From positions 31,397-95,396 of the IMG/VR virus record IMGVR_UViG_3300003690_000024: 64,000 bases of DNA. One strand, 5' to 3'. The notes below the pieces were generated by a model, which worked only from the letters and a program-made list of their open reading frames with translations, was not told where the DNA came from and did not search any database. The translations under genes were made by a program, and so were the position numbers. The DNA is from a virus. Positions 1 to 64,000 of the stretch are shown piece by piece. Each line of letters starts with the position of its first letter. The first letter of the stretch is position 1.

Positions 1-764
1 AAAGATTGATTGAAGCCTCTATATTAGCTGGGTGTGACTATGTAAAGTTCCAAAAAAGAACTCCTGATTTATGTGTTCCAGAACAACAAAAAAATAAAAT
101 AAGACAGACTCCGTGGGGAGAATTGCGTTATATTGACTATAAAAAGAAAATTGAATTTGGAAAGGAAGAGTGCGAGGAGCTTTTTGATTATGTTAAGGAG
201 AAACCAATTGAGTTGTTTGCATCGGTGTGGGACAAACCTTCCGTTGATTTTATGAAAGAGTATACTAGTATTATGAAGATCGGATCCGCGCTAATTAATG
301 ATATAGATTTGTGTAAATATGCTCGTACAAACTGCGAACTACTTATTATTTCCACAGGCATGAGCACAGAATCCGAAATAGAAGAGTGCATCAAAAGCTG
401 TAATCCGAATGTTGTTATGCACACCAACTCCACTTACCCGTCGCCGGTTTCAGAGCTAAATTTAAACTATATTAACTGGCTTAAGGAAAAGTGGAACGAT
501 AAAGAAATTGGATATAGCGGCCATGAATATGGCTTGACCACAACTTTTGCAACGGTTGCGATGGGGTGCACCTGGATAGAAAGGCACCTAACGCTAGACA
601 GAACAATGTGGGGAAGCGATCAGATAGCTTCCGTTGAGCCGCAAGGATTGATAAAATTAGTAAAGGGAATTCGAGATATTGAAGACGCGATGGGAACTGG
701 CGGCCCACGTAAAGTATTGGATGGTGAAAAAGCAAAAAGAAAAACCCTAAGGAGGAAAAGTTGA
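1..764 (+). CDS. NeuB-like sialic acid synthase family protein (5' end outside window)
   Basis: The reading frame is open to base 1, so the gene starts upstream; the TTG at 6 is an internal codon. The N-terminus visible here aligns with the first TIM-barrel strands of NeuB-type synthases, which condense PEP with an N-acetyl-hexosamine to make nonulosonic (sialic-like) acids. Family hallmarks I can see are YVKFQK (active-site Lys region), HTNSTYPSP, IGYSGHE and WIERHLTLDR followed by SDQIASVEP. The protein stops right after GEKAKRKTLRRKS, about where the C-terminal SAF (antifreeze-like) domain of many NeuB proteins would begin, so that domain appears to be absent. The stop overlaps the TTG start of the next gene (TTGA). 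A role in sugar acid synthesis for host-surface or virion glycans is inference. Confidence 0.82.
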   Translation, partial: RLIEASILAGCDYVKFQKRTPDLCVPEQQKNKIRQTPWGELRYIDYKKKIEFGKEECEELFDYVKEKPIELFASVWDKPSVDFMKEYTSIMKIGSALINDIDLCKYARTNCELLIISTGMSTESEIEECIKSCNPNVVMHTNSTYPSPVSELNLNYINWLKEKWNDKEIGYSGHEYGLTTTFATVAMGCTWIERHLTLDRTMWGSDQIASVEPQGLIKLVKGIRDIEDAMGTGGPRKVLDGEKAKRKTLRRKS

Positions 765-1069
765 TTTACTACGTCGACATAGATGAAACAATTTGTTACT
801 ATGAGGGCCCTAGAGAATATCCGTTCGCGCTTCCTATTCATGAGAATATCAAAAAGATTAATGATTTATATGATGCGGGACACACCGTTGTTTACTGGAC
901 TGCGCGCGGCTCTTTGAGCGGCATCGATTGGAGAGAGATAACAGAAAAGCAGTTTGAAAAGTGGGGAGTGAAGTTCCATGAATTAAGACTCCAGAAGCCG
1001 GCCTACGATGTATTTATATGTGATAAGGCCATTAATTCAAATATATTTTTTAAAGGAAAGAAACAATGA
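761..1069 (+). CDS. HAD-superfamily phosphatase, small capsule-biosynthesis type
   Basis: A 102-residue protein that opens with the HAD motif I, DIDET (residues 6-10; nucleophile Asp6, acid/base Asp8). Motif II is the Thr in YWTARG and a late VFICDKA segment supplies the acidic motif. It has no cap domain, as in short HAD proteins found in capsule and LPS clusters. I chose the TTG at 761 because a consensus Shine-Dalgarno sequence, AAGGAGG, lies at 749-755 and the start overlaps the upstream stop as TTGA. Its position between a NeuB-like synthase and a nucleotide-sugar epimerase suggests dephosphorylation of a sugar-phosphate intermediate. The substrate cannot be told from sequence. Confidence 0.75.
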   Translation: MIYYVDIDETICYYEGPREYPFALPIHENIKKINDLYDAGHTVVYWTARGSLSGIDWREITEKQFEKWGVKFHELRLQKPAYDVFICDKAINSNIFFKGKKQ

Positions 1070-2073
1070 AGAAAGTACTAGTATGTGGTGGTGGCGGTTT
1101 TATCGGTGGCGCCATGGCCAAGAGGCTAAAACAAGATGGGTACTGGGTACGCGTCGTGGATCTGAAGCTTCATGACTTTTTTGACATAATGGAGGTTGTA
1201 GATGAATTTGTACAGGGCGATCTCCGGGACCCTACAGTGTGTGATCAAGTGGTTACTGAGGACTTGGACGAAATCTATCAGTTTGCGGCCGACATGGGAG
1301 GCGCCGGATTTGTATTTACTGGCGAGAATGATGCGGATATTATGCACAACTCAGCCATGATTAATCTCAATATTGCCGAACAGTGTGTTAAGAAAGGCGT
1401 TAATCGAATTTTTTACTCGTCATCTGCTTGTATATATCCTGAGCACAATCAGCTCGATCCGGATAATCCCAATTGTGTTGAGCACTCCGCATACCCCTCT
1501 CAGCCTGATTCAGAGTATGGTTGGGAGAAATTATTTAGTGAGCGGCTTTGGCTTGCTTTTGCGCGTAATTATGGATTAACAGTCCGCGTCGCGCGCTATC
1601 ATAACATTTTTGGGCCCTTGGGCACGTGGGACGGCGGCCGCGAGAAAGCCCCTGCCGCGTTCTGTAGAAAGGTCGCTGTAGCCTCTGAGGGCGACGAGAT
1701 TGAAGTTTGGGGCGACGGTGCACAGACGAGGTCCTTCCTCTACATTGACGAGTGTATAGAGGCTACTAAGCGCCTTATGGATCATCCTACATTTGTTGGT
1801 CCTGTCAATATCGGATCCGAAGAAATGATCGCGATCAACAAGTTCGCCGAGATGGCTATTGAGATCTCGGGCAAAACGCTAACTATTGATAATATTGATG
1901 GTGGCCGCTTCGAAACTAAGTATGGATTCCCTACTCCGATCGGTGTCCGCGGCCGGAACTCAGATAACGCCCTGATTCGTGAAAAACTAGGGTGGGACTA
2001 TGAGCAATCGTTGCGTGTTGGTATGGAAAAAACATATCACTGGATCAATCAGCAGGTGCAAGAAAATGGCTAA
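1066..2073 (+). CDS. GDP-mannose 3,5-epimerase-like SDR protein
   Basis: An extended short-chain dehydrogenase/reductase of 335 residues. It shows the NAD-binding GGGGFIGG (8-15), SSSAC (118-122) and the catalytic Tyr-x3-Lys as YGWEK (151-155). Several stretches match the GDP-mannose 3,5-epimerase family best: FAADMGG, SSACIYPE, HNIFGPLGTW, GGREKAPAAFCRK and WGDGAQTRSFLYIDEC. That enzyme converts GDP-D-mannose to GDP-L-galactose or GDP-L-gulose. The ATG overlaps the previous stop (ATGA). The product would be an activated sugar for glycan synthesis; which glycan is unknown. Other extended SDR epimerases are possible, but the REKAPAAFCRK segment argues for this family. Confidence 0.82.
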   Translation: MKKVLVCGGGGFIGGAMAKRLKQDGYWVRVVDLKLHDFFDIMEVVDEFVQGDLRDPTVCDQVVTEDLDEIYQFAADMGGAGFVFTGENDADIMHNSAMINLNIAEQCVKKGVNRIFYSSSACIYPEHNQLDPDNPNCVEHSAYPSQPDSEYGWEKLFSERLWLAFARNYGLTVRVARYHNIFGPLGTWDGGREKAPAAFCRKVAVASEGDEIEVWGDGAQTRSFLYIDECIEATKRLMDHPTFVGPVNIGSEEMIAINKFAEMAIEISGKTLTIDNIDGGRFETKYGFPTPIGVRGRNSDNALIREKLGWDYEQSLRVGMEKTYHWINQQVQENG

Positions 2074-2953
2074 ATGTCTCGTGACCGGTCACGTGGGCTA
2101 TATTGGATCTAAGCTTTATAAAAAACTTCAGGATCTCGGGCATGAAGTGCTTGGGGTGGATCTAGAAGACGAGATCTCCGGCGATGTTAAAAAAGTTTTA
2201 AGTGAAGATACGGATGGCCACTTTCATCCATATTATTCTTCTTTTGAACCTGAGTATATTTTTCATTTAGCATGTTGGCCACGTGTGGTATACTCAATGG
2301 AAGAGCCAGTCGCTACTATGGAAAATAATGCGTTGGCTGGCTCCGTTCTTTTAAATTTTGCTAAAAAGTGTCCGTCGGTGAAAAGGGTTATATATTCTAG
2401 TTCTTCCTCTATTGTGGGTAATGGCCATGGCCCAACCAACCCCTATGCACTTCAAAAATATGTTACAGAGCTAGAATGTAAAATTTATGCCGAATTATTT
2501 GGGCTTGACACTGTTTCTTTAAGGTATTTTAATGTATACTCTGAAGATCAGAAGGCCACAGGGCCTTATGCTACGGCGGTCGCTAACTGGATGGAACACA
2601 TTAGAACCTGTAAAACACCCTTCATAACGGGCGACGGAGAACAAAGACGGGACATGATCCACGTTGACGACGTTGTGTCGGCTAATATATTTGCGATGGA
2701 TTACGCAGAGCGATTTGACGGAGCTATTTTTGATATTGGCACAGGAGATAATATCTCTTTAAATGAAATAAAAGAGATTGCTCAGACGTACCATAATATT
2801 GAATTTGACTACACGCCTCCACGCGATGGCGATGTTTTAGAAACCCGCGCGAACACACAGAAGTTAAAAAATATTGGCTGGAAACACTCTATATCAATTA
2901 AAGACGGTATACATAGCTGTTTCAAAAATACACAAACAAAGGAGTTAAAATGA
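2066..2953 (+). CDS. NAD-dependent sugar epimerase/dehydratase (extended SDR)
   Basis: A 295-residue protein starting MAKCLVTGHVGYIGSKL, a Rossmann GxxGxxG segment placed at the very N-terminus. This decides the ATG at 2066 over the longer frame beginning at 2000, which lies inside the epimerase upstream. A Ser-rich YSSSSSIVG segment and PYALQKY supply the catalytic Ser and the Tyr-x3-Lys pair. LRYFNVYSEDQ and GDGEQRRDMIHVDDVV are typical of UDP-glucose 4-epimerase/dTDP-glucose dehydratase relatives. It overlaps the previous gene by 8 bases and ends the sugar cassette. The exact substrate is unknown. Confidence 0.78.
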   Translation: MAKCLVTGHVGYIGSKLYKKLQDLGHEVLGVDLEDEISGDVKKVLSEDTDGHFHPYYSSFEPEYIFHLACWPRVVYSMEEPVATMENNALAGSVLLNFAKKCPSVKRVIYSSSSSIVGNGHGPTNPYALQKYVTELECKIYAELFGLDTVSLRYFNVYSEDQKATGPYATAVANWMEHIRTCKTPFITGDGEQRRDMIHVDDVVSANIFAMDYAERFDGAIFDIGTGDNISLNEIKEIAQTYHNIEFDYTPPRDGDVLETRANTQKLKNIGWKHSISIKDGIHSCFKNTQTKELK

Positions 2954-3165
2954 AACTAACCAATCAAGCAATTGGTGCCCTTATGATGGCACTTCAAAAA
3001 TCATTAATGGAACAAAGCGATATAGTTCCAACTCTTCAGGAAATGAATTTTGCGATGAATCCTGAAGATAGTAGTCATTCTACATTAGTGATAATAAACC
3101 CTCCAGTGGTCTCATTCGAAAGTGTAGACTTTACTGAGGATATAGAACAAGAAAGGAAAAATTAA
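2950..3165 (+). CDS. Small conserved phage protein, function unknown
   Basis: A 71-residue protein beginning MKLTNQAIGALMMALQK. The N-terminal half is predicted helical and mildly hydrophobic; the C-terminal half has an IINPPVVSFESVDF segment and an acidic tail. Its ATG overlaps the preceding TGA (ATGA) and GGAG at 2941-2944 gives a ribosome site. I know no domain for it. It begins a run of small genes leading to the sigma factor, so a regulatory or accessory role is possible but unsupported. Confidence 0.6.
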   Translation: MKLTNQAIGALMMALQKSLMEQSDIVPTLQEMNFAMNPEDSSHSTLVIINPPVVSFESVDFTEDIEQERKN

Positions 3166-3166
3166 G

Positions 3167-3349
3167 ATGGCACAAACACGAACAAGCTTAAAAAAAGCAA
3201 AGACGTCCACTAAGACAGTTTCTGAGGCCCACGTACGCGAAGTTGTTGATGAGATGCTCAGAACAGCGTTTCGTTCTCATTCCCGCGACCTCGAAACGGT
3301 TTTGAACGATATCGATCGTAGATTGCGACTATTAGAAGAAAAGAGATAA
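3167..3349 (+). CDS. Small basic helical protein, function unknown
   Basis: A 60-residue protein with a Lys/Thr-rich, probably unstructured N-terminus (about 1-20) and a C-terminal amphipathic helix containing VREVVDEMLRTAF and DIDRRLRLLEEK, which could form a short coiled coil. It follows the previous stop by one base. No family is recognised. Tight packing and translation-friendly spacing support it as a real gene. Confidence 0.55.
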   Translation: MAQTRTSLKKAKTSTKTVSEAHVREVVDEMLRTAFRSHSRDLETVLNDIDRRLRLLEEKR

Positions 3350-3354
3350 CGAGC

Positions 3355-3606
3355 GTGCCTCGTTATCAATATTGTTGCTCACACTGTCGTCACACTTGTG
3401 TGATACAGCACTTATCTGACGATACAGTATCGATCTGTCCTGCGTGCAACAAAGAGGATGCACTTGTGAAGCAGTTAACTTCTTTCACAAGCATCAACAT
3501 AAAGGCTATACCAAAGGCAAAAACCGGACAGGTAACGGAGGAGTTTATTCAAACTGCTCGGCAGGACCTTAAACAGCAAAAAAAAGAATTACTTAACAAA
3601 GACTGA
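3355..3606 (+). CDS. FmdB-like zinc-ribbon protein
   Basis: An 83-residue protein started by GTG at 3355. It opens with MPRYQYCCSHC, and a second CPAC pair near residue 30 completes a four-cysteine zinc ribbon resembling the FmdB regulatory family (normally MPxYxYxCxxC). A helical tail follows, with VTEEFIQTARQDLKQQKKEL. The role is unknown; in phages such ribbons often accompany transcription or head genes. It lies two genes upstream of the gp55-like sigma factor, which makes a transcription-related job attractive but unproven. Confidence 0.6.
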   Translation: MPRYQYCCSHCRHTCVIQHLSDDTVSICPACNKEDALVKQLTSFTSINIKAIPKAKTGQVTEEFIQTARQDLKQQKKELLNKD

Positions 3607-3608
3607 TA

Positions 3609-3938
3609 ATGCTTATATACATCATACTTGCTGTCTCTATTTTACTTAACATACTGCTTGTTTGGTATGTGATAGGACTACTCAAAAAATTCTTTTTTAT
3701 ATCCGAAACAATGGCCGATACCTACTTGACCGCCAAAGATTTTAGTGTCTTTGTTGAATCAATGTACAGTATGGACAGTTATCATGGGGAGCCAATGATA
3801 CAAGAGTTGATGTTTAGAATCCGCGAAGTTCTACAAGAGATGGAAAAATTTAGAGAAATCTTTGAGTATACGATCGATACTGAAATTGAGGATGCCCTAG
3901 ATGGTGTTGATGAAGCCGAAGAAGCAGCAGAAGCGTAA
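3609..3938 (+). CDS. Membrane-anchored helical protein, function unknown
   Basis: A 109-residue protein with one N-terminal transmembrane segment (IYIILAVSILLNILLVWYVI, about residues 3-22), then a long helical, acidic cytoplasmic or periplasmic region and a Glu/Ala-rich end. Its last 38 bases overlap the sigma factor gene in another frame. No family name can be given. The pairing of a membrane anchor and a sigma factor in overlapping genes might suggest a regulator, but similar small membrane proteins are common in phages. Confidence 0.55.
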   Translation: MLIYIILAVSILLNILLVWYVIGLLKKFFFISETMADTYLTAKDFSVFVESMYSMDSYHGEPMIQELMFRIREVLQEMEKFREIFEYTIDTEIEDALDGVDEAEEAAEA

Positions 3939-4605
3939 AAAGAATTTATATTTTACAAAGGTACATGAAGATGCCATCGTAAAGTATGCGAACACGAATG
4001 ATCGTCAGATACGCACGATTCTTTATATTGAATATATTCAGCCTGCGTTCGATCAAATGGTCGATAAAATTGTTTATACTTACAGGTTTACTACCTTACC
4101 CAATATAGATTATCTTAAAGATGATTGTAAGATATGGCTAACTACTATTTTAAATAAATACGACCCCTCCAAGGGGTCTAAGGCTTTTTCCTATTTTTCT
4201 GTTGTTACTAAAAATTGGTTTATTCATAAGGTAAAGCAAACACAGAAACGAAATCGAACCGAAATTTTCTTAGAAGATATGCTAGAGAGGAAGGGAGAGG
4301 AATTAGAATCCGAAGAGCCTTCGTATGAAGATGAGAGAGAAGAGGCTGAATTTTGGGTATCCTTAAGCAACGAAATTAGTACGTGGGACTCTTTTATGTT
4401 AAAAGAAAATGAGAAAAAAGTATTAATGGCTGTTCGAATCGTATTAGACTCTGCAGATGAAATAGAAATTTTTAATAAAAAAGCTATTTATTTATATCTA
4501 CGGGAGATAACGGGGCTTAATACAAAACAGGTTGTCAACAATTTGAAAAAGCTACGAAAAAGATACAAGGTGTTTAGGGATAAATGGGAAAACGGCGAAA
4601 TTTAA
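3901..4605 (+). CDS. gp55-like late-transcription sigma factor
   Basis: A 234-residue protein with a very basic N-terminus. Residues about 87-118 read YDPSKGSKAFSYFSVVTKNW and continue into a basic helix. This matches the region-2-like core of T4 gp55 (FDxxKxxxxxAYxTQxxxNxFxxRIKKxRKE), the minimal sigma factor that recognises the late promoter -10 element. An acidic linker and a C-terminal helix-turn-helix-like segment (LREITGLNTKQVVNNLKKLRK) follow. It overlaps the previous gene; GAGG at 3888-3891, nine bases before ATG 3901, favours that start, with ATG 3910 as alternative. It probably directs host RNA polymerase to the structural operons around it. Confidence 0.7.
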   Translation: MVLMKPKKQQKRKKNLYFTKVHEDAIVKYANTNDRQIRTILYIEYIQPAFDQMVDKIVYTYRFTTLPNIDYLKDDCKIWLTTILNKYDPSKGSKAFSYFSVVTKNWFIHKVKQTQKRNRTEIFLEDMLERKGEELESEEPSYEDEREEAEFWVSLSNEISTWDSFMLKENEKKVLMAVRIVLDSADEIEIFNKKAIYLYLREITGLNTKQVVNNLKKLRKRYKVFRDKWENGEI

Positions 4606-4901
4606 ATCTTGATGATTATATCGATGAAGCGACTACCAACATTCGCGAGGATCGCGCTATGGCCAAATCTTTATTAATGGATGCAATTCGTGATATGAAA
4701 TTGTCTGACTCTGCACGCAAAGAGTTGGGCCCCATCGCAGCCAAGTATGTTGAGAATCTGCAGCGCTCCAACGAGCAACTGGTACGCGTTTCCGGTCTTC
4801 TGCAAAAACAGAAGGCTCAGCATGTCGGCTTAACGGACGACGATCGAGAACAGCTATTTGATTTATTACATGGCGGAGGAGAGGATAATGGCAAAGGATG
4901 A
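4584..4901 (+). CDS. Conserved small helical protein, function unknown
   Basis: A 105-residue protein, mostly helical: DDYIDEATTNIREDRAM, ELGPIAAKYVENLQRSNEQL and TDDDREQLFDLLHGG. It starts within the last codons of the sigma factor gene and ends inside the start of the tail lysozyme gene, so translation is probably coupled. I believe similar proteins sit at the same place in marine phages, but no activity is known to me. A small terminase or a late-transcription coactivator (gp33-like) is conceivable from position only. Confidence 0.55.
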   Translation: MGKRRNLNLDDYIDEATTNIREDRAMAKSLLMDAIRDMKLSDSARKELGPIAAKYVENLQRSNEQLVRVSGLLQKQKAQHVGLTDDDREQLFDLLHGGGEDNGKG

Positions 4902-6240
4902 CGAAGGACAGAGTGGGGAAGGTGGCCTAGACCTAAGAAGTCTTAGGTTTGGCACCCTTAACTTTTTAAGAGATGATTCGATCAACGATTCGGGCGATCG
5001 CCGTCGCGGAAATCCTCTAACCTTTTTAGTTCAGAGTTTAGGGAAAGCGTATGGCATTGATACGCTGAAGGACGTTATAAATTTTCGTGGAATTGTATTG
5101 AAGGCCGAGAAGGTTAACAAAGACTCAATAGTTCCTATTAACCGTTCTGAAATTTTAAATGCTTATCTTAATGTGTCCTTAGGTGCTAAAATCGTAGCAG
5201 CCTTCACTAGAGATAAGCCCGTATATGTTTATAAGGTTTATATTCCTGAATTAGAGATGAGACCTCCGCCTGTTTCCGCAGACGATCCGATTTTAGATAC
5301 CTATTTTGATGTTTATGACTCGCGCGTCTTCCCAGAAGACGATGCTGAGATCAAGAAAGGAACCGTAGTTACTGTAGTATTTGAGGACTTCAAAAACCTG
5401 CTTAACCCTCAAATCATTGGTGCCGAAAAGAAGCCACTAATCATCAAAGGACTCCACAAGGGCGGCAGTGTCCTTGAGGCGTTAAGAAACTTTTTTGGTG
5501 GCAGCCCCGGCAAAGGCAAGGTTGGAGATAAGGAAAATGCAAGTGGATCTCCCCGAAATCCCGAAGAAGGCGCCCCAGCGCACTCTACGGGGACCGGTGA
5601 TGCAGGATCTCCTGCGCGCACATTTGATGAAAACCCGCCCGACCAGGATCCTGATGCTCCTGTTATTAAGAAGATGTCTGCATCGGAAGTGGAACACATG
5701 GCACAAAGTGAGGGAATTTTGATGAAGCTCTACAACGACCCTTATGGTTACTGTACTATTGGAGTAGGCCACCTCATACAGGGACGCGTCAACGGAGAGA
5801 ACTGGAAGGGCCCCTGCAGTCAAGCAAAGCGACATGGTTTAATCCCATCCAAGTGGCTGAAAGGAGGTCTTCCTCCCGATGGAAACAACACGCGCGCCCC
5901 CTCGGAAACTATGACGAGGTCCGAAGTAATGGCTCTTTTTCAGCAAGACGTCTCCATCCGCGAGAGATGGCTTGTTAGCAAATTGCGACGGATCGGCGAT
6001 GTTAGGGTTACCCAAGGCCAATTCGACGCCCTGCTCTCGGTTGTCTATAATTCTGGGGGCGGAAATGTTAGCGAATTCATTATTGACCCCCATCTAGCCA
6101 AATCGCCCCCAGATTTCAGAGGAGCAGCAGAAGCTTTTACAGTGTATAATAGACTGGGCTACCGGAGAGAAGATCATCGCAGGTATCGGGCCGGACTGAA
6201 TGCCCGCAGAGAACGAGAGCAGAGCATGTTCTTTACTTAA
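4888..6240 (+). CDS. Tail-associated lysozyme / baseplate protein with GH24 domain
   Basis: A 450-residue two-part protein. Residues about 1-200 form a structural domain unlike any enzyme I recognise. A Gly/Pro-rich linker (about 200-260) leads to a T4-lysozyme-type muramidase. Its catalytic triad keeps exact T4 spacing: Glu275 in SEGILMKLYND, Asp284 and Thr290 in CTIGVGHLI (T4 lysozyme Glu11, Asp20, Thr26). In T4 the equivalent is gp5, which opens the peptidoglycan during tail contraction. ATG 4888 is preferred over in-frame 4858 and 4870 because GGAGGAGAGG lies at 4875-4884. It heads the baseplate gene block. A free endolysin is less likely because of the long N-terminal structural domain. 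Confidence 0.82.
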   Translation: MAKDDEGQSGEGGLDLRSLRFGTLNFLRDDSINDSGDRRRGNPLTFLVQSLGKAYGIDTLKDVINFRGIVLKAEKVNKDSIVPINRSEILNAYLNVSLGAKIVAAFTRDKPVYVYKVYIPELEMRPPPVSADDPILDTYFDVYDSRVFPEDDAEIKKGTVVTVVFEDFKNLLNPQIIGAEKKPLIIKGLHKGGSVLEALRNFFGGSPGKGKVGDKENASGSPRNPEEGAPAHSTGTGDAGSPARTFDENPPDQDPDAPVIKKMSASEVEHMAQSEGILMKLYNDPYGYCTIGVGHLIQGRVNGENWKGPCSQAKRHGLIPSKWLKGGLPPDGNNTRAPSETMTRSEVMALFQQDVSIRERWLVSKLRRIGDVRVTQGQFDALLSVVYNSGGGNVSEFIIDPHLAKSPPDFRGAAEAFTVYNRLGYRREDHRRYRAGLNARREREQSMFFT

Positions 6241-6261
6241 AAGAACATAAGGAGTTTATTT

Positions 6262-7275
6262 ATGGGTAGCATTAAATTAGGCGGTAAGCCAAAAAAGTTT
6301 AAATTTTCATTAGACTTATCGAAGCTGGGAAAGACCGAACGAAAACTATTTGATTCGCTGCCGCCAGTACAGCAGGCGGAATTCGTCGGCCTAGGCGAGA
6401 GTTCTAAAATTGATTTCGATACTCCGGTCTATGTTGCATCCGGAGCAGAACATCAGATAGCAAAAGGAAATGCGTCGATTGTACTCGGAGTTGACCGCCC
6501 AAGCAATCTATATTCTGGTTACGGCGGCCTAAGGAACACTCACTGTGCTTCTATTGATATAGTGGCCGGCCGAATGGGCTACCGCGCCCGTTCGACGACG
6601 GAAGATGGGGAGTCTGTTAATGTGGATCCTAATTTTAAGTTGGATGCCGCTCGAATCTATATTTCACAGAAAGCAGATCCTGATGGATATTTTGGTCTCG
6701 CGGCGGGCAAGTCGGGAAACACCTCAAAAGAATCGCCCCGAAGTACGGTCGCAATAAAGGCCGATACAGTTCGTCTCATTTCGCGCGAGAATATAAAACT
6801 TATAACGCGCACTGATGCAGAGAATGCCCAAGGTGGTGATTTGGATACAGGCTATACTGCGCCCTTTGGGATCGACCTTATCGCGATGAATGATGACTCC
6901 GGCTTGCAGCCACTTGTTAAGGGAGATAATTTGCTTCAGTTATTAAAGTCTATGATGGAATCAATCCATGATTTACGAGAGCTGTTCACTAATTTTTTAG
7001 AATACGACAGAACACTAACTATGGCCCTTCTAAATCACACACACCAGTCACCATTTTTTGGAGCCTCTACATCTCCGTCGTTTGTTAAGCTTTTACCTGA
7101 AGGGATAAAGGTGATAGTGGACAAACTAACAAACGTCGAACTACAGATGAAGCTTCAAATGCAGAAGCTCACAACACTCCAGCAGGAATATTTGGAAACT
7201 CCTGCAGGGGCAGAAACAACAGATAACGACGGGAATGGGCTCTTCATCTTGAGTAAATTTAACCATACTAATTAG
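6262..7275 (+). CDS. Baseplate spike/hub-like virion protein
   Basis: A 337-residue protein following the tail lysozyme after a clean ribosome site (AAGGAG at 6249-6254). The central part, with STVAIKADTVRLISRENIKL and GIDLIAMNDD, has the alternating beta pattern of spike beta-helices. The C-terminal third is helical, with several LLxLLKSMM-type stretches and LQMKLQMQKLTTLQQEY. HTHQSPFFG is typical of phage spike or hub proteins. I infer a membrane-piercing or hub role next to the lysozyme, but no named family is certain. Confidence 0.55.
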   Translation: MGSIKLGGKPKKFKFSLDLSKLGKTERKLFDSLPPVQQAEFVGLGESSKIDFDTPVYVASGAEHQIAKGNASIVLGVDRPSNLYSGYGGLRNTHCASIDIVAGRMGYRARSTTEDGESVNVDPNFKLDAARIYISQKADPDGYFGLAAGKSGNTSKESPRSTVAIKADTVRLISRENIKLITRTDAENAQGGDLDTGYTAPFGIDLIAMNDDSGLQPLVKGDNLLQLLKSMMESIHDLRELFTNFLEYDRTLTMALLNHTHQSPFFGASTSPSFVKLLPEGIKVIVDKLTNVELQMKLQMQKLTTLQQEYLETPAGAETTDNDGNGLFILSKFNHTN

Positions 7276-7277
7276 AG

Positions 7278-10200
7278 ATGCCAGCACTTCGAACCCCACG
7301 TAAATATAAAGGCAAGTCAACGGGAATTCCTTTTTCGGCGGTTGAAAAGGGTTCTACGCGCTATAAGCTTAAGCTTAAAATAGATCAGGCCGTTGCGAAT
7401 TTTGATCAGCCTGCGGCAATAGAAGAGGCTGTCGATCGATATATCATTCATTATTTTCCTGAATTTTATATTGCGCTTTATGATCAACCTGCGTTTATGG
7501 CGGCCAATGAGGATCCAAACGACGCCCAGGCCGCTTTTGTCGTTCTGTGGATGTACGAGACATTGAGGGTCCAGCTTGGGAATAAAATAGAAATAGACGC
7601 GCAATATCCCACCTCTCCTCCCTCCGATAACGAAATAATGATTTTTAGCTTAAGATACGATGTTTTTAAAGCACGGGAGCAACTAACCAATCAAATGTTT
7701 CAGGGTGAGACAGACCAAAAACAAATGCCTTCCTTTGAGGCGAGTCTGAATTACTTTAATAGTGAAAATGGATTCGGCCCCACTGAAAGTCAGACAGAAT
7801 TTCCTATCAAAAAGATGCCAGCAATTTCTCAGAGTTTACAGGGTGCTTTCACAAAATTCAGTAAACAGCAGAAACGATCAAGAGGCCCGAAGGCGCCTAT
7901 ATCAGTCGACTTTAATTCTGTGGGGACCTCAGTTGGTAAAATAATGGCTACCCTCGTTGGTGAGCTCATGGAGACAGTTAAAGGCGCCGGCAGAACTTAT
8001 AAATTTAGAGAAGGGGATACCTTAACACTTTATTTTGGGGCCTCTACTTCGTCACCGTCGACTGAAAAGGCTGTTGTGGTTCCTGATTCTGTGATCACGG
8101 ATATAAAATATTTAGCTACCGATAAATCAATTGCCGCAGAACAGTTAAAAGTGGGACACTTTTCTCTCGTAAAGTATAGTCCACTTATAAAGGATAAGGT
8201 TGTGTTAGGCGCCTTAAAAAACTACAGTTTAGTCCTGAAGATGGATAAGGAAGCCTCCAAAAGGGGCCCCAATTCGTTTTCGGTTGATGAATTTTTTGGG
8301 GAAGCACTTGGTGTCGACACCGCTGACGGCTTTCCTTTAGAGTGGGACACATCCAATGATTCTGATGTGGAACAGGACGATGAAAATAATGCTTTAATAA
8401 ATACGGCAGTTGACCTAGGAATCATTGATATTGCCGACACCGCCGGTCTTCAAGTGAGCATCGCCGCGTATACCACAGAACAGCTTACCACTCTCAACGC
8501 AGCAGTAACCCAAAATCCCGAGCTTTATACCGAGGTGTTTGCGGGACAAGAAAAGAAAAAAGATGAAGCTTCCCCCGACTTTTTAAACCAGATTGAAAAA
8601 GTATTAGCGGACGGCCCGATGGGTGCTGTTGCCGACAATAGCCCAGTGGGGGCATTTTTCCGCCACTTTGGTATCGATACACTCGTAAAAGAGGCGCTTT
8701 TGTGCCTTACTTTTGGGATAAATTTTGAAATCGATCGCATTACTGCCCTTATCGGCGAAATTAAGGGCCTAGCTTTCAGTGGCAACATAGTAGTAGAGTT
8801 TGGGGGTTCAGTTAAGGGAGTTACAAAGCCTCAAATATCGCTCCCTTCTCTCGGTGATCTCTCGTTAAGTTTCCCAATGTTTACCATTACAGGCGATATC
8901 TGGAAGATGATTCTAGAGATTATTATTGAAAGTCTTGAAAAAGCCTTAATTCAAGTGATTGCTCAGCTTGTAGAGCTTCTTCGCGAACTGTGTGACTTTA
9001 ATAATCCAAGGTCCCGAGATTATGGCGACACAAATATGCGCGATCTGATGCCCCTCACAGCGCCAGGCACAAAACGGGGCGCTAGGGGACAAGAGGACGA
9101 CTCTAATCCTGATATGGGCGCGCAACACGACCCGTTTGATCCCTTTAGGGGCTCCAATGTAGAGGAAGCCTCGGGGATGACACCAGATGAGATCCTCGAC
9201 TATCTTGAAGATCTTTCATCTATTTTAAGTTCTATGGAGATATGTGTATTGCTCACTAATCCAGCATCGGCCGAAGAAGATCTCCTTCAAAAAATATTAG
9301 ATTATAATTTAGCGTACGGGGCCAATGCACAAGTTGCACAACAGATGACCACCTTTACAGAAATCATAGGATTTTTTGCTGAGTTGGCCAAAGTGGTGGA
9401 TGTAACAGACTTGTGTAACGAGATCGCAAACGAGGTTGCAGTTCTTAATCAAGACAATCTCTGCCTTACCGAAGATGACATCCAATCTGTTAATATGGAT
9501 GATGTGGATAATATTGAGACTCTTTTGGATATTTTGAAAAACGGCTTGCGACCAGGCGTTGCGGGAGTTCCGGAGGTCTTCAGGCCTAATTTCGAATGTC
9601 CAGATAAACCCAACTATGTAGAAGACCCCACCTTTAGAAAATCAATCTACGAGACACTCAATGTTCTGATAGAAACGGTTGAGCTTCAGTTTAGCTATTC
9701 GACAGAATCTATTAAGAATGTACTGTTGGACTCCCGACTGACTGCAGCCGGCGGAGCGGCGTTTGATGCGATCGGCGCAGCTGAAGTTCCGCCTCTCTCT
9801 GAAGAGTGGGCTCCGGCGCCTAATAAGGCGATGATTGATATATTGAAGGCTATGATACAGGGCTTCGAAAACGTTGAGCAATATTCGGACGACATTGAAG
9901 ACTGCATCAACGATAATCAAGATGTTTTTGGTTTAGACGTAAATCTCGACTTCGACGACATCACCAGGATCCTGAATGTCGTAAAAGAAGGAATGGAACT
10001 CGGCTTCGCTACTGGTGGACAACTAGGAGGCCTTGTCGACACGCTTGGAGACTTGTCAAACGCCTCGGAGCAAGGTACCCCTCTCATATCACGAAAAGTT
10101 TTCAATAAACGCTTTTTGAGAGAATTTGAAGATTATATTCTCATTAGCCAGCCCTCGACCGGTTCCACGGGTGCGCCAACATGGAACCAAAACATTCTCA

Positions 10201-12896
10201 ACTCGATGAACCCTGCTTCGTTCATGAACAACACCAACAGACTCTTCAACGTCCCGAGCCAAGGTACCACCGGTGCCGGCGGCGCCTACAATTTTAGGGG
10301 ATCCGACCCGGCCTCGATGACGAACCTGCTCGGCTACGGCCGCGAGATTCTTACGTGGTACTTTCGGCCGCTTATGACAAAGTCGGGGGGCACCCAATTC
10401 ACGACGGCCGCCGCCGAGACCGCGGCCCAGGCCGCGGCCCTCAAGAAATTCGCTTCATGGGGGACCGGGACGATCAAGCTGTGGTACCCCCCTTACCAGG
10501 ACACGACCCTCGATGGTCTGTCGAGTTTCGCCCTGCATGCAATAGGCGTTTCAACTACGTCCGAAGCGGGTGCAGACTTTGCGGGTGACATACTGCCGGA
10601 TACTGAGATAGCCAACCTTACTATGGATCCGTTTATTGAGAGTGTTAAGAGTACTCTTCGAACTGATAGATATCCCCCGGGTAATTCCATCTTCTATCAA
10701 CCCGCGGCGGAGAAGTATGCACAACGCCGCGCCTTCCCGATGGCCAATGCGCTCTTGACCGATTATTTGTTTGATTATTATATTAAGAACGGGGTATTTG
10801 ATGCAGCAACCCTTCAGTCACTTAGCTTTTTCCATAATAACGAAAATTGCCAGCCAGGAGATACATCTGATCTTTTAGATGTCGGCGACATCCTTAACAA
10901 GATGCTTCGGATGTTTGAAAAGCTCGCATGCGGTAGCGACCTTCCGGCGCGTAAAAAAGTACGGCTAGCTCTAAAATATGGAATGTATCTTCTGTTTGTG
11001 CAAATCCATATTGCAGAATTTATTATTAAAAACATATTTGTGTTCGCAGCCACAGAAATAGATGAACTATTTGCTAAGCCATTTATAACCATGTATATGC
11101 GCGCGCAGATCGAGAATTCAATGGCAAACTATCTTGCTGATATTGATGAATCGGTACGAGATATGTTTGTAAACGATCTCACCGAGTTATTCCAACAAGT
11201 TAATCAGGTTGAGGGTGGTATTACAGATTACGAAGGGAACGTAGTTTTTAATTCTGGGGAAAAGTTACCCCCAGATGAGGCTACCTATAATAAGATTATT
11301 AACTATTTGATTGGTGAAAGGATTATGGATTCAAAATCTGCAGTGAACAATGCCATTAAGCAGGCCCACCCAAATGCAAATCCAAAGCCGCTAGATGAAA
11401 TTTTCTTACATTCCATTCCTGCCTACCAGACCGCCGCGGAGTGGGCCAACGGCGGCCCGTTTCACTTGGACCCGCATTTCCAGGATGAGTTCGGCCAGGA
11501 CGATGGCTTTTTCCTTCCCCGGCCGGCCGGCAACACCCGCCGTGTCACCATCCAACGAGATTTTGGGCTCGACCACGACCGGCCACGCCTATTTATATTA
11601 AAGTCTTATTATCCACGAGTCGATCTTCTGCGTCAGTCTCGTACCCTGGGCCCCGACAGCTTTGTATCCGCGACCCTGATCCCACGGGGCATCTTCAGCG
11701 TCGACGAGATGGTCGAGCTCGGCCCGCCCACGGCCTTGCCCTTCGACAACAACCTCCGTCTCATGCTCCTCCAAATGGACACCGACATCGAGAACGGGCT
11801 CGGAATAGAATATATCATACGATATAAATTTTTCCTTTCTTTTCCGGACCCAGACATGTCCGCCCCCGCCGAGCGGGCCCTCGTCACCGAGCATCGACTT
11901 TATCCCCTTCTGCCGGCCGGTGATTCTGGAACTTCAGGCGCCGAGCTGGGGAGTCGTCCGGTATGGGTCGAGAGCGACCATACTTTTGATAGAACCGTCT
12001 GGTTGCCGTCTTCCGGACCAGGTGGCCGAAGAGAGTTCGAGCAAGCGCGCCCCGGGCAGGGCGAGGATTTCAAACCCATCACCCTTACGCAAGACGACGT
12101 TGACTTCTTGATGGGAATCCCGGAGTATCAAGACTATTTTACAAACGTGTTTGACAAAGGAGTGTTAAGTATGATTCCTATCATACAAAACTTCTACTTA
12201 ACAACCAAATATTTCGATGAAATTACCGGCGCGATGAAGCCTCCGAAAGATGCATGCCTTAATATTGTAAAAAATACTATCGCAAGTGACGACAAATATG
12301 ACAAGACCCCAGATATGAGTCGCGACAACGTTGCCAGCTTTACTAATACCTTTAGTGGCGATGACGCTTTTGAGTCTTTTATGCGTGATTTTATTTTGAT
12401 AATGCTCATCAAGACGCCTATTGATATTCTTAAGGGGATCCTTGAATTGATTGATCCTCACGTTGCTATCAGCAAGATGATCAAAACTATCACCGGACAA
12501 GTGTTTAACATCTTGAGTCGCGTGTTTGACGAAATCCTTGACTCGGCCCCGGAAGAACTCACCACGGTGATCGATAGTGGCGAAAAACTATTGGCTATTG
12601 TCTTGTGTCTCGTGGATGTGGTAATGAAGAATCCTCCTGGCACCCCTCCCGGCCCCGCGCAGGACATGTTGTTGAAACAAAACATGGAGGCCTTCTTCCC
12701 GCGCATCACGGCCGAAGGTATTGATTTCTTGGGGTCAATAATGGGAATGTTTATGATACCTCCTTCACCTCTAGGTATCCTTTATTTGCTTCTCTCACTA
12801 ATTAATGTGGAAGTTCCCGAGTTCGGGGTGGACACCGGAGATAATGCAGTAGTGAATTCATCGGATCCATCCGCGCCAACCGCTCCCGATTGTTAG
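7278..12896 (+). CDS. Giant baseplate-region virion protein (1872 aa), function unknown
   Basis: A single uninterrupted 1872-codon gene between the spike-like gene and the gp25 gene. I recognise no domain. Residues about 530-570 and 1660-1850 hold hydrophobic or amphipathic helices (MILEIIIESLEKALIQVIAQ; ILIMLIKTPIDILKGILELI), which could span or contact membrane during injection. It lacks the uniform coiled-coil pattern of a classical tape measure, although its length and place would allow that role. Base composition is patchy: parts of 10130-10600 and 11420-12090 are far richer in G+C than the surrounding gene, suggesting domain replacement. Several internal patches repeat the phrase that conserved phage virion proteins show, but I make no functional claim. 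Confidence 0.7.
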   Translation: MPALRTPRKYKGKSTGIPFSAVEKGSTRYKLKLKIDQAVANFDQPAAIEEAVDRYIIHYFPEFYIALYDQPAFMAANEDPNDAQAAFVVLWMYETLRVQLGNKIEIDAQYPTSPPSDNEIMIFSLRYDVFKAREQLTNQMFQGETDQKQMPSFEASLNYFNSENGFGPTESQTEFPIKKMPAISQSLQGAFTKFSKQQKRSRGPKAPISVDFNSVGTSVGKIMATLVGELMETVKGAGRTYKFREGDTLTLYFGASTSSPSTEKAVVVPDSVITDIKYLATDKSIAAEQLKVGHFSLVKYSPLIKDKVVLGALKNYSLVLKMDKEASKRGPNSFSVDEFFGEALGVDTADGFPLEWDTSNDSDVEQDDENNALINTAVDLGIIDIADTAGLQVSIAAYTTEQLTTLNAAVTQNPELYTEVFAGQEKKKDEASPDFLNQIEKVLADGPMGAVADNSPVGAFFRHFGIDTLVKEALLCLTFGINFEIDRITALIGEIKGLAFSGNIVVEFGGSVKGVTKPQISLPSLGDLSLSFPMFTITGDIWKMILEIIIESLEKALIQVIAQLVELLRELCDFNNPRSRDYGDTNMRDLMPLTAPGTKRGARGQEDDSNPDMGAQHDPFDPFRGSNVEEASGMTPDEILDYLEDLSSILSSMEICVLLTNPASAEEDLLQKILDYNLAYGANAQVAQQMTTFTEIIGFFAELAKVVDVTDLCNEIANEVAVLNQDNLCLTEDDIQSVNMDDVDNIETLLDILKNGLRPGVAGVPEVFRPNFECPDKPNYVEDPTFRKSIYETLNVLIETVELQFSYSTESIKNVLLDSRLTAAGGAAFDAIGAAEVPPLSEEWAPAPNKAMIDILKAMIQGFENVEQYSDDIEDCINDNQDVFGLDVNLDFDDITRILNVVKEGMELGFATGGQLGGLVDTLGDLSNASEQGTPLISRKVFNKRFLREFEDYILISQPSTGSTGAPTWNQNILNSMNPASFMNNTNRLFNVPSQGTTGAGGAYNFRGSDPASMTNLLGYGREILTWYFRPLMTKSGGTQFTTAAAETAAQAAALKKFASWGTGTIKLWYPPYQDTTLDGLSSFALHAIGVSTTSEAGADFAGDILPDTEIANLTMDPFIESVKSTLRTDRYPPGNSIFYQPAAEKYAQRRAFPMANALLTDYLFDYYIKNGVFDAATLQSLSFFHNNENCQPGDTSDLLDVGDILNKMLRMFEKLACGSDLPARKKVRLALKYGMYLLFVQIHIAEFIIKNIFVFAATEIDELFAKPFITMYMRAQIENSMANYLADIDESVRDMFVNDLTELFQQVNQVEGGITDYEGNVVFNSGEKLPPDEATYNKIINYLIGERIMDSKSAVNNAIKQAHPNANPKPLDEIFLHSIPAYQTAAEWANGGPFHLDPHFQDEFGQDDGFFLPRPAGNTRRVTIQRDFGLDHDRPRLFILKSYYPRVDLLRQSRTLGPDSFVSATLIPRGIFSVDEMVELGPPTALPFDNNLRLMLLQMDTDIENGLGIEYIIRYKFFLSFPDPDMSAPAERALVTEHRLYPLLPAGDSGTSGAELGSRPVWVESDHTFDRTVWLPSSGPGGRREFEQARPGQGEDFKPITLTQDDVDFLMGIPEYQDYFTNVFDKGVLSMIPIIQNFYLTTKYFDEITGAMKPPKDACLNIVKNTIASDDKYDKTPDMSRDNVASFTNTFSGDDAFESFMRDFILIMLIKTPIDILKGILELIDPHVAISKMIKTITGQVFNILSRVFDEILDSAPEELTTVIDSGEKLLAIVLCLVDVVMKNPPGTPPGPAQDMLLKQNMEAFFPRITAEGIDFLGSIMGMFMIPPSPLGILYLLLSLINVEVPEFGVDTGDNAVVNSSDPSAPTAPDC

Positions 12897-12906
12897 AGGT
12901 GTCATA

Positions 12907-13299
12907 GTGTCGTCAGGACTGTCAGTTAAATTACCATTAACAACGAGCCCTACTTTTGGGGCCTATAATTTAAATACCACTTTCAAAGAAGTCGCCCGGC
13001 AGAACTTAAAAATGCTAGTTCTTACGGTGCCAGGGGAGCGCATTATGGACCCTAGCTTTGGGGTGGGCCTCAAAAGGTATTTGTTCGAGTTTAATGGTCC
13101 CGAAACCTATAGTAAGATTAGTTCAAAAATTCACGAACAGGTTGCGAAGTATATGTCATATATTGCTATTACAAATCTTAACTTTCAAATACCCGAAAGC
13201 AACCCAGATTTGTTTCCTCACACGATGTCGCTGAGGATATCTTTTAATATTGTTCCCCTGGCGACAGAAGCTGCTCTTCAAATTGATGTAAAGAACTAA
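12907..13299 (+). CDS. gp25-like baseplate wedge protein
   Basis: A 130-residue GPW/gp25-family protein. The core NLKMLVLTVPGERIMDPSFG (residues about 36-55) is the family signature, followed by VGLKRYLFE. In T4, gp25 joins gp6, gp53 and the sheath initiator region in the baseplate wedge and nucleates sheath polymerisation. It starts with GTG at 12907, with AGAGGTG just upstream. The next gene is a gp6/J-type wedge protein, the usual neighbour of gp25, so the assignment is well supported. Confidence 0.88.
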   Translation: MSSGLSVKLPLTTSPTFGAYNLNTTFKEVARQNLKMLVLTVPGERIMDPSFGVGLKRYLFEFNGPETYSKISSKIHEQVAKYMSYIAITNLNFQIPESNPDLFPHTMSLRISFNIVPLATEAALQIDVKN

Positions 13300-13314
13300 T
13301 TAATGAGATAAAAA

Positions 13315-15108
13315 ATGCCTAAAAAACTACAACCCATTAACTATACAAGCCGTGACTTTGATTCTATTCGCAGAGATTTAGAAGATTACGCAAAAAGATA
13401 TTATCCGAATACCTTTAAAGACTTCAATGAAGCATCATTCGGATCATTGATGCTGGATACTGTATCGTATATTGGCGATATTCTTTCCTTTTATTTAGAC
13501 TATCAAACAAACGAGAGTTTTCTAGAAACGGCGGTCGAATATGAGAATGTCGTGCGCCTTGCGCGCCAGATGGGATTTAGATTAAACACAAGCCCCTCTT
13601 CATTCGGGGTCCTCACTTTCTATGTTCAAATCCCATCCCTCACTAGTGGGCCAAACCTTGCGTATGCTCCGGTACTTAAGGCTGGCTCTGTGTTCTCGTC
13701 GACTGGAGGAGGCCTTTACACACTACTGGAAGATGTCGATTTTGCTAAGAGCAATAATCAAATCGTGGCCGGCCAGATAAATTCCGCAACTGGGTCGCCC
13801 TCAACCTTTGTTATCCGTGCAGTAGGTCGCGGCGTCTCTGGCCGCGTTGTGGTGAAAGAGATCGATATCGGCGAATTTCAAAGATTTACTAGAGTTCAGC
13901 TAGAGACTAGTAACGTGGCAGAAGTTCTTTCTGTTGTGGACTCCGAGGGTCATGAGTATTATGAGGTAGATAATTTATCCCAGAATGTAATTTATAAGTC
14001 CATCCGCAACACAAATACCTCCACCAATGCAACTGTGGGCAATATTCTTAAAGCCACACCGGTAGCTAGAAGATTCACGGTAGAAAGAAACAATGATGAA
14101 ACTTATTTACAGTTCGGATATGGATCAGATTCGGAGCTATTATCCAATTCGGTGGTCGATCCTGCTGATGTTATTATGGATCTCAGCGGCCGCACATATA
14201 TTACTGATCGAGATTTTGATCCCACCAAACTGATTAGTAGCGACAAGTTTGGAATTGCTCCTTCTAATACCACGTTGATTATCAACTATCGTGTAAACAC
14301 CCTAGAAGATGTTAATGCCGCAGTAGGCTCAATTACTCGTGTTGATGGTCCAATATTTAGATTCACTGATCAGAGCGCCCTCTCCGTTGGCCTTCGAAAC
14401 ATTTCAATAACTTCGTTAGAGGTTACTAATGAAGAGCCCTTTGTTGGTGACATTTCGCTTCCCGATTCAGATGAAATAAAACAGCGTGTATTTGGCTATT
14501 ATGCTACGCAGCACCGCGCGGTGACAATTCAGGATTACCAATCAATTGCTTATGGAATGCCCACTAAGTTTGGAGCGATAAAAAGAGTCGCAGTCGTTAG
14601 GGACTTCGATGAATTTAAGAGAAATATAAACCTATATGTGCTTTCTGAGGATACTAGCGGTAAGTTTACAACAGCTAATATAACTCTTAAAAATAATTTA
14701 AAGACCTGGATCTTACAATATAAAATGATTAACGATACCGTTGATATTCTAGATGCGGTAATTGCTAATTTTGGTATAAATTATGTGGTTACTTTAGATT
14801 TAGATGCGAACAGATATACGGTGATCAACAAGGCCAATGCTGCGATCGCTGCACATCTTCGTAAGAATATCTATGCCATTGGTGAAGAGATACTCATCAC
14901 TGACTTTTATAAAATTTTACAAAAGATAGAAGGAATCATAGACGTGATAGATCTGGAAGTTGTTGGAAAGTCGGGAGTAAGTTACTCAGATCTAGACTAC
15001 GATTTTGAAGGGAGTCTCGCGGCGAACGGCCGCACGATCCTCGCCGCAAAAAATGTTGCATTCGAGCTGAAGTTTCCGAATATAGATATCAAAGGATCTA
15101 TTCAATAA
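13315..15108 (+). CDS. gp6 / baseplate J-like wedge protein
   Basis: A 597-residue protein opening with PINYTSRDFDSIRRDLEDYA and then FKDFNEASFGSLMLDTVSYI, the conserved start of T4 gp6-type and J-type wedge proteins. YQTNESFLETAVEYENVVRL and ARQMGFRLNTSPSSFG follow. The later segment LPDSDEIKQRVFGYYATQHR and AVTIQDYQSIAYG is also family-typical. Gp6 dimers form the backbone ring of the contractile-tail baseplate. ATG 13315 follows gp25 by 15 bases. The stop overlaps the next ATG (TAATG). Confidence 0.88.
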   Translation: MPKKLQPINYTSRDFDSIRRDLEDYAKRYYPNTFKDFNEASFGSLMLDTVSYIGDILSFYLDYQTNESFLETAVEYENVVRLARQMGFRLNTSPSSFGVLTFYVQIPSLTSGPNLAYAPVLKAGSVFSSTGGGLYTLLEDVDFAKSNNQIVAGQINSATGSPSTFVIRAVGRGVSGRVVVKEIDIGEFQRFTRVQLETSNVAEVLSVVDSEGHEYYEVDNLSQNVIYKSIRNTNTSTNATVGNILKATPVARRFTVERNNDETYLQFGYGSDSELLSNSVVDPADVIMDLSGRTYITDRDFDPTKLISSDKFGIAPSNTTLIINYRVNTLEDVNAAVGSITRVDGPIFRFTDQSALSVGLRNISITSLEVTNEEPFVGDISLPDSDEIKQRVFGYYATQHRAVTIQDYQSIAYGMPTKFGAIKRVAVVRDFDEFKRNINLYVLSEDTSGKFTTANITLKNNLKTWILQYKMINDTVDILDAVIANFGINYVVTLDLDANRYTVINKANAAIAAHLRKNIYAIGEEILITDFYKILQKIEGIIDVIDLEVVGKSGVSYSDLDYDFEGSLAANGRTILAAKNVAFELKFPNIDIKGSIQ

Positions 15109-16637
15109 TGAGTATTTTCAGATATACAGCTAGCGCCGACAACACTATTACAAATGCATTCACAGCTAATCTGCTTGAAATTAACCGTGGCTCAGGGTCA
15201 AACATGGGATATGCGGATGCTTTAGAAATTTTTTCCATTTATGGGCAAGCCTCCTCATCCGCGGGCCAAACTCAAGAACTATCACGAGCGCTAATTAACT
15301 TTTCGACAGCATCTATAGCGGCAGACAGAACATCCGGTAAGATTCCGGCTTCTGGCAGCGTATCCTTTTATTTGAGGGTCTTCAACGCGCGAACCCCATT
15401 TACTCTTCCTCAAGATTTTACATTAGTCCTCGCGCCCGTTTCTCGTTCGTGGGTTGAGGGAAGCGGCCTCGATATGGATGAATATAAAGATCTTGGAAAG
15501 TCCAACTGGATGTCCGCAAGCACTACAACGGCATGGACCAGTGTTGGAGGGGACTATCGCACAGGTTCCAATTATGAGGTAGTCTTCCCGCAGGGATATG
15601 AAGACGTAGAACTTGACGTCACCGAGTTGATGGAAAGGTGGCTAGCTGATGAATTTGAGAGTTATGGGTTTGGCGTTCGTCTCACAGCGAGTCAAGAAGC
15701 ATATTACTCCGGCTCTTCGGGGGTAGACACGGGCAGCCTAATTCAGAATACTGATGGTGCAACACAATCATACTATACGAAAAAGTTCTTTTCCAGATCC
15801 ACTGAATTCTTTTTTAAGAGACCAGTTATTGAAGCCAGGTGGGACTCTAGAATTAGCGACGATCGAGAGAACTTCTACTATTCTAGTTCTCTAGCTCCTT
15901 CTCTAGAGAATCTTAATACCATCTATCTTTATAATTACGTGCGCGGGAAGCTTGTCAATATCCCCACCATTGGTACGGGCCCAGTATATGTTTCTTTTTA
16001 TTCTAGCTCCAATAACGTTCCGACAGCCTCTGCAATTAAGCTGTCTGAGGGCGGAGATGTTGTCGCGGCCCTAGATATAAATGCCACAGGTGGCTATGTG
16101 AGCACCGGTATTTACTCCTGCTCGGTTGCCTTAACGGCCGCATCTACACCCTTTGCGCTGGTGCACGATGTATGGAGTAATTACAGCGGCACAATTCAAT
16201 TCTACACGGGATCTATCTATCCAGAATTGATGCCAACTTATGATTCGGCACCTAGCTTCAGCCGCATAACGTCTTGTAAGAATCTTAGAAAGAAGTATTC
16301 TAATCAAGAGACCGCGCGTTTTAGATTTTTTGTGAGAAATAAAAATTGGAGCCCAACGGTGTATACTGTTTCGACTACCAACAATCCAACAGACATTATA
16401 CCAAGCGCTTCATATTCAATTTTTAGAGTAACTGACAACTATAATGCAATTCCATATGGCACTGGCTCTGATTTGAGTACATATTTGTCCTATGATAAGG
16501 AGGGGAATTACTTTGACTTAGACCTATCTTTGCTAGAACAAGACTACATGTATGAAATTAGATTAGCATACTACAATGATAGCATCGGCTCATGGCAAGA
16601 ACAGCCGCAAACGTTTAAATTTAGGGTTGAAGAATAA
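15108..16637 (+). CDS. Virion protein with DNRLRE-like beta domain
   Basis: A 509-residue protein whose start overlaps the wedge gene stop. Residues about 110-210 carry the pattern of DNRLRE/disaggregatase-type beta-sandwich domains: RSWVEGSGLDMDEY, a GGDY segment, EDVELDVTELMERWLADE and YGFGVRLTASQEAYY. The second half is Ser/Thr/Tyr-rich beta structure. Such domains occur in surface and fibre proteins that bind carbohydrate or stabilise fibres. The context, between a baseplate wedge and a LamG adhesin, suggests a baseplate-to-fibre adaptor. That role is inference. Confidence 0.6.
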   Translation: MSIFRYTASADNTITNAFTANLLEINRGSGSNMGYADALEIFSIYGQASSSAGQTQELSRALINFSTASIAADRTSGKIPASGSVSFYLRVFNARTPFTLPQDFTLVLAPVSRSWVEGSGLDMDEYKDLGKSNWMSASTTTAWTSVGGDYRTGSNYEVVFPQGYEDVELDVTELMERWLADEFESYGFGVRLTASQEAYYSGSSGVDTGSLIQNTDGATQSYYTKKFFSRSTEFFFKRPVIEARWDSRISDDRENFYYSSSLAPSLENLNTIYLYNYVRGKLVNIPTIGTGPVYVSFYSSSNNVPTASAIKLSEGGDVVAALDINATGGYVSTGIYSCSVALTAASTPFALVHDVWSNYSGTIQFYTGSIYPELMPTYDSAPSFSRITSCKNLRKKYSNQETARFRFFVRNKNWSPTVYTVSTTNNPTDIIPSASYSIFRVTDNYNAIPYGTGSDLSTYLSYDKEGNYFDLDLSLLEQDYMYEIRLAYYNDSIGSWQEQPQTFKFRVEE

Positions 16638-16644
16638 TTAAGAT

Positions 16645-19600
16645 ATGAGTATTAAGAAATATTTTGAAAATGTTTCAAATATTAAAGCTCTCTCTGGTAA
16701 AACTTCTCATGATATAGGCGGACAAGTTGAGTCCGCAGAGTACCATGAACAGGATATTATCAATGAGGAGAGGTTTATTCCTCATGTGGACTTCACAAAG
16801 CCAGAGAATTTCGCAAAATATGGTTCAGCCGAGGAGTATTATTTTACTGCGCTACAAAGGATCTATAGTACCTATCCTTATGATGGATCACTGAAAGAAC
16901 GACTAGAGTGGCAAAACCAGTCCACATACTTAGATCTCTATATTTATGACAATCGATACCCGCGCACGAACGGTTACATTATTTTTTCATCGGCTTCTTG
17001 GGGCACACAGCAAAGCACCACCGATGGCTACGGACTATCAGATACTCTTGAATATATTTCTTTCGAGGGCGGCCCAAACAAAAATCCAAACGGTCTAACT
17101 CCATCGAGAATTGAATTTACAGGTTCAAACTATTATGAAGTAGCGATGAATCGGCAGTCTAATCTGCAGCTGGATATGGCTACGGATGGTGCTTCTGTTG
17201 AGTTCTGGATGAAGAAAGATGCCTTTGATACAACCAAGACTCAAAAAGAAGTTATTTTTGACCTTTGGAACGGTAAAGGTTATGCAGCACCGGACTATGC
17301 TCGCCTTACAGTTGAGCTAACCAGCTCTACTGGTCACGCCATCGCCGGCGCCGATCCGTTCCGGCTCACGATATATTCCGGCGCGCTTGGGTTCCAAACA
17401 GCATCAGTCTGTTCCTCAAATTTCACTACGGCTTCTGTTACCGATGGAAAGTGGCACCACTACGCGTTCACGCTCAAGTCGGCATCGGCCGGCGTACAGA
17501 GTCGCTTTTATGTTGATGGTGAACTAGAGAACGAGGCTACTATCCAGACAACCGGCAGTGCCCTCGGCGCCGCGGCAGGCATTAATGATATAGACTTTTA
17601 TGGTATGCGTGCCACCATTGGCGCGCTGGCAACAAATCCGTCTGCGTCCACTGCGGCCACCGGCTCTGGTAAGTTATCTGCATCTCTTGATGAGTTCCGA
17701 TATTGGAAGACACAGAGAACAGGTGAACAGATTGGTCGGTTCTGGTTTACACAAGTTGGCGGTGGTGTTAATACTGACCCGACTCCATTTATTGAGACGA
17801 AAGAAACAGCTAACGTTAATTTGGGAGTTTATTATAAGTTTAATGAAGGTATTACGGGTGTTACAGCTACCGATCGTACGGTATTAGATTATTCTGGTCG
17901 TTTTTCCAATGGTGTGTGGACCGGATATACTAGTGGCGCGCGTAATACTGGTTCCGCTATTGTCCTTTCTGACGCTGCTATTAAAGAATTTAAAGATCCA
18001 ATTATTTATCCCTTCCATCCCGAGGTACATGATCTCATCCACGCTCTTCGTTCTAGTGGTTCGGCGTACGATGTTAATAATAATGCCTCAATTTATAATT
18101 CTATTCCAAGCTGGATTATAGACGAGGACCAAGAGGGTTCCGGCGATGTTAAGAAATTAACCCAAATTATTTCGAGTTATTTTGATACACTGCAAATGCA
18201 GATTGAGAATTTAAACAAACTTAAGGATATTGCATACATAAGTGGAAGCAACAAGCCGTTGCCGTTTTCGGAAAAGCTCTTAAGTTCCTACGGATTCGTT
18301 GCTCCCGAACTCTTCCTCGATGCGGATATTCTTGAAAAACTTGCAAATCGAAGTGAAGATAAGGTTTATGAAAAGTCGCTGGAAGATATTAAAAACATTA
18401 TCTACCAAAATATTTATAACAACTTAAGTTACATTTATAAGTCAAAGGGTACGGAAAAAGCATTTAGGAACCTTATTCGATGCTTTGGAATCGATGATGA
18501 GCTTATTAAAATAAATATGTACGCCGACGGCGTTGAATACAATCTCGATAGTGATCGCAGAAACGTAATTGTTACTGATCGCTATATTAATTTTAACACT
18601 GTCAACAATAAGGTAGGAACAGTATTCAACTATCAGGATCATACTAATTCGGTGGGCTTCATAACCTCTAGTACGGTACTCTCTGGAGGGCACTCGATTA
18701 CTTTAGAAACTGAGTTGCTTATGCCACTTAAGCCTCTAGCTTCCTCAATTACTTATATCGACACCAACACAATCAGCTCTTCCTTGTTTGGCGTGCATGG
18801 CGTGCGCGAAATCATCACCGGCCCTAATGATACACAGTGGCCGTCAGGAAAGCATTCAGATGCCGTTAACTTCCAAGTGTACGCCGTCCGTGACGAGATA
18901 GAGTCGACTAATGCTAGGTTTGTTTTGACCGGAACTGCTGGTGGCTATGTGCCCTCTCTGAAGAGTTCTCTATATGAAAATATCTATGATAATACTAAGT
19001 GGAATATCTCAGTTAGAGTGCGCCCTCAAAATTATCCCTTAGCTAATTTTGCCAGTGCATCTAATAATGGTAATTTCGTTGTAGAATTACATGGTGTACA
19101 GGCCGAATCCGGCGAAATTCTTCAAGAATTTACCCTTTCTGGCACTGTTACTAACCCGACTGGTTCTTTTATAACTGGTAGCCGCCGCGTTTATATTGGC
19201 GCCCACCGTACAGATTTTACATCTTCGCTGTTAGAGCCGTCGGATGTAAAAGTGAATGCGTGTCGTTATTGGCTTGATTATCTTGATGACGAGATTCTAA
19301 AGGCTCATATCTTAGATACCGAGAATCATGGTAATCTGCTAACGCACCAGTATGCATATACTTTCAATCCGTCTGCGTCGGATGGTGATATCACAAAATT
19401 TGACACTCTAGTTTTTAATTGGGAATTCCTGAACAATACTGGATCTAACGCCAGCGGCCAATTTACTGTTGAAGACGTTAGTTCTGGGTCTGTCAATCTT
19501 ACTCGTTTCGGTTCTCTAGGAAAGATTCTCAACCAGCAGTACACTGCTTTGGGTTATGATTTCGCCACATCTTCGGTGACGCCTATTGATAAAGACTTTG

Positions 19601-22600
19601 TTGTTTCCTCCAAACTAAACCTTCCCGAGAATATCCAATCAACAGACATGGTAAAGGTTCTAACAGCGCAGGAACGGGATATATTCACCCGAGATACACG
19701 TCCTATTAACTACTATTTTGCCTTCGAGAAGAGCATGTATCAGGTGGTGTCTGAGGAAATAATTAATTATTTCGCTAATGTTAACCTATATCGACCCGAA
19801 TATAAATCATTAAAATTCTTAAGACAAAAGTTTTTTGAAAAGGTTGCCAACTCTCAATTAGACTTTGATAAGTTCTACGAGTTTTATAAGTGGTTTGATT
19901 CATCGCTATCCATAATGCTCAATCAGTTGGTCCCTGCATCCTCTGATTTCTCGGATAGTGTACGAACGGTTATAGAAGATCATGTTTTGGAGCGTTCAAA
20001 GCAACGCCGTATTTTCCCATTCTTAGAGAGAAAAGGGGCCACCGATATTACTGGTGCTGTCGAGGGTGGTGGTGATGCTTCTGCGCAGGCTTCCCCCCAA
20101 GACTTCCCGCCTGGTTCTGGGTTCTTTTCTAATACGGCTTTTACAAAGCGTCAGATTGGGTCGTCAAACACAATTCAGATTGATCCATGGAAGCATGTGC
20201 ATGCTCCCATAGATCATGTACCGGCTATTCCTGGACATGCAAAATCCTTAGAGTTCTCAAAGGGCGGCATCGCTGATCACTACGTTGATATAGGAACTAG
20301 TGCCACGTGGGATGCACTCATCGGAGGCTCCGGAACCGACACCAAAGCATTTAGTTTGTCTGCCTGGGTTTATATGACAGACCAGGGCGGATCCTCCCAA
20401 GGCACTATTATTTCCTTTTCCCAAAATGATCGAGTAATTCATTATCACAGCGTTGGCGGTGGTAGATATAAGTTTTATATGGAGGGCGCCACCAATGGCG
20501 ACAAATGGTCCAACGACGGCTCGGCCGTATTTGACACTTGGACACACATTGTTGCAACCTATGAAGGGGGCACCGCCGGCGATCTGAAGATATATATCAA
20601 TGGATCGGAACAGACCGCCATCGCGCAGACTTCGATTTCCAACCCAGACGCCATCGATGGCAGCGATTGCTACATCGGCGCGCGAGATGACGGCGTCAAC
20701 GCTGTAAACGAGTGGGAGGGAAATATCTGCGATGTTGCTGTATGGGGCAAAGAGCTAAACTCTACTGAAATCACTGAGCTTTATGGTTCGGGCAAAAGAG
20801 TTTATCTTATTGGTCCGAGGCAATATATTCTGCCGCCGCTGCCTTATCTGGATCTTTTGTCCTGGTGGAGGATGGGGTCAGACTCTCGCGATACCTACAA
20901 CGGCCTGATGTACGATCAAATCGGCGGCAGGGACGGAACGCCTACTAACTTTTCCGCGGGGGAGATAACCACAATCTCCCCAGAGTTTCGAGATCCTTAT
21001 GGCTGGGCTCCTGGAATTCCCGGTCTGCAGGGGGTTAATCCAAATGCAAATATATATTGGCATCGGTATAGAGAAGAAAGGAGTTCATCTGTTAGAGTCG
21101 AGCTGCTTGCTGCTATTAAAAAATCTTATGATAGACGCGTTGGATCTCCTGCAAAATTCTCAGTTGAAGGAGCAGTCACCTTCGGCGGTGTTGCCCGTCA
21201 TCAAAGTAATCAGCCCAACTATGTTTTTAGGGAAGTCGCACCCCTTCCGGGCGCCTCGGGCTCGCTCACAAATATTCTAGTTACACAAAAGGCAGATGTT
21301 GAGAAACTGCTCTCATCTTCATCGGATGTTTTCTATCCAAGTCTTAAGCAACGTTTGGGATTCAATATGAATCCAGACATCAATACCGACGAGCCGAATG
21401 ATCGAACCCTAGATGGAAATGTGTATGCTCCGTTTAGTATGTATAGCTCCTCGGTAAGCGGCGGATATGCCGCCACTGTGTCTAGTTCTTTTACACCTGG
21501 AGTAGATATTACCAACTTGCATCACGACTATGTGTTCAATCACGATATTCCCATGCAATCACCCTTCACCGAAAAGTTTGTGGGGGGACGTCAATATAGG
21601 CATCTTCCACTTAATAGAAGCTCCTCCTTGCGCCGGCTGGATACGAACAACTCCCGCGGCGAGGCCTTCCGTATTAAGTTTGATGGTGTGGCTTCTAGGG
21701 ATGGGGGCAATTTCTCCAACTCGCTCGCCATTATACCGGCTGATTCATCCGGTTCCGCAACCACGCGCGACTTTCCCACTGCTGTTCGATTCCGAGACGA
21801 AACTGCAAAACGCCCCGTAAACATTAAAAATATTTTGATGTCAACCGCGTCGCTAGACATAAATCTGTCCGGTACCATTATGCATAGCAATATTGGAAAC
21901 TACCAAAAGAATTATCAAGTTGTTCAAACCTCGGGGCGCACAACTAATGATTTGTACTTCCGCGATCAAACAATGACTTTTTCTACGGCGAGCTGCATTC
22001 CTTTTATTCGCCGTAGGACCACCGACACGGAAGGATTTGAGGGCGTAAGATGGCCTCTTTCACTATTGCGAGATAAGGTAGTTACGACGAAATCCTTTTA
22101 TAGCTCCGGATCCAAGGGCGTCGACGAATCTATCTCTGCACTTCGCATCCCCTACAACAAAGCGTTCGATACCGGAGGAGAGGACGTCAATAACGGAAGT
22201 ACGGGCTTTACTTTTTCCTGTTGGTATTCAGCCTCGGCCGACATGTCGAGCATCGGCGTGAACCGACCTTTCTTTTCACATGGTGTGGGCACATTTCACA
22301 GTCAAAACGTAAATGGGTATACCCCCATTAGTGTGCTTGATTGGGTCGAGTGGACGCCCAAACTAAGGTATACTCGCCTGGCTACGACGGAGACTGGCGC
22401 CGACGCCGAAGTCACGAATATGTATGAGGTGTATACAACCTTAGAGTTGATGACAGGATCTCACATTGAGGGATGGAACCATCTTGCTTTAACTTTTCAA
22501 CACTCGGGTGCGGTGGATGTAGGTGCCGCCAATTGGACTACCTATGTGTATCTTAATGGCTCTAGATACACGTTTAGTTATGGAAATTCTCCTGGCAACG

Positions 22601-25600
22601 CCAGAGCCTATCCTATAGTCAGCGGGTCAGTCTATACTACTACTACCGCCTCCTATGGACAAGATCTTACTATTAAATCCTATTTTAATGCAGATGCCTA
22701 TCAGGTCCCCGCGGGAGACCATGCGGCCTATCGAAATGGTGTCAATGGCAACTTGGACGAAGTATCGTATTTCAATTCGGTGCTGACTCCGCTTCAAATT
22801 GTACAGCTTTATAATCTTGGATGCCCAGGAGATGTCAATCTTCTTGGCGCCACGGGATGGTGGGGGATGGGCGAAAGCACCAGCGGCTCTTCTGCCGACC
22901 TTACAACGGCCGCGGCAAACGGCGGCTTTTATATACCAGATCGTACAGACAACGGATACATCGGTTTAATGACCGGATCGTTCTCAAACACAAAGACGGA
23001 CGACGAATACGACTCAGGCAGCATCCGAGCACAAATTCCGTGCCTCATCACGCTGCCCGATACTCGCTACTTAGACTTCTTGCTCCCCAACAGAGAGGAC
23101 AAGCTAGCACGCTCTAACAAGACGGTCATTGTAAACCGGTTCAGTTCTCCTGGATCATTTGAGGTTTCCTCCCGCGGGTATACAATTCAGCCAGCCGAAG
23201 AACTTTCGCCCTACAATGCAGCACCATATCGCAATAGAATAGTAATCAGTTATGGCATGACTGGATCGGCATCCGCGGATCCTATTACCGTTGTAACAAT
23301 CTCGCCGCGCGACCAGATCGATAAGCCTCGTGGTTTAAATCAACTTTCTACATTACATGCAGGACAATTCGGATATGACTATGCTTATGGTTCTATCCCA
23401 ACCGATACTTACATAACTATTCCTTCCTACCAAAAAACAAATAGAAACAGAGTTCTACAGATGGTGTCTGGCTCGGGACACGATGCATACTTTACTGGAT
23501 CCCAGTATGACAACCTCTTCATCCAACACGCGATCCCTCGATCAACACGACAATATAGTTGGGTAACTGCATCGTTGCCCCTAAACAGTCAAATATATGG
23601 TTTAGAAGCGGAATCATGTATCAGCGCTTCTGTTCTTCAGACTGTGACCAGCTCTGGTCGTGTTGTGGGGTTCCCCCTAGGGAACGTCCGCCAGAAAGCT
23701 ATATCCAGCCCCCCGCTACCCTACATCCACGGCAGCGCACCCTATGACATAACCTCGGGATATGGGGTGTACACTGCTTTTGTCGACGCCAATCTGCAGG
23801 GCCCCGTCGGTGCTCGACCGATAAATATGGCGGATCATACTCTTTATCGACCACTGGGCGCCTTTAACAGGCGTTCTCTTTATATGTCTGGCACAAATGA
23901 GACTAATTATAATTCGCATATTTTCATTGGCACAGCTGCTAAGTGGGATAACTTAATCGGCGGTAGCGGCGACGATGCAAGACCATTTAGCATTTCATTT
24001 TGGATGAACGCAAGGCCACAAGATAACCTTTTCCCACGAATTGTGGATTTCTCTTCAGATATGATCATTACACTCACTCAATCGACCGGCAATCCGACGA
24101 CTGCCTACGAGCTTGGCTTTACAATTTACGGAAATGGAACAAACGGCACAGTTCAAACAGCTGGAAAGCTTAGGTATGGGGACTGGTATCACTTTGTGGC
24201 AACTTTTGACGGGGGAGATCCCGAAGGGGAGGACAGCGTCAAGGCCCAGCGACTCTACGTTAACGGGATAGAACAAACTCTAAAAATCAACACCCTTGAT
24301 AACCCGAAAGGTTTTTATGGATATAGTTGTTATGTGGGAAATGGAGTCGGCTGGGCAACTGGAGCGGGCAGAAACTACGTAGGAAATCTAGACGAGGTTC
24401 AAATTTATACAGCGGCCGTGAATGTAGACCAAGTTGGTATTCTTTATAATCATTCCACGCCGGCCGATCCGTATTTATTGGCAAAAGATAATCCAGAATT
24501 TCAGGACATCGCCGATTCTTTAGTAGCGTGGTGGCGCGCCGGGGACAGAGCAACCGGTGTGTATGGTTATGATGGTTCCATCTCCGAGCATCCCAGCGGG
24601 GCTATTCTGCATGATCATTCCGGTCACAACAACGATGCAGTGATCGGACTAGGGAGCGCAGCCGTCTCCGGCCACCCTGCATACTTTACTCTCACCTCCT
24701 CCGTTCCTGGCAATTCAGCCGGCTATTCCTTCAACACGATGATGCTGAACCGCAACGGTCCATACGGCTGGCCTACTTGGAAGCAAATTCGCGCCGGGGA
24801 ACACCCTGTTGCGCGACGAATGCGACAGCAGAACTTAATTGGATCTGTATTGCCTCCTCCGTTTATCGCCGGCGACGCCGGTATTGGGGGCGTTCTCGGC
24901 CTTAGCCCGATTACGTTCGCTGACTATTATGAATCACCAGTGAATGATTCAAATCTACCCATTAATTTTATTTTTGAGGACAACACTGACGATGCAGATT
25001 CGGCCAACAACATGCAAGTTACTGTTCCGTATGCCAATCAGTTCGAATATTTTTCTCACAATGGGCTAAACAACCTCCTAAATCTTAAGATAGATACCAC
25101 ACGTCGTCGAGCTTATAATTCGGTTTTAGATTATGCAGTCCAAAGCAATTTGAGTTTGGTGGCCAATTATGGTCAGCGAGTTTATCCTTCAGAACGAAAT
25201 GCTTATAAGGGCACTATTCGTGGAAGGACCAAATATAACATTACGACCATCTGGTACGACGATCGCTCTACCAGGACAGCCGAAACACTTCAAAGTAAGG
25301 CTTCGTGCTCTATGGGCTATAGGCGCGTGCTATCTCAAAGTATGTGGCCGCTGGACGGACACAACAACTTCAGGACTACATCTTCACTGGCGCGCCCGTC
25401 CCATAATGATGGGGCGGGAGAGATGCTGGCTAGTTATACCTGCTTCACAGGATCCACCGTCTCCAGCTCGGCCCGATATACAGCGTCTTCTTCAGCGACA
25501 GCAAATCCAGGCATCCCCGCGTCCCCGAACCAATATGCGGGCCCAACGTACGCGCAGCGAATTTATGGCGGCGCGACTTTGACTGATAATTATCCTATTT

Positions 25601-26043
25601 TGGCAGGAGATGCTGAGTGGTTGGTTGCGGAACAAGCCGGCAAAGCTCCATATCAAGATTACAAGACGTATGAGACCCATATTCGAGAAGTAGGAAAAGA
25701 CCACTCAATAATTCCCGAGTTTAGAATCTCACAACATATGGAAACTTACATTGATGGGGAGGAAAATAACTTTTTAGTAGACATTGATGGTTTATTTGAG
25801 CTCACGGGCGCCGCCTATAGTAGTAGCGCTCAAGAGCCGTTCTATAGAACTTATTCAAACGGAGATTTTCTCAAGTACTTTAAGGTTATAGATGATGATC
25901 TGTTTGGCAAGAGACCGGCGCCTCTTACTATTGTGAGAGACAAGATTACATTAAGCTGTGATGGTCTGATTAAGTTTTTGCCATATAAGGGGTTCACGCC
26001 GGCTGAGCGTACGCTACTTCCGCCGCGATTCTTCTGGCGTTGA
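16645..26043 (+). CDS. Giant adhesin with four LamG/ConA-like domains (3132 aa)
   Basis: The largest gene in the window. Four concanavalin-A/LamG-type jelly rolls can be placed at about residues 160-372, 1200-1387, 1830-2065 and 2410-2608. Each shows the family signs: a FSLSAWVYM / FSISFWMN strand, a W-T/Y-H-I/F-VATY-type strand and LDEVxxY. Domains 2 and 4 are close copies (ATWDALIGGSG versus AKWDNLIGGSG), so they arose by duplication. Each is followed by an LLSWWRMG-type segment. LamG domains bind glycans or proteins, so this is probably the main receptor-binding or fibre protein of the tail. The final codons (PRFFWR-stop) end abruptly; the next gene in the +1 frame appears to continue the same polypeptide. 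Confidence 0.8.
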   Translation: MSIKKYFENVSNIKALSGKTSHDIGGQVESAEYHEQDIINEERFIPHVDFTKPENFAKYGSAEEYYFTALQRIYSTYPYDGSLKERLEWQNQSTYLDLYIYDNRYPRTNGYIIFSSASWGTQQSTTDGYGLSDTLEYISFEGGPNKNPNGLTPSRIEFTGSNYYEVAMNRQSNLQLDMATDGASVEFWMKKDAFDTTKTQKEVIFDLWNGKGYAAPDYARLTVELTSSTGHAIAGADPFRLTIYSGALGFQTASVCSSNFTTASVTDGKWHHYAFTLKSASAGVQSRFYVDGELENEATIQTTGSALGAAAGINDIDFYGMRATIGALATNPSASTAATGSGKLSASLDEFRYWKTQRTGEQIGRFWFTQVGGGVNTDPTPFIETKETANVNLGVYYKFNEGITGVTATDRTVLDYSGRFSNGVWTGYTSGARNTGSAIVLSDAAIKEFKDPIIYPFHPEVHDLIHALRSSGSAYDVNNNASIYNSIPSWIIDEDQEGSGDVKKLTQIISSYFDTLQMQIENLNKLKDIAYISGSNKPLPFSEKLLSSYGFVAPELFLDADILEKLANRSEDKVYEKSLEDIKNIIYQNIYNNLSYIYKSKGTEKAFRNLIRCFGIDDELIKINMYADGVEYNLDSDRRNVIVTDRYINFNTVNNKVGTVFNYQDHTNSVGFITSSTVLSGGHSITLETELLMPLKPLASSITYIDTNTISSSLFGVHGVREIITGPNDTQWPSGKHSDAVNFQVYAVRDEIESTNARFVLTGTAGGYVPSLKSSLYENIYDNTKWNISVRVRPQNYPLANFASASNNGNFVVELHGVQAESGEILQEFTLSGTVTNPTGSFITGSRRVYIGAHRTDFTSSLLEPSDVKVNACRYWLDYLDDEILKAHILDTENHGNLLTHQYAYTFNPSASDGDITKFDTLVFNWEFLNNTGSNASGQFTVEDVSSGSVNLTRFGSLGKILNQQYTALGYDFATSSVTPIDKDFVVSSKLNLPENIQSTDMVKVLTAQERDIFTRDTRPINYYFAFEKSMYQVVSEEIINYFANVNLYRPEYKSLKFLRQKFFEKVANSQLDFDKFYEFYKWFDSSLSIMLNQLVPASSDFSDSVRTVIEDHVLERSKQRRIFPFLERKGATDITGAVEGGGDASAQASPQDFPPGSGFFSNTAFTKRQIGSSNTIQIDPWKHVHAPIDHVPAIPGHAKSLEFSKGGIADHYVDIGTSATWDALIGGSGTDTKAFSLSAWVYMTDQGGSSQGTIISFSQNDRVIHYHSVGGGRYKFYMEGATNGDKWSNDGSAVFDTWTHIVATYEGGTAGDLKIYINGSEQTAIAQTSISNPDAIDGSDCYIGARDDGVNAVNEWEGNICDVAVWGKELNSTEITELYGSGKRVYLIGPRQYILPPLPYLDLLSWWRMGSDSRDTYNGLMYDQIGGRDGTPTNFSAGEITTISPEFRDPYGWAPGIPGLQGVNPNANIYWHRYREERSSSVRVELLAAIKKSYDRRVGSPAKFSVEGAVTFGGVARHQSNQPNYVFREVAPLPGASGSLTNILVTQKADVEKLLSSSSDVFYPSLKQRLGFNMNPDINTDEPNDRTLDGNVYAPFSMYSSSVSGGYAATVSSSFTPGVDITNLHHDYVFNHDIPMQSPFTEKFVGGRQYRHLPLNRSSSLRRLDTNNSRGEAFRIKFDGVASRDGGNFSNSLAIIPADSSGSATTRDFPTAVRFRDETAKRPVNIKNILMSTASLDINLSGTIMHSNIGNYQKNYQVVQTSGRTTNDLYFRDQTMTFSTASCIPFIRRRTTDTEGFEGVRWPLSLLRDKVVTTKSFYSSGSKGVDESISALRIPYNKAFDTGGEDVNNGSTGFTFSCWYSASADMSSIGVNRPFFSHGVGTFHSQNVNGYTPISVLDWVEWTPKLRYTRLATTETGADAEVTNMYEVYTTLELMTGSHIEGWNHLALTFQHSGAVDVGAANWTTYVYLNGSRYTFSYGNSPGNARAYPIVSGSVYTTTTASYGQDLTIKSYFNADAYQVPAGDHAAYRNGVNGNLDEVSYFNSVLTPLQIVQLYNLGCPGDVNLLGATGWWGMGESTSGSSADLTTAAANGGFYIPDRTDNGYIGLMTGSFSNTKTDDEYDSGSIRAQIPCLITLPDTRYLDFLLPNREDKLARSNKTVIVNRFSSPGSFEVSSRGYTIQPAEELSPYNAAPYRNRIVISYGMTGSASADPITVVTISPRDQIDKPRGLNQLSTLHAGQFGYDYAYGSIPTDTYITIPSYQKTNRNRVLQMVSGSGHDAYFTGSQYDNLFIQHAIPRSTRQYSWVTASLPLNSQIYGLEAESCISASVLQTVTSSGRVVGFPLGNVRQKAISSPPLPYIHGSAPYDITSGYGVYTAFVDANLQGPVGARPINMADHTLYRPLGAFNRRSLYMSGTNETNYNSHIFIGTAAKWDNLIGGSGDDARPFSISFWMNARPQDNLFPRIVDFSSDMIITLTQSTGNPTTAYELGFTIYGNGTNGTVQTAGKLRYGDWYHFVATFDGGDPEGEDSVKAQRLYVNGIEQTLKINTLDNPKGFYGYSCYVGNGVGWATGAGRNYVGNLDEVQIYTAAVNVDQVGILYNHSTPADPYLLAKDNPEFQDIADSLVAWWRAGDRATGVYGYDGSISEHPSGAILHDHSGHNNDAVIGLGSAAVSGHPAYFTLTSSVPGNSAGYSFNTMMLNRNGPYGWPTWKQIRAGEHPVARRMRQQNLIGSVLPPPFIAGDAGIGGVLGLSPITFADYYESPVNDSNLPINFIFEDNTDDADSANNMQVTVPYANQFEYFSHNGLNNLLNLKIDTTRRRAYNSVLDYAVQSNLSLVANYGQRVYPSERNAYKGTIRGRTKYNITTIWYDDRSTRTAETLQSKASCSMGYRRVLSQSMWPLDGHNNFRTTSSLARPSHNDGAGEMLASYTCFTGSTVSSSARYTASSSATANPGIPASPNQYAGPTYAQRIYGGATLTDNYPILAGDAEWLVAEQAGKAPYQDYKTYETHIREVGKDHSIIPEFRISQHMETYIDGEENNFLVDIDGLFELTGAAYSSSAQEPFYRTYSNGDFLKYFKVIDDDLFGKRPAPLTIVRDKITLSCDGLIKFLPYKGFTPAERTLLPPRFFWR

Positions 26044-26068
26044 TGCCAAAAAGAGGTTTAGAATATTA

Positions 26069-28432
26069 ATGGATCCTCTTTTTTCTCCGGGTATTCTTTA
26101 TAACACCATTAAGTCAGGCATTGCAATGTCTAATTTTGTTATTTGCCATACTGCCTCGGGCGAGAACGACACCGTCGAGCGCTCGATATACTCGATGGAA
26201 TCTGGCTCCATGTACGAATGGTACGGCCGCCCGAAGGTAGGCTCCGGGAACCCCGGAGGGCAAAGATTTGAAGAGGGTTACCTTTATATGGATAACGTGA
26301 TGGCCGTCGGCCGAAGCATATACGACTCCACCTCGCCGTACTATACGACTGTCTCCGCTAGCTCGCTTGGTTATAACATGCAAAAGGTTCCGTTTGAGGC
26401 TCTTTATAATCCCGAAAGTTTCTTTAACGGCCAAGTGATCGGTGGCCTAAGCCCTGGCTCCGGAACTATTGGACCGCCTCAAGCCATTGCAGCAGCTGCC
26501 GCCATCGAGACCTCCGGCCAGAGCGGCGGACCATTTATATATGATCGAATGCCTTCTTCTTCTATAGCGTGGGTCCCGTCCTTCCTGACGAGTTCAGACT
26601 ATTCGCTGCCGGGTACCGCAGAGTCTTATCTTCCCAAAGGAAACACCTATATCAAACTAACGGAGCTGCACGGAAGCTCTCTGTATAGAATGGCAATGGA
26701 CAACTTTTTATGCGAGACAACAAATATTTTTTCAGATGGATTTGCTAACTTTAAATCCAAGCGCGAGGAAAACTTTGCGTCTGTTGTATCGGGTAATGTT
26801 TATACGATGGAAGTGAGACTTTATAGAACTCGACAAACAGGGTCCGCGATGTCGAACTATTTCGCGTTTCCAAATCACCGGCCGCGAGCTGGACAGCCTA
26901 GGCCTGACAGAGACAGATTTACGATGTATTCTAGAGAGTCTGCTTTTGGGCCGCCGGCGTGGTCGCCGGCCAACGGCCAGCGAGGCGCCAGCTTTGTGCA
27001 TTGTTCTCCCCCCTATTATAATCAGCCCGCATCTGCTTTGATTACCTATAGTAGCTCTGTTGGGGGTATTCCAACGCTTCAGGACATTTATGATAATCTC
27101 ACAATTGAATTTAGCAACCAAGCGAGCGAGATAGGCTGGGTGGAAGCCGACACGGTACCGGGGATGCATATTAATAGTTGCGTCAACCTAACAGAGCGCC
27201 TCCTGTCCGTTCCAGAGGGGACACAAGTACAAAAGAGCAGTTGGGTTATCCAGAGCAAGTATGAGACTCCTGTGATGAATTTTGCGAATGTAAGCGCAAG
27301 TTCGCCGCCTAGTGGTAATGTTGATGCGGGATATGATGCGAGTCTCATCTCAACAAAGGGAATGTGGCATCAGTATGGAACTGTCCCTAGTGCGTCAGAT
27401 AATGGAATTTTCATCGAGATACTAGACAAGCCGAGTAGATATCTGAGAGATATTCCCGGCGCCGCAGCATCCCGCCGCGCGCTTAGCGACTCGTTGGCTA
27501 AGGTAGTCGGATTTGAAACAGGCGCCCCAACCCGCGTTGGTCGAGTTCCGAATGAGCATAAATTTGAAGAAGCTATTGTGGCGGTCCCATTCAAGACAGT
27601 AGAAAATCAGAGGCAATTCTTTGCCCTTAATGCGATAACGGAGGCATCGATCACATATGAGAATATTGTGAGAGCAATGAACAAGTATGTCTTCCCGCCC
27701 AAGATAGACTTTACGCGCCATCCGGATTTTGTTACTCCTATATTAATGTATATTTTTGAATTCGAAGCGAAACTCACGAAAAAAGACCTGACGGACATGT
27801 GGCAGAATCTTATGCCCTCCATCGCCACCAAATTCGAACAAAAGAAGGTTGTGGTAGAAGACAAAGTATTGGTCGACATCCTTGCCAACAATACCGAAAA
27901 TGTGAGATGGATAGTATTTAAGGTTAAGAAGCGCGCTATTAAGAACTTCGAGAAGTACAGAAGAAGCCTCATCACAAATGACCTCACAGGCTATGAAAAT
28001 GATTCAATTGGTCCGCACTCTTATAACTGGCCTTATGATTATTTCTCTTTAGTGGAGCTAGCAAAGATAGATGAAGCCGTACAGTATAAATCAGCAGATT
28101 TGGTTAACCAGATTGATACAAATGAAGCGGCCGGTGGGAGCTCCGGTACCAGTGCGACTACAGCTGCAAGTGCTGCAACTGGTGCTCCAACAGGAGGAGG
28201 AGCCATGGGCGTTAACGCGGCGGTCACAACCACTTCTGTCGAAGCAGCTAGCATAGCCCTCGCACCGGCCGTCCGGAGGGGCGCCCCCGACGCCCCTCCA
28301 GCCCCTCCTCGTCGCCCAGTACCGCGCTTTCCGCCCCCGAGGAGGCCCTACAATCCCAACCGGCGGCGCCGGACTGCTGTTGAGGACGTGGCCCGATCGC
28401 AGATTGAGCTGACGTCCCGACTTATAAGGTGA
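26069..28432 (+). CDS. Virion protein, probable C-terminal continuation of the LamG adhesin
   Basis: A 787-residue ORF whose first residues, MDPLFSPGILYNTIKSG, look like the middle of a domain and not like a natural start. Its frame is open upstream to about 25970, overlapping the adhesin by some 70 bases. Removing one base in the overlap gives FFWR-DAKKRFRILMDPLFSPG without a break. The only ribosome-site candidate is AGAGG at 26052-26056, 12 bases before ATG. The body is a conserved-looking virion domain (FPPKIDFTRHPDFVTPILMY; FEFEAKLTKKDLTDMWQNLM) and the end is Ala/Thr-rich then Pro/Arg-rich. It may be a separate gene, a frameshift product or a sequencing artefact. Confidence 0.7.
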   Translation: MDPLFSPGILYNTIKSGIAMSNFVICHTASGENDTVERSIYSMESGSMYEWYGRPKVGSGNPGGQRFEEGYLYMDNVMAVGRSIYDSTSPYYTTVSASSLGYNMQKVPFEALYNPESFFNGQVIGGLSPGSGTIGPPQAIAAAAAIETSGQSGGPFIYDRMPSSSIAWVPSFLTSSDYSLPGTAESYLPKGNTYIKLTELHGSSLYRMAMDNFLCETTNIFSDGFANFKSKREENFASVVSGNVYTMEVRLYRTRQTGSAMSNYFAFPNHRPRAGQPRPDRDRFTMYSRESAFGPPAWSPANGQRGASFVHCSPPYYNQPASALITYSSSVGGIPTLQDIYDNLTIEFSNQASEIGWVEADTVPGMHINSCVNLTERLLSVPEGTQVQKSSWVIQSKYETPVMNFANVSASSPPSGNVDAGYDASLISTKGMWHQYGTVPSASDNGIFIEILDKPSRYLRDIPGAAASRRALSDSLAKVVGFETGAPTRVGRVPNEHKFEEAIVAVPFKTVENQRQFFALNAITEASITYENIVRAMNKYVFPPKIDFTRHPDFVTPILMYIFEFEAKLTKKDLTDMWQNLMPSIATKFEQKKVVVEDKVLVDILANNTENVRWIVFKVKKRAIKNFEKYRRSLITNDLTGYENDSIGPHSYNWPYDYFSLVELAKIDEAVQYKSADLVNQIDTNEAAGGSSGTSATTAASAATGAPTGGGAMGVNAAVTTTSVEAASIALAPAVRRGAPDAPPAPPRRPVPRFPPPRRPYNPNRRRRTAVEDVARSQIELTSRLIR

Positions 28433-28439
28433 ATATAGA

Positions 28440-29492
28440 ATGGAATTTTTAAACAAAAAAGAAGAAGTATTTGAGTTTCAACTAACGGAGTATGGAAAGT
28501 ATCTCCTATCTATTGGAAAATTAAAGCCTGAATATTACGCATTTTTTGATGATGATATTTTATATGACACAAGCGGCTCGGGGTACACTGAGATTCAGAA
28601 TATGTCACGGGTCCGAATTCAGGACGAAACACCAAAATTGAAAGCGACAGTGACACGAACAAGTGCCGAGACTCGCGTCACACAGTTTTTAAATAACTTA
28701 GAAGGACCTATTGGAAGCAGCAATTCCGATCCTGCTCATCGAACTTCCTATTTTAGACAGCCTGTTTTTGAAGATAAAGGGAAAATTAATGCGCACGCTA
28801 TTGGCCGTTCGTCGCTCAATACACAGTACAATCCTTCTTGGACCGCGACAGTTCTTTCATCTGCCGAAATAAGCTCATCTCGGGACTATATTGATACATC
28901 GGATTACATCGAACACATTCCACAAATTAATATTACACTTGACTATTACACTTATTTTAAGAGCGGCGATCTAACAGACAATTCAGTTAGTACCCACCTA
29001 GAGTCTCCGCCCGGCAGCGGCCAGACTACAGATGTGTTTTTAGCGCTAAACGAGGATTATCTTTTAATGGAGATTTTAGAAGAGAACACTGATTTTGAAA
29101 AAGAAAATTTTGATATTGAAATTTACCATTCTTCATCTGCGCCCATTGGAACAGGCTCTTTTGTGCAATTAGCATACACCCCAGAGAATGACAGATTCTT
29201 CGAATTCCCGCGCGAAATCAATAATAGTCTTAATGCTGCTGGCAATGTGGAGTATTATTTTAATGTTTTGGTAGACAAAGAAATTCCCATCGAAATTATT
29301 AAGGAACTAAATATATCAGAGAAGGCGCTTTCGACGGACGCGTCCAGAATAAAGCTAAACCGCGATTTGTATACAACAGGTGCACCTCCCGCCGGCCTGG
29401 GCCACGGAGGAGGCCCAGGAAGAATCTCTGCCACAAATACGGTATCTACCCCTACTTACCCTGGTGACTCTGCTGATGAGGAGCCCTGCTAA
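28440..29492 (+). CDS. Conserved virion structural protein
   Basis: A 350-residue protein beginning MEFLNKKEEVFEFQLTEYGK, then YLLSIGKLKPEYYAFFDDDI. This start is one I associate with a family of structural proteins in large marine phages. The middle is beta-rich and acidic; the C-terminus becomes Gly/Pro-rich and ends at PC. It lies 7 bases after the preceding gene, and the next ATG directly follows its stop, so it belongs to the same long structural operon. The exact place in the virion is unknown; a tail or baseplate fibre is the likeliest from context. Confidence 0.6.
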   Translation: MEFLNKKEEVFEFQLTEYGKYLLSIGKLKPEYYAFFDDDILYDTSGSGYTEIQNMSRVRIQDETPKLKATVTRTSAETRVTQFLNNLEGPIGSSNSDPAHRTSYFRQPVFEDKGKINAHAIGRSSLNTQYNPSWTATVLSSAEISSSRDYIDTSDYIEHIPQINITLDYYTYFKSGDLTDNSVSTHLESPPGSGQTTDVFLALNEDYLLMEILEENTDFEKENFDIEIYHSSSAPIGTGSFVQLAYTPENDRFFEFPREINNSLNAAGNVEYYFNVLVDKEIPIEIIKELNISEKALSTDASRIKLNRDLYTTGAPPAGLGHGGGPGRISATNTVSTPTYPGDSADEEPC

Positions 29493-32411
29493 ATGTCTGT
29501 TTCTGCTGGCCCATACAAAGGAATTCTTCCATTTCTTAATATAGAGTCCTTCGCCGTGGCCGAGACCGCTGTCGGGCTAATTCTTTCCAACGAAATAGCC
29601 ATGACCTCAACTACTCCGGCAAAAACAATTACTTTTGGCAATTTTATTTTCTTATCGTCAAATAAAGAAATTATTGAAGGTTTAAATGTGGATGATGCCG
29701 CGCTCAAAGACAAGATTCTGAGCGGCACGGCGACGGGACAGAATAATGTTTATTATTTTACTTTGGATACCAAAACTGATTTTAGATATAAGATAAACAT
29801 TCAGAGAGACCATGGTATAGATGTAGTGCAGCACAAGCACACGCAAGTCTATCATATGGATTTGAGCCCGTCTTCGACACAAGACCTTTATGTTTTGGTG
29901 GCATCCTTTGCGAACAATGGTAATAACAACATTACCCTTGGGAACGTCCTAAAGGAAACAATTTTAATAGCTGGAAGGCCTCCTTTAGAGAGCTATTTAT
30001 ATAAAATGACGACCACACAAGACCATTACGGCGAAAAAGATAGTATTTGGCCCGGCGCCGTCCATCGAATCCTCCAATCGTCGATGGCGGGCCGCTATCA
30101 TACGGGGGAGCCGCATCCTATTTTATCTGCTGATAAAGTTATCAACGTAAAGTCGAGAGATACTCGAATAATACATGTCGCAGCACAGGCAACCCCTCAA
30201 ATTATGGACCGTGTAGATATTTCGAATTTAAATCTGCCGGCCGTCACCCTCGGCGGCCTCGCGGCGGGACTCCTCGCCGGATCTATGGGGCACTTTTCTC
30301 CGCTTCATACATCGAGAGATCGCGATGGTGTGGTATATGGGTATTTTGCTTTTGATATACATGATTATTTCAAAGATAATTCATTATTTGGAAAATATAT
30401 TCAAAACTCTGCCGCACTCGCAGCATGTGTGGAACTGCTAGATATTCAGATATTTCGTAGCGCAACTAAAAAATTAGACATTCGAAGTAATAAATTAACA
30501 GCTGGGGGCACCCAGACCGGTCTTTGCAAGTTGAAGACACCGGGTGCCCACGAGACCATTATCCAGGTTGCTTCTTTAAACAGCGGTGTTGAAGTAATTA
30601 AAAGGTTTAATGATGGAGAAATAATTGGCATAGCATTTAGAGATGATAATGCCGTACAATATGCGACTACCGGCTTCCAATACCATGTGCGAGTGCTTTT
30701 GTCCGATAAAACAAAAGAGGTGTTTATGTTGATAGCGGAACAGATCGGTCAACTGGTTAGGGAGTGCGGGCCTGACGATGCCCCTATTTCAGCTTGTCAA
30801 AATTTGGTGAACTTTTACATGGCTAGTATTGAGTTTTTGAACGGAATAGACGGATTTGGGCCCTTTACTAGGCGAGAATGGCAAAAAAACTTATTAACAG
30901 CAGTCTCTTCGTTCTCAGGCGAACACGATCTGGCCGCCCAGGCGTATGGCCTCTACGGCGAGAAAGAATATATAGTTAATTCGTTGATCCGGGCGTATGG
31001 CCTCGCGATTAGGAGTATTCTTCAATCCAATAGAGAAGGCACTAAGTCAGCAGTTGCCGATTTTCATTCTTCTATCTACCGCTCCAAGAACTTTCGCCCA
31101 TTGATGGCCATAGCGGATCTAAATGGTGGTATTGAACTCGGCACTTCCAGCGGTACGGGGCTCAATTATATCGATGATTATCTTAGCAATACGGGAGCGG
31201 TCATCCCCTCGATAACTTACCAAAGAATGCAGCAAAGAGTTTTAGCCGAAGAAACAAAATATCCTGAAGCAACTGAAAATGCACAAACTACAAATTCGTT
31301 TGGCTACCTCACCCCAACATCAGTGGCTCTAGGCAACAATCCTCCTATCGACACTACAAGTCAAAACATTGATCTAGGAGACGACCAGGCTCTATTTGCG
31401 AATCAGGGCGCCCCGGGGCCCTGGGACATGGGGCACTCTTCCTACGAAAATAGTAATGCCGCAGTTATAAATTCTGTGGGTATTTCTATAACTGCGTTGC
31501 CGGTTAGCCTGAATAGACTAGTCGCGGCCTCAGAACTAGTAGAACCTCAGACTACTCCTAGTTCACAAATTTTAGGCGAGAATGCGTCTGCTTTTAATAC
31601 GGACAATTCTACCGAGCAAACAGCCAACAGCGGATCGGACGAGAGCATTATTAATGTGCACCTAACCCAGGAAGGAGCTTTCTCCGGCTATGGGAGTGCC
31701 CTCGCGGCTCAGCTTTTAGGTGATGAGTTTAACAACTGGTCTCAGGCTACGCCGCCGCCTGTTGGTTTAAATTATATGGATAAGGGTTCTCTTGCGGCAA
31801 ACACACCGGCTGCGAATCAGATTCCCACAGAACCAATTCTGGGTGTACTTAATTTTGGGTCACAAGTAAGGGTGGAATATCTTTCTTCTTATGGGGTTCA
31901 AAGTGGTATTGGGGCAGAAAATTGGTCTATCTTAACCGATGTGATCTTTAGCGATGCTCGAACAAATAGTGAACTGCTTATTTGTCGACTTGTTAAGATC
32001 GAGGAGGTCCGCTACGGTACCTTCTCGAATCCAATTTTTACTCCCTTGACGACTCTTTTTATTATAGGGCCCCTTGGGAGGATAAGAATAGAAGGGAAAT
32101 ATGGTCCTCTGCTGAGTAGCTATATAGAGCAAAACTCTATATATCTGACTGAATTTCAGGGGTTTGCTAACGCATATAGGAACGAGGTCTTTTATTCCCA
32201 AACAGTTCCAATGCATGTGGAATCGTTGAATGCTGCAGCTGAATTTACCAGTACTCCTTCTGCGCCCGAAATACCACCCGGGGCCCCTAGCTTTACCCCA
32301 AGTATTCCGTCATTCGACTACGCAGCCGAGTTCGAGGAGAGGCGTCAAGCCGAGGGGGAGCGCCGTCGCCTGGAACGTGAGGCCAGTGGCAAGAGTACAG
32401 GCTATAAATAA
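29493..32411 (+). CDS. Large virion structural protein (972 aa), function unknown
   Basis: A 972-residue protein starting immediately after the previous stop. No domain is recognised. Residues about 1-330 are beta-rich and include a Gly/Ala/Leu segment (VTLGGLAAGLLAGSMG, about 250-265). A mixed helical region follows, then a Ser/Thr/Asn-rich low-complexity stretch near 600-760, and a charged Arg/Glu C-terminus (EERRQAEGERRRLERE) likely to form a helix. The lack of intergenic space supports membership of the tail operon. Confidence 0.55.
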   Translation: MSVSAGPYKGILPFLNIESFAVAETAVGLILSNEIAMTSTTPAKTITFGNFIFLSSNKEIIEGLNVDDAALKDKILSGTATGQNNVYYFTLDTKTDFRYKINIQRDHGIDVVQHKHTQVYHMDLSPSSTQDLYVLVASFANNGNNNITLGNVLKETILIAGRPPLESYLYKMTTTQDHYGEKDSIWPGAVHRILQSSMAGRYHTGEPHPILSADKVINVKSRDTRIIHVAAQATPQIMDRVDISNLNLPAVTLGGLAAGLLAGSMGHFSPLHTSRDRDGVVYGYFAFDIHDYFKDNSLFGKYIQNSAALAACVELLDIQIFRSATKKLDIRSNKLTAGGTQTGLCKLKTPGAHETIIQVASLNSGVEVIKRFNDGEIIGIAFRDDNAVQYATTGFQYHVRVLLSDKTKEVFMLIAEQIGQLVRECGPDDAPISACQNLVNFYMASIEFLNGIDGFGPFTRREWQKNLLTAVSSFSGEHDLAAQAYGLYGEKEYIVNSLIRAYGLAIRSILQSNREGTKSAVADFHSSIYRSKNFRPLMAIADLNGGIELGTSSGTGLNYIDDYLSNTGAVIPSITYQRMQQRVLAEETKYPEATENAQTTNSFGYLTPTSVALGNNPPIDTTSQNIDLGDDQALFANQGAPGPWDMGHSSYENSNAAVINSVGISITALPVSLNRLVAASELVEPQTTPSSQILGENASAFNTDNSTEQTANSGSDESIINVHLTQEGAFSGYGSALAAQLLGDEFNNWSQATPPPVGLNYMDKGSLAANTPAANQIPTEPILGVLNFGSQVRVEYLSSYGVQSGIGAENWSILTDVIFSDARTNSELLICRLVKIEEVRYGTFSNPIFTPLTTLFIIGPLGRIRIEGKYGPLLSSYIEQNSIYLTEFQGFANAYRNEVFYSQTVPMHVESLNAAAEFTSTPSAPEIPPGAPSFTPSIPSFDYAAEFEERRQAEGERRRLEREASGKSTGYK

Positions 32412-32414
32412 AAC

Positions 32415-35288
32415 ATGGCTATAATATATAAAAACTACCAAGATCGAATTCAATTGGTGAACTCCAACTTGGTTGGGAAAAAAGAGAGAAAGGATTGCGA
32501 AGGCACCGCCCAGGTCGCCACCTGCTGGCACCCCGCAGCCAAAAATGATTGGGGAATTGTGGACAGGATTCGTGGTTGTTTGGGCCGCTATCTAACTGTA
32601 TACAGCAGCTCCGGTTATGCATACCACGGCCTCACCGCCGAGATTCTTATAAATTATTCTGGGTATATTAGCTCAAACGCCCGCGGCGCCTCCCTAAACA
32701 CCGGTGCGCATGATACAGATATAGGGCGCCTCCGAAGGCAGCTGACAAATATAGTTCTAGATTATGAGATTGATCCCACGGAGTACCCACGACCACCGGT
32801 GCTGAGTCTGAACGGCGCCGGGTCGCACCCCCTGCCGCGGCAGAATATGTATATATTCGCCCTCCCTGAAAAGTGGAATGCATGGCAGAATAAAGCCCCC
32901 AGCGCCGAAGGGTGGCTTGGGTACGACACGTACCCCGCCGGCATCGTCGGGTCCTTCACGGATGAGCGGGTGAGAGTGTCGAACAACTTCGAGTCCTTCA
33001 TGAACTACACCATCAACGGCTTCGATCCTGACGGCAACAGCGGCGAATATTTCGGATTGATGAAAGAAGTTTTCGCCGGATGGGCAGGGTATGTGCAGGA
33101 CCACACCTCGATCTTCTATGGGCCCCCTCGATCTAAAGAAACTAGAGAAAAGTCAGGGTTACTTTTTGATCCTTCTCCAACCTATAATTTCTATGTACAA
33201 ACACGGGTAAGCTATGAAGGTGTTGTCGAAAATTCACAAGTTAAAGAATGGCATTTACCAAATGCTTACTATTTGCAGCACGAACTAAAGAACACAAGTA
33301 GTACTCTCTTGGCCCCGTACCACCTAGATGCTATAACCCTTGGACAGAATATTGATTATTTTGAGGTGACGACTGCGACGACTGTAACAGAAGCCAACAC
33401 GCGCTCTTATTATAATATGTATACCGATGGGTTGCAAAATCTTGTAGTGCAGCCCATCTATGCTGGTATTTTCCAAACAGCAAACAGCGCCCTGGAACTA
33501 AAAAATAAAAACTTTGCAGTTTTACATTCTGATTTAGACGCTTTAGCTAAAGGGGCTATTCACCTATCAACCATACCTTTTTATAATACTATTGCGATTG
33601 GCGCCTATCAAGATCAGATAACGGGATACGAGTCGGGTCGGAGCATTCTAAATGCGCTGTGGAATGATAAAGATACCAGAGATATGGTGGATTTGCTTCA
33701 GCTAACTGCGATACGTAAGTTGACCACGGACTCTCAGTCTGTGGCCACCGGCTCCTTCACTATTACTGAAAAGCGCCCCGAAGCTTCGCCGCGCGTGCAC
33801 GGCGATGGCACACATTATCCTTCTTACACTACTGATTTAGATGCAAGGCAGAAGGTCCTTTTTGATTTGAAGGGCATAATGTATGACCTACGGTCCTACG
33901 GCGGCCAGCCGGCCGTCGCCTTGGCTAATCTTATAAACAATCCTGCTGAACTATCAGGGATGCCCTTTAAGCTTATTCGGAACTATGACAGGGAAAATCT
34001 CAATGTAGACCCCCAGTCGGCTTCGAGAGCGATGGCTCGTATGTTCGATCCACCCCCGGTCTCGGGGTCGGCGGACCCGGCTAGTGTAGAGGCGGTCACG
34101 CGCCCTATAGAGGAAATCTATAACAATACTCATTGCCATACAGAAACTCTTTTGTACGTGATCCACAAGAGAAAAGTGTGGCCCCACACCAGTACGCCGG
34201 GCCCAATTGTTCAAACCTTTTATATTTCGCCGCGCCTTCATTCGTCTCTGCCTGCATATTTTTATGACTCACAGGTAAAATACAATCAAGGATATCGATA
34301 TGAGGTTTCTAAAGTGGTCTTGGTGTTCGGAAATTACTATACTTACGCGATGAACCAGTTCAATTGGATCACCCTGGGCTACCCGCAGTACTCTCCCTAC
34401 TTCAGCACGAGTAGAATGAGGACCAAGGCAGCCATAAATGTATTGAACTACGCCGATGTTAAAGCAATATTGGTTCCTCATGTATTGGGAGGACTTGATG
34501 CTGCTCCAATTATTGATAAGCCCCCGCGCGAACCAGAAATTTCATTTTATGCGTACAAAGGAATAAACGATAAACTCCTTATTCTTCTTAACGCTACGAC
34601 AGGAAGAACTGTTCAATCACCGGTTCAAATTCTTGAGGGAGACAAACAATATTTTGAAGAAGAATATTTCTCTCAAAGTGGCGTAGATCTTACATTTGAT
34701 GAAATAAAAACACAAGATAAAAAGATTATATTCAAGAGCGATGATCCTGTAGATAGGTACCAGTTGTTTAAGCTTCGTCGCGCGCCGATATCTTATGAGG
34801 ATTTCTCTGACAGCATACTCCCCGAAATAGACCCCGATTTTGGGGTGGGAGGAACTCTGGTAGACACCATTCAACCCAATATGAAATATTATTATTGCGC
34901 GAGATCGATTGATGTCCATGAAAATGTTTCAAATCCAACACATATATTTGAGATTGAAATAGTTGACAATAATGGGCAAATCTTTTTGAAACAAAAAGTA
35001 TTTAATTTTGAAAAAGCAGAAGAAAATTTTATAAAATCAGGAAGAAGGTTTATTTATATTGAGCCAGCATTACAACAAACCGTGCTTGATCTCGCTGGCT
35101 ATGGTTCAACATTGGGAACCCCTTCTCTTACGGTGGCGCCCCCCACAGCACTTCTCGGGGCTACTGAGCTCGCCGATCGGGTGTGGGGAAAGGGCTTTAA
35201 GATAAGGCTTACAAGCAAACAAACAGGAAGGAAACTAGATTTAAATATCAATTTTACAAATACCGGCAAGGTAAAACCAAGCGAATAA
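32415..35288 (+). CDS. Large virion structural protein with FnIII-like C-terminal part (957 aa)
   Basis: A 957-residue protein. The C-terminal 300 residues contain strands arranged like a fibronectin type III or Ig domain: REPEISFYAYKGINDKLLIL, then QPNMKYYYCARSIDVHENVS with NPTHIFEIEIVD. The N-terminal two thirds are unrecognised. A G+C-rich block (about 32760-33120, encoding SLNGAGSHPLPRQ to NGFDPDGNSGEYF) contrasts with AT-richer flanks. Three bases separate it from the gene upstream. A tail-fibre or baseplate role is inferred from neighbours. Confidence 0.55.
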   Translation: MAIIYKNYQDRIQLVNSNLVGKKERKDCEGTAQVATCWHPAAKNDWGIVDRIRGCLGRYLTVYSSSGYAYHGLTAEILINYSGYISSNARGASLNTGAHDTDIGRLRRQLTNIVLDYEIDPTEYPRPPVLSLNGAGSHPLPRQNMYIFALPEKWNAWQNKAPSAEGWLGYDTYPAGIVGSFTDERVRVSNNFESFMNYTINGFDPDGNSGEYFGLMKEVFAGWAGYVQDHTSIFYGPPRSKETREKSGLLFDPSPTYNFYVQTRVSYEGVVENSQVKEWHLPNAYYLQHELKNTSSTLLAPYHLDAITLGQNIDYFEVTTATTVTEANTRSYYNMYTDGLQNLVVQPIYAGIFQTANSALELKNKNFAVLHSDLDALAKGAIHLSTIPFYNTIAIGAYQDQITGYESGRSILNALWNDKDTRDMVDLLQLTAIRKLTTDSQSVATGSFTITEKRPEASPRVHGDGTHYPSYTTDLDARQKVLFDLKGIMYDLRSYGGQPAVALANLINNPAELSGMPFKLIRNYDRENLNVDPQSASRAMARMFDPPPVSGSADPASVEAVTRPIEEIYNNTHCHTETLLYVIHKRKVWPHTSTPGPIVQTFYISPRLHSSLPAYFYDSQVKYNQGYRYEVSKVVLVFGNYYTYAMNQFNWITLGYPQYSPYFSTSRMRTKAAINVLNYADVKAILVPHVLGGLDAAPIIDKPPREPEISFYAYKGINDKLLILLNATTGRTVQSPVQILEGDKQYFEEEYFSQSGVDLTFDEIKTQDKKIIFKSDDPVDRYQLFKLRRAPISYEDFSDSILPEIDPDFGVGGTLVDTIQPNMKYYYCARSIDVHENVSNPTHIFEIEIVDNNGQIFLKQKVFNFEKAEENFIKSGRRFIYIEPALQQTVLDLAGYGSTLGTPSLTVAPPTALLGATELADRVWGKGFKIRLTSKQTGRKLDLNINFTNTGKVKPSE

Positions 35289-35325
35289 AGATATTTAGGA
35301 CTATTTATAAGAAGAGGATACAGAT

Positions 35326-36255
35326 ATGGGATTTTTAGATAATTCTGGCGACATTATTTTGGACGCTGTTTTAACCGACCTAGGCAGAAAAAGACTGGCG
35401 GAAGGTAACTTTAACATCACGAAGTTTGCATTAGGCGACGACGAGATTGACTATGGTTTATATGATAAAAACCACCCTAGTGGATCTGCATACTACGACT
35501 TAGAGATTCTTCAGAGTCCCGTCTTAGAGGCTTTCACAAATAACATGTCGAGTATGAAATCTCGACTAATCTCGTATACCTCTAATGACCTCTTATATCT
35601 TCCTATTATTGAACTAAACGAAACCGTGTCTCCATTGGAGTCTAATTCTAATTCTTATGTGATTCCCGTGGATTTGGAAACATATAATGCCCTAACGACG
35701 AATGGCACACTGGCCCTTGCAAACGGGTTTCTCAATGGAAACGAGCCGCTCGGTAGCGCGGGTTCCTCGAACTCCATCCGCGCAGACCAGGGACTGGATA
35801 CCACAGAGTTATCTCCGAGAGATACGGTCAATCCCATTCTTCTTGAGACTCAGTATTTTGTACAGTTTGATAATCGTTTCGGCACAGTCTGTAGTCCTTC
35901 GACAGTGCTAACGCCGGTTTCGATCGATGATGATAACATCGCCACATACATCGTTACATTTGAAGGACAGGGAGCGACTGCCGACGCGGTGCTACAGATC
36001 GGTGTTGACTCGTACAACACCTCGATCTCGGGTCCCGCCGGCACGATGGTACTGCTCAAGATTGCATCAAGCCTAGATCTAAAAACGAGTACATTCTTGT
36101 TTAATCAGCTCGGATCCGACGCGTCGTTAGCCCTCGCGGGGCCCACTACTTTGGCAGCTGCAGACTATAAGTTTATCGATACTACATTAAGGATTTCCGG
36201 CGTTACAACCGGATATACACTTGATATTCCGATAAGACTTGTGAAGAAGATGTAG
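35326..36255 (+). CDS. Conserved virion structural protein
   Basis: A 309-residue protein beginning MGFLDNSGDIILDAVLTDLG and RKRLAEGNFNITKFALGDDE, an N-terminus that I think is shared by structural proteins of several marine phages. The remainder is beta-rich with many Ser/Thr/Asn. It follows a 37-base gap containing CTATTTATAA (35301-35310) and a ribosome site, AAGAGG (35312-35317). It may form part of the tail-tip complex. Its exact role is unknown. Confidence 0.6.
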   Translation: MGFLDNSGDIILDAVLTDLGRKRLAEGNFNITKFALGDDEIDYGLYDKNHPSGSAYYDLEILQSPVLEAFTNNMSSMKSRLISYTSNDLLYLPIIELNETVSPLESNSNSYVIPVDLETYNALTTNGTLALANGFLNGNEPLGSAGSSNSIRADQGLDTTELSPRDTVNPILLETQYFVQFDNRFGTVCSPSTVLTPVSIDDDNIATYIVTFEGQGATADAVLQIGVDSYNTSISGPAGTMVLLKIASSLDLKTSTFLFNQLGSDASLALAGPTTLAAADYKFIDTTLRISGVTTGYTLDIPIRLVKKM

Positions 36256-36266
36256 AAGGAATAATC

Positions 36267-36902
36267 ATGGCACAAAATAATACACCCAGCTCATTTAAAG
36301 CACTTACAGCCAACGACGCGGTTTTAACACGAAATTTATTGCATGAAGCAATTCCAATAACGGGCTCGATACTCTCCGGCACCTACTCAGATGAAAATAT
36401 TAAGACGTATAGTCATGGTATGTTTGAATCAGTTTATGATTATCCCTATTTAAGTTCTTCTGCCAATCACATTTTGGATCTCACATGTGGATATAGCGCA
36501 ACATCTGGCTTGTCGGGCTCTACCAATAACCAGAACTCAAAGAAAATCAATATTTATAATCAGATGTCCCAAGTTCTGGTGGGCTTCGACGCGAATTCTG
36601 CTATCCGGCAGTTTGATCAAGATGGCGATCTTTCTACGGGTACAAAAGATCGTCAGTCCTTTTTTATCAATTTTGCTCGCCTTTTGAGTAAGGATGAGAT
36701 TAAAAAAGGAAGTTTTACGCTCCAGTTGGGCTGCCAAGAAGCATACACTACTCCGTTCGCAAAGATGGTAATCATTACAGACTATAGCGGTACCGACGGA
36801 TATAAAGTCACCTCGCCGGCTGGGTGTCGCGTGTGGCCTGATTTATTATCAGGCTGGCATTGCAGTGATTACGTCTTCAATTTTCTTAGGAACAGCATCT
36901 AA
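36267..36902 (+). CDS. Virion structural protein, N-terminal part of a frameshifted gene
   Basis: A 211-codon ORF whose last residues (VWPDLLSGWHCSDYVFNFLR) look like out-of-frame translation. In the +1 frame the same DNA reads LIYYQAGIAVITSSIFLGT and runs on into the next ORF. The best join is after TSPAG (about 36812-36830): dropping one G from GGG gives SPAGVACGLIYYQAG. The correct N-terminal part (residues about 1-180) is Ser/Asn-rich beta structure preceded by AAGGAATAATC before ATG. See the next entry for the C-terminal part. Whether the break is recoding, mutation or an assembly error cannot be told here. Confidence 0.7.
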   Translation: MAQNNTPSSFKALTANDAVLTRNLLHEAIPITGSILSGTYSDENIKTYSHGMFESVYDYPYLSSSANHILDLTCGYSATSGLSGSTNNQNSKKINIYNQMSQVLVGFDANSAIRQFDQDGDLSTGTKDRQSFFINFARLLSKDEIKKGSFTLQLGCQEAYTTPFAKMVIITDYSGTDGYKVTSPAGCRVWPDLLSGWHCSDYVFNFLRNSI

Positions 36903-37293
36903 TGGTGGCCTTTTGGCGGTATCGTCTTTGTTTAATCCCACATTAAACTCCAATGTCACTGCAAGTCTGACGGCCTCGACAATTACGGTAAATAGTGATA
37001 AGTTCCGCCACAGAATATATAACCTCTCTTTCAACAACACAACAGAGTTGAACTCTTCGGTATATTTCTGCCGCGCACACAACACCGACTTCAATTATTC
37101 GGCAAATCCTACTTATTTGAGTAGCAGCAAAATGGTGGTCAAAAACAATTCGCAGGACGCGCCAGTCTCCTTTGTTACGACAATCGGGTTGTATTCCCCA
37201 GATAATGAGTTACTTGCTGTAGCAAAATTATCGGAACCTCTTAAGAAAGACCCAACCACGGAGTTCACTCTTAGAGTAAGGTTGGACTACTAG
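36865..37293 (+). CDS. C-terminal part of the frameshifted virion protein
   Basis: The only start available is GTG 36865 without a ribosome site, inside the upstream ORF, so this is better read as the continuation of the gene starting at 36267 after a +1 shift; the frame is open further upstream. The C-terminus (TTIGLYSPDNELLAVAKLSE, ending RVRLDY) is similar to the end of the next gene (KVGIYDKDRNLIGIAKMATP, ending KIKLDL). This shows the two are paralogous virion proteins and that this fragment is a genuine domain under selection. Joined product length is about 340 residues. Confidence 0.65.
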   Translation: MITSSIFLGTASNGGLLAVSSLFNPTLNSNVTASLTASTITVNSDKFRHRIYNLSFNNTTELNSSVYFCRAHNTDFNYSANPTYLSSSKMVVKNNSQDAPVSFVTTIGLYSPDNELLAVAKLSEPLKKDPTTEFTLRVRLDY

Positions 37294-37311
37294 TGTTGCC
37301 ATGGATACGGT

Positions 37312-38553
37312 ATGCCTTACTACAAATTCAATAGTAATGATGTATACATCAATACATTAAAAACCAATCCAAGTCTTAAGTTTGTAGTTTACAGCGGCTC
37401 CTCTTTTTATAATAACGCACCAAACATTTCTGGTGCTTTTGCTGATCCAGTTCGCTTGACTGATTCTGGCCACATTTCGTTGTATGAACTAAACATTGAC
37501 CGTCAAAGTGCCAACACGGGACGTACCATTGGTCCCTCATCGTTACCAGATCAAACCATTAACGATAACGGGCTAATTTATTCTTGGGTCGTTAAGAACT
37601 CATCAAGAATTGGATTCCGCACCACATCTCAGCCTGCTTTTAGTTCCAATAATTTCGGTGATGTGATGTCAAGTTCTTATCCGTATACTTCTAGTATTTC
37701 TAAAGAGTATTATACTACCACTACTCCTCGCAGCGCTTCATCTAATGTTTCTCATCTTTTAGCTTTAAAGAATACTATCAACTACTATCGTTATAAAGAC
37801 CCCAATTTTACATATGGAGCCTATGGCCCTGTGACGAGAAGTCTTGACTCAGTGGAGGTTGGTTTGATTTCGATACCCACTATTTTTTATGGATCTACGA
37901 TTCAAAAGGGAACCATAGATTTAAACTATTATATAACAGGAACTCTCTGCGCCCGGGCCAAAGATTCTAATCAAGACGGGCTATTGTATGAAACATATAA
38001 TACAAACGGAACGGAGACGGGGAGTCTAATTGGGTTTGCCCTCTACGATGAAGGCTTTATCGTTTTAACGGCCTCTTATAATTTATCGGACCGCGTGGAC
38101 TATTATACCACGGCCGTAACCACAGATCCCGCGACTGAAAATCCTAAATGGGTGTACTTTGCTCAGTCGATATCTGGCGCAGTAACCGCACCTAGTTCGT
38201 CTTTTATTCTGGCTATGAGCGGAACAAACAAAATTCAAACCATGACAATGTTTGCTACGGCTCCAAAGGGAGAACTTAATCAATCAAGCAATCCAACTTT
38301 TGCACAGTATCTCACCTCCTCGACAGCTATGACAAGCTCAAAGCAATATACACAAACTTCGAAGCGACTTGTTAAAAATATAGTGAGTTCATCTTATCAC
38401 CACCCCACAGCCTCGTTTGAGAAGACTACTTATATTTCTAAGGTAGGGATTTACGACAAAGATAGGAACCTTATTGGGATCGCTAAAATGGCCACACCGA
38501 TTCGTAAAACGGTTGAGAGAGATTTTACCTTTAAAATTAAGCTCGATCTTTGA
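37312..38553 (+). CDS. Virion structural protein, paralogue of the frameshifted neighbour
   Basis: A 413-residue protein starting MPYYKFNSNDVYINTLKTNP. It is beta-rich and Ser/Thr/Tyr-rich. Its last 45 residues resemble the end of the preceding broken gene (GIYDKDRNLIGIAKM versus GLYSPDNELLAVAKL, both ending in a KxKLDL-type strand), so the two share a C-terminal module probably used for assembly into the same structure. The middle part also keeps a GLLYETYN and GFALYDEGFIVLTASYN stretch comparable to LIYYQAGIAVITSS in the neighbour. It closes the tail operon. Its role in the virion is unknown. Confidence 0.6.
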   Translation: MPYYKFNSNDVYINTLKTNPSLKFVVYSGSSFYNNAPNISGAFADPVRLTDSGHISLYELNIDRQSANTGRTIGPSSLPDQTINDNGLIYSWVVKNSSRIGFRTTSQPAFSSNNFGDVMSSSYPYTSSISKEYYTTTTPRSASSNVSHLLALKNTINYYRYKDPNFTYGAYGPVTRSLDSVEVGLISIPTIFYGSTIQKGTIDLNYYITGTLCARAKDSNQDGLLYETYNTNGTETGSLIGFALYDEGFIVLTASYNLSDRVDYYTTAVTTDPATENPKWVYFAQSISGAVTAPSSSFILAMSGTNKIQTMTMFATAPKGELNQSSNPTFAQYLTSSTAMTSSKQYTQTSKRLVKNIVSSSYHHPTASFEKTTYISKVGIYDKDRNLIGIAKMATPIRKTVERDFTFKIKLDL

Positions 38554-38565
38554 TAAAATAGCAGA

Positions 38566-39099
38566 ATGATCTTAGGGCTCGATATCTCCACCAGTATAAC
38601 TGGTTATACCATATTAGATTATGAAGGCAATATTCTTATCTGTGATCATATTGATTTACGCAAAGAAAAGAACTTCTTTTTGAAGGGCGCCCAAATTGAG
38701 GAGACATTGAATAAAATTAGGTCTCTATATTTTATAGAACAAGTGTATATTGAGCAGTCACTTCAATCATTTCGTTCAGGATTCTCGTCAGCACAAACGC
38801 TTTCGCTATTATCAAAAATTAATGGTATTGTATCGTGGATATGTTATAATATCTTTGGAAGCGAGCCTCAATATCTAGGCGCCTCTTCGGCTCGTAAATT
38901 ATGCGGCATTAAAGTTCCTAAGGGACAAAAGGCAAAAGCGGTCTCAATGCAGTTTGTTATTGACAACGTGGCTAGCTTTAATGTACAATATACGAAACAT
39001 GGTAATCCAAAGCCCGGTTATACTGATCGGTCGGATAGTTATGTTATCGCACGGGCCGGCTGGATAAATGAAAGACAAAAAACTCAAAATATTGACTAA
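38566..39099 (+). CDS. RuvC-like Holliday junction resolvase
   Basis: A 177-residue RNase H-fold nuclease. Catalytic acidic residues visible are Asp6 in MILGLDISTS, Glu63 in VYIEQSL and Asp154/Asp157 in YTDRSDSYVIARA, in the order and spacing of RuvC/Ydc2-type resolvases. GASSARKLCGIKVPKGQKAK is the helix-loop typical of the family. It would cut branched DNA during recombination-dependent replication and before packaging. It overlaps the primase gene by 32 bases, so the two are co-expressed. No strong ribosome site is seen before ATG 38566. Confidence 0.78.
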   Translation: MILGLDISTSITGYTILDYEGNILICDHIDLRKEKNFFLKGAQIEETLNKIRSLYFIEQVYIEQSLQSFRSGFSSAQTLSLLSKINGIVSWICYNIFGSEPQYLGASSARKLCGIKVPKGQKAKAVSMQFVIDNVASFNVQYTKHGNPKPGYTDRSDSYVIARAGWINERQKTQNID

Positions 39100-40003
39100 C
39101 ATATTGGGTTCCGCTTATCGGACTAATAATGAGTTTCTTTTCAAGTGCCCCTACTGCGATCATCACAAGCGTAAATTCTCAGTAAACCTCGATAAAGGTT
39201 ACTATAAGTGTTGGGTCTGTGATACGCGCGGTAAGAACTTGTATCGCGTTGTCCGCCGCTTTGGCACAAACTATGATAAAGCACAGTGGCGAGAGATTAC
39301 ATCGGAGATTGATTTCGATAGGCTCGAAGATTTGTTTGCCGAAAAAGTAGAAGAAAAACAAATACTTGAGATGCCTGAGGGGTTTGTATCCTTAGCAAAC
39401 AAGGAGGTGCCTCCGACTGGCTTTGCCGCGAGAAACTATCTCAGAAAGAGAGGCATTAGCAAGCAAGATATTGTTTGGTGGAAGATGGGCTATTGCAGCG
39501 GAGGGGAGTATGAGGGTAGAATTATTATTCCGTCATTTGATGAGGAGGGTGATTTGAACTATTTCGTTTCTCGATCTTATGACAAGGCATTCTATCCAAA
39601 ATATAAAAATCCTCCTGCAAGCAAGAACCTTATATTTAACGACCTATTTGTGGATTGGAGTTCGAATATTATTCTGGTCGAAGGCATATTTGATGCGATT
39701 ATTGCTGGCCGGAATGCGGTTCCTATCCTCGGCTCTACTTTAAATCAGCACTCAGTTTTGCTGCGTAAGATTATCAAAGAAGATGCTGGCGTTTATATTG
39801 CGCTTGACCCCGACGCCAAGAAGAAAGAGTTGGAGATTATTAAGACTTTGTTAGATTTTGATATTGAAGTATGGAAGGTTGATATTGGGGATAACGAGGA
39901 TGTTGGGGCAATGAATAAGGAACAATTCCAGAAATGCCTTGAAAATGCGACCCTTATAACTTCAGACAACTATTTATTGTTGACGCTTGTAATGTCAGTG
40001 TAG
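39068..40003 (+). CDS. DnaG-type DNA primase (zinc ribbon plus TOPRIM)
   Basis: A 311-residue primase. A four-Cys zinc ribbon (Cys27, Cys30, Cys48, Cys51, in FKCPYCDHH and KCWVCDTRG) binds template DNA. A TOPRIM catalytic core follows: Glu205 in ILVEGIFDAI and Asp247/Asp249 in IALDPDA. This is shorter than bacterial DnaG and has no helicase-binding C-terminal domain, as in T4 gp61-like phage primases. ATG 39068 lies within the resolvase gene. It would lay RNA primers for the phage replisome; polymerase and helicase genes are not in this window. Confidence 0.82.
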   Translation: MKDKKLKILTNILGSAYRTNNEFLFKCPYCDHHKRKFSVNLDKGYYKCWVCDTRGKNLYRVVRRFGTNYDKAQWREITSEIDFDRLEDLFAEKVEEKQILEMPEGFVSLANKEVPPTGFAARNYLRKRGISKQDIVWWKMGYCSGGEYEGRIIIPSFDEEGDLNYFVSRSYDKAFYPKYKNPPASKNLIFNDLFVDWSSNIILVEGIFDAIIAGRNAVPILGSTLNQHSVLLRKIIKEDAGVYIALDPDAKKKELEIIKTLLDFDIEVWKVDIGDNEDVGAMNKEQFQKCLENATLITSDNYLLLTLVMSV

Positions 40004-40010
40004 AAAACCT

Positions 40011-40199
40011 ATGAAAATCTCAAAAGCCAGAATACAACAAATCATTAAAGAGGAACTCTTTTATCGAGAGTTTTATCATAAGGGACACCAACTTGTAGAA
40101 GATAAAATAGGAGATAAAATTAAGAAATTAAAGGATGAGGGCAAGCCGCACAAGCATGCCGTGGCAATTGCTTTGGATATGGAAAGGGACAAAAAATAG
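40011..40199 (+). CDS. Leader-tagged small protein 1 (DUF6496-like module)
   Basis: A 62-codon ORF beginning with MKISKARIQQIIKEEL, the first of four leader-tagged proteins in a row. The second half, KIKKLKDEGKPHKHAVAIAL, resembles the short DUF6496-type motif known from phages. The stop TAG at 40197 comes straight after AAAAAA (40191-40196). In the -1 frame coding continues for 65 more residues to 40393, so the ORF is likely truncated by a shift at this A run. No enzyme function is suggested. It lies 8 bases after the primase stop. Confidence 0.6.
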   Translation: MKISKARIQQIIKEELFYREFYHKGHQLVEDKIGDKIKKLKDEGKPHKHAVAIALDMERDKK

Positions 40200-40393
40200 A
40201 GGAAGCTACTCCTGAACAAGTAAAGGCCGACTTAGAGCGTCCTGCAGGAGTCTCTAGAGCAGAGCACGAGATCGCCGAGCCACTTAAGAAATTAAAACAG
40301 GCATCTATTTCTTTATCTCCAAAGCAACTTAAGATATTGCGTCATCAACTTGATAGTCTTCTCCAGCAACTGGAGGAGAAGCCTCTCAGCTAA
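40196..40393 (+). CDS. -1 frame continuation of leader-tagged protein 1
   Basis: This stretch has no start codon of its own, but its reading frame (IEEATPEQVKADLERP to QQLEEKPLS) is open, helical and compositionally like its neighbours. It joins perfectly to the upstream ORF if the ribosome slips back one base on the A6 run, or if the true sequence has seven A residues: DKK-IEEATPE. The joined protein would be 127 residues. It explains the only sizeable gap between start-bearing ORFs in the window (40200-40406). Confidence 0.55.
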   Translation: MEEATPEQVKADLERPAGVSRAEHEIAEPLKKLKQASISLSPKQLKILRHQLDSLLQQLEEKPLS

Positions 40394-40406
40394 TAAGGAA
40401 GATAGA

Positions 40407-40727
40407 ATGAAAATTACCAAACAAAGACTAAAAGAGATTATCAAGGAAGAGCTTAGTGAGGCCACTGAAGTGCCCATCAGCGCCGACCTCTTCCGGCGCC
40501 CCCATGACCCGGAGCCTCGACCAGACGAAGCGGCGGACGTCTGGCGGTCTCTCCAAGACATGATACTCGAAATAGATGGTTTACGAAAAGTTATTGAAGG
40601 CATCTCTATGGAGCATGGAGCGTTTGTTCACGTGAACACTTACGCAAAGAAAGCCCATGGAGCAATTGCTCAGCTTAGCGACAAAGTACAGGATGCAATT
40701 CTTGAACGAGATCGGTGGAACAAATAA
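40407..40727 (+). CDS. Leader-tagged small protein 2
   Basis: A 106-residue protein starting MKITKQRLKEIIKEELSEAT. I chose ATG 40407 over the in-frame upstream start at 40350 because the leader begins there and AAGGAAG (40395-40401) supplies a ribosome site. After the leader comes a Pro/Arg/Asp-rich stretch, then two helices (VWRSLQDMILEIDGLRKVIE; HGAIAQLSDKVQDAILERD). The leader holds I-K-E and L-S-E followed by Ala, both fitting the [I/L]-x-E rule of T4-type prohead proteases. The body is unlike the other tagged proteins. Function is unknown. Confidence 0.65.
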   Translation: MKITKQRLKEIIKEELSEATEVPISADLFRRPHDPEPRPDEAADVWRSLQDMILEIDGLRKVIEGISMEHGAFVHVNTYAKKAHGAIAQLSDKVQDAILERDRWNK

Positions 40728-40915
40728 TGAAAATCACCAAACAAAGACTAAGAGAGATAATTCGCGAAGAGCTAGTAAAAGAAGAAATTCCTGATCGTGA
40801 ACAAAGTGCCTTCGTAGATTTTGTTCATGATAACCGACTGAGCAAAGAAGACCTAAGGGCAATCCAAACCCAGATCGCGCTGCTGCTCGATGATCCTTCG
40901 GTCCCAGATACCTAA
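40727..40915 (+). CDS. Leader-tagged small protein 3
   Basis: A 62-residue protein starting MKITKQRLREIIREELVKEE. ATG 40727 overlaps the preceding TAA as TAATG, which decides the start over in-frame ATG 40715. The body, FVDFVHDNRLSKEDLRAIQ, is a short helical module ending in an acidic tail. Its first 32 coding bases match those of the next gene at 31 positions although the downstream halves are unrelated, so the leader was copied as DNA. Function is unknown. Confidence 0.62.
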   Translation: MKITKQRLREIIREELVKEEIPDREQSAFVDFVHDNRLSKEDLRAIQTQIALLLDDPSVPDT

Positions 40916-40949
40916 AAGATGCCTGACACATCTTACAAGAGGCAATAAA

Positions 40950-41387
40950 ATGAAAATCACCAAACAAAGGCTAAGAGAGATTATAAAAGAAGAGATTGAG
41001 TATGTTGGCGCAGAAATTGAAGATGTTCCCGAACCTCCCGAGCCCGCGCCGTCAAGCCCATCTGCCGAAGCTATGACTGTAACGAGGCCTTTTTTGGCTA
41101 TGACCGATGAATTTGCAGACTATTTGGCAGCTAACGAGATACCCTCAGAATATGATGCTATTAAGCAGCACCTACTAGATCTGGGACTCCCTCGAACTGC
41201 AGCCGGTATTTATGCTTTATATGGTATGGAAAGTCATGGGGGAATGGAAGAAAGCAAAGTAAGCAGCAAGCAATCTGAGGTTACCTATGCCAGGGAAAAA
41301 CGAGGCAAGAGCAAAAAGCCGGAGAAGAAAGCCTATAATAAGGCAGCCCGGGCTCAAGCAAAGAGGGACTTAAAGAAATCAAAATAA
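40950..41387 (+). CDS. Leader-tagged protein 4 with strongly basic C-terminus
   Basis: A 145-residue protein starting MKITKQRLREIIKEEIEYVG at ATG 40950, with AAGAGGCAA upstream; the in-frame upstream start at 40890 lies in the previous gene. A Pro-rich linker leads to a helical domain (DEFADYLAANEIPSEYDAIK; LLDLGLPRTAAGIYALYG). The last 40 residues are Lys/Arg-rich (KRGKSKKPEKKAYNKAARAQ), suggesting DNA binding. A nucleic-acid-binding tail behind a cleavable leader is the layout of T4-type internal head proteins, but that function is inferred. Confidence 0.65.
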   Translation: MKITKQRLREIIKEEIEYVGAEIEDVPEPPEPAPSSPSAEAMTVTRPFLAMTDEFADYLAANEIPSEYDAIKQHLLDLGLPRTAAGIYALYGMESHGGMEESKVSSKQSEVTYAREKRGKSKKPEKKAYNKAARAQAKRDLKKSK

Positions 41388-41390
41388 CCC

Positions 41391-41418
41391 TTGACATACT
41401 CTACCCTTGGTGTATACT
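41391..41418 (+). promoter_or_regulatory. sigma70-like promoter upstream of the Mre11-Rad50 gene
   Basis: TTGACA at 41391-41396 and TATACT at 41413-41418 are separated by 16 bases, close to the bacterial consensus. Transcription would start near 41425, about 25 bases before the TTG start of the recombination gene. Most other genes here lack such a site, so this gene may be expressed early by the unmodified host polymerase. Confidence 0.65.
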
Positions 41419-41433
41419 AGGGGTAGAGTTTTA
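41398..41433 (+). terminator. Hairpin with T-tract overlapping the promoter
   Basis: ACTCTACCC (41398-41406) pairs perfectly with GGGTAGAGT (41421-41429) around a 14-base loop that contains the -10 box. TTTT (41429-41432) and a further T run follow. It fits a weak intrinsic terminator for the leader-tagged gene block. As DNA, the same inverted repeat could be an operator over the -10. Confidence 0.5.
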
Positions 41434-41449
41434 GTTTAGGGACAACTGT

Positions 41450-44400
41450 TTGTACAAGATAGCACACATAGCAGACACACACATAAAAAATTTAAAGTTT
41501 CACTACGAGTATAAGATTGTTTTCGAGCAATTATATGAAACACTACGAAAAGAAAAAGTAGATTATATTGTACACTGCGGCGACATCGCCCACACCAAGA
41601 CCCAGCTTTCACCAGAATTCGTCGACCTCTGTTCCGATTTCTTCGCAAATCTGGCATCAATCGCCCCGACCTATATCATCCTAGGCAACCACGATGGCAA
41701 CTTGAAGAACAGTAGCCGCCAGGACGCTCTGACACCTATTGTAAAGGCTTTGAATTTGCCGGCCTTACATCTACTTAAGAACTCCGGAGAAGTCCTCATA
41801 GGCCCCGACATTGCCTTGAACGTGCTGTCGGTTTTCGATGAGGATAACTGGGTTACGCCGAGCGATGACAAGAATATCAACATTGCACTTTATCACGGCT
41901 CTGTATCCGGAGTTAAAACCGATACTGGCTGGGTGATGACGCACGGTGATCACGACGTGGGTATCTTTGGTGGGCACGACTATGCAATGCTAGGAGATAT
42001 CCATAAGACAAATCAGATTCTGGACGACGCTGGCCGCGTGAGATATTGTGGGTCAACAGTTCAGCAGAATCATGGCGAGACCAATGATAAGGGTTTCTTG
42101 ATTTGGAATATTAAAGACAAGGACACCTTTGAAGTAAACCATCATGTTCTGCTTAACCCAAAGCCCTTCAAGACCATCGAACTAACGCCAAAGGGACGAA
42201 TGCCGAAGGGCACAAAGGTTCCTGCTGGCGCACGATTACGTCTTATAAGTAACAACAATTTGCCTCTCGATATTATGCGTAAAGCGGTTGAAGTAGCCAA
42301 GCATCGATTTAAGCCAGAAAGCATTACGTTTCTCAACCGCGCCGCCGGAGAGCGAGGGACCGTTGAGATCGGCGCCGGTTTCAAAGTCGAGAATCTGAGA
42401 GATAAAGGAGTTCAGGAGAATCTTATTCGGGAGTATCTCACAGACTATGAACCTAGTGAGGAAATATTAGAGCGAGTATTTGAGCTAAATCGAAAGTATA
42501 ACTCACAGATTGAAGAGACCGAAGAGGTTGCTCGCAATATTAACTGGAATATTAATAAGTTTGAGTGGGATAATCTTTTTAACTATGGAGAAGACAATAG
42601 TGTTGATTTTACAAATTTAAACGGAATCGTCGGGATCTTTGGAAAGAATTATTCGGGAAAGTCTAGTATTATTGATGGTTTACTTTATACAATATTTAAT
42701 ACCACATCTAAGAATGAGCGTAAGAATTACAACATTATCAATCAAAACAAAAAAGAGTGCCGCGGCCGAGTCGAACTTCAAGTCGGCGAGAAGACATACA
42801 CAATCGAGAGGACCTCAGAGAAGTATATAAAGAAATTAAAAGGTGAGGTCACGAATGAGGCTCGCACAAATCTCGATTTTAGTGGGTTTGATCCGGCCGA
42901 CGGCGAGAAGAGAAGCCTTAATGGCACGACAAGGAATGAGACAGATGCACATATTCGAAAACGTTTTGGCACAGTTGAGGACTTTCTTCTTACCTCTATG
43001 TCGAGTCAGCTTGATAATTTATCGTTTATTAAGGAGGGCTCGACGCGAAGGAAGGAAATTTTAGCTAAGTTCTTGGATTTAGATATCTTTGAGAGAAAGT
43101 TTAAGTTAGCCCAGGAGGACTCTGGAGATCTAAAAGCTCTCCTCCGACGGGTGGGCGAGGCCGACTATGATAATGAGATTGCAATCGCAGAAGTTCAAAG
43201 AGATGAATCACAGAAAGAATTAGATAAAGAGGTCACCACTTGCGAGCAACTAAGGCAAGACTTGTCCCACGCTGAAGCGGAGTATTCCTCTTTGACTGAG
43301 CAAATTGATTCCATACCTGCAGAAAGATTGGATATTAAATTATTATTAGAAAATAAAGCATCTCTCGAAAAGAAGATAGAGCAAACCAATATTAATATTA
43401 TAGAGCTGAAAGAGGAGATTGATATCTATGATAAGAAACTTAAGGAGTATGATGACTTCCTCACAACGATCGACATCGAAGACCTTCTCCAACAGAAAAA
43501 AGAATATGATAATTTTAAACAAAAGTATGATGATACAGTAAACCGTGCTCGTCTTATGGACAATGAGTATAGGGTGATGAATAAAAAGATAGAGCTGCTC
43601 GATGAGGTACCGTGTGGCGATTCTTTTCCTATGTGCCAGTTTATAAGAGACGCACACCTTGCAGCTGTAGAATTACCTTCTCTAGAAGTTGAGATTATCG
43701 ACCAGATCGAAGACGCGAAAAACTATAAAACAAAGGTTGTATCGGTCGACTCAGGGGAAATGATTGAAATTATTGACAAGTATAATGATATCATTATTCA
43801 GAAGAATAATATTGAGATCGAAAAACGAGACAACAAAGTTTCTATTGAAAAGTTATATGCTAAAATTAAAACATATCGTAATGATCTGGTGTACACAGAT
43901 GCAAAAGTAGCTTTATATGAAGACAAAAAAGAGTTGATTCAAAATATTGAAAAACTTCTTGCTTCTCGCAACGGAGTACAACTTTTGATACAAGAGACAA
44001 AAGGAACAATTCAGGAATATGATGAACTGGTGAATCAGCACAATCGCCAAATAGGATCTCTTGAACAAAAGGTAGAGTCCCTTAAAGAAAAGAAGCAAGA
44101 ATTAAACAATATACGAAAGGAATATGCAGCTTATGATTTGTTTATGCATTGCACTCATTCTAATGGTATCGCCTATGATATTATCAAGAAACGCCTTCCC
44201 ATCATTAATAGTGAGGTGGCCAAAGTTCTTTCTAATATAGTAGAGTTTGATGTAGAGTTTCAGGAGGATGGGAGAAAACTTGATATTCTCATCAAACATC
44301 ATAGGCATGATCCCCGGCCAATTGAAATGGGGTCTGGTGCCGAAAAGACTGTGGCAGCGATGGCAATTCGTTTGGCTCTTCTTTCGGTATCATCGTTACC

Positions 44401-44602
44401 AAAGGGAAATATTTTTATCCTTGACGAACCCGGTACGGCCCTCGATGCAGAAAATATGGAAGGATTTATTCGAATCTTACAATTGATAAAAATGTATTTT
44501 AAAACGGTTATTCTTATATCTCATCTGGATTCACTAAAAGATATAGTCGATGTAGAAATTACCATAGACAAATCGAACGGTTTTGCTAAGGTTAGTCAGT
44601 AG
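41450..44602 (+). CDS. Fused Mre11-Rad50 (gp47-gp46, SbcD-SbcC) recombination protein
   Basis: One 1050-residue chain carries both subunits of the DNA-end-processing complex. Residues about 1-340 are the Mre11/SbcD metallophosphoesterase: HIADTHI (6-12), HCGD (42-45), GNHD (79-82) and MLGDIHK. Residues about 360-1050 are the Rad50/SbcC ATPase: Walker A GKNYSGKSS (398-406), a long coiled coil, a hook-like CGDSFPMC (722-729, so C-x6-C in place of CxxC), signature MGSGAEK (from 960) and Walker B IFILDEP (Asp992, Glu993). T4 encodes these as separate genes 47 and 46. It starts with TTG 41450, just after its own promoter. Role: resection for recombination-dependent replication. Confidence 0.88.
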   Translation: MYKIAHIADTHIKNLKFHYEYKIVFEQLYETLRKEKVDYIVHCGDIAHTKTQLSPEFVDLCSDFFANLASIAPTYIILGNHDGNLKNSSRQDALTPIVKALNLPALHLLKNSGEVLIGPDIALNVLSVFDEDNWVTPSDDKNINIALYHGSVSGVKTDTGWVMTHGDHDVGIFGGHDYAMLGDIHKTNQILDDAGRVRYCGSTVQQNHGETNDKGFLIWNIKDKDTFEVNHHVLLNPKPFKTIELTPKGRMPKGTKVPAGARLRLISNNNLPLDIMRKAVEVAKHRFKPESITFLNRAAGERGTVEIGAGFKVENLRDKGVQENLIREYLTDYEPSEEILERVFELNRKYNSQIEETEEVARNINWNINKFEWDNLFNYGEDNSVDFTNLNGIVGIFGKNYSGKSSIIDGLLYTIFNTTSKNERKNYNIINQNKKECRGRVELQVGEKTYTIERTSEKYIKKLKGEVTNEARTNLDFSGFDPADGEKRSLNGTTRNETDAHIRKRFGTVEDFLLTSMSSQLDNLSFIKEGSTRRKEILAKFLDLDIFERKFKLAQEDSGDLKALLRRVGEADYDNEIAIAEVQRDESQKELDKEVTTCEQLRQDLSHAEAEYSSLTEQIDSIPAERLDIKLLLENKASLEKKIEQTNINIIELKEEIDIYDKKLKEYDDFLTTIDIEDLLQQKKEYDNFKQKYDDTVNRARLMDNEYRVMNKKIELLDEVPCGDSFPMCQFIRDAHLAAVELPSLEVEIIDQIEDAKNYKTKVVSVDSGEMIEIIDKYNDIIIQKNNIEIEKRDNKVSIEKLYAKIKTYRNDLVYTDAKVALYEDKKELIQNIEKLLASRNGVQLLIQETKGTIQEYDELVNQHNRQIGSLEQKVESLKEKKQELNNIRKEYAAYDLFMHCTHSNGIAYDIIKKRLPIINSEVAKVLSNIVEFDVEFQEDGRKLDILIKHHRHDPRPIEMGSGAEKTVAAMAIRLALLSVSSLPKGNIFILDEPGTALDAENMEGFIRILQLIKMYFKTVILISHLDSLKDIVDVEITIDKSNGFAKVSQ

Positions 44603-45338
44603 GTTCGGGCATATTCCAACTATACCCATACATTTGAGCAAAGTAACTTTTAATTGCCAATAGTTTGGCGTCCTCGCATCCGGTATACCATCCCCACGCT
44701 ACTAGAGAAGAAATTGTTAAAATTTTAGAGAGGGTATGCTGAATATCGTCTTCCACCCATTCAAGGTGCGAGTCTGAAATATTGTCAATTTCCATGTTTA
44801 GGTCCACGGCAATAGTATAAAGAACATACCAGTTGCCTTCATCGTATGCTTTTTTTGCGCGCTTAAAAATATCTTCTAGTTTTTCAATTTCTTTTTTGGG
44901 AAGCCCTTTTGCAAAAGATTTATCGGGATGAGTAAGCGCAGCAATCTTGTAAAATATTTTTCTTAGTTCCGCAATTTTTTTGGCAGAGGGATTTTCCAAG
45001 GGTGAGTTTCCTTCTTCAATTCGTTCTACGCGAGGGTCCTCCTCAAGATTCTGCAGCGCCACGTTGCCGTTTGAAAGTTTCTCGGACTTTTCTTGTTGTC
45101 GACCTGCAGTAGCAATACGTTCTTCTAAAATTTGTTGCTCCCGAATTTGTTGCTCTCGTATTAGATTGTTGAGAATCTCTCGCTCAGCGGGGGGAAGACT
45201 TTCGATTTCTTTATTTATGGCGTTGCGAAAAAGTTTCTTAGCGTCCTCTGATATCTCAACGTGATATTCTAAGTCAGCCTGCATAAACTCAGCTTTTTTT
45301 ATTAATTTTTTAAATCTTAGCTTAAGTTGTTTTGACAT
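44592..45338 (-). CDS. J-domain (DnaJ-like) protein
   Basis: A 248-residue protein and the only convincing minus-strand gene in the window. The J-domain core lies at about 115-165: helix II ELRKIFYKIAALT, the invariant HPD as HPDK (His137-Lys140), then a helix with DIFKRAKKAYDEGNW. The N-terminal 110 residues form a charged coiled coil (IREQQIREQQILEERI). The C-terminal part is helical and Trp-rich. J domains stimulate DnaK ATPase, so this could redirect the host chaperone to a phage substrate. Its 3' end overlaps the Mre11-Rad50 gene by 11 bases tail to tail. It is not a full DnaJ (no zinc-finger or G/F region). Confidence 0.75.
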   Translation of the reverse strand: MSKQLKLRFKKLIKKAEFMQADLEYHVEISEDAKKLFRNAINKEIESLPPAEREILNNLIREQQIREQQILEERIATAGRQQEKSEKLSNGNVALQNLEEDPRVERIEEGNSPLENPSAKKIAELRKIFYKIAALTHPDKSFAKGLPKKEIEKLEDIFKRAKKAYDEGNWYVLYTIAVDLNMEIDNISDSHLEWVEDDIQHTLSKILTISSLVAWGWYTGCEDAKLLAIKSYFAQMYGYSWNMPEPTD

Positions 45339-45364
45339 ACCTTATACTCTGCCCTAATTATAAA
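45332..45364 (+). promoter_or_regulatory. Possible promoter in the divergent intergenic region
   Basis: TTGACA (45332-45337) precedes TAATTATAAA (45355-45364), in front of the membrane-protein operon; spacing to the best -10-like hexamer is imperfect. The minus strand of the same region carries TATAAT upstream of the J-domain start. Both genes diverge from this 41-base gap, so at least one promoter is expected here. Confidence 0.3.
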
Positions 45365-45379
45365 GAAGAGGAGCTTAAC

Positions 45380-45565
45380 ATGCGACATTTATTAGATAGG
45401 GGATTAGAAAAGTTAGTTTCGCGCAAACTACTAGCGTGGCTTACCGCGACGTCTTTATTACTGTTTGCTGATCTTACATCCAGCGATTGGGTAATAATTA
45501 CTTGTGTTTATATTGGTGGCCAGACTGTGGTGGACACAGTCGCGCGCTTAAAGGGGTATAAATAA
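45380..45565 (+). CDS. Small two-segment membrane protein, holin candidate
   Basis: A 61-residue protein with two hydrophobic stretches (LLAWLTATSLLLFADL and WVIITCVYIGGQTVV) separated by a short Ser/Asp turn, with basic ends. ATG 45380 is chosen because AGAAGAGGAG lies at 45364-45373; the longer frame from 45332 lies in the promoter gap. Size and topology fit a class II-type holin. The next two genes encode a membrane-anchored coiled coil and a signal-peptide protein, so a lysis cassette is plausible. There is no direct functional evidence. Confidence 0.6.
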   Translation: MRHLLDRGLEKLVSRKLLAWLTATSLLLFADLTSSDWVIITCVYIGGQTVVDTVARLKGYK

Positions 45566-45981
45566 TGGCCCTTATGAAGGTAAAGCTAATTACAAAAAAA
45601 GTGTGGCTTTGGGCCAAAAAGTTTTGGTGGGCGTTGGTTATAGGTTTAGGATTAATTATAGGGTTGCTGATATGGCTCCTTACAAGAAACGGCGTCTACG
45701 TTGCAACGCTGCTCGATCTAATGGAAGCCAAGCGCGATGCGCATGATCAGGAAATGGAAACTCTTGCTCATATTCACAACACAGAAATCTCTGAAAAGAA
45801 TATACGCCTTGAGGAACACCTCAAGAGAAGGTTAGAATTGGAAGAAGAATTTAAGAAAAGAGGCGAGGTTCTTGATAAAGAAAAAGAGGCAGAGCTTAAA
45901 AGACTGGTTGATGAGGGTTATAATGATCCAGAAAAGCTTGCTAGAGAGCTAGCTAAAGTATTTGGAATTGAGAATGGTTAA
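45565..45981 (+). CDS. Membrane-anchored coiled-coil protein (spanin-like topology)
   Basis: A 138-residue protein with a basic N-terminus, one transmembrane segment (WWALVIGLGLIIGLLIWLL, about 20-38) and a long charged coiled coil (residues 45-115). It ends in DPEKLARELAKVFGIENG. The topology is that of an inner-membrane spanin or an anchored scaffold. Its ATG overlaps the previous stop as TAATG and its end overlaps the next start. Placement after a holin-like gene supports, but does not prove, a lysis role. Confidence 0.6.
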   Translation: MALMKVKLITKKVWLWAKKFWWALVIGLGLIIGLLIWLLTRNGVYVATLLDLMEAKRDAHDQEMETLAHIHNTEISEKNIRLEEHLKRRLELEEEFKKRGEVLDKEKEAELKRLVDEGYNDPEKLARELAKVFGIENG

Positions 45982-46456
45982 GAAAATATTATCACTTTAT
46001 TTAATTGCATTTTTAGTATGTCCCGCTTTTGCATATGCCGAAGAAGAGACTGAAGAGGCTGAGGAGTTTAGCGAGGAGGATTACGCCTTGGTGCCCTTAG
46101 AGACCGGCGACCCTGCTCCTTTTGATGGCATCTTGATTTCGTTTGATACCGCCGCAAAGATGGTGCTAGACAAGAAATTTGAAGATGCGGAATGTGATCT
46201 GAGAACTAGCTACGAATTACACCTGCAAGAAGAAAGATTTCAGCTGCAATTAGATTACAAAGATATTGAAATTCATTCGTGGAAAGATAAATATGAATCA
46301 ATGATGATCCTTAAGTCGGTAGAAAACGATAGACTTCACGACCTTATCATTAAACAGTCTCCCGATAAAGATCCACTTCTTGTGGCGTTGGGCTTTGGGA
46401 TTGGCACACTCACGTCGTTAGGTATTTTTGCACTATCTACTGAAATAGTTAGATGA
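45974..46456 (+). CDS. Exported protein with signal peptide and C-terminal membrane segment
   Basis: A 160-residue protein. Residues 1-20 (MVKKILSLYLIAFLVCPAFA) are a classical signal peptide with an AxA cleavage site. A Glu-rich segment, a helical region with conserved-looking LQLDYKDIEIHSWKDKYESM, and a C-terminal hydrophobic stretch (LLVALGFGIGTLTSLGIFAL) follow. ATG 45974 is preferred to the in-frame TTG 45962 because the signal peptide starts there. It may act with the two preceding membrane proteins in host-envelope disruption. No family is named. Confidence 0.62.
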   Translation: MVKKILSLYLIAFLVCPAFAYAEEETEEAEEFSEEDYALVPLETGDPAPFDGILISFDTAAKMVLDKKFEDAECDLRTSYELHLQEERFQLQLDYKDIEIHSWKDKYESMMILKSVENDRLHDLIIKQSPDKDPLLVALGFGIGTLTSLGIFALSTEIVR

Positions 46457-46839
46457 AAAAACGCGACCAGGAGTATGTGGCGAAGCTTGAGCGTGCAATA
46501 TCACAGAAATATGGTGATGAAGCAATCAATAATCCACGTAGATTTTGGGACAAAGAGAAGGAAAAGGAATATATCCAACAATCATCTGAAGAAAGACAGA
46601 AATTTGCTAAATTGTCTGAGTCAAATGACAAAGTAGAACAAGACGGATTTTTAATAAACAAAAAACTACTTAGTAGGGATCATAAGAGGACATGTCCAGT
46701 TTGTGATAAATATTCTTTTCATCCGCGGGATGATTTGTATATGAATAAGTTCGAAGCGTGCTTCGGCTGCTATATACAATATATCGACGGAAGAGAATTA
46801 AGGTGGGCAACTGGTTGGAGACCCAATAAGGAAGAATAA
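46453..46839 (+). CDS. Zinc-ribbon protein, function unknown
   Basis: A 128-residue protein. A charged helical N-terminus (QEYVAKLERAISQKYGDEAI) leads to a zinc ribbon formed by CPVC and CFGC (about residues 83-86 and 106-109), followed by an aromatic, basic end (WATGWRPNKEE). Start and previous stop overlap by four bases. It lies two genes upstream of the large terminase. Zinc-binding, possibly nucleic-acid-binding, is inferred from the ribbon only. Confidence 0.58.
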   Translation: MKKRDQEYVAKLERAISQKYGDEAINNPRRFWDKEKEKEYIQQSSEERQKFAKLSESNDKVEQDGFLINKKLLSRDHKRTCPVCDKYSFHPRDDLYMNKFEACFGCYIQYIDGRELRWATGWRPNKEE

Positions 46840-46840
46840 C

Positions 46841-47386
46841 ATGGCAACAGTATACGACATCATCAAAGGAATTAATCAGGCCGCCGCAAATGCAGGTTGG
46901 GATGGTGCTCATGAAGAGTCTCTACAAGCAGACGGTAAAGCACGCGACGCTGGCCTAAAGAGACAGGACGGCCACTATATTAATGACCGTCGCGTGATGG
47001 ATGGTTTTGGAGTCACGTTCCACGGTCCTCTATTAAGAATTAAATATCAATCCGAAATAAGAATTAAAGAAGTCCAAGACAAAGGTTTTGAAGACGAGAT
47101 TATTCGTCGGCTACAGGGCATTGTTAAGTTCCTGAAGAAAGAATACAAAGCCATCACGGGCGATACACTAACCTTAACAAAGGAAGGCGAACATCACATT
47201 CTAGTACAGAGAATTTCTAATTATCGTACAGATTGTCAAGCCCACTGTGATTATCGTATCGGTGGTTTAACTGATGTTGCTGAGGTAAACAAGGGTTCCG
47301 ATGAGGAACGCCTGGACAAAGCAATCAGAGATTTTCTTTCTCTAGGGAGAGACAAAGCCAAGAAGCCTTCTAATGTGAAGGTTTAA
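46841..47386 (+). CDS. Unknown protein immediately upstream of TerL
   Basis: A 181-residue protein beginning MATVYDIIKGINQAAANAGW. It has a His/Asp/Gly-rich centre (DGHYINDRRVMDGFGVTFHG), basic helices (IIRRLQGIVKFLKKEYKAIT) and a segment with HILVQRISNYRTDCQAHCDY. It ends three bases before the terminase gene. The position is that of a small terminase in T4-like genomes (gp16 before gp17), but the sequence shows no helix-turn-helix or oligomerisation motif I can recognise, so I do not assign it. Confidence 0.55.
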   Translation: MATVYDIIKGINQAAANAGWDGAHEESLQADGKARDAGLKRQDGHYINDRRVMDGFGVTFHGPLLRIKYQSEIRIKEVQDKGFEDEIIRRLQGIVKFLKKEYKAITGDTLTLTKEGEHHILVQRISNYRTDCQAHCDYRIGGLTDVAEVNKGSDEERLDKAIRDFLSLGRDKAKKPSNVKV

Positions 47387-47389
47387 TAA

Positions 47390-48973
47390 ATGGTTGCTTT
47401 AAGCAAGCAAGAGATATTAAGAGAAGTAGTTAAAGCCGGAAAAGATCCGGTTTATTTTACTACAAGTTATTGCCGTATCTCTCATCCCCAAAGAGGGCTT
47501 ATCCCCTTTGATGCTTATGATTATCAAGAAGCGCTTTTAAAAGACTTCCGAGACTATCGTTTTAATATTATTCTTAAAGCTCGACAGCTTGGGATTTCTA
47601 CTATTACAGCTGCGTATATCGCGTGGTTGATGCTGTTTCATCGTGATAAAAATATTCTTGTGGTAGCAACGAAGCTTCAAACTGCAACCAATCTTGTTAA
47701 AAAAGTAAAAGCAATCATCAAGAATCTCCCTGCATGGATGAGGATCAGCGATATTGAAGTAGATAACCGTACCTCCTTTGAGCTAAAGAATGGTTCCCAA
47801 ATTAGGGGCTCTTCTACTTCTGGGGATGCTGGTCGTTCTGAGGCCTTGTCGCTTTTGGTTGTTGATGAGGCCGCGCATGTTGACCACCTGGATGAGTTGT
47901 GGACCTCTCTCTATCCTACCTTATCAACTGGTGGGCGCTGCATCGCACTGTCCACTCCAAATGGTGTAGGCAACTGGTTTCATCAGAATTGTGTTGAGGC
48001 GCAGAACGGCACCAACGATTTTTACATGACCACTCTTATGTGGGATGAACATCCCGATCGTAATAAAAAGTGGTTCGATAAAGAAACTAAAAATATGTCT
48101 AAGCGTCAAGTGGCGCAAGAGCTACAATGCAATTTTAATGTATCTGGTGAGACCGTTATTCATCCTGACGATTTAGAGTGGTATCTAGAGAGAATTGTAA
48201 CACCTAAGTATAGGACCGGATTCGATAGAAATTATTGGATTTGGGAGCAGTATGATCCCACTAAGCCGTATTTGATTATGGCCGACGTCGCGCGCGGAGA
48301 CGGAAAAGACAATAGTGCGTTTCACGTAATTCAGCTCGAAGATCTTGTACAGGTTGGTGAATATGTGGGGAAACCTAACCCTGATGACTTCGCAGATATT
48401 TTGTCCAATGTGGCGGCAGAGTATGGAAACCCCATGTTGGTGATAGAAAACAATAATATAGGCTATGCAGTACTTAAAAAATTATTAGATAAGGGGTATC
48501 CTAATCTATATCATTCCTCTAAAGGAGATCATCGGTATGTAGATCCGGTGACAGCCACGTGGCAGTCTAATGTGATAGCAGGGTTTACTACGTCTTCAAA
48601 AACACGACCTTTGATTGTGGCGAAGATGGAAGAGTTTATGAGAAACAAACTAATTAAAATTAACTCAAATCGTCTGCTTTCCGAAATGAAAACATTTATT
48701 TGGCGGAACGGGCGCCCGGAAGCAATGAGGAGCTACAATGATGATTTGGTTATGTCATTCGCCATTGGGTGTTGGGTAAGAGATACTGTGATTATAGAAA
48801 ATCAAAGAAGCCTAGAGTACAGTAAAGAATTTCTTTCCTCGATCTCTACGTCCACCACAGCTCTCTCCACCACAATTCAGGGGATGAGAGGACCTCAGGC
48901 GAATGCAGAAACAAAAAGAATGGCAGAGGGGCACGACTTTAACCAGGAATATCTTGCTCTTGTTAAAGGATAG
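47390..48973 (+). CDS. terL: Terminase large subunit (packaging ATPase and nuclease)
   Basis: A 527-residue motor protein. The ATPase part shows a Walker A variant KARQLGIST (63-71), Walker B LLVVDEAAH with Asp159/Glu160, and the coupling motif STPNG. The RNase H-fold nuclease begins with IMADVARGDGKDNSAF (Asp299 as first metal ligand), with a late acidic pair in YNDDLVMSF (Asp451, Asp452). These elements define TerL/T4 gp17, which pumps DNA through the portal and cuts it to headful length. The next gene is the portal, as usual. Length is a little shorter than T4 gp17 (610 aa). Confidence 0.92.
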   Translation: MVALSKQEILREVVKAGKDPVYFTTSYCRISHPQRGLIPFDAYDYQEALLKDFRDYRFNIILKARQLGISTITAAYIAWLMLFHRDKNILVVATKLQTATNLVKKVKAIIKNLPAWMRISDIEVDNRTSFELKNGSQIRGSSTSGDAGRSEALSLLVVDEAAHVDHLDELWTSLYPTLSTGGRCIALSTPNGVGNWFHQNCVEAQNGTNDFYMTTLMWDEHPDRNKKWFDKETKNMSKRQVAQELQCNFNVSGETVIHPDDLEWYLERIVTPKYRTGFDRNYWIWEQYDPTKPYLIMADVARGDGKDNSAFHVIQLEDLVQVGEYVGKPNPDDFADILSNVAAEYGNPMLVIENNNIGYAVLKKLLDKGYPNLYHSSKGDHRYVDPVTATWQSNVIAGFTTSSKTRPLIVAKMEEFMRNKLIKINSNRLLSEMKTFIWRNGRPEAMRSYNDDLVMSFAIGCWVRDTVIIENQRSLEYSKEFLSSISTSTTALSTTIQGMRGPQANAETKRMAEGHDFNQEYLALVKG

Positions 48974-48978
48974 AGGCT

Positions 48979-50934
48979 ATGGCAAACAACGAAAAGAACC
49001 CAAGAAACCCAGCATCACCGCTCTTTAGAAGATTAACGAGATTGCTGTCGGGGCCCATAATAAACTATCGGGCTCAAATTGCTCGACAAGAAAAGCGCGG
49101 AGACCTAGACAAATATAGATATCGTTTCCACTCCTTGAGTGGTCAAGAATTCAAACGTGCTGACAATAATTTTTCACAAAATTATAACCTGTTTACTTCG
49201 GCAGCTTTTCGAAATCAAAACCGCGCGGAGCGCTATATTGATTTTGAACAAATGGAATATATGCCTGAGATCGCGTCCGCTTTAGATATTTATGCTGACG
49301 AGATGACGACCTCTAATGAGTATGATAAGCTTGTGAGTGTTTCGTGCATGAATCTAGAAATAAAAACAATTTTAGAAACATTATTTTATGATGCGCTCAA
49401 TATTGAGTTTAACGCTTTTGGCTGGGCACGCAGCATGTGTAAGTACGGAGACTTCTTTTTATACTTAGATATCGACGATAAGATAGGGGTAACATCAATT
49501 ATAGGTCTGCCAAACAATGAGGTCGAGCGCCTTGAGGGCCAAGATCCGTCCAATCCAAATTATGTACAATATCAATGGAATACCGGCGGCGTTACTTTTG
49601 AGAATTGGCAGATTGCTCACTTTCGAATTTTAGGAAACGATCGTTATTCTCCGTATGGAACGTCCGTTCTGGATCCTGCACGCCGCATTTGGCGCCAACT
49701 AGTTTTGCTTGAGGATGCGATGATTGCGTATCGCGTTGTACGCGCCCCCGAGCGACGAATCTTTCAGATTGATGTTGGCAATATCCCGCCACAAGATGTT
49801 CCCCAGTATATGGAGAAGGTTAAGACTGAGATGAAACGTAATCAACTTGTGGATTCCACTACAGGCCGAGTTGATCTTCGTTATAACCCTCTTTCACTTG
49901 AGGAGGACTACTTCGTTCCAATGCGCGGTGGCGTTGGATCGGATATTAAGTCCTTGCAGGGTGCATCCAGTCTCAACGATATCGATGATGTTAAATATCT
50001 TCGTGATAAATTGTTTTCAGCGATTAAGATCCCTCAATCATACCTTACAAATCTTGAGGGAGATACGGAAGATAAGACCACGCTGGCTCAGAAAGATATT
50101 CGTTTTGCTCGTACTATTCAGAGATTGCAACGCCCTTTGGTAACTGAGCTTGAGAAAATTGCGGTTGTTCATCTTTATACATTAGGCTTCCGCGGAGACG
50201 ATTTAATAAGTTTTACTCTGTCTCTCAATAACCCATCTAAGCTAGCTGAGTTGCAGCAGCTTGAATATCTGCGTACCAAGTTTGACGTTGCAAATGCTAT
50301 TCCTGAAGGAACCTATAGTAAACGATGGGTTGCTAATAATATTTTGGGCCTTTCTGATGATGAATTTTTGCGCAATCAACGAGAGTCGTTCTACGATAGG
50401 AAGTGGCAACAGTCGCTTGAGACGGTCACCGAGCAGGGGGCAGAAGAAGCTTTAGCCGGCGGAGAGCTTGGAGGAGAGCTTGGAGGAGATTTAGGCGGTG
50501 AAGAACTGGGTGGCGAAGAACTGGGTGGCGAAGAACTTGCCCCCGAAGGGGGTGAAGAATCGGCCCTCTTGGCAACTCCTCCTGGACGTCGTGAGGATCT
50601 CGGAGAAGACTCTGCACACACGAGCCACTATTCTAGGGGGCGTACCTATACTAGAAAAGACGGCCGCGACGATAAGCGCAGAACATATTCTACTGGTCCG
50701 CATCGACGGGAGATTAAAAACAGTGCTTTACCTGAAGCTCCGTCGCTTCGCACGAGGCGTGTTAGAACACCGGGAGCTATGAGTATGGCAGATTTTGCAG
50801 CGTTAATAGGACTAGAAGAGAATACACCATCTATTTATAATAAAAACGAGAAATCTTTACTGGAGAATACTACGCGAGTTCGTCAACTTATTGCGCAAAT
50901 GGAAAAAAAAGAGGCACGCAATGATGAAACATAA
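48979..50934 (+). CDS. Portal protein (gp20-like)
   Basis: A 651-residue protein directly after TerL. Conserved portal segments are EYMPEIASALDIYADEMTTS (wing), YGTSVLDPARRIWRQLVLLE with DAMIAYRVVRAPERRIFQID (stem), and FSAIKIPQSYLTNLEGD (crown-proximal). Twelve copies would form the ring at the head vertex through which TerL drives DNA. After residue 490 comes a Gly/Glu/Leu repeat (see repeat entry) and a basic, Arg-rich stretch. This C-terminal extension is longer and more disordered than expected for the core fold. It overlaps the next gene by 14 bases. Confidence 0.9.
   Translation: MANNEKNPRNPASPLFRRLTRLLSGPIINYRAQIARQEKRGDLDKYRYRFHSLSGQEFKRADNNFSQNYNLFTSAAFRNQNRAERYIDFEQMEYMPEIASALDIYADEMTTSNEYDKLVSVSCMNLEIKTILETLFYDALNIEFNAFGWARSMCKYGDFFLYLDIDDKIGVTSIIGLPNNEVERLEGQDPSNPNYVQYQWNTGGVTFENWQIAHFRILGNDRYSPYGTSVLDPARRIWRQLVLLEDAMIAYRVVRAPERRIFQIDVGNIPPQDVPQYMEKVKTEMKRNQLVDSTTGRVDLRYNPLSLEEDYFVPMRGGVGSDIKSLQGASSLNDIDDVKYLRDKLFSAIKIPQSYLTNLEGDTEDKTTLAQKDIRFARTIQRLQRPLVTELEKIAVVHLYTLGFRGDDLISFTLSLNNPSKLAELQQLEYLRTKFDVANAIPEGTYSKRWVANNILGLSDDEFLRNQRESFYDRKWQQSLETVTEQGAEEALAGGELGGELGGDLGGEELGGEELGGEELAPEGGEESALLATPPGRREDLGEDSAHTSHYSRGRTYTRKDGRDDKRRTYSTGPHRREIKNSALPEAPSLRTRRVRTPGAMSMADFAALIGLEENTPSIYNKNEKSLLENTTRVRQLIAQMEKKEARNDET
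50458..50538 (+). repeat. Gly-Gly-Glu-Leu tandem repeat inside the portal gene
   Basis: 27 codons encode GGEL, GGEL, GGDL and then GGEEL three times. The last three units are nearly identical 15-base repeats (GAAGAACTGGGTGGC-type), so length could change by slippage. It lies after the conserved portal core, so copy-number change is probably tolerated. Confidence 0.75.
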
Positions 50935-51736
50935 TAAGAAAAGAAATACGGCGTTTATCTATGAGACTTTATCTCGTGAATTAACTAAGGCCATATTAGA
51001 TAAAAATGCCAAGAGGAAAAATCAGATTATTTTCATCTTTAAGGAGCATTTTTCTGGGGATACTATTCTTGCAAAAGAGTTACAGATTTATAAATCAATT
51101 CTTGAAACGAGTAATATTCAAAAGAATTTAGCTGAAAGAATCTTACAAGAATCAAAAGTCGCTCATAGTGTCCTCAACGAGAAAGAAATATTTGATGCCC
51201 AGTCTCAACTTATAGCAGCGATCAATAAAGGTCTTGGTCAGGGCGTGTGGTCTAATTTTATACCAAACTTTAAGTCTTTAGCTTCTGTAGACGCCATCTT
51301 TAATAAGAAAGTGTCACTTAAAAAGCGAGTTCTATTCGAGCAAGCTGCCGTCGATACCATGAGCGAAAAGAGAGAAACTTTTACTGGCAAGAAACTACAG
51401 CCAGTTGACGCGCTAACATATAGAACCTTTATTAATAAATTTAATGGTAAGTATGAAACACTATTACAGGAGCAAAAAGATTTACTAAATAATTATATTG
51501 CTAGCTTTGCTGATGAAGGCTTCGAACTGCGCCTTTACTTAAACCAAGAACTGGGACGACTGAAGTCCGCGCTAGTTGAGTCTCGCGAGCACCAAGGAGA
51601 TGAATTTACGAAGCAAAATATAATAGGCGTTTCCGAATATTTAGAGGGGTTTAAGAAGAGAGAGTTCGGCGACTCTGACTTAATTAAGGTGTTACAAACT
51701 CAAGAATTAGTGCAGGAGCTTTCAGCAGATGATTAA
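50921..51736 (+). CDS. Helical head-region protein, function unknown
   Basis: A 271-residue protein starting MMKHNKKRNTAFIYETLSRE, basic then largely alpha-helical throughout. ATG 50921 is preferred to in-frame 50891 because AGAGG lies 8-12 bases upstream. It overlaps the portal gene at its start and the next gene at its end. It lies between portal and protease, where T4 keeps small core proteins (gp67, gp68). A core or vertex-assembly role is possible but only by position. Confidence 0.6.
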   Translation: MMKHNKKRNTAFIYETLSRELTKAILDKNAKRKNQIIFIFKEHFSGDTILAKELQIYKSILETSNIQKNLAERILQESKVAHSVLNEKEIFDAQSQLIAAINKGLGQGVWSNFIPNFKSLASVDAIFNKKVSLKKRVLFEQAAVDTMSEKRETFTGKKLQPVDALTYRTFINKFNGKYETLLQEQKDLLNNYIASFADEGFELRLYLNQELGRLKSALVESREHQGDEFTKQNIIGVSEYLEGFKKREFGDSDLIKVLQTQELVQELSADD

Positions 51737-52235
51737 GATTAAGATTGGTGGCCCCCAAGCTACAGTCGAATTAAATGCGCGCAAGAGCCTTGATGGATCG
51801 TTGCTTATTATGGATCACAAAAAGATTGATATTGCTGTAGTACCTGATAGTATGAAGGTGGTAACCTTCCCCAAAAACGATGCCACAGAAGATGTTTATG
51901 ATTATCAAAATAGGTTACTGGAGCTTCTGGCCGACAGAGGGATTATCGATCGCGCCACCATTCAGGGGGGCAATATTTTTAGATCTCTGGAAGGAGTTGT
52001 ATATGAAAGTAAAGAAGTTAATTCTATGCAAGCAGCTGTTTATGTTATAAGTGAGTTTGTAGAAACCGAAGCAGAACATGAGAAAATTGCTGATCAGTAT
52101 GAGAAGGAACTGGAAGATATGTACACTCATCCCGATGATCGAGACTCTACAGAGTTGGGTGAGGTGCCGCAGTATGCTCAGAAGGGCTCTATGCGCCCGG
52201 GTTACTACTACTATCCATTACGCAACCGGTATTAG
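51729..52235 (+). CDS. Head-region protein, function unknown
   Basis: A 168-residue protein. The first 45 residues are beta-rich (IKIKIGGPQATVELNARKSL; GSLLIMDHKKIDIAVVPD); a helical middle and a Tyr-rich tail (MRPGYYYYPLRNRY) follow. The start overlaps the previous gene by 8 bases. I think relatives occur between portal and protease in marine phages, but I cannot name a function. It may be a head-completion or core component. Confidence 0.58.
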   Translation: MIKIKIGGPQATVELNARKSLDGSLLIMDHKKIDIAVVPDSMKVVTFPKNDATEDVYDYQNRLLELLADRGIIDRATIQGGNIFRSLEGVVYESKEVNSMQAAVYVISEFVETEAEHEKIADQYEKELEDMYTHPDDRDSTELGEVPQYAQKGSMRPGYYYYPLRNRY

Positions 52236-52247
52236 ATTGTGGGCGAT

Positions 52248-52790
52248 ATGAGGCTCATAATGGAAAACTGGCGCCATTTTCAGGAACAAGAGAGGCTTGT
52301 TGAACTATTTGGCTTTGGCCGCGAAGCACCAGCAGAAGAAGAAGAGGACGCTCTCGGTCAAGAAGAGGAGCCTAAAATTCAAACAGTTGGGCAACTTCGA
52401 GCGTTATTTAGAAACATGAAGCTAAAAAAGACCGGCGGCGCTGCAGCCAAAAAAATGGCTAAACTTGGTCTCAGTTTTTTGGGTCCTGTTGGCGGCGCAA
52501 TTCAAGCCGGCTGGGACGCAGCAGAAGAAGGTGGAGAAATAGTCAGCGCTCTAAAAGCTCTGTATGGAGCGGACGATAAATTTAGATCTAATACAGGCCT
52601 AGATGCTCTTAATATGGATGATAACATTTCAAAAATTATTGACGACCCTATTGAGGTCGCCTTTTTAAAATATTTTATCAAGAAATTCGAAGGACTCGAT
52701 GACTCTGCTCGTTTAGATGATGTTGATATGGAACAAGAGATGCAAGAATTCCTTGCTAGTAAATTTGCTGGCCATTCGGTAAAGAAGTAG
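52248..52790 (+). CDS. Head-region protein with MENWRxF-type N-terminus
   Basis: A 180-residue protein starting MRLIMENWRHFQEQERLVEL. Short M-x-x-W/Y-x-x-F-x-x-E N-termini recall the T4 capsid-targeting sequence (MKTYQEFIAEA in internal proteins), which is removed by the gp21 protease after [L/I]-x-E; here L-V-E lies at about residues 18-20. An acidic linker, a basic Ala/Lys stretch and a Gly/Ala-rich amphipathic segment (LSFLGPVGGAIQAGWDAAEE) follow. ATG 52248 is chosen over GTG 52239. Internal head protein is my best guess, from N-terminus and position. Confidence 0.55.
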   Translation: MRLIMENWRHFQEQERLVELFGFGREAPAEEEEDALGQEEEPKIQTVGQLRALFRNMKLKKTGGAAAKKMAKLGLSFLGPVGGAIQAGWDAAEEGGEIVSALKALYGADDKFRSNTGLDALNMDDNISKIIDDPIEVAFLKYFIKKFEGLDDSARLDDVDMEQEMQEFLASKFAGHSVKK

Positions 52791-52798
52791 AGGATACT

Positions 52799-53116
52799 TT
52801 GGGATTGCTACATTTTATACTTGCCGCATATGGGATGACTTTTATTATAGTTTATAGTTCCATCTTCGATCGCGTACGGGAAATTTCAACTAAGTATCAA
52901 TTTATAGGAAAGCTGTTTCATTGTCCTCTTTGCATGGGATTTTGGGTTGGAGTGTTTCTTTGGGGCGTAAGTCCTATGACCGAACTATTTACTTTCAGTA
53001 ATAGCCCGATAACGGCGTTTATTTGTGGGTGTATTAGTGCTGGCACATCCTACATGTTGAGTGTAGTGATAGGCGATTACGGTATCAATGTGATACAAAG
53101 AGGAGGTGAGTCGTGA
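52799..53116 (+). CDS. Small membrane protein of DUF1360 type
   Basis: A 105-residue protein started by TTG 52799 after TAGAGGA. It has three or four hydrophobic segments (HFILAAYGMTFIIVYSSI; GFWVGVFLWG; ITAFICGCISAGTSYMLSVV) and the motif FHCPLCMGFW, which resembles the CPxCxGFW motif of DUF1360 membrane proteins. Its stop overlaps the GTG of an 18-codon ORF (GTGA). A membrane role in the middle of the head genes is unexpected. Head assembly at the membrane, as in T4, is one possible reason. Confidence 0.55.
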   Translation: MGLLHFILAAYGMTFIIVYSSIFDRVREISTKYQFIGKLFHCPLCMGFWVGVFLWGVSPMTELFTFSNSPITAFICGCISAGTSYMLSVVIGDYGINVIQRGGES

Positions 53117-53169
53117 AAAGATGGACAATTCAGCCGGTACGTAGATGCTGCTCCGGCAGCATACTTTAG
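53113..53169 (+). CDS. 18-codon microORF (possible leader peptide)
   Basis: GTG 53113 follows a consensus AGGAGG (53101-53106) at good distance and overlaps the upstream stop. The encoded peptide is MKRWTIQPVRRCCSGSIL. The ORF contains the first hairpin (53145-53162) and stops one base before the second (53170). The ribosome site is among the strongest in the window, so translation is likely even though the product is tiny. Confidence 0.45.
   Translation: MKRWTIQPVRRCCSGSIL
53145..53162 (+). promoter_or_regulatory. Hairpin 1 inside the microORF
   Basis: ATGCTGC (53145-53151) pairs perfectly with GCAGCAT (53156-53162) around TCCG. It lies within the 18-codon ORF and has no T-tract, so it is not a terminator by itself. 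It could act with hairpin 2 as alternative structures. Confidence 0.45.
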
Positions 53170-53200
53170 GTGGGGTCGAAAGGCCCCACGTTAAACTTTT
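53170..53200 (+). terminator. Hairpin 2 with GAAA tetraloop and short T run
   Basis: GTGGGGTC (53170-53177) pairs with GGCCCCAC (53182-53189), seven Watson-Crick pairs and one G-T, closed by GAAA. TTTT lies at 53197-53200, seven bases after the stem. It may be a partial terminator, an RNA-processing site or a translation-control element ahead of the gene at 53213. Confidence 0.5.
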
Positions 53201-53212
53201 AGGAATAAGATT

Positions 53213-54220
53213 ATGGCATACAGAAAGAATAGAAAAAGAATAGATCCAAGGTACTTCTTGCACGAGACGGTAATGCGCGAGATGAATGCAGATATTGCTA
53301 AGCAGCTTGATCAAATAGTGCTGAGCGCTACACAAGCGCTGAGGGGCATACTAGAATCGGGGCTTCTCTCAGTTTCTAGGGATCCCGAAGCCCAGGCCGG
53401 CGCCGCTTTGCGTCCTGGAGATGAAGCTCCTCGAAATGTGGCAGGAGGTAAGCTGGAAGCAATGATAGCCCAGTATGTGGAAAAGTTGGATGAGACCGCA
53501 GCGTTGCAGCTTGGCCGCGGCGGCTCTTCTTCCCGCGGCGGCGATGCCGCGGCCGCGATATGCGGAGAGGTACTCCGAGATCTTCCCCCGTGCCCAGAGG
53601 GTGAAGAGGGGTGTGGATTGATGAGGAATGCAGTGGGATACTTAGCCTGTTTAGAGCAGGGTGACGGCGGCCGTTGGTTACAAGAGAATGGATTGGCGGC
53701 CGTAAATCAGAAGGTATACGGCGCCCTTAACGATAAACTAAGAAACAGCTTCCAGAAAGGTGCTCTGCAAGAGGGATGGGGCTGGCGCGCCGAAGATGAG
53801 GAAGAGTCCGGGTCTGAGTTCTTGAAGAGCAAGGGCCATGACCCCGAAACAGCCGAGCCTTTTAAAGGAACTAAAACGAAGAGAGGAGCAGCAAAACGCC
53901 AACGGCGACAAGAAGATCCGGCGGGGAAAGAAATCGAAGATTTAGATGAAGAGTGTCCCGGTACTGAAGAAGGGGGCGCAGAACTAGATATTAGTGGCCC
54001 CGGAGTTGAACTTCATGTTGATGATATTAGTCAGCTACCGCCCGATGAAGCTTTTGCAGCAGGAATTGCGGCTGCGAGAGCTGCGATCGATGAGTTAATG
54101 GATGGCGACGAGCCTCCAGCGGAAGAAGAGCTGCAGCAATCGGGGGACAGACCTGGGGTTGCGGAAGGTGTAGCGTATTGGGCTAAGTGGGCCGACGATC
54201 TACTGGGACGTCGACGTTAG
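53213..54220 (+). CDS. Acidic low-complexity head-region protein, function unknown
   Basis: A 335-residue protein that begins MAYRKNRKRIDPRYFLHETV, a basic N-terminal motif I recall at the start of unrelated proteins in marine phages. The middle holds Gly/Ala-rich blocks and a Cys-containing CPEGEEGCGL. The second half is strongly acidic with Glu/Asp clusters and a short basic patch (KTKRGAAKRQRRQ). Composition fits a scaffold or internal head protein more than an enzyme. It lies just before the prohead protease. Function is inferred from context only. Confidence 0.55.
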   Translation: MAYRKNRKRIDPRYFLHETVMREMNADIAKQLDQIVLSATQALRGILESGLLSVSRDPEAQAGAALRPGDEAPRNVAGGKLEAMIAQYVEKLDETAALQLGRGGSSSRGGDAAAAICGEVLRDLPPCPEGEEGCGLMRNAVGYLACLEQGDGGRWLQENGLAAVNQKVYGALNDKLRNSFQKGALQEGWGWRAEDEEESGSEFLKSKGHDPETAEPFKGTKTKRGAAKRQRRQEDPAGKEIEDLDEECPGTEEGGAELDISGPGVELHVDDISQLPPDEAFAAGIAAARAAIDELMDGDEPPAEEELQQSGDRPGVAEGVAYWAKWADDLLGRRR

Positions 54221-54229
54221 AAAATTTTG

Positions 54230-54826
54230 ATGCCACAGCTTCTCCGCGAATACTATGAGCTATGCGAAGGCGGCGTCTGTCAGGATCTTCTGACTGAGGC
54301 CGAGAAGACCTTTGTGCGGAATGGTGGGATGTTCCTGACCGGCAAACTTCAAGAAGCTGAGGTGCAGAATGGCAACGGAAGAGTTTACCCTCGACCGGTT
54401 TTAGAGCGCGAAGTAAAGAGATACGCGAGTGTTGTTAAGGACAATCGTGCACTGGGAGAATTAGATCATCCTGACTCCTCTATTATTAATTTAGCTAATG
54501 TATCTCATATGATCACGGAAGTGTGGATGGACGGTCCCTCGGTTATGGGCAAAGTAAAAGTTCTTGACACCCCTTCAGGTCAGATTCTACGCGCTCTGGT
54601 TGATTCGGGTGTGAAGATCGGAATCTCTTCTCGGGGGATGGGATCAGTTACCGAGACACAAGGAAAGACAATTGTGGAGGACGACTTCCAGCTGATCTGC
54701 TTTGATATTGTATCTGAGCCCTCTACACCGAATGCCTTTATGGCACTTTCCGAGAATAAACTGATGAATGAACGAATCCAGAAAAAAAATAAAATCATTA
54801 CACTAATGAATGAAATATTGGAATAA
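54230..54826 (+). CDS. Prohead protease, gp21-like (peptidase family S80)
   Basis: A 198-residue serine protease. The family core is clear: NGNGRVYPRPVLEREVKRY, ALGELDHPDSS with the catalytic His80, then VDSGVKIGISSRGMGS with the nucleophilic Ser in ISSRG (133-134), and DFQLICFDIVSEPSTPNAF. Length is close to T4 gp21 (212 aa). In T4 it digests the scaffold core, removes propeptides from capsid proteins after [I/L]-x-E and then destroys itself. TTG 54227 directly precedes ATG 54230; either could start. The next gene overlaps no coding and encodes a scaffold candidate. Confidence 0.85.
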   Translation: MPQLLREYYELCEGGVCQDLLTEAEKTFVRNGGMFLTGKLQEAEVQNGNGRVYPRPVLEREVKRYASVVKDNRALGELDHPDSSIINLANVSHMITEVWMDGPSVMGKVKVLDTPSGQILRALVDSGVKIGISSRGMGSVTETQGKTIVEDDFQLICFDIVSEPSTPNAFMALSENKLMNERIQKKNKIITLMNEILE

Positions 54827-54830
54827 TATA

Positions 54831-55607
54831 ATGCTTATATCAGAGACGGAATTAGAAGAGCTTATTAAAGAAGAAATCGAGAGAGCAATTGATGAAGGCT
54901 GGCTCGATCGTATGATTGCAAAGGGGTCTGGGTTGAAGTCTAGGATGGGAGGTGCCTTATCTGGACTGGGTGCGAAAGCAGCCCGCGGCCTCGGCGCCGA
55001 TACTGCTGCTGCAGAGATGGAGAAAGCTGGAGCGACCCGTACGGCCGCTGCTCCGAATCAGGAGAAGCTGGGCTTAATGAAGCAGCATTCACGCAAGTTT
55101 AGCATTGTATCGACAGACATGATCAAGGATGCCCAGAAATTGGGACTTCTGGAGGATCCCAATTTTAAGAAAGCATTAGCGGCAGCCAAAGCAGTAGCAA
55201 CACGTATGAACAATATCGTGGCAGCTTGGGAAAAGGCCCCCGAACAGATTCCGGGCGGTGAAGGCGCCGCCGGTGCCGTACCCGAGGTGACCGCTGTTAA
55301 TCAAAATAATCTAGCCACAAGAGATGCAGATAATTATGGAGATGATCGCAAACTTAATGCAAAAGGCCTCCAGCTAGCCAAAGCACAAGTAGCTTTCTTA
55401 AATAAGCAAGGTAAAAATGTTCCCGATCTTTTGAGCAAAGCTATTCAAGATGCTGAAGCGGGATCGCAAGAGAATATTCCAACTCAGGTAGTACCAAAGG
55501 ACGATCTTGATGCAGAGGTCGCCGCCAGACAGGCAGCCGGCTCGCCGCCCGTTCGCGAGGCTCTTAAGAAAATTATAAGAGAAGAACTACAAAGGATGGC
55601 AAGCTAG
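54831..55607 (+). CDS. Scaffold/core-protein candidate with leader-like helices at both ends
   Basis: A 258-residue protein starting MLISETELEELIKEEIERAI and ending VREALKKIIREELQRMAS. Both ends resemble the leader of the four proteins near 40-41 kb, and they hold possible protease sites (I-K-E, I-D-E before Gly, I-R-E). The middle is Ala/Gly/Lys-rich and helical (GALSGLGAKAARGLGADTAA). It follows the prohead protease by four bases, where T4 has scaffold gene 22. ATG 54831 is preferred over in-frame TTG-type starts upstream. Main scaffold or internal protein is an inference from place and composition. Confidence 0.55.
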   Translation: MLISETELEELIKEEIERAIDEGWLDRMIAKGSGLKSRMGGALSGLGAKAARGLGADTAAAEMEKAGATRTAAAPNQEKLGLMKQHSRKFSIVSTDMIKDAQKLGLLEDPNFKKALAAAKAVATRMNNIVAAWEKAPEQIPGGEGAAGAVPEVTAVNQNNLATRDADNYGDDRKLNAKGLQLAKAQVAFLNKQGKNVPDLLSKAIQDAEAGSQENIPTQVVPKDDLDAEVAARQAAGSPPVREALKKIIREELQRMAS

Positions 55608-55610
55608 AGA

Positions 55611-56066
55611 ATGAAAAAGTCTGAATTAAAAAATATTTTAAAGCCGCTTATTAAAGAATGTATAAAAGAGGTTATATTTGAAGAGGGCGTTCTCTCTGGA
55701 ATTATAACAGAAGTGGCTCATGGTGTAAGCGGTTTGCGCACCGAGAGCTTCGAGCCTCCCGCGCTTCCTGTAGATCCGCCGCTTCGGAGAATACAGCACA
55801 ATGCGTTTAGTGAGCAGCCCACATCGAAACTGCAAGAGCATAAAAAGAAGTTAATGGAGGCCATTGGAGGAAAAACTTTTAATAATACAAATTTGTTCGA
55901 AGGAACGACTCCGACTTTAGGAGAGACCTCCCCCATTCAGCAGTCTAGTCCGGTGTCTGGAATGGATCCCACCGATAAGGGAGTGGACATTAGTAACCTA
56001 TTCGGGGCAGTCGGTAGAAATTGGACAGCCCACATGAATGATGTGAAAGCGAAAGAAGGAAAGTAG
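55611..56066 (+). CDS. Head-region protein with helical Glu/Lys-rich N-terminus
   Basis: A 151-residue protein. The first 30 residues, MKKSELKNILKPLIKECIKE followed by VIFEEG, form an amphipathic helix of the same style as the MKITKQRLREIIKEEL leader. Two I-K-E sites and an F-E-E site lie in it. The rest is Pro/Ser/Thr-rich and probably disordered (PTLGETSPIQQSSPVSGMD). It is three bases from the scaffold candidate and precedes bS21. Internal virion protein is the best guess. Confidence 0.55.
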   Translation: MKKSELKNILKPLIKECIKEVIFEEGVLSGIITEVAHGVSGLRTESFEPPALPVDPPLRRIQHNAFSEQPTSKLQEHKKKLMEAIGGKTFNNTNLFEGTTPTLGETSPIQQSSPVSGMDPTDKGVDISNLFGAVGRNWTAHMNDVKAKEGK

Positions 56067-56073
56067 GTGTAGT

Positions 56074-56301
56074 GTGGCGATAAACGTGAGAGTAGAATTA
56101 AGAAGAGGCGAGACTACAGAACGACTTATTAGAAGGTTTATTAAAAAATGTAAGAAAGAAAAGGTGGTCGAGCAGTATCGTGCGCACACAGATCATTATA
56201 TTAAACCCTCGGTGAGAAGGAAGCTAAAGAGTACCAAGGCGCGCCGAGAGCAAAAAAAGCTTCAAAATAGAAAAAACAAGAAAAATAAAATGTTCAGATG
56301 A
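56074..56301 (+). CDS. rpsU: Ribosomal protein bS21 homologue
   Basis: A 75-residue, strongly basic protein. VELRRGETTERLIRRFIKKC and KPSVRRKLKSTKARREQKKL match the bS21 pattern (VRxxExxxxALRRFKKxC, then EKPSxxRKRKxxxARRRxxK). bS21 sits on the 30S platform near the anti-Shine-Dalgarno end of 16S rRNA and affects initiation. Phage-encoded bS21 is documented in several viral genomes, especially aquatic ones. GTG 56074 follows GAAGGAAAGTAGGTG. A phage copy could replace the host protein and bias initiation toward phage messages; that use is inference. Confidence 0.8.
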   Translation: MAINVRVELRRGETTERLIRRFIKKCKKEKVVEQYRAHTDHYIKPSVRRKLKSTKARREQKKLQNRKNKKNKMFR

Positions 56302-56343
56302 AACAAGTTACACGGATCTATTTAATAAACGGAGAGATAAATT

Positions 56344-56751
56344 ATGGCAACTTATAGTTATAAGCCGGGCCTTGGAGCTGCTGGCGCATACCAAGTCGCA
56401 GGCACCCCATATGTGAGCGGGAACATTGACCCCACACACGCTGAGATAAAGTTGGACTTCCCTGGGGTAACTCAGTGGGTGGTGGTGCAGAATCCCGCCG
56501 GCGCTGATCTTAAGGTGGCGTTTTCTTCAAACGGATTGAAATCAGATAAGTCTTATTACTTTACACTTCCGGCTTCTACTGTGTCGCCGAGATTTGAGGT
56601 TAAAGCTACACAGCTTTTTTTGTCGGGCGGCGCCGCGGGAGTTTCGGTGATGGCTGGCTTAACAAGTATTGATACTATAACAATAGATAATGCCTCTGTT
56701 TCTCCATCGGGCTCTAATTGGTCTGGGTCACTTGGAGCCTTGGTGGGTTAG
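56344..56751 (+). CDS. Small virion protein, decoration or fibre-base type
   Basis: A 135-residue beta-rich protein beginning MATYSYKPGLGAAGAYQVAG, with FPGVTQWVVVQNPAGADLKV, FTLPAS and LFLSGGAAGVSVMAGLTSID. The Gly/Ser/Ala-rich beta pattern and Ser-rich end fit a capsid decoration or fibre-base protein. It has a good ribosome site (ACGGAGAG, 56329-56336). It is too small and has the wrong features for a major capsid protein. Relatives in marine phages are recalled, not checked. Confidence 0.6.
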   Translation: MATYSYKPGLGAAGAYQVAGTPYVSGNIDPTHAEIKLDFPGVTQWVVVQNPAGADLKVAFSSNGLKSDKSYYFTLPASTVSPRFEVKATQLFLSGGAAGVSVMAGLTSIDTITIDNASVSPSGSNWSGSLGALVG

Positions 56752-56780
56752 GAGGATCCTATGCCACGGAGGGCGTCTGA

Positions 56781-59642
56781 GTGTCTGATCCAAAAAATAA
56801 ATGGAACCAACCCGCGGCTCCTCCTCCCCCTATGTTTTTGGGGAAGAAAGAACGCGACCTTGTTAAGCAAGTCAATGATGAACTCGCTGAACGCGTCGTT
56901 GGACAGACTATTGCTTATTATCCAATAAGCATTGAAGATTCTAATTTTAATGAAACATACGGCGAAGCGATAGAGAAAGTTTCTCTGCCGCCGATCCGCG
57001 TTCATGCATATGTAATTGTTGAAAACGAACAAACAAATGATCGTTATGGTTACGAATATCAAAGTAAGTTAACGATTAATTTTCACCGCAAGAGACTAAC
57101 AGAAGATCAAAATCTATATGTTCGCGTTGGTGATTTTATTCAATATGGCGATATTTTTTATGAGATTGTAAAAACTTATAATGATACACGTTATTACTTT
57201 GGACAAGTAGAACACAAATTTCAAATAAGTGCTGAATGTGTGAGGGCCCGCGAAGGGGTCTTCCGCGTTATGCCGGCCGTCGACCGCCCCACCGAAGTTA
57301 CCAGAGACGTTAGCCCAGCAGAATCTCCAGCCCCCCGCGCTGCTCCCTATCCTCCAGCCGGCGCCTCATATGTAACGGTGAACGCAGAGAGAAAGCTCCC
57401 GAACGAGCGGGTGCTTACGGCTGGTAGCAACATAGTGTTTACAGACGGGGGCGCGGGCGGTTCTCTTACCGTAGCCACTACGAGTGAGTTGACAGCGAGC
57501 GACATGCGCGTTACGGGCGACTTAACGGTTGTTGGGAGTCTTGTCGGTGGTTCTCCTATTAGAATCGCCGGAGGTGTTGAAATTCTAAATCCAGCCGGCG
57601 AAGTCATTGCGGCTTTGGGGTCGAGCAGCGCTGGTGCTGATGTTCTTTCGGCTAGTTTAGCGGTCGTTACTCAATTAACGGCTTCGGATCTTGTGTCGGC
57701 CAGTATGTTTTACGGCGACGGCTCACAACTCGATGGTGTTGTGAACTCACCCGCGGGCTCAACCACAGAGATTCAGTTTAATAGTGCTGGCTCTTTTGCG
57801 GGATCTTCCAATCTTACGTTTAACGGAACAACCTTAACTGGCTCCTATACGGGATCTTTGGCACAATTTACTGTTCTATCGGCTTCTGGCGTAAATGTTG
57901 GGGGCGTCGTATCTGGATCGGGCCTTTTTTCAGCAGCTGGCGGCATTAATGTGGCTGAAACGTTTACAGTTAGTGCCGCCGGCGCAGTTGTTGCTTCTAA
58001 CACTATTTCTGGTTCCGGCGCCTTAAGTGTTGGTGCTGGTGCAACACTTGCTGGTGCCTTAAACATGCAGCAAGGCGGCATTACAAATGCTGGTGCTATT
58101 GCTGGCGCAAGCACGATCTCTGGTTCTGGCAATCTCTCAGGTTTAGGGCTTGCCCTCAATGGCGGCACTTGGAATGCCGGCGGCACAATTTCTGCTGATA
58201 CTCAAGTTGGTGCTCCAACGCTGACCGACAACACCTTGTCGATTAGCAGCGGCGCGATTACTGGTGGAACATCGTATTCTGGTTCGACAACGATCTCAGG
58301 CCTCAGTCTCGCGCTGAATGGTGGTAATTGGAGTGCTGCCGGTGTTATTGCAGCGGACAGCAATATTACAGCTGGCGGTACGATCTCTGGATCGTCGACG
58401 CTGTCAGGTCTCGGCATCACGGGTACATCCTTAAACGTACAATCTGGAGGTATTACGAATGCGGGGGCTATCGGGGGAGCCACAACCGTATCAGCCTCCG
58501 TGGGTCTAAGTGGTTCGGCTCTATATGCCAGCGACGCATATCTTGATGCGGTTGTGCTGCAGGCGCTTTCGGGTACCTTAGCGGGTACAGGAAGTTATTT
58601 GGGCCTCGACGCCAGCAATAACTTGGTCCTAACCTCGTCTGCGGCCGGCCCTGCTGGATCAGGCGACCCCGGCGGATCCACCACAGAAGTACAGTTTAAT
58701 AGTGCGGGGGCTTTTGCGGGATCTTCCAATCTTACTTTTAATGGGACAACTCTGACAGGATCTTATACGGGATCGCTAGGACAATTTAGTGTTTTGTCGG
58801 CCTCCTTGATAAGCTTGGGAGCAACTTCCGGCTCACTGGCAGGAGCAGGAAGCTATTTGGGTCTTGATACAAGCAATAATTTGGTTCTTACTTCGGCTGC
58901 CTCGACAGCTGGTGACCCGGCGGGCTCTGATACGGAGGTACAGTTCAATGATGGGGGATCTTTTGGGGGATCTTCAAACCTTACCTTTGACGGCACGTCG
59001 CTGGGAATTGGTACCGATAGTCCCACTTATACTCTTGATGTTGCAGGAGACGCCGGATTTAACGAATACCTCTATCACAATGGAGATACAAACACTTTCA
59101 TCCGATTTGTACCTGATAGGATGTACATTGAGGCTGGTGGAGAAAACATGCTCTACCTCGTCTCAGGTAGCGGAGGCGACCAAAATGCCAAAGTTACAGT
59201 TAATAATGACGGCGTCGATGTCGATTTTCAAGTTAAAGGCGACAATGAGGCTAACCTTATCAGAACAGATGCTGCAAATGATATGGTGGGAATTGGCACA
59301 GCGAACCCCTCGCATACTTTAACGGTAGCCGGCGACTCGTATCTTTCGGGCGCCATGGTTCATAAGAGAACTGCTATTGCGACGCATTACACCGCATCTG
59401 CTACTGACTATATTATAGGCATAACATCAGTCCCCCTTTCTATTGAATTTAATGCAACTGTTTTTAATGATGGCCAAGTCGTTGTTGTTAAAGATGAGAG
59501 TGGTAACGCTTCTGCTACAAGTGTGATTGCCATAAGTGGCGCTTCTACACAAACAATCGACGGCGACGACGACGTGGCCATTAGTTCTCCATATGGCTCT
59601 ATATTGCTATATTGTAATGGAACGAACTGGTTTATTTACTAG
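56781..59642 (+). CDS. Fibre protein with connector-like N-terminal domain (953 aa)
   Basis: Residues about 1-180 form a globular structural domain (RVHAYVIVENEQTNDRYGYE; LYVRVGDFIQYGDIFYEIVK; GQVEHKFQISAECVRAREG) of the kind found in neck or connector proteins. A Pro/Ala linker follows, then a long beta-repeat shaft built of ISGSGxLSVGAGATLAGAL-type and SSNLTFNGTTLTGSYTGSL-type units. The C-terminus, ending GSILLYCNGTNWFIY, is a fibre-tip module. GTG 56781 follows GGAGGG. I infer a fibre attached to the head or neck (whisker-like) or to the tail. Repeats are shared at DNA level with the next gene. Confidence 0.65.
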   Translation: MSDPKNKWNQPAAPPPPMFLGKKERDLVKQVNDELAERVVGQTIAYYPISIEDSNFNETYGEAIEKVSLPPIRVHAYVIVENEQTNDRYGYEYQSKLTINFHRKRLTEDQNLYVRVGDFIQYGDIFYEIVKTYNDTRYYFGQVEHKFQISAECVRAREGVFRVMPAVDRPTEVTRDVSPAESPAPRAAPYPPAGASYVTVNAERKLPNERVLTAGSNIVFTDGGAGGSLTVATTSELTASDMRVTGDLTVVGSLVGGSPIRIAGGVEILNPAGEVIAALGSSSAGADVLSASLAVVTQLTASDLVSASMFYGDGSQLDGVVNSPAGSTTEIQFNSAGSFAGSSNLTFNGTTLTGSYTGSLAQFTVLSASGVNVGGVVSGSGLFSAAGGINVAETFTVSAAGAVVASNTISGSGALSVGAGATLAGALNMQQGGITNAGAIAGASTISGSGNLSGLGLALNGGTWNAGGTISADTQVGAPTLTDNTLSISSGAITGGTSYSGSTTISGLSLALNGGNWSAAGVIAADSNITAGGTISGSSTLSGLGITGTSLNVQSGGITNAGAIGGATTVSASVGLSGSALYASDAYLDAVVLQALSGTLAGTGSYLGLDASNNLVLTSSAAGPAGSGDPGGSTTEVQFNSAGAFAGSSNLTFNGTTLTGSYTGSLGQFSVLSASLISLGATSGSLAGAGSYLGLDTSNNLVLTSAASTAGDPAGSDTEVQFNDGGSFGGSSNLTFDGTSLGIGTDSPTYTLDVAGDAGFNEYLYHNGDTNTFIRFVPDRMYIEAGGENMLYLVSGSGGDQNAKVTVNNDGVDVDFQVKGDNEANLIRTDAANDMVGIGTANPSHTLTVAGDSYLSGAMVHKRTAIATHYTASATDYIIGITSVPLSIEFNATVFNDGQVVVVKDESGNASATSVIAISGASTQTIDGDDDVAISSPYGSILLYCNGTNWFIY

Positions 59643-59705
59643 TATTTACGCGAACCAATTTATTATTTTTTCACCCGTTTTGCCATAATATAGGAGGATT
59701 TAACA

Positions 59706-62609
59706 ATGGCATATAAATTTCAGAAAGGGACAGCAAACCTTTCAGGATCAATTAAATTAGACTCAGGATATGATCTCCTCGGCGCCGGATCCAACGATCT
59801 CGGCACGAGTGCTGCAAATTTTGCGGTAGGTTATGTTTCTATAGTCAGCGCTAGTACAGTAGTTTCTGGCGCATTCTTTGAAGGTGACGCATCCAGAATG
59901 ACAGGGATTGCCGCTACTGACGTTACAACAACTGGTACATCTACCGACGCGACTTACTATCCGCTTTTCGTTGATACCGCAGCTGGTGAATCTGGAGAAA
60001 CTGTTCGAGTTCACTCTACAGTTGCGATTAACCCGGGAACGGGTCTACTGTCCGCAACGACAGTGAGTGCCTCAACAGGTACAGGCAGCTTCGGTGGCGG
60101 CATTAGTGCCGGTAACGAAGGATTTACTGTTGGTTACACGGGCGCAGTTACGGCAACAACTATCTCTGGTTCTGGTGCTTTAAGCGTTGGTGCTGGCGCA
60201 ACTATGGCTGGTGCTCTTAACATGCAGGCCGGCGGAATCACCAATGCTGGTGCGATTGCTGGTGCAACAACTGTTGCGATGGGGGGCGCCTTCACCGGCG
60301 CAACCACGATTACTGGCTCAGGCGCTCTAAGCATCGGTGCTGGTGCAACACTTGCTGGTGCTTTAGACATGCAGCAAGGGGGCATTAATAATGCTGGTGC
60401 GATTGCTAAGGCAACAACAATCTCCGGCTCTGGTGCTCTAAGTGTCGGTGCTGGTGCAACACTTGCTGGTGCTCTTAACATGCAATCTGCAGGGATCACC
60501 AATGCTGGCTCAATCGCCGGCGCAACAACTCTTGCGATGGGCGGTGCACTTACGGGTGCAACAACGATGTCTGGCTCCGGAGCTGTTACGGTTGATAGTA
60601 TTACATTAGGCGAGGACTATAGTATTAGCAGCGCCGGCGCAGCTTCCGTCGCTTCTGTCAACGTCAATGCAGGCGGTATTACTAACGCTGGTGCAATCGC
60701 TGGTGCAACAACTATTGCGATGGGCGGCGACCTTACTGGTGTGTCGGCCCTTTCGGCTTCGGGAGGAATCACTGGATCCCAGTTCTCCATCCGCGACCGC
60801 GGTCTGTCCCCGACGGGAAACGACACACAGTTCTTTATGGGGACTGCAACTGTTGGTGGTGGTACTAACATTATCAAAAGTTATGGAAGCACGTTGTTAA
60901 TTGAAAACGAAGCGACTGGAGCTTCCGGGGACACGAAGCCCATTCTGCTTCGACTGGGAAGTAATGATGCATACACTGCTGTGAAGATTAGAAATGCCTC
61001 GAACAGCGACCTGTTCTATGTGGATGGAACCGGCGCCGCTTCTGGGTCATCAACCCTTTCGGCTCTTGGAATTACGGGTACCTCTCTTAATGTTCAGGCT
61101 GGCGGAATCACCAATGCTGGCGTTATTGCTGGTACTACATTGCTTACGGCCTCTACGGGCTTGAGTGGTACAACTATTTACGCCAACAAGCTTTTTGGTG
61201 ACGGTGCTGGTATCACTGGTATCTCGCTCTCAAATGCAGATACTGTAGACGTTACGTCTTCGACAAGTAATGTGACCTACGGACTAGTCTTTACGCAGGG
61301 CGCACAGACTGATGGTGGTTTGGGGCTTGCGCTCCAACTTACTGGTGCGACTTTCAATCCAGCGACTGCTGAACTTTCTGGATCTGGTGCCCTTTCGGTT
61401 GGCGGTGGTGCAACTATGGCTGGTGCGTTGAACATGCAAGCTGGCGGAATCACCAATGCTGGTGCGATTGCTGGCGCAACCACTGGAGCGTTTTCGGATA
61501 CACTGACCGTAGCGAGTATCACCAGTTCGGCTGGTTCAACTCTGAGTGTCGGTGGTGGTGTAACTCTTGCTGGTAACTTAAATGTGCAAGGTGGGAATAT
61601 TGAAAGCGCAGGCACAATCTCCGGTTCTGGTGCTCTAAGTGTCGGCGCCGGCGCAACTATGGCTGGTGCTCTTAACATGCAGGCCGGCGGAATCACCAAT
61701 GCTGGTGCAATTGCTGGTGCAACAACGATCTCTGGTTCTGGTGCTGTTACGGTTGATAGTATTACCTTAAACGGTGATTATAGTATTAGCAACGCTGGAG
61801 CGGCCGTTGTCGCTTCTCTTAATGTTAGTGATGGTAATATCACAAATGTTGGCGACATCAACTGCGACTCTGTTAGTGTTGATGATTCAGCTGTTGGCCT
61901 TAATATTGACTTTGGAGGCACTACAGGACTCAACAAGATTAGTCTTACTGATAATCTTGCAGATGCTCTTAACATTACGCAGGCTGGTAACTCTTATATC
62001 AAGCTTGTTACGACGGATGATGAGGAAGCGGTCGTCCTTGGTTACGATCTCCAAATTCGTGATGGTTACAACATCGCGGCCAAAGGGGATATGGGGATAG
62101 ATATCCGCCAGGCAACCACTGGTCAATCTGGTCTGAGTATGACTGATAATTTGGCGTCTGCCTTTTACATTCATCAGGGCGGCACTAGCTATCTGAAGTT
62201 TGTCACAACAAATGATGGTGAGCAAGTGCTCGCTGAGAAGGACTTCATAATCGGTGCTAATGTTAATTCTGATGTAGTTCTCGGTATTAACGGGCCAGTC
62301 GACTTTTATAGCCAGAAACTGCTTACTGCAAGTGTTAATCTTGATGAAGACGCGTCGTCTGGTTTTACGCACTCGCATACCCACTACATTTGCAGTGGTT
62401 CGTCTGCGATAACGATTGACTTGCCAGCGCTTGAAAACGGTGCTTCCTTGTGGGTTAAGCGTCACCCGAGCATGACAAATAATGTTACGCTTTCTCCGAG
62501 TGGATCAACCCACTTGATTGACGGCCTTAATGATCCCGTTGTTCTGGAAACAGCCGGAGCATCGTTGCAGCTTGTTGCATCTGGTTCCTTGAACTGGTAC
62601 ATCTACTAA
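59706..62609 (+). CDS. Repeat-rich tail/whisker fibre (967 aa)
   Basis: It starts MAYKFQKGTANLSGS after a consensus ribosome site (AGGAGG, 59692-59697). The shaft contains many near-identical units, SGSGALSVGAGAT-x-AGALNM followed by Q-x-GGITNAGAIAGAT, alternating with SGSGAVTVDSITL-type units. The C-terminal part is a non-repetitive beta domain ending GSLNWYIY, like the previous gene. Such beta-repeat trimers are typical of phage fibre shafts. An intrinsic terminator follows 40 bases downstream. It may recombine with the gene before it because repeat DNA is shared. Confidence 0.68.
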   Translation: MAYKFQKGTANLSGSIKLDSGYDLLGAGSNDLGTSAANFAVGYVSIVSASTVVSGAFFEGDASRMTGIAATDVTTTGTSTDATYYPLFVDTAAGESGETVRVHSTVAINPGTGLLSATTVSASTGTGSFGGGISAGNEGFTVGYTGAVTATTISGSGALSVGAGATMAGALNMQAGGITNAGAIAGATTVAMGGAFTGATTITGSGALSIGAGATLAGALDMQQGGINNAGAIAKATTISGSGALSVGAGATLAGALNMQSAGITNAGSIAGATTLAMGGALTGATTMSGSGAVTVDSITLGEDYSISSAGAASVASVNVNAGGITNAGAIAGATTIAMGGDLTGVSALSASGGITGSQFSIRDRGLSPTGNDTQFFMGTATVGGGTNIIKSYGSTLLIENEATGASGDTKPILLRLGSNDAYTAVKIRNASNSDLFYVDGTGAASGSSTLSALGITGTSLNVQAGGITNAGVIAGTTLLTASTGLSGTTIYANKLFGDGAGITGISLSNADTVDVTSSTSNVTYGLVFTQGAQTDGGLGLALQLTGATFNPATAELSGSGALSVGGGATMAGALNMQAGGITNAGAIAGATTGAFSDTLTVASITSSAGSTLSVGGGVTLAGNLNVQGGNIESAGTISGSGALSVGAGATMAGALNMQAGGITNAGAIAGATTISGSGAVTVDSITLNGDYSISNAGAAVVASLNVSDGNITNVGDINCDSVSVDDSAVGLNIDFGGTTGLNKISLTDNLADALNITQAGNSYIKLVTTDDEEAVVLGYDLQIRDGYNIAAKGDMGIDIRQATTGQSGLSMTDNLASAFYIHQGGTSYLKFVTTNDGEQVLAEKDFIIGANVNSDVVLGINGPVDFYSQKLLTASVNLDEDASSGFTHSHTHYICSGSSAITIDLPALENGASLWVKRHPSMTNNVTLSPSGSTHLIDGLNDPVVLETAGASLQLVASGSLNWYIY
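60157..61770 (+). repeat. Fibre-shaft repeat array
   Basis: Copies of a unit of roughly 110-150 bases begin near 60160, 60310, 60425, 61380 and 61620, each encoding SGSGALSVGAGAT-type shaft repeats. Some copies differ by only a few bases over 80 or more. A related copy lies in the previous gene near 58010. The array is coding, so it is not CRISPR or intergenic. Confidence 0.7.
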
Positions 62610-62648
62610 GATTGTGTTGAAGACTTAACAGTCGAGTACAAAAACTTT

Positions 62649-62683
62649 AAGGGTGGGTATTCTTCGGGGTACCCACCCTTTTT
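62649..62683 (+). terminator. Strong intrinsic terminator after the 967-aa fibre gene
   Basis: AAGGGTGGGTA (62649-62659) pairs perfectly with TACCCACCCTT (62670-62680) around a 10-base loop, and TTTTT lies at 62679-62683. This is the clearest Rho-independent terminator in the window and closes the fibre gene. Confidence 0.85.
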
Positions 62684-62706
62684 GTATTCAGCTTTCTATT
62701 TAACAT

Positions 62707-63636
62707 ATGGCGTACAAGTTTAGAAAAGGTGCGGCAGGTTTATCGGGATCAATGACCACCGATGATATTGCTTATTTTTATGATACGGACACCAAACTTG
62801 ATTGGGACAATGATTATATAAGTCTTCAGACGGGGGGCAATAATGTCTTGACGGTTAGCGGGTCGACGGTCGGGGTCCTTGACACCGCTCCGGACGGGTA
62901 TGCTCTTTCTGTTTCCGGCAATGTAGGATTTGCTGAGTATATCTATCACCAGGGCGACGATGATACTTACATCAGATTTGAAGCTGATAGCATAAACATA
63001 TATGCTGGCGGCAGACAGATGATCAAAATGGTAGAAGGTGCCACGGACAAAATTACAATCAATAATGGAGGCCAGGATCTCGATCTTCAGATTAAAGGTG
63101 AAAATGAAGCCAACCTTATCCGAACGATTGCAGCAGATGACAGCGTGGGTATCGTCGCAAATGCACCTAAGATTACTTTAGATGTACATTATACGGGCTC
63201 TGGAGATCCTATAAACCTTGGAAATGACACCGGTGGTGGTGAGGTGGTATTTTTTGGAACTTCCTCAGCCGCCATGGTCGCGGGAGGTATCTATTATTTA
63301 AATACAGATGGGGGATGGCAATCAGCGGATAGTGCAACCACGGGAAGCGGCCACAAACAGTTACTGGGGGTGGCTGTGGGTACCAAGGCCGAAGACGATG
63401 GCGTACTGATTAGGGGATACTTCGATGTAAATACCTTTTATTCCGGCTCCTTCATAAAGGGAGGTCCCATGTACATTCAATCCAGCAGCGCCTCCCGCGC
63501 TGCTACCGCAGGCGGCTATCTAAGCGGGGCCGCTCCCACGGCCGGCGATTCATATGTTAGAGTTGTGGGGTATGGCACAGATACAGCCAATGTAATTTAT
63601 TTTAATCCGGATTCTACGTATGTTGAGATCGCATAA
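62707..63636 (+). CDS. Fibre-related virion protein (309 aa)
   Basis: Starts MAYKFRKGAAGLSGS, nearly the same N-terminus as the preceding fibre (MAYKFQKGTANLSGS). Residues about 75-150 (HQGDDDTYIRFEADSINIYA; KGENEANLIRT) match a domain of the 953-aa fibre (HNGDTNTFIRFVPDRMYIEA; KGDNEANLIRT). The C-terminal part has GHKQLLGVAVGTKAEDDGVL and a Ser-rich beta end. The gene follows a strong terminator but has no clear ribosome site; CTATTTAACA lies directly before ATG. It is a mosaic of modules used by the other fibres. Confidence 0.65.
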   Translation: MAYKFRKGAAGLSGSMTTDDIAYFYDTDTKLDWDNDYISLQTGGNNVLTVSGSTVGVLDTAPDGYALSVSGNVGFAEYIYHQGDDDTYIRFEADSINIYAGGRQMIKMVEGATDKITINNGGQDLDLQIKGENEANLIRTIAADDSVGIVANAPKITLDVHYTGSGDPINLGNDTGGGEVVFFGTSSAAMVAGGIYYLNTDGGWQSADSATTGSGHKQLLGVAVGTKAEDDGVLIRGYFDVNTFYSGSFIKGGPMYIQSSSASRAATAGGYLSGAAPTAGDSYVRVVGYGTDTANVIYFNPDSTYVEIA

Positions 63637-63671
63637 TGGCACAGGCCATCGCAAATATATCAGGAGTAAGT

Positions 63672-64000
63672 ATGGCGAATATTAAAAGTATTGGCGGCGT
63701 TGATTATAGTGGCTGGGCGGAAACCTATTCGATCGATTTTGCTGATTATGATAGTAGTGGCGAAATGGCCACGGACGGCACCATCGACATCAATGGTGTG
63801 ACTTGGACCGCCGATGGCACTGGGTATGGTACAATCGAGGTTCAACCAGGCGTGGGCCTAGACATCATCGCTGGAAGCAACAGTGATATGTTCGGTGGTA
63901 CATTTAATATTCCACGTTTGACGGCTGATGTAAGCGACATGATACCGGGCCTGAACGCTCAAGACGTTATATGTATGCAGTGGATTCAAAGTTACCCCGA
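63672..64000 (+). CDS. Virion/fibre protein, 3' end outside window
   Basis: An open frame to the window end. ATG 63672 follows CAGGAGTAAGT with ideal spacing; an in-frame ATG at 63636 overlaps the previous stop as TAATG and would add 12 residues. The visible 109 residues (MANIKSIGGVDYSGWAETYS and DINGVTWTADGTGYGTIEVQ) look like a beta-sandwich at the start of a fibre or LamG-like receptor protein. No family can be fixed from this part. Confidence 0.6.
   Translation, partial: MANIKSIGGVDYSGWAETYSIDFADYDSSGEMATDGTIDINGVTWTADGTGYGTIEVQPGVGLDIIAGSNSDMFGGTFNIPRLTADVSDMIPGLNAQDVICMQWIQSYP

Follow-up and report, generated by a model that had tools for sequence, protein, structure and literature searches.

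The stretch of DNA analysed here (the window) comprises 64,000 bases, positions 31397–95396 of a 95,396-base virus record. At 40011–41387 it contains four adjacent genes, with ATG leader starts at 40011, 40407, 40727 and 40950, whose products begin with a common leader of the consensus MKI[ST]Kxx[LI]xxIIxEE[LI] (leader A) and have unrelated bodies (Table 1). The ORF tool offered longer TTG, GTG or ATG starts for the last three of these genes, but the leader profile scored only the leader ATG. The copies were also alike as DNA: over the first 32 bases, 40727 and 40950 were identical at 31 positions and 40407 matched these two at 29–30, the likeness ended at about codon 16, and 5' of the genes only 6–9 of 30 bases matched. 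The start sites and the leader profile therefore bear out the preliminary description of this DNA in respect of four consecutive genes with one leader and divergent bodies, and the conservation of the leader copies at the DNA level was found as it had been described. The DUF6496-like module that it had seen in one body received no support from Pfam. Neither Pfam nor PHROGs gave an informative match for the four window bodies, and comparison with the fetched loci revealed no relatives apart from the leader. Directly after the tagged operon, at 41450–44602, a single gene fuses an SbcD-like nuclease with an SbcC-like ATPase (gp47/gp46 type).

Table 1. Leader-bearing genes and head-block features of the window.
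Feature	Position	Strand	Details
Motif CTATTTAT	39970..39977	+	41 bases 5' of the first tagged gene, inside the end of the primase gene
Tagged gene 1	40011..40199	+	Leader MKISKARIQQIIKEEL; 62 aa; leader profile 29.8 bits
Tagged gene 2	40407..40727	+	Leader MKITKQRLKEIIKEEL; 106 aa; leader profile 50.8 bits
Tagged gene 3	40727..40915	+	Leader MKITKQRLREIIREEL; 62 aa; leader profile 44.7 bits
Tagged gene 4	40950..41387	+	Leader MKITKQRLREIIKEEI; 145 aa, Lys/Arg-rich tail; leader profile 50.3 bits
Large terminase, T4 gp17-like	47390..48973	+	phrog_2, 5e-55
Portal protein, T4 gp20-like	48979..50934	+	Start of head block; phrog_213, 2.5e-72
Head-block protein with leader B	52248..52790	+	Leader MRLIMENWRHFQEQE; leader profile 30.4 bits
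Protein just 5' of the protease	53213..54220	+	Lys/Arg-rich module in common with a leader-type protein at record position 2871
Prohead protease, T4 gp21 family	54230..54826	+	Peptidase_S77, PF03420, 9e-34
Protease neighbour with leader A	54831..55607	+	Leader MLISETELEELIKEEIERAIDE, followed by G; leader profile 26.7 bits
C-terminal leader-like copy in the 54831 protein	55557..55604	+	ALKKIIREELQRMAS; 24.8 bits
Conserved protease neighbour in the virus group	55611..56066	+	Lysine-rich; leader-like N-terminus by eye only

The terminase, portal protein and S77 protease identify the surroundings, by sequence, as those of a T4-related virus. The preliminary description had taken the protease for a member of S80; Pfam assigned it to Peptidase_S77, the T4 gp21 type. 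Two genes close to it bear leaders. That at 52248, between the portal and protease genes, has leader B, the second leader of this genome, and has homologues in other viruses, several of which carry leader B too. The gene at 54831 scored 26.7 bits with a leader profile made from other viruses, compared with 9.1 bits for the best of 14,529 null starts, which confirms the earlier suggestion that this head-block protein carries the leader; the same suggestion for 55611 rested on a likeness by eye and was not upheld. A role for 54831 as the scaffold gene was considered and rejected, as other genomes place a gp22-like scaffold beside the capsid gene, past the end of this record. Across the virus group, leader A or B genes were found between the portal and capsid genes in 12 of 26 head blocks, mostly adjoining the protease; in the other 14 this interval was without a leader gene, and most tagged genes were located outside the head block. 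The protein encoded at 53213–54220 and a leader-type protein elsewhere in the record (L005:2871-3332) have in common the module SGSxFLKSKGHDPETAxPFKGTKTKRGAAKRQRR, and tagged cargo of other viruses contains further recurrent Lys-rich modules. Between the protease and decoration genes, 56074–56301 encodes a small basic protein resembling ribosomal protein bS21; the gene has the same position in other members of the group and in Microcystis phage Mel-JY01, where it is annotated RpsU.

Every start region of the 95,396-base record was compared with the others de novo, with no prior motif. This gave 30 pairs above threshold, against 0 after shuffling, with a leader A cluster of 6 genes and a cluster of 5 genes sharing a different leader, MKLLxENWRxYLxE (leader B); several genes that lie in the record but outside the window have MKLLLENWRKYL[KN]E-like starts that belong to leader B. 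The leader first described is thus real, but the second leader and the large scale of the system had been missed. When profiles were run on the fetched loci and the attached bodies recorded, a search that the preliminary description had proposed, 779 unique proteins with leader A or B were obtained, falling into 511 body clusters of which 415 were singletons; the first scan alone had already shown 150 distinct bodies on one short N-terminal sequence. Tagged genes frequently adjoined one another, in runs of up to 10. One 22-codon ORF (L005:2263-2331) consists almost purely of leader A (MKITKSQLKQIIKEEPEAATGQ, then stop) and lies directly 5' of a leader B gene at 2333.

As a DNA pattern, leader A matched at least 120 stretches in IMG/VR, and leader B matched stretches there too, among the matches listed. 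Bacterial and archaeal genomes totalling 257 Gb gave 11 leader A matches, all of them on MAG contigs and one of these a WOR-3 chromosome; the leader is almost absent from cellular genomes and so virus-specific. On three MAG contigs (L131, L132 and L136), about 12 or more genes with leader A are packed into 8 kb, in places without a break. As an S77 protease was also present in 2 of the 7 MAGs searched, these contigs resemble virus sequence binned with bacteria. The search for named relatives was less productive: tblastn with 20-residue leaders against named phages gave nothing useful, the queries being too short for statistics, and no isolate close to this virus group was found in the phage collection.

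Several properties of the leaders concerned the peptide itself. At the fixed leader positions synonymous codons varied freely across viruses, indicating that the peptide is the conserved entity. Related bodies bore either leader, depending on the virus: VGDVLLGGRFKNKR-type proteins have A in L089 and L130 and B in L260 and L078, and a 52-residue body has A in L125 and B in L387, while some further matches between A and B bodies were shared Lys-rich modules, not whole bodies. Second, internal leader copies were present in 32 tagged proteins, compared with 0.2 expected, and many of these copies keep the L-x-E tail. Calculation of the helical moment showed leader B to be amphipathic beyond most shuffles; that of leader A was no higher than in shuffled sequence, and an amphipathic helix was accordingly rejected for leader A.

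The end of leader A was analysed in 373 distinct proteins selected on residues 1–16 only. Conservation dropped after residue 22, and [LIVM]-x-E occurred at residues 20–23 in 54.7% of the proteins, compared with 5–9% in control windows of equal size further along the proteins (p 7e-54). In 39% of cases A, G or S came next, twice the 19% found elsewhere (p 4e-9); about 45% of the leader A proteins have no [LIVM]-x-E at these residues. Among the four window proteins only that of 40407 has a canonical L-x-E↓A site just past the leader (the arrow marks the predicted cut), where MKITKQRLKEIIKEEL continues with S-E↓A to give L-S-E↓A at residues 16–18. The 40727 protein has V-K-E↓E after its leader and the 40011 and 40950 proteins have no canonical site there, whereas the protease neighbour at 54831 has I-D-E↓G at residues 20–22, with E at residue 22. 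Major capsid proteins of this virus group have an L-x-E↓A/S site about 55–65 residues from the start, at a position which we take to correspond to the T4 gp23 cleavage site. The cut sites first put forward were I-K-E, I-R-E and L-S-E; L-S-E↓A in the 40407 protein stands, but I-x-E within leader A precedes another E, and the leader A cut site most likely falls at residues 21/22 and not at the I-x-E within the leader. For leader B, the search pattern already contained E14 and a hydrophobic residue 12, and its L-x-E end is consequently not independent evidence. In T4, gp21 cuts after L/I-X-E and the targeting propeptides (capsid-targeting sequences, CTSs) are 10–19 residues long (PMC9026906).

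Upstream of the tagged genes, the word ACTATTTA was found 5' of 76/762 genes, compared with 7/722 shifted controls. The motif CTATTTA[AT] preceded 64 of 437 lone or first tagged genes as against 6 of 331 inner ones, always in sense orientation. It also preceded 31 of 55 homologues of scaffold, decoration and tail-sheath genes and 3 of the 4 PhoH-type ones, but none of the 40 related to replication-type genes (RuvC, primase, SbcCD and others). The record contains 12 sense copies (that at 39970 in the window and 11 more) and no antisense copy. This distribution suggests that CTATTTA[AT] is probably the late promoter of this virus group, and the common upstream motif points, indirectly, to expression of the tagged genes late and together with virion genes. 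The T4 late promoter TATAAATA was not enriched before tagged genes; CTATTTA[AT] was enriched instead, and it is unlike the late promoters of T4 and cyanophages, TATAAATA/NATAAATA (PMC2984593).

Few tagged bodies were recognised by Pfam. Those that were comprised M23 peptidase, LysM, NUDIX, protein kinases, AAA_33/zeta-type kinases, C5 methylase, GNAT, ADP-ribosyltransferase, HAD, sigma-70 region 2, a TseH-like domain and pentapeptide repeats, and ParB-like and nuclease families were also among the cargo. No polymerase, helicase, terminase or ribonucleotide reductase was present among the families listed for the 206 cargo proteins scanned (for PHROGs, the 25 commonest of 65 families). The tagged ADP-ribosyltransferase has a parallel in T4 Alt, an enzyme of the same kind that bears a targeting propeptide (PMC9026906).

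The preliminary description had also called for a comparison of the leader with the presence of the protease across genomes. Of 47 tag-bearing virus records, 25 had an S77 protease, among them all 17 of at least 130 kb, as against 1 of 23 random large records (p 4e-5); neither leader was found in any of the random records. Taken alone this co-occurrence is weak evidence, because the tag-bearing viruses are all relatives and kinship contributes in part; combined with the cleavage signal and the gene neighbourhood, it is not weak. Together with the virus-only spread, the positional L-x-E↓A/G/S signal, the tagged genes adjoining the protease, the leader swapping and the late-gene motif, it supports the core of the original proposal, a modular head-targeting tag linked to the protease; the S80 assignment and the I-x-E cut site within the leader were the parts that did not hold. 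We therefore favour, with a probability of roughly 0.84, the reading that the leader would be a capsid-targeting sequence of the T4 type, attached to a large and interchangeable cargo that includes enzymes, and cut by the S77 protease in the prohead. On this model the tagged proteins would be made late in infection, the short N-terminal segment of the leader would bind the prohead core, and any body fused to the leader would enter the prohead with it. Once inside, the leader is predicted to be cut by the S77 protease after [LI]-x-E at the leader end, mostly at residue 21 or 22 for leader A and at residue 14 for leader B, freeing the cargo inside the head, from which it would probably pass into the next host along with the DNA. 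Points against this reading are the three window proteins and the roughly 45% of leader A proteins that do not have the expected site, the 14 head blocks in which no leader gene lies between portal and capsid genes, the helical moment of leader A, and the nearest isolates, which have S77 but neither leader.

Part of the evidence could be read in other ways. The leader might be a docking tag for a cytosolic machine, such as a replication or transcription complex or a compartment, unrelated to the head. The cargo includes enzymes of nucleic acids and nucleotides (methylase, NUDIX, kinase, ParB-like, sigma-70 region 2), of which the NUDIX proteins, like the nucleases, would also be plausible in the cytosol, and the majority of tagged genes are away from the head block. 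We nevertheless consider this unlikely, as the four enzyme classes named above are missing from the families listed, and a cytosolic tag would leave unexplained why conservation stops at L-x-E↓A/G/S, why protease neighbours carry leaders and why the tagged genes share a motif with virion genes. Still less probable is that the leader targets another part of the virion or a membrane (tail lumen, neck or assembly site) instead of the prohead core. The late motif and the virus specificity would be accounted for by virion association alone, and the amphipathic character of leader B fits such a destination, but a gp21-type site acts inside proheads and the leader-bearing protease neighbours are in the portal-to-capsid block, not in a tail block. 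The near-identity of three of the window copies as DNA would be expected if the common 5' end were a recombination joint or the leftover of recent duplication, with no peptide function; we regard this as highly improbable, since the peptide is kept across viruses while synonymous codons vary, and since related bodies can carry either of two unrelated leaders.

The system resembles that of the T4 internal proteins IPI, IPII and IPIII and Alt, which carry a gp21-processed CTS (PMC9026906, PMC3012670), in having a short N-terminal leader on unrelated bodies, a gp21-family S77 protease, L/I-x-E at the leader end and late-type expression, the last judged here from the upstream motif. In T4, ipII and ipIII have different bodies and both begin MKTYQEFIAE↓A. 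The leader B end, [YF][LIV]xE, resembles the FIAE of this sequence; what the two have in common is limited to the end pattern aromatic-[LI]-x-E, too short for a claim of homology. Unlike the T4 CTS, the leaders here have different sequences, of 22 and 14 residues compared with 10, occur as two interchangeable types in one genome, recur as internal and C-terminal copies and are attached to far more cargo (511 body clusters, with up to 10 tagged genes adjacent). In phage P1, N-terminal residues of DarB (more than 9 and up to 30) likewise send the body or a foreign reporter into the head, but that study found no consensus in the Dar N-termini, whereas the leaders here are strongly shared (PMC9024508). 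The propeptides of SPN3US and phiKZ-type phages are also N-terminal, are cut by the prohead protease after x-x-E and sit on proteins that enter the cell; they differ in being mostly long (79 to >120 residues) and are not presented as one shared short tag (PMC5694885). The capsid-targeting principle is thus already known, the T4 internal proteins being a diverse set conserved only in the targeting sequence (PMC3012670); in the open literature searched, we found no description of these leaders, of the scale on which they occur or of their exchange for one another.

A bolder extension, to which we give slightly less than an even chance, is that the cargo is open-ended, the two interchangeable tags turning any newly acquired gene into a virion passenger, so that single genomes would carry many tagged proteins in runs; the protease would free these passengers, which would enter the host as a mixture of effectors; such a plug-in cargo would span kinases, ADP-ribosyltransferase, acetyltransferases, methylase and cell-wall peptidases. 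The two tags may also sort cargo to different places or in different amounts. If the targeting model is correct, a string of 16–22 residues would suffice to pick head-packed proteins from sequence alone, and a large uncultivated T4-related group would have hundreds of distinct head proteins, most without known relatives. Each tagged protein would then have a predicted location, mature N-terminus and time of action (entry), so that unknown genes could be tested for a part in host takeover and counter-defence, and the leaders could serve as new tags for loading proteins into phage heads.

Elsewhere in the same virus record, glycosyltransferase, nucleotide-sugar and carbamoyltransferase-like genes occupy about 15 kb (L006:271-15437). 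The isolates that come nearest are Flavobacterium phage immuto and Microcystis phage Mel-JY01; both have an S77 protease, and neither leader was found in them. In phage immuto, two other small groups share a start, each a pair of different proteins: L397:1802 and L403:1632 begin with MENFDLKKFLVEN[KR]LT.NSK, and L398:5561 and L402:14175 with MKKQILSEQF[KR]RMQ.LAGIITES. These shared starts are possibly the leaders of another S77 phage.
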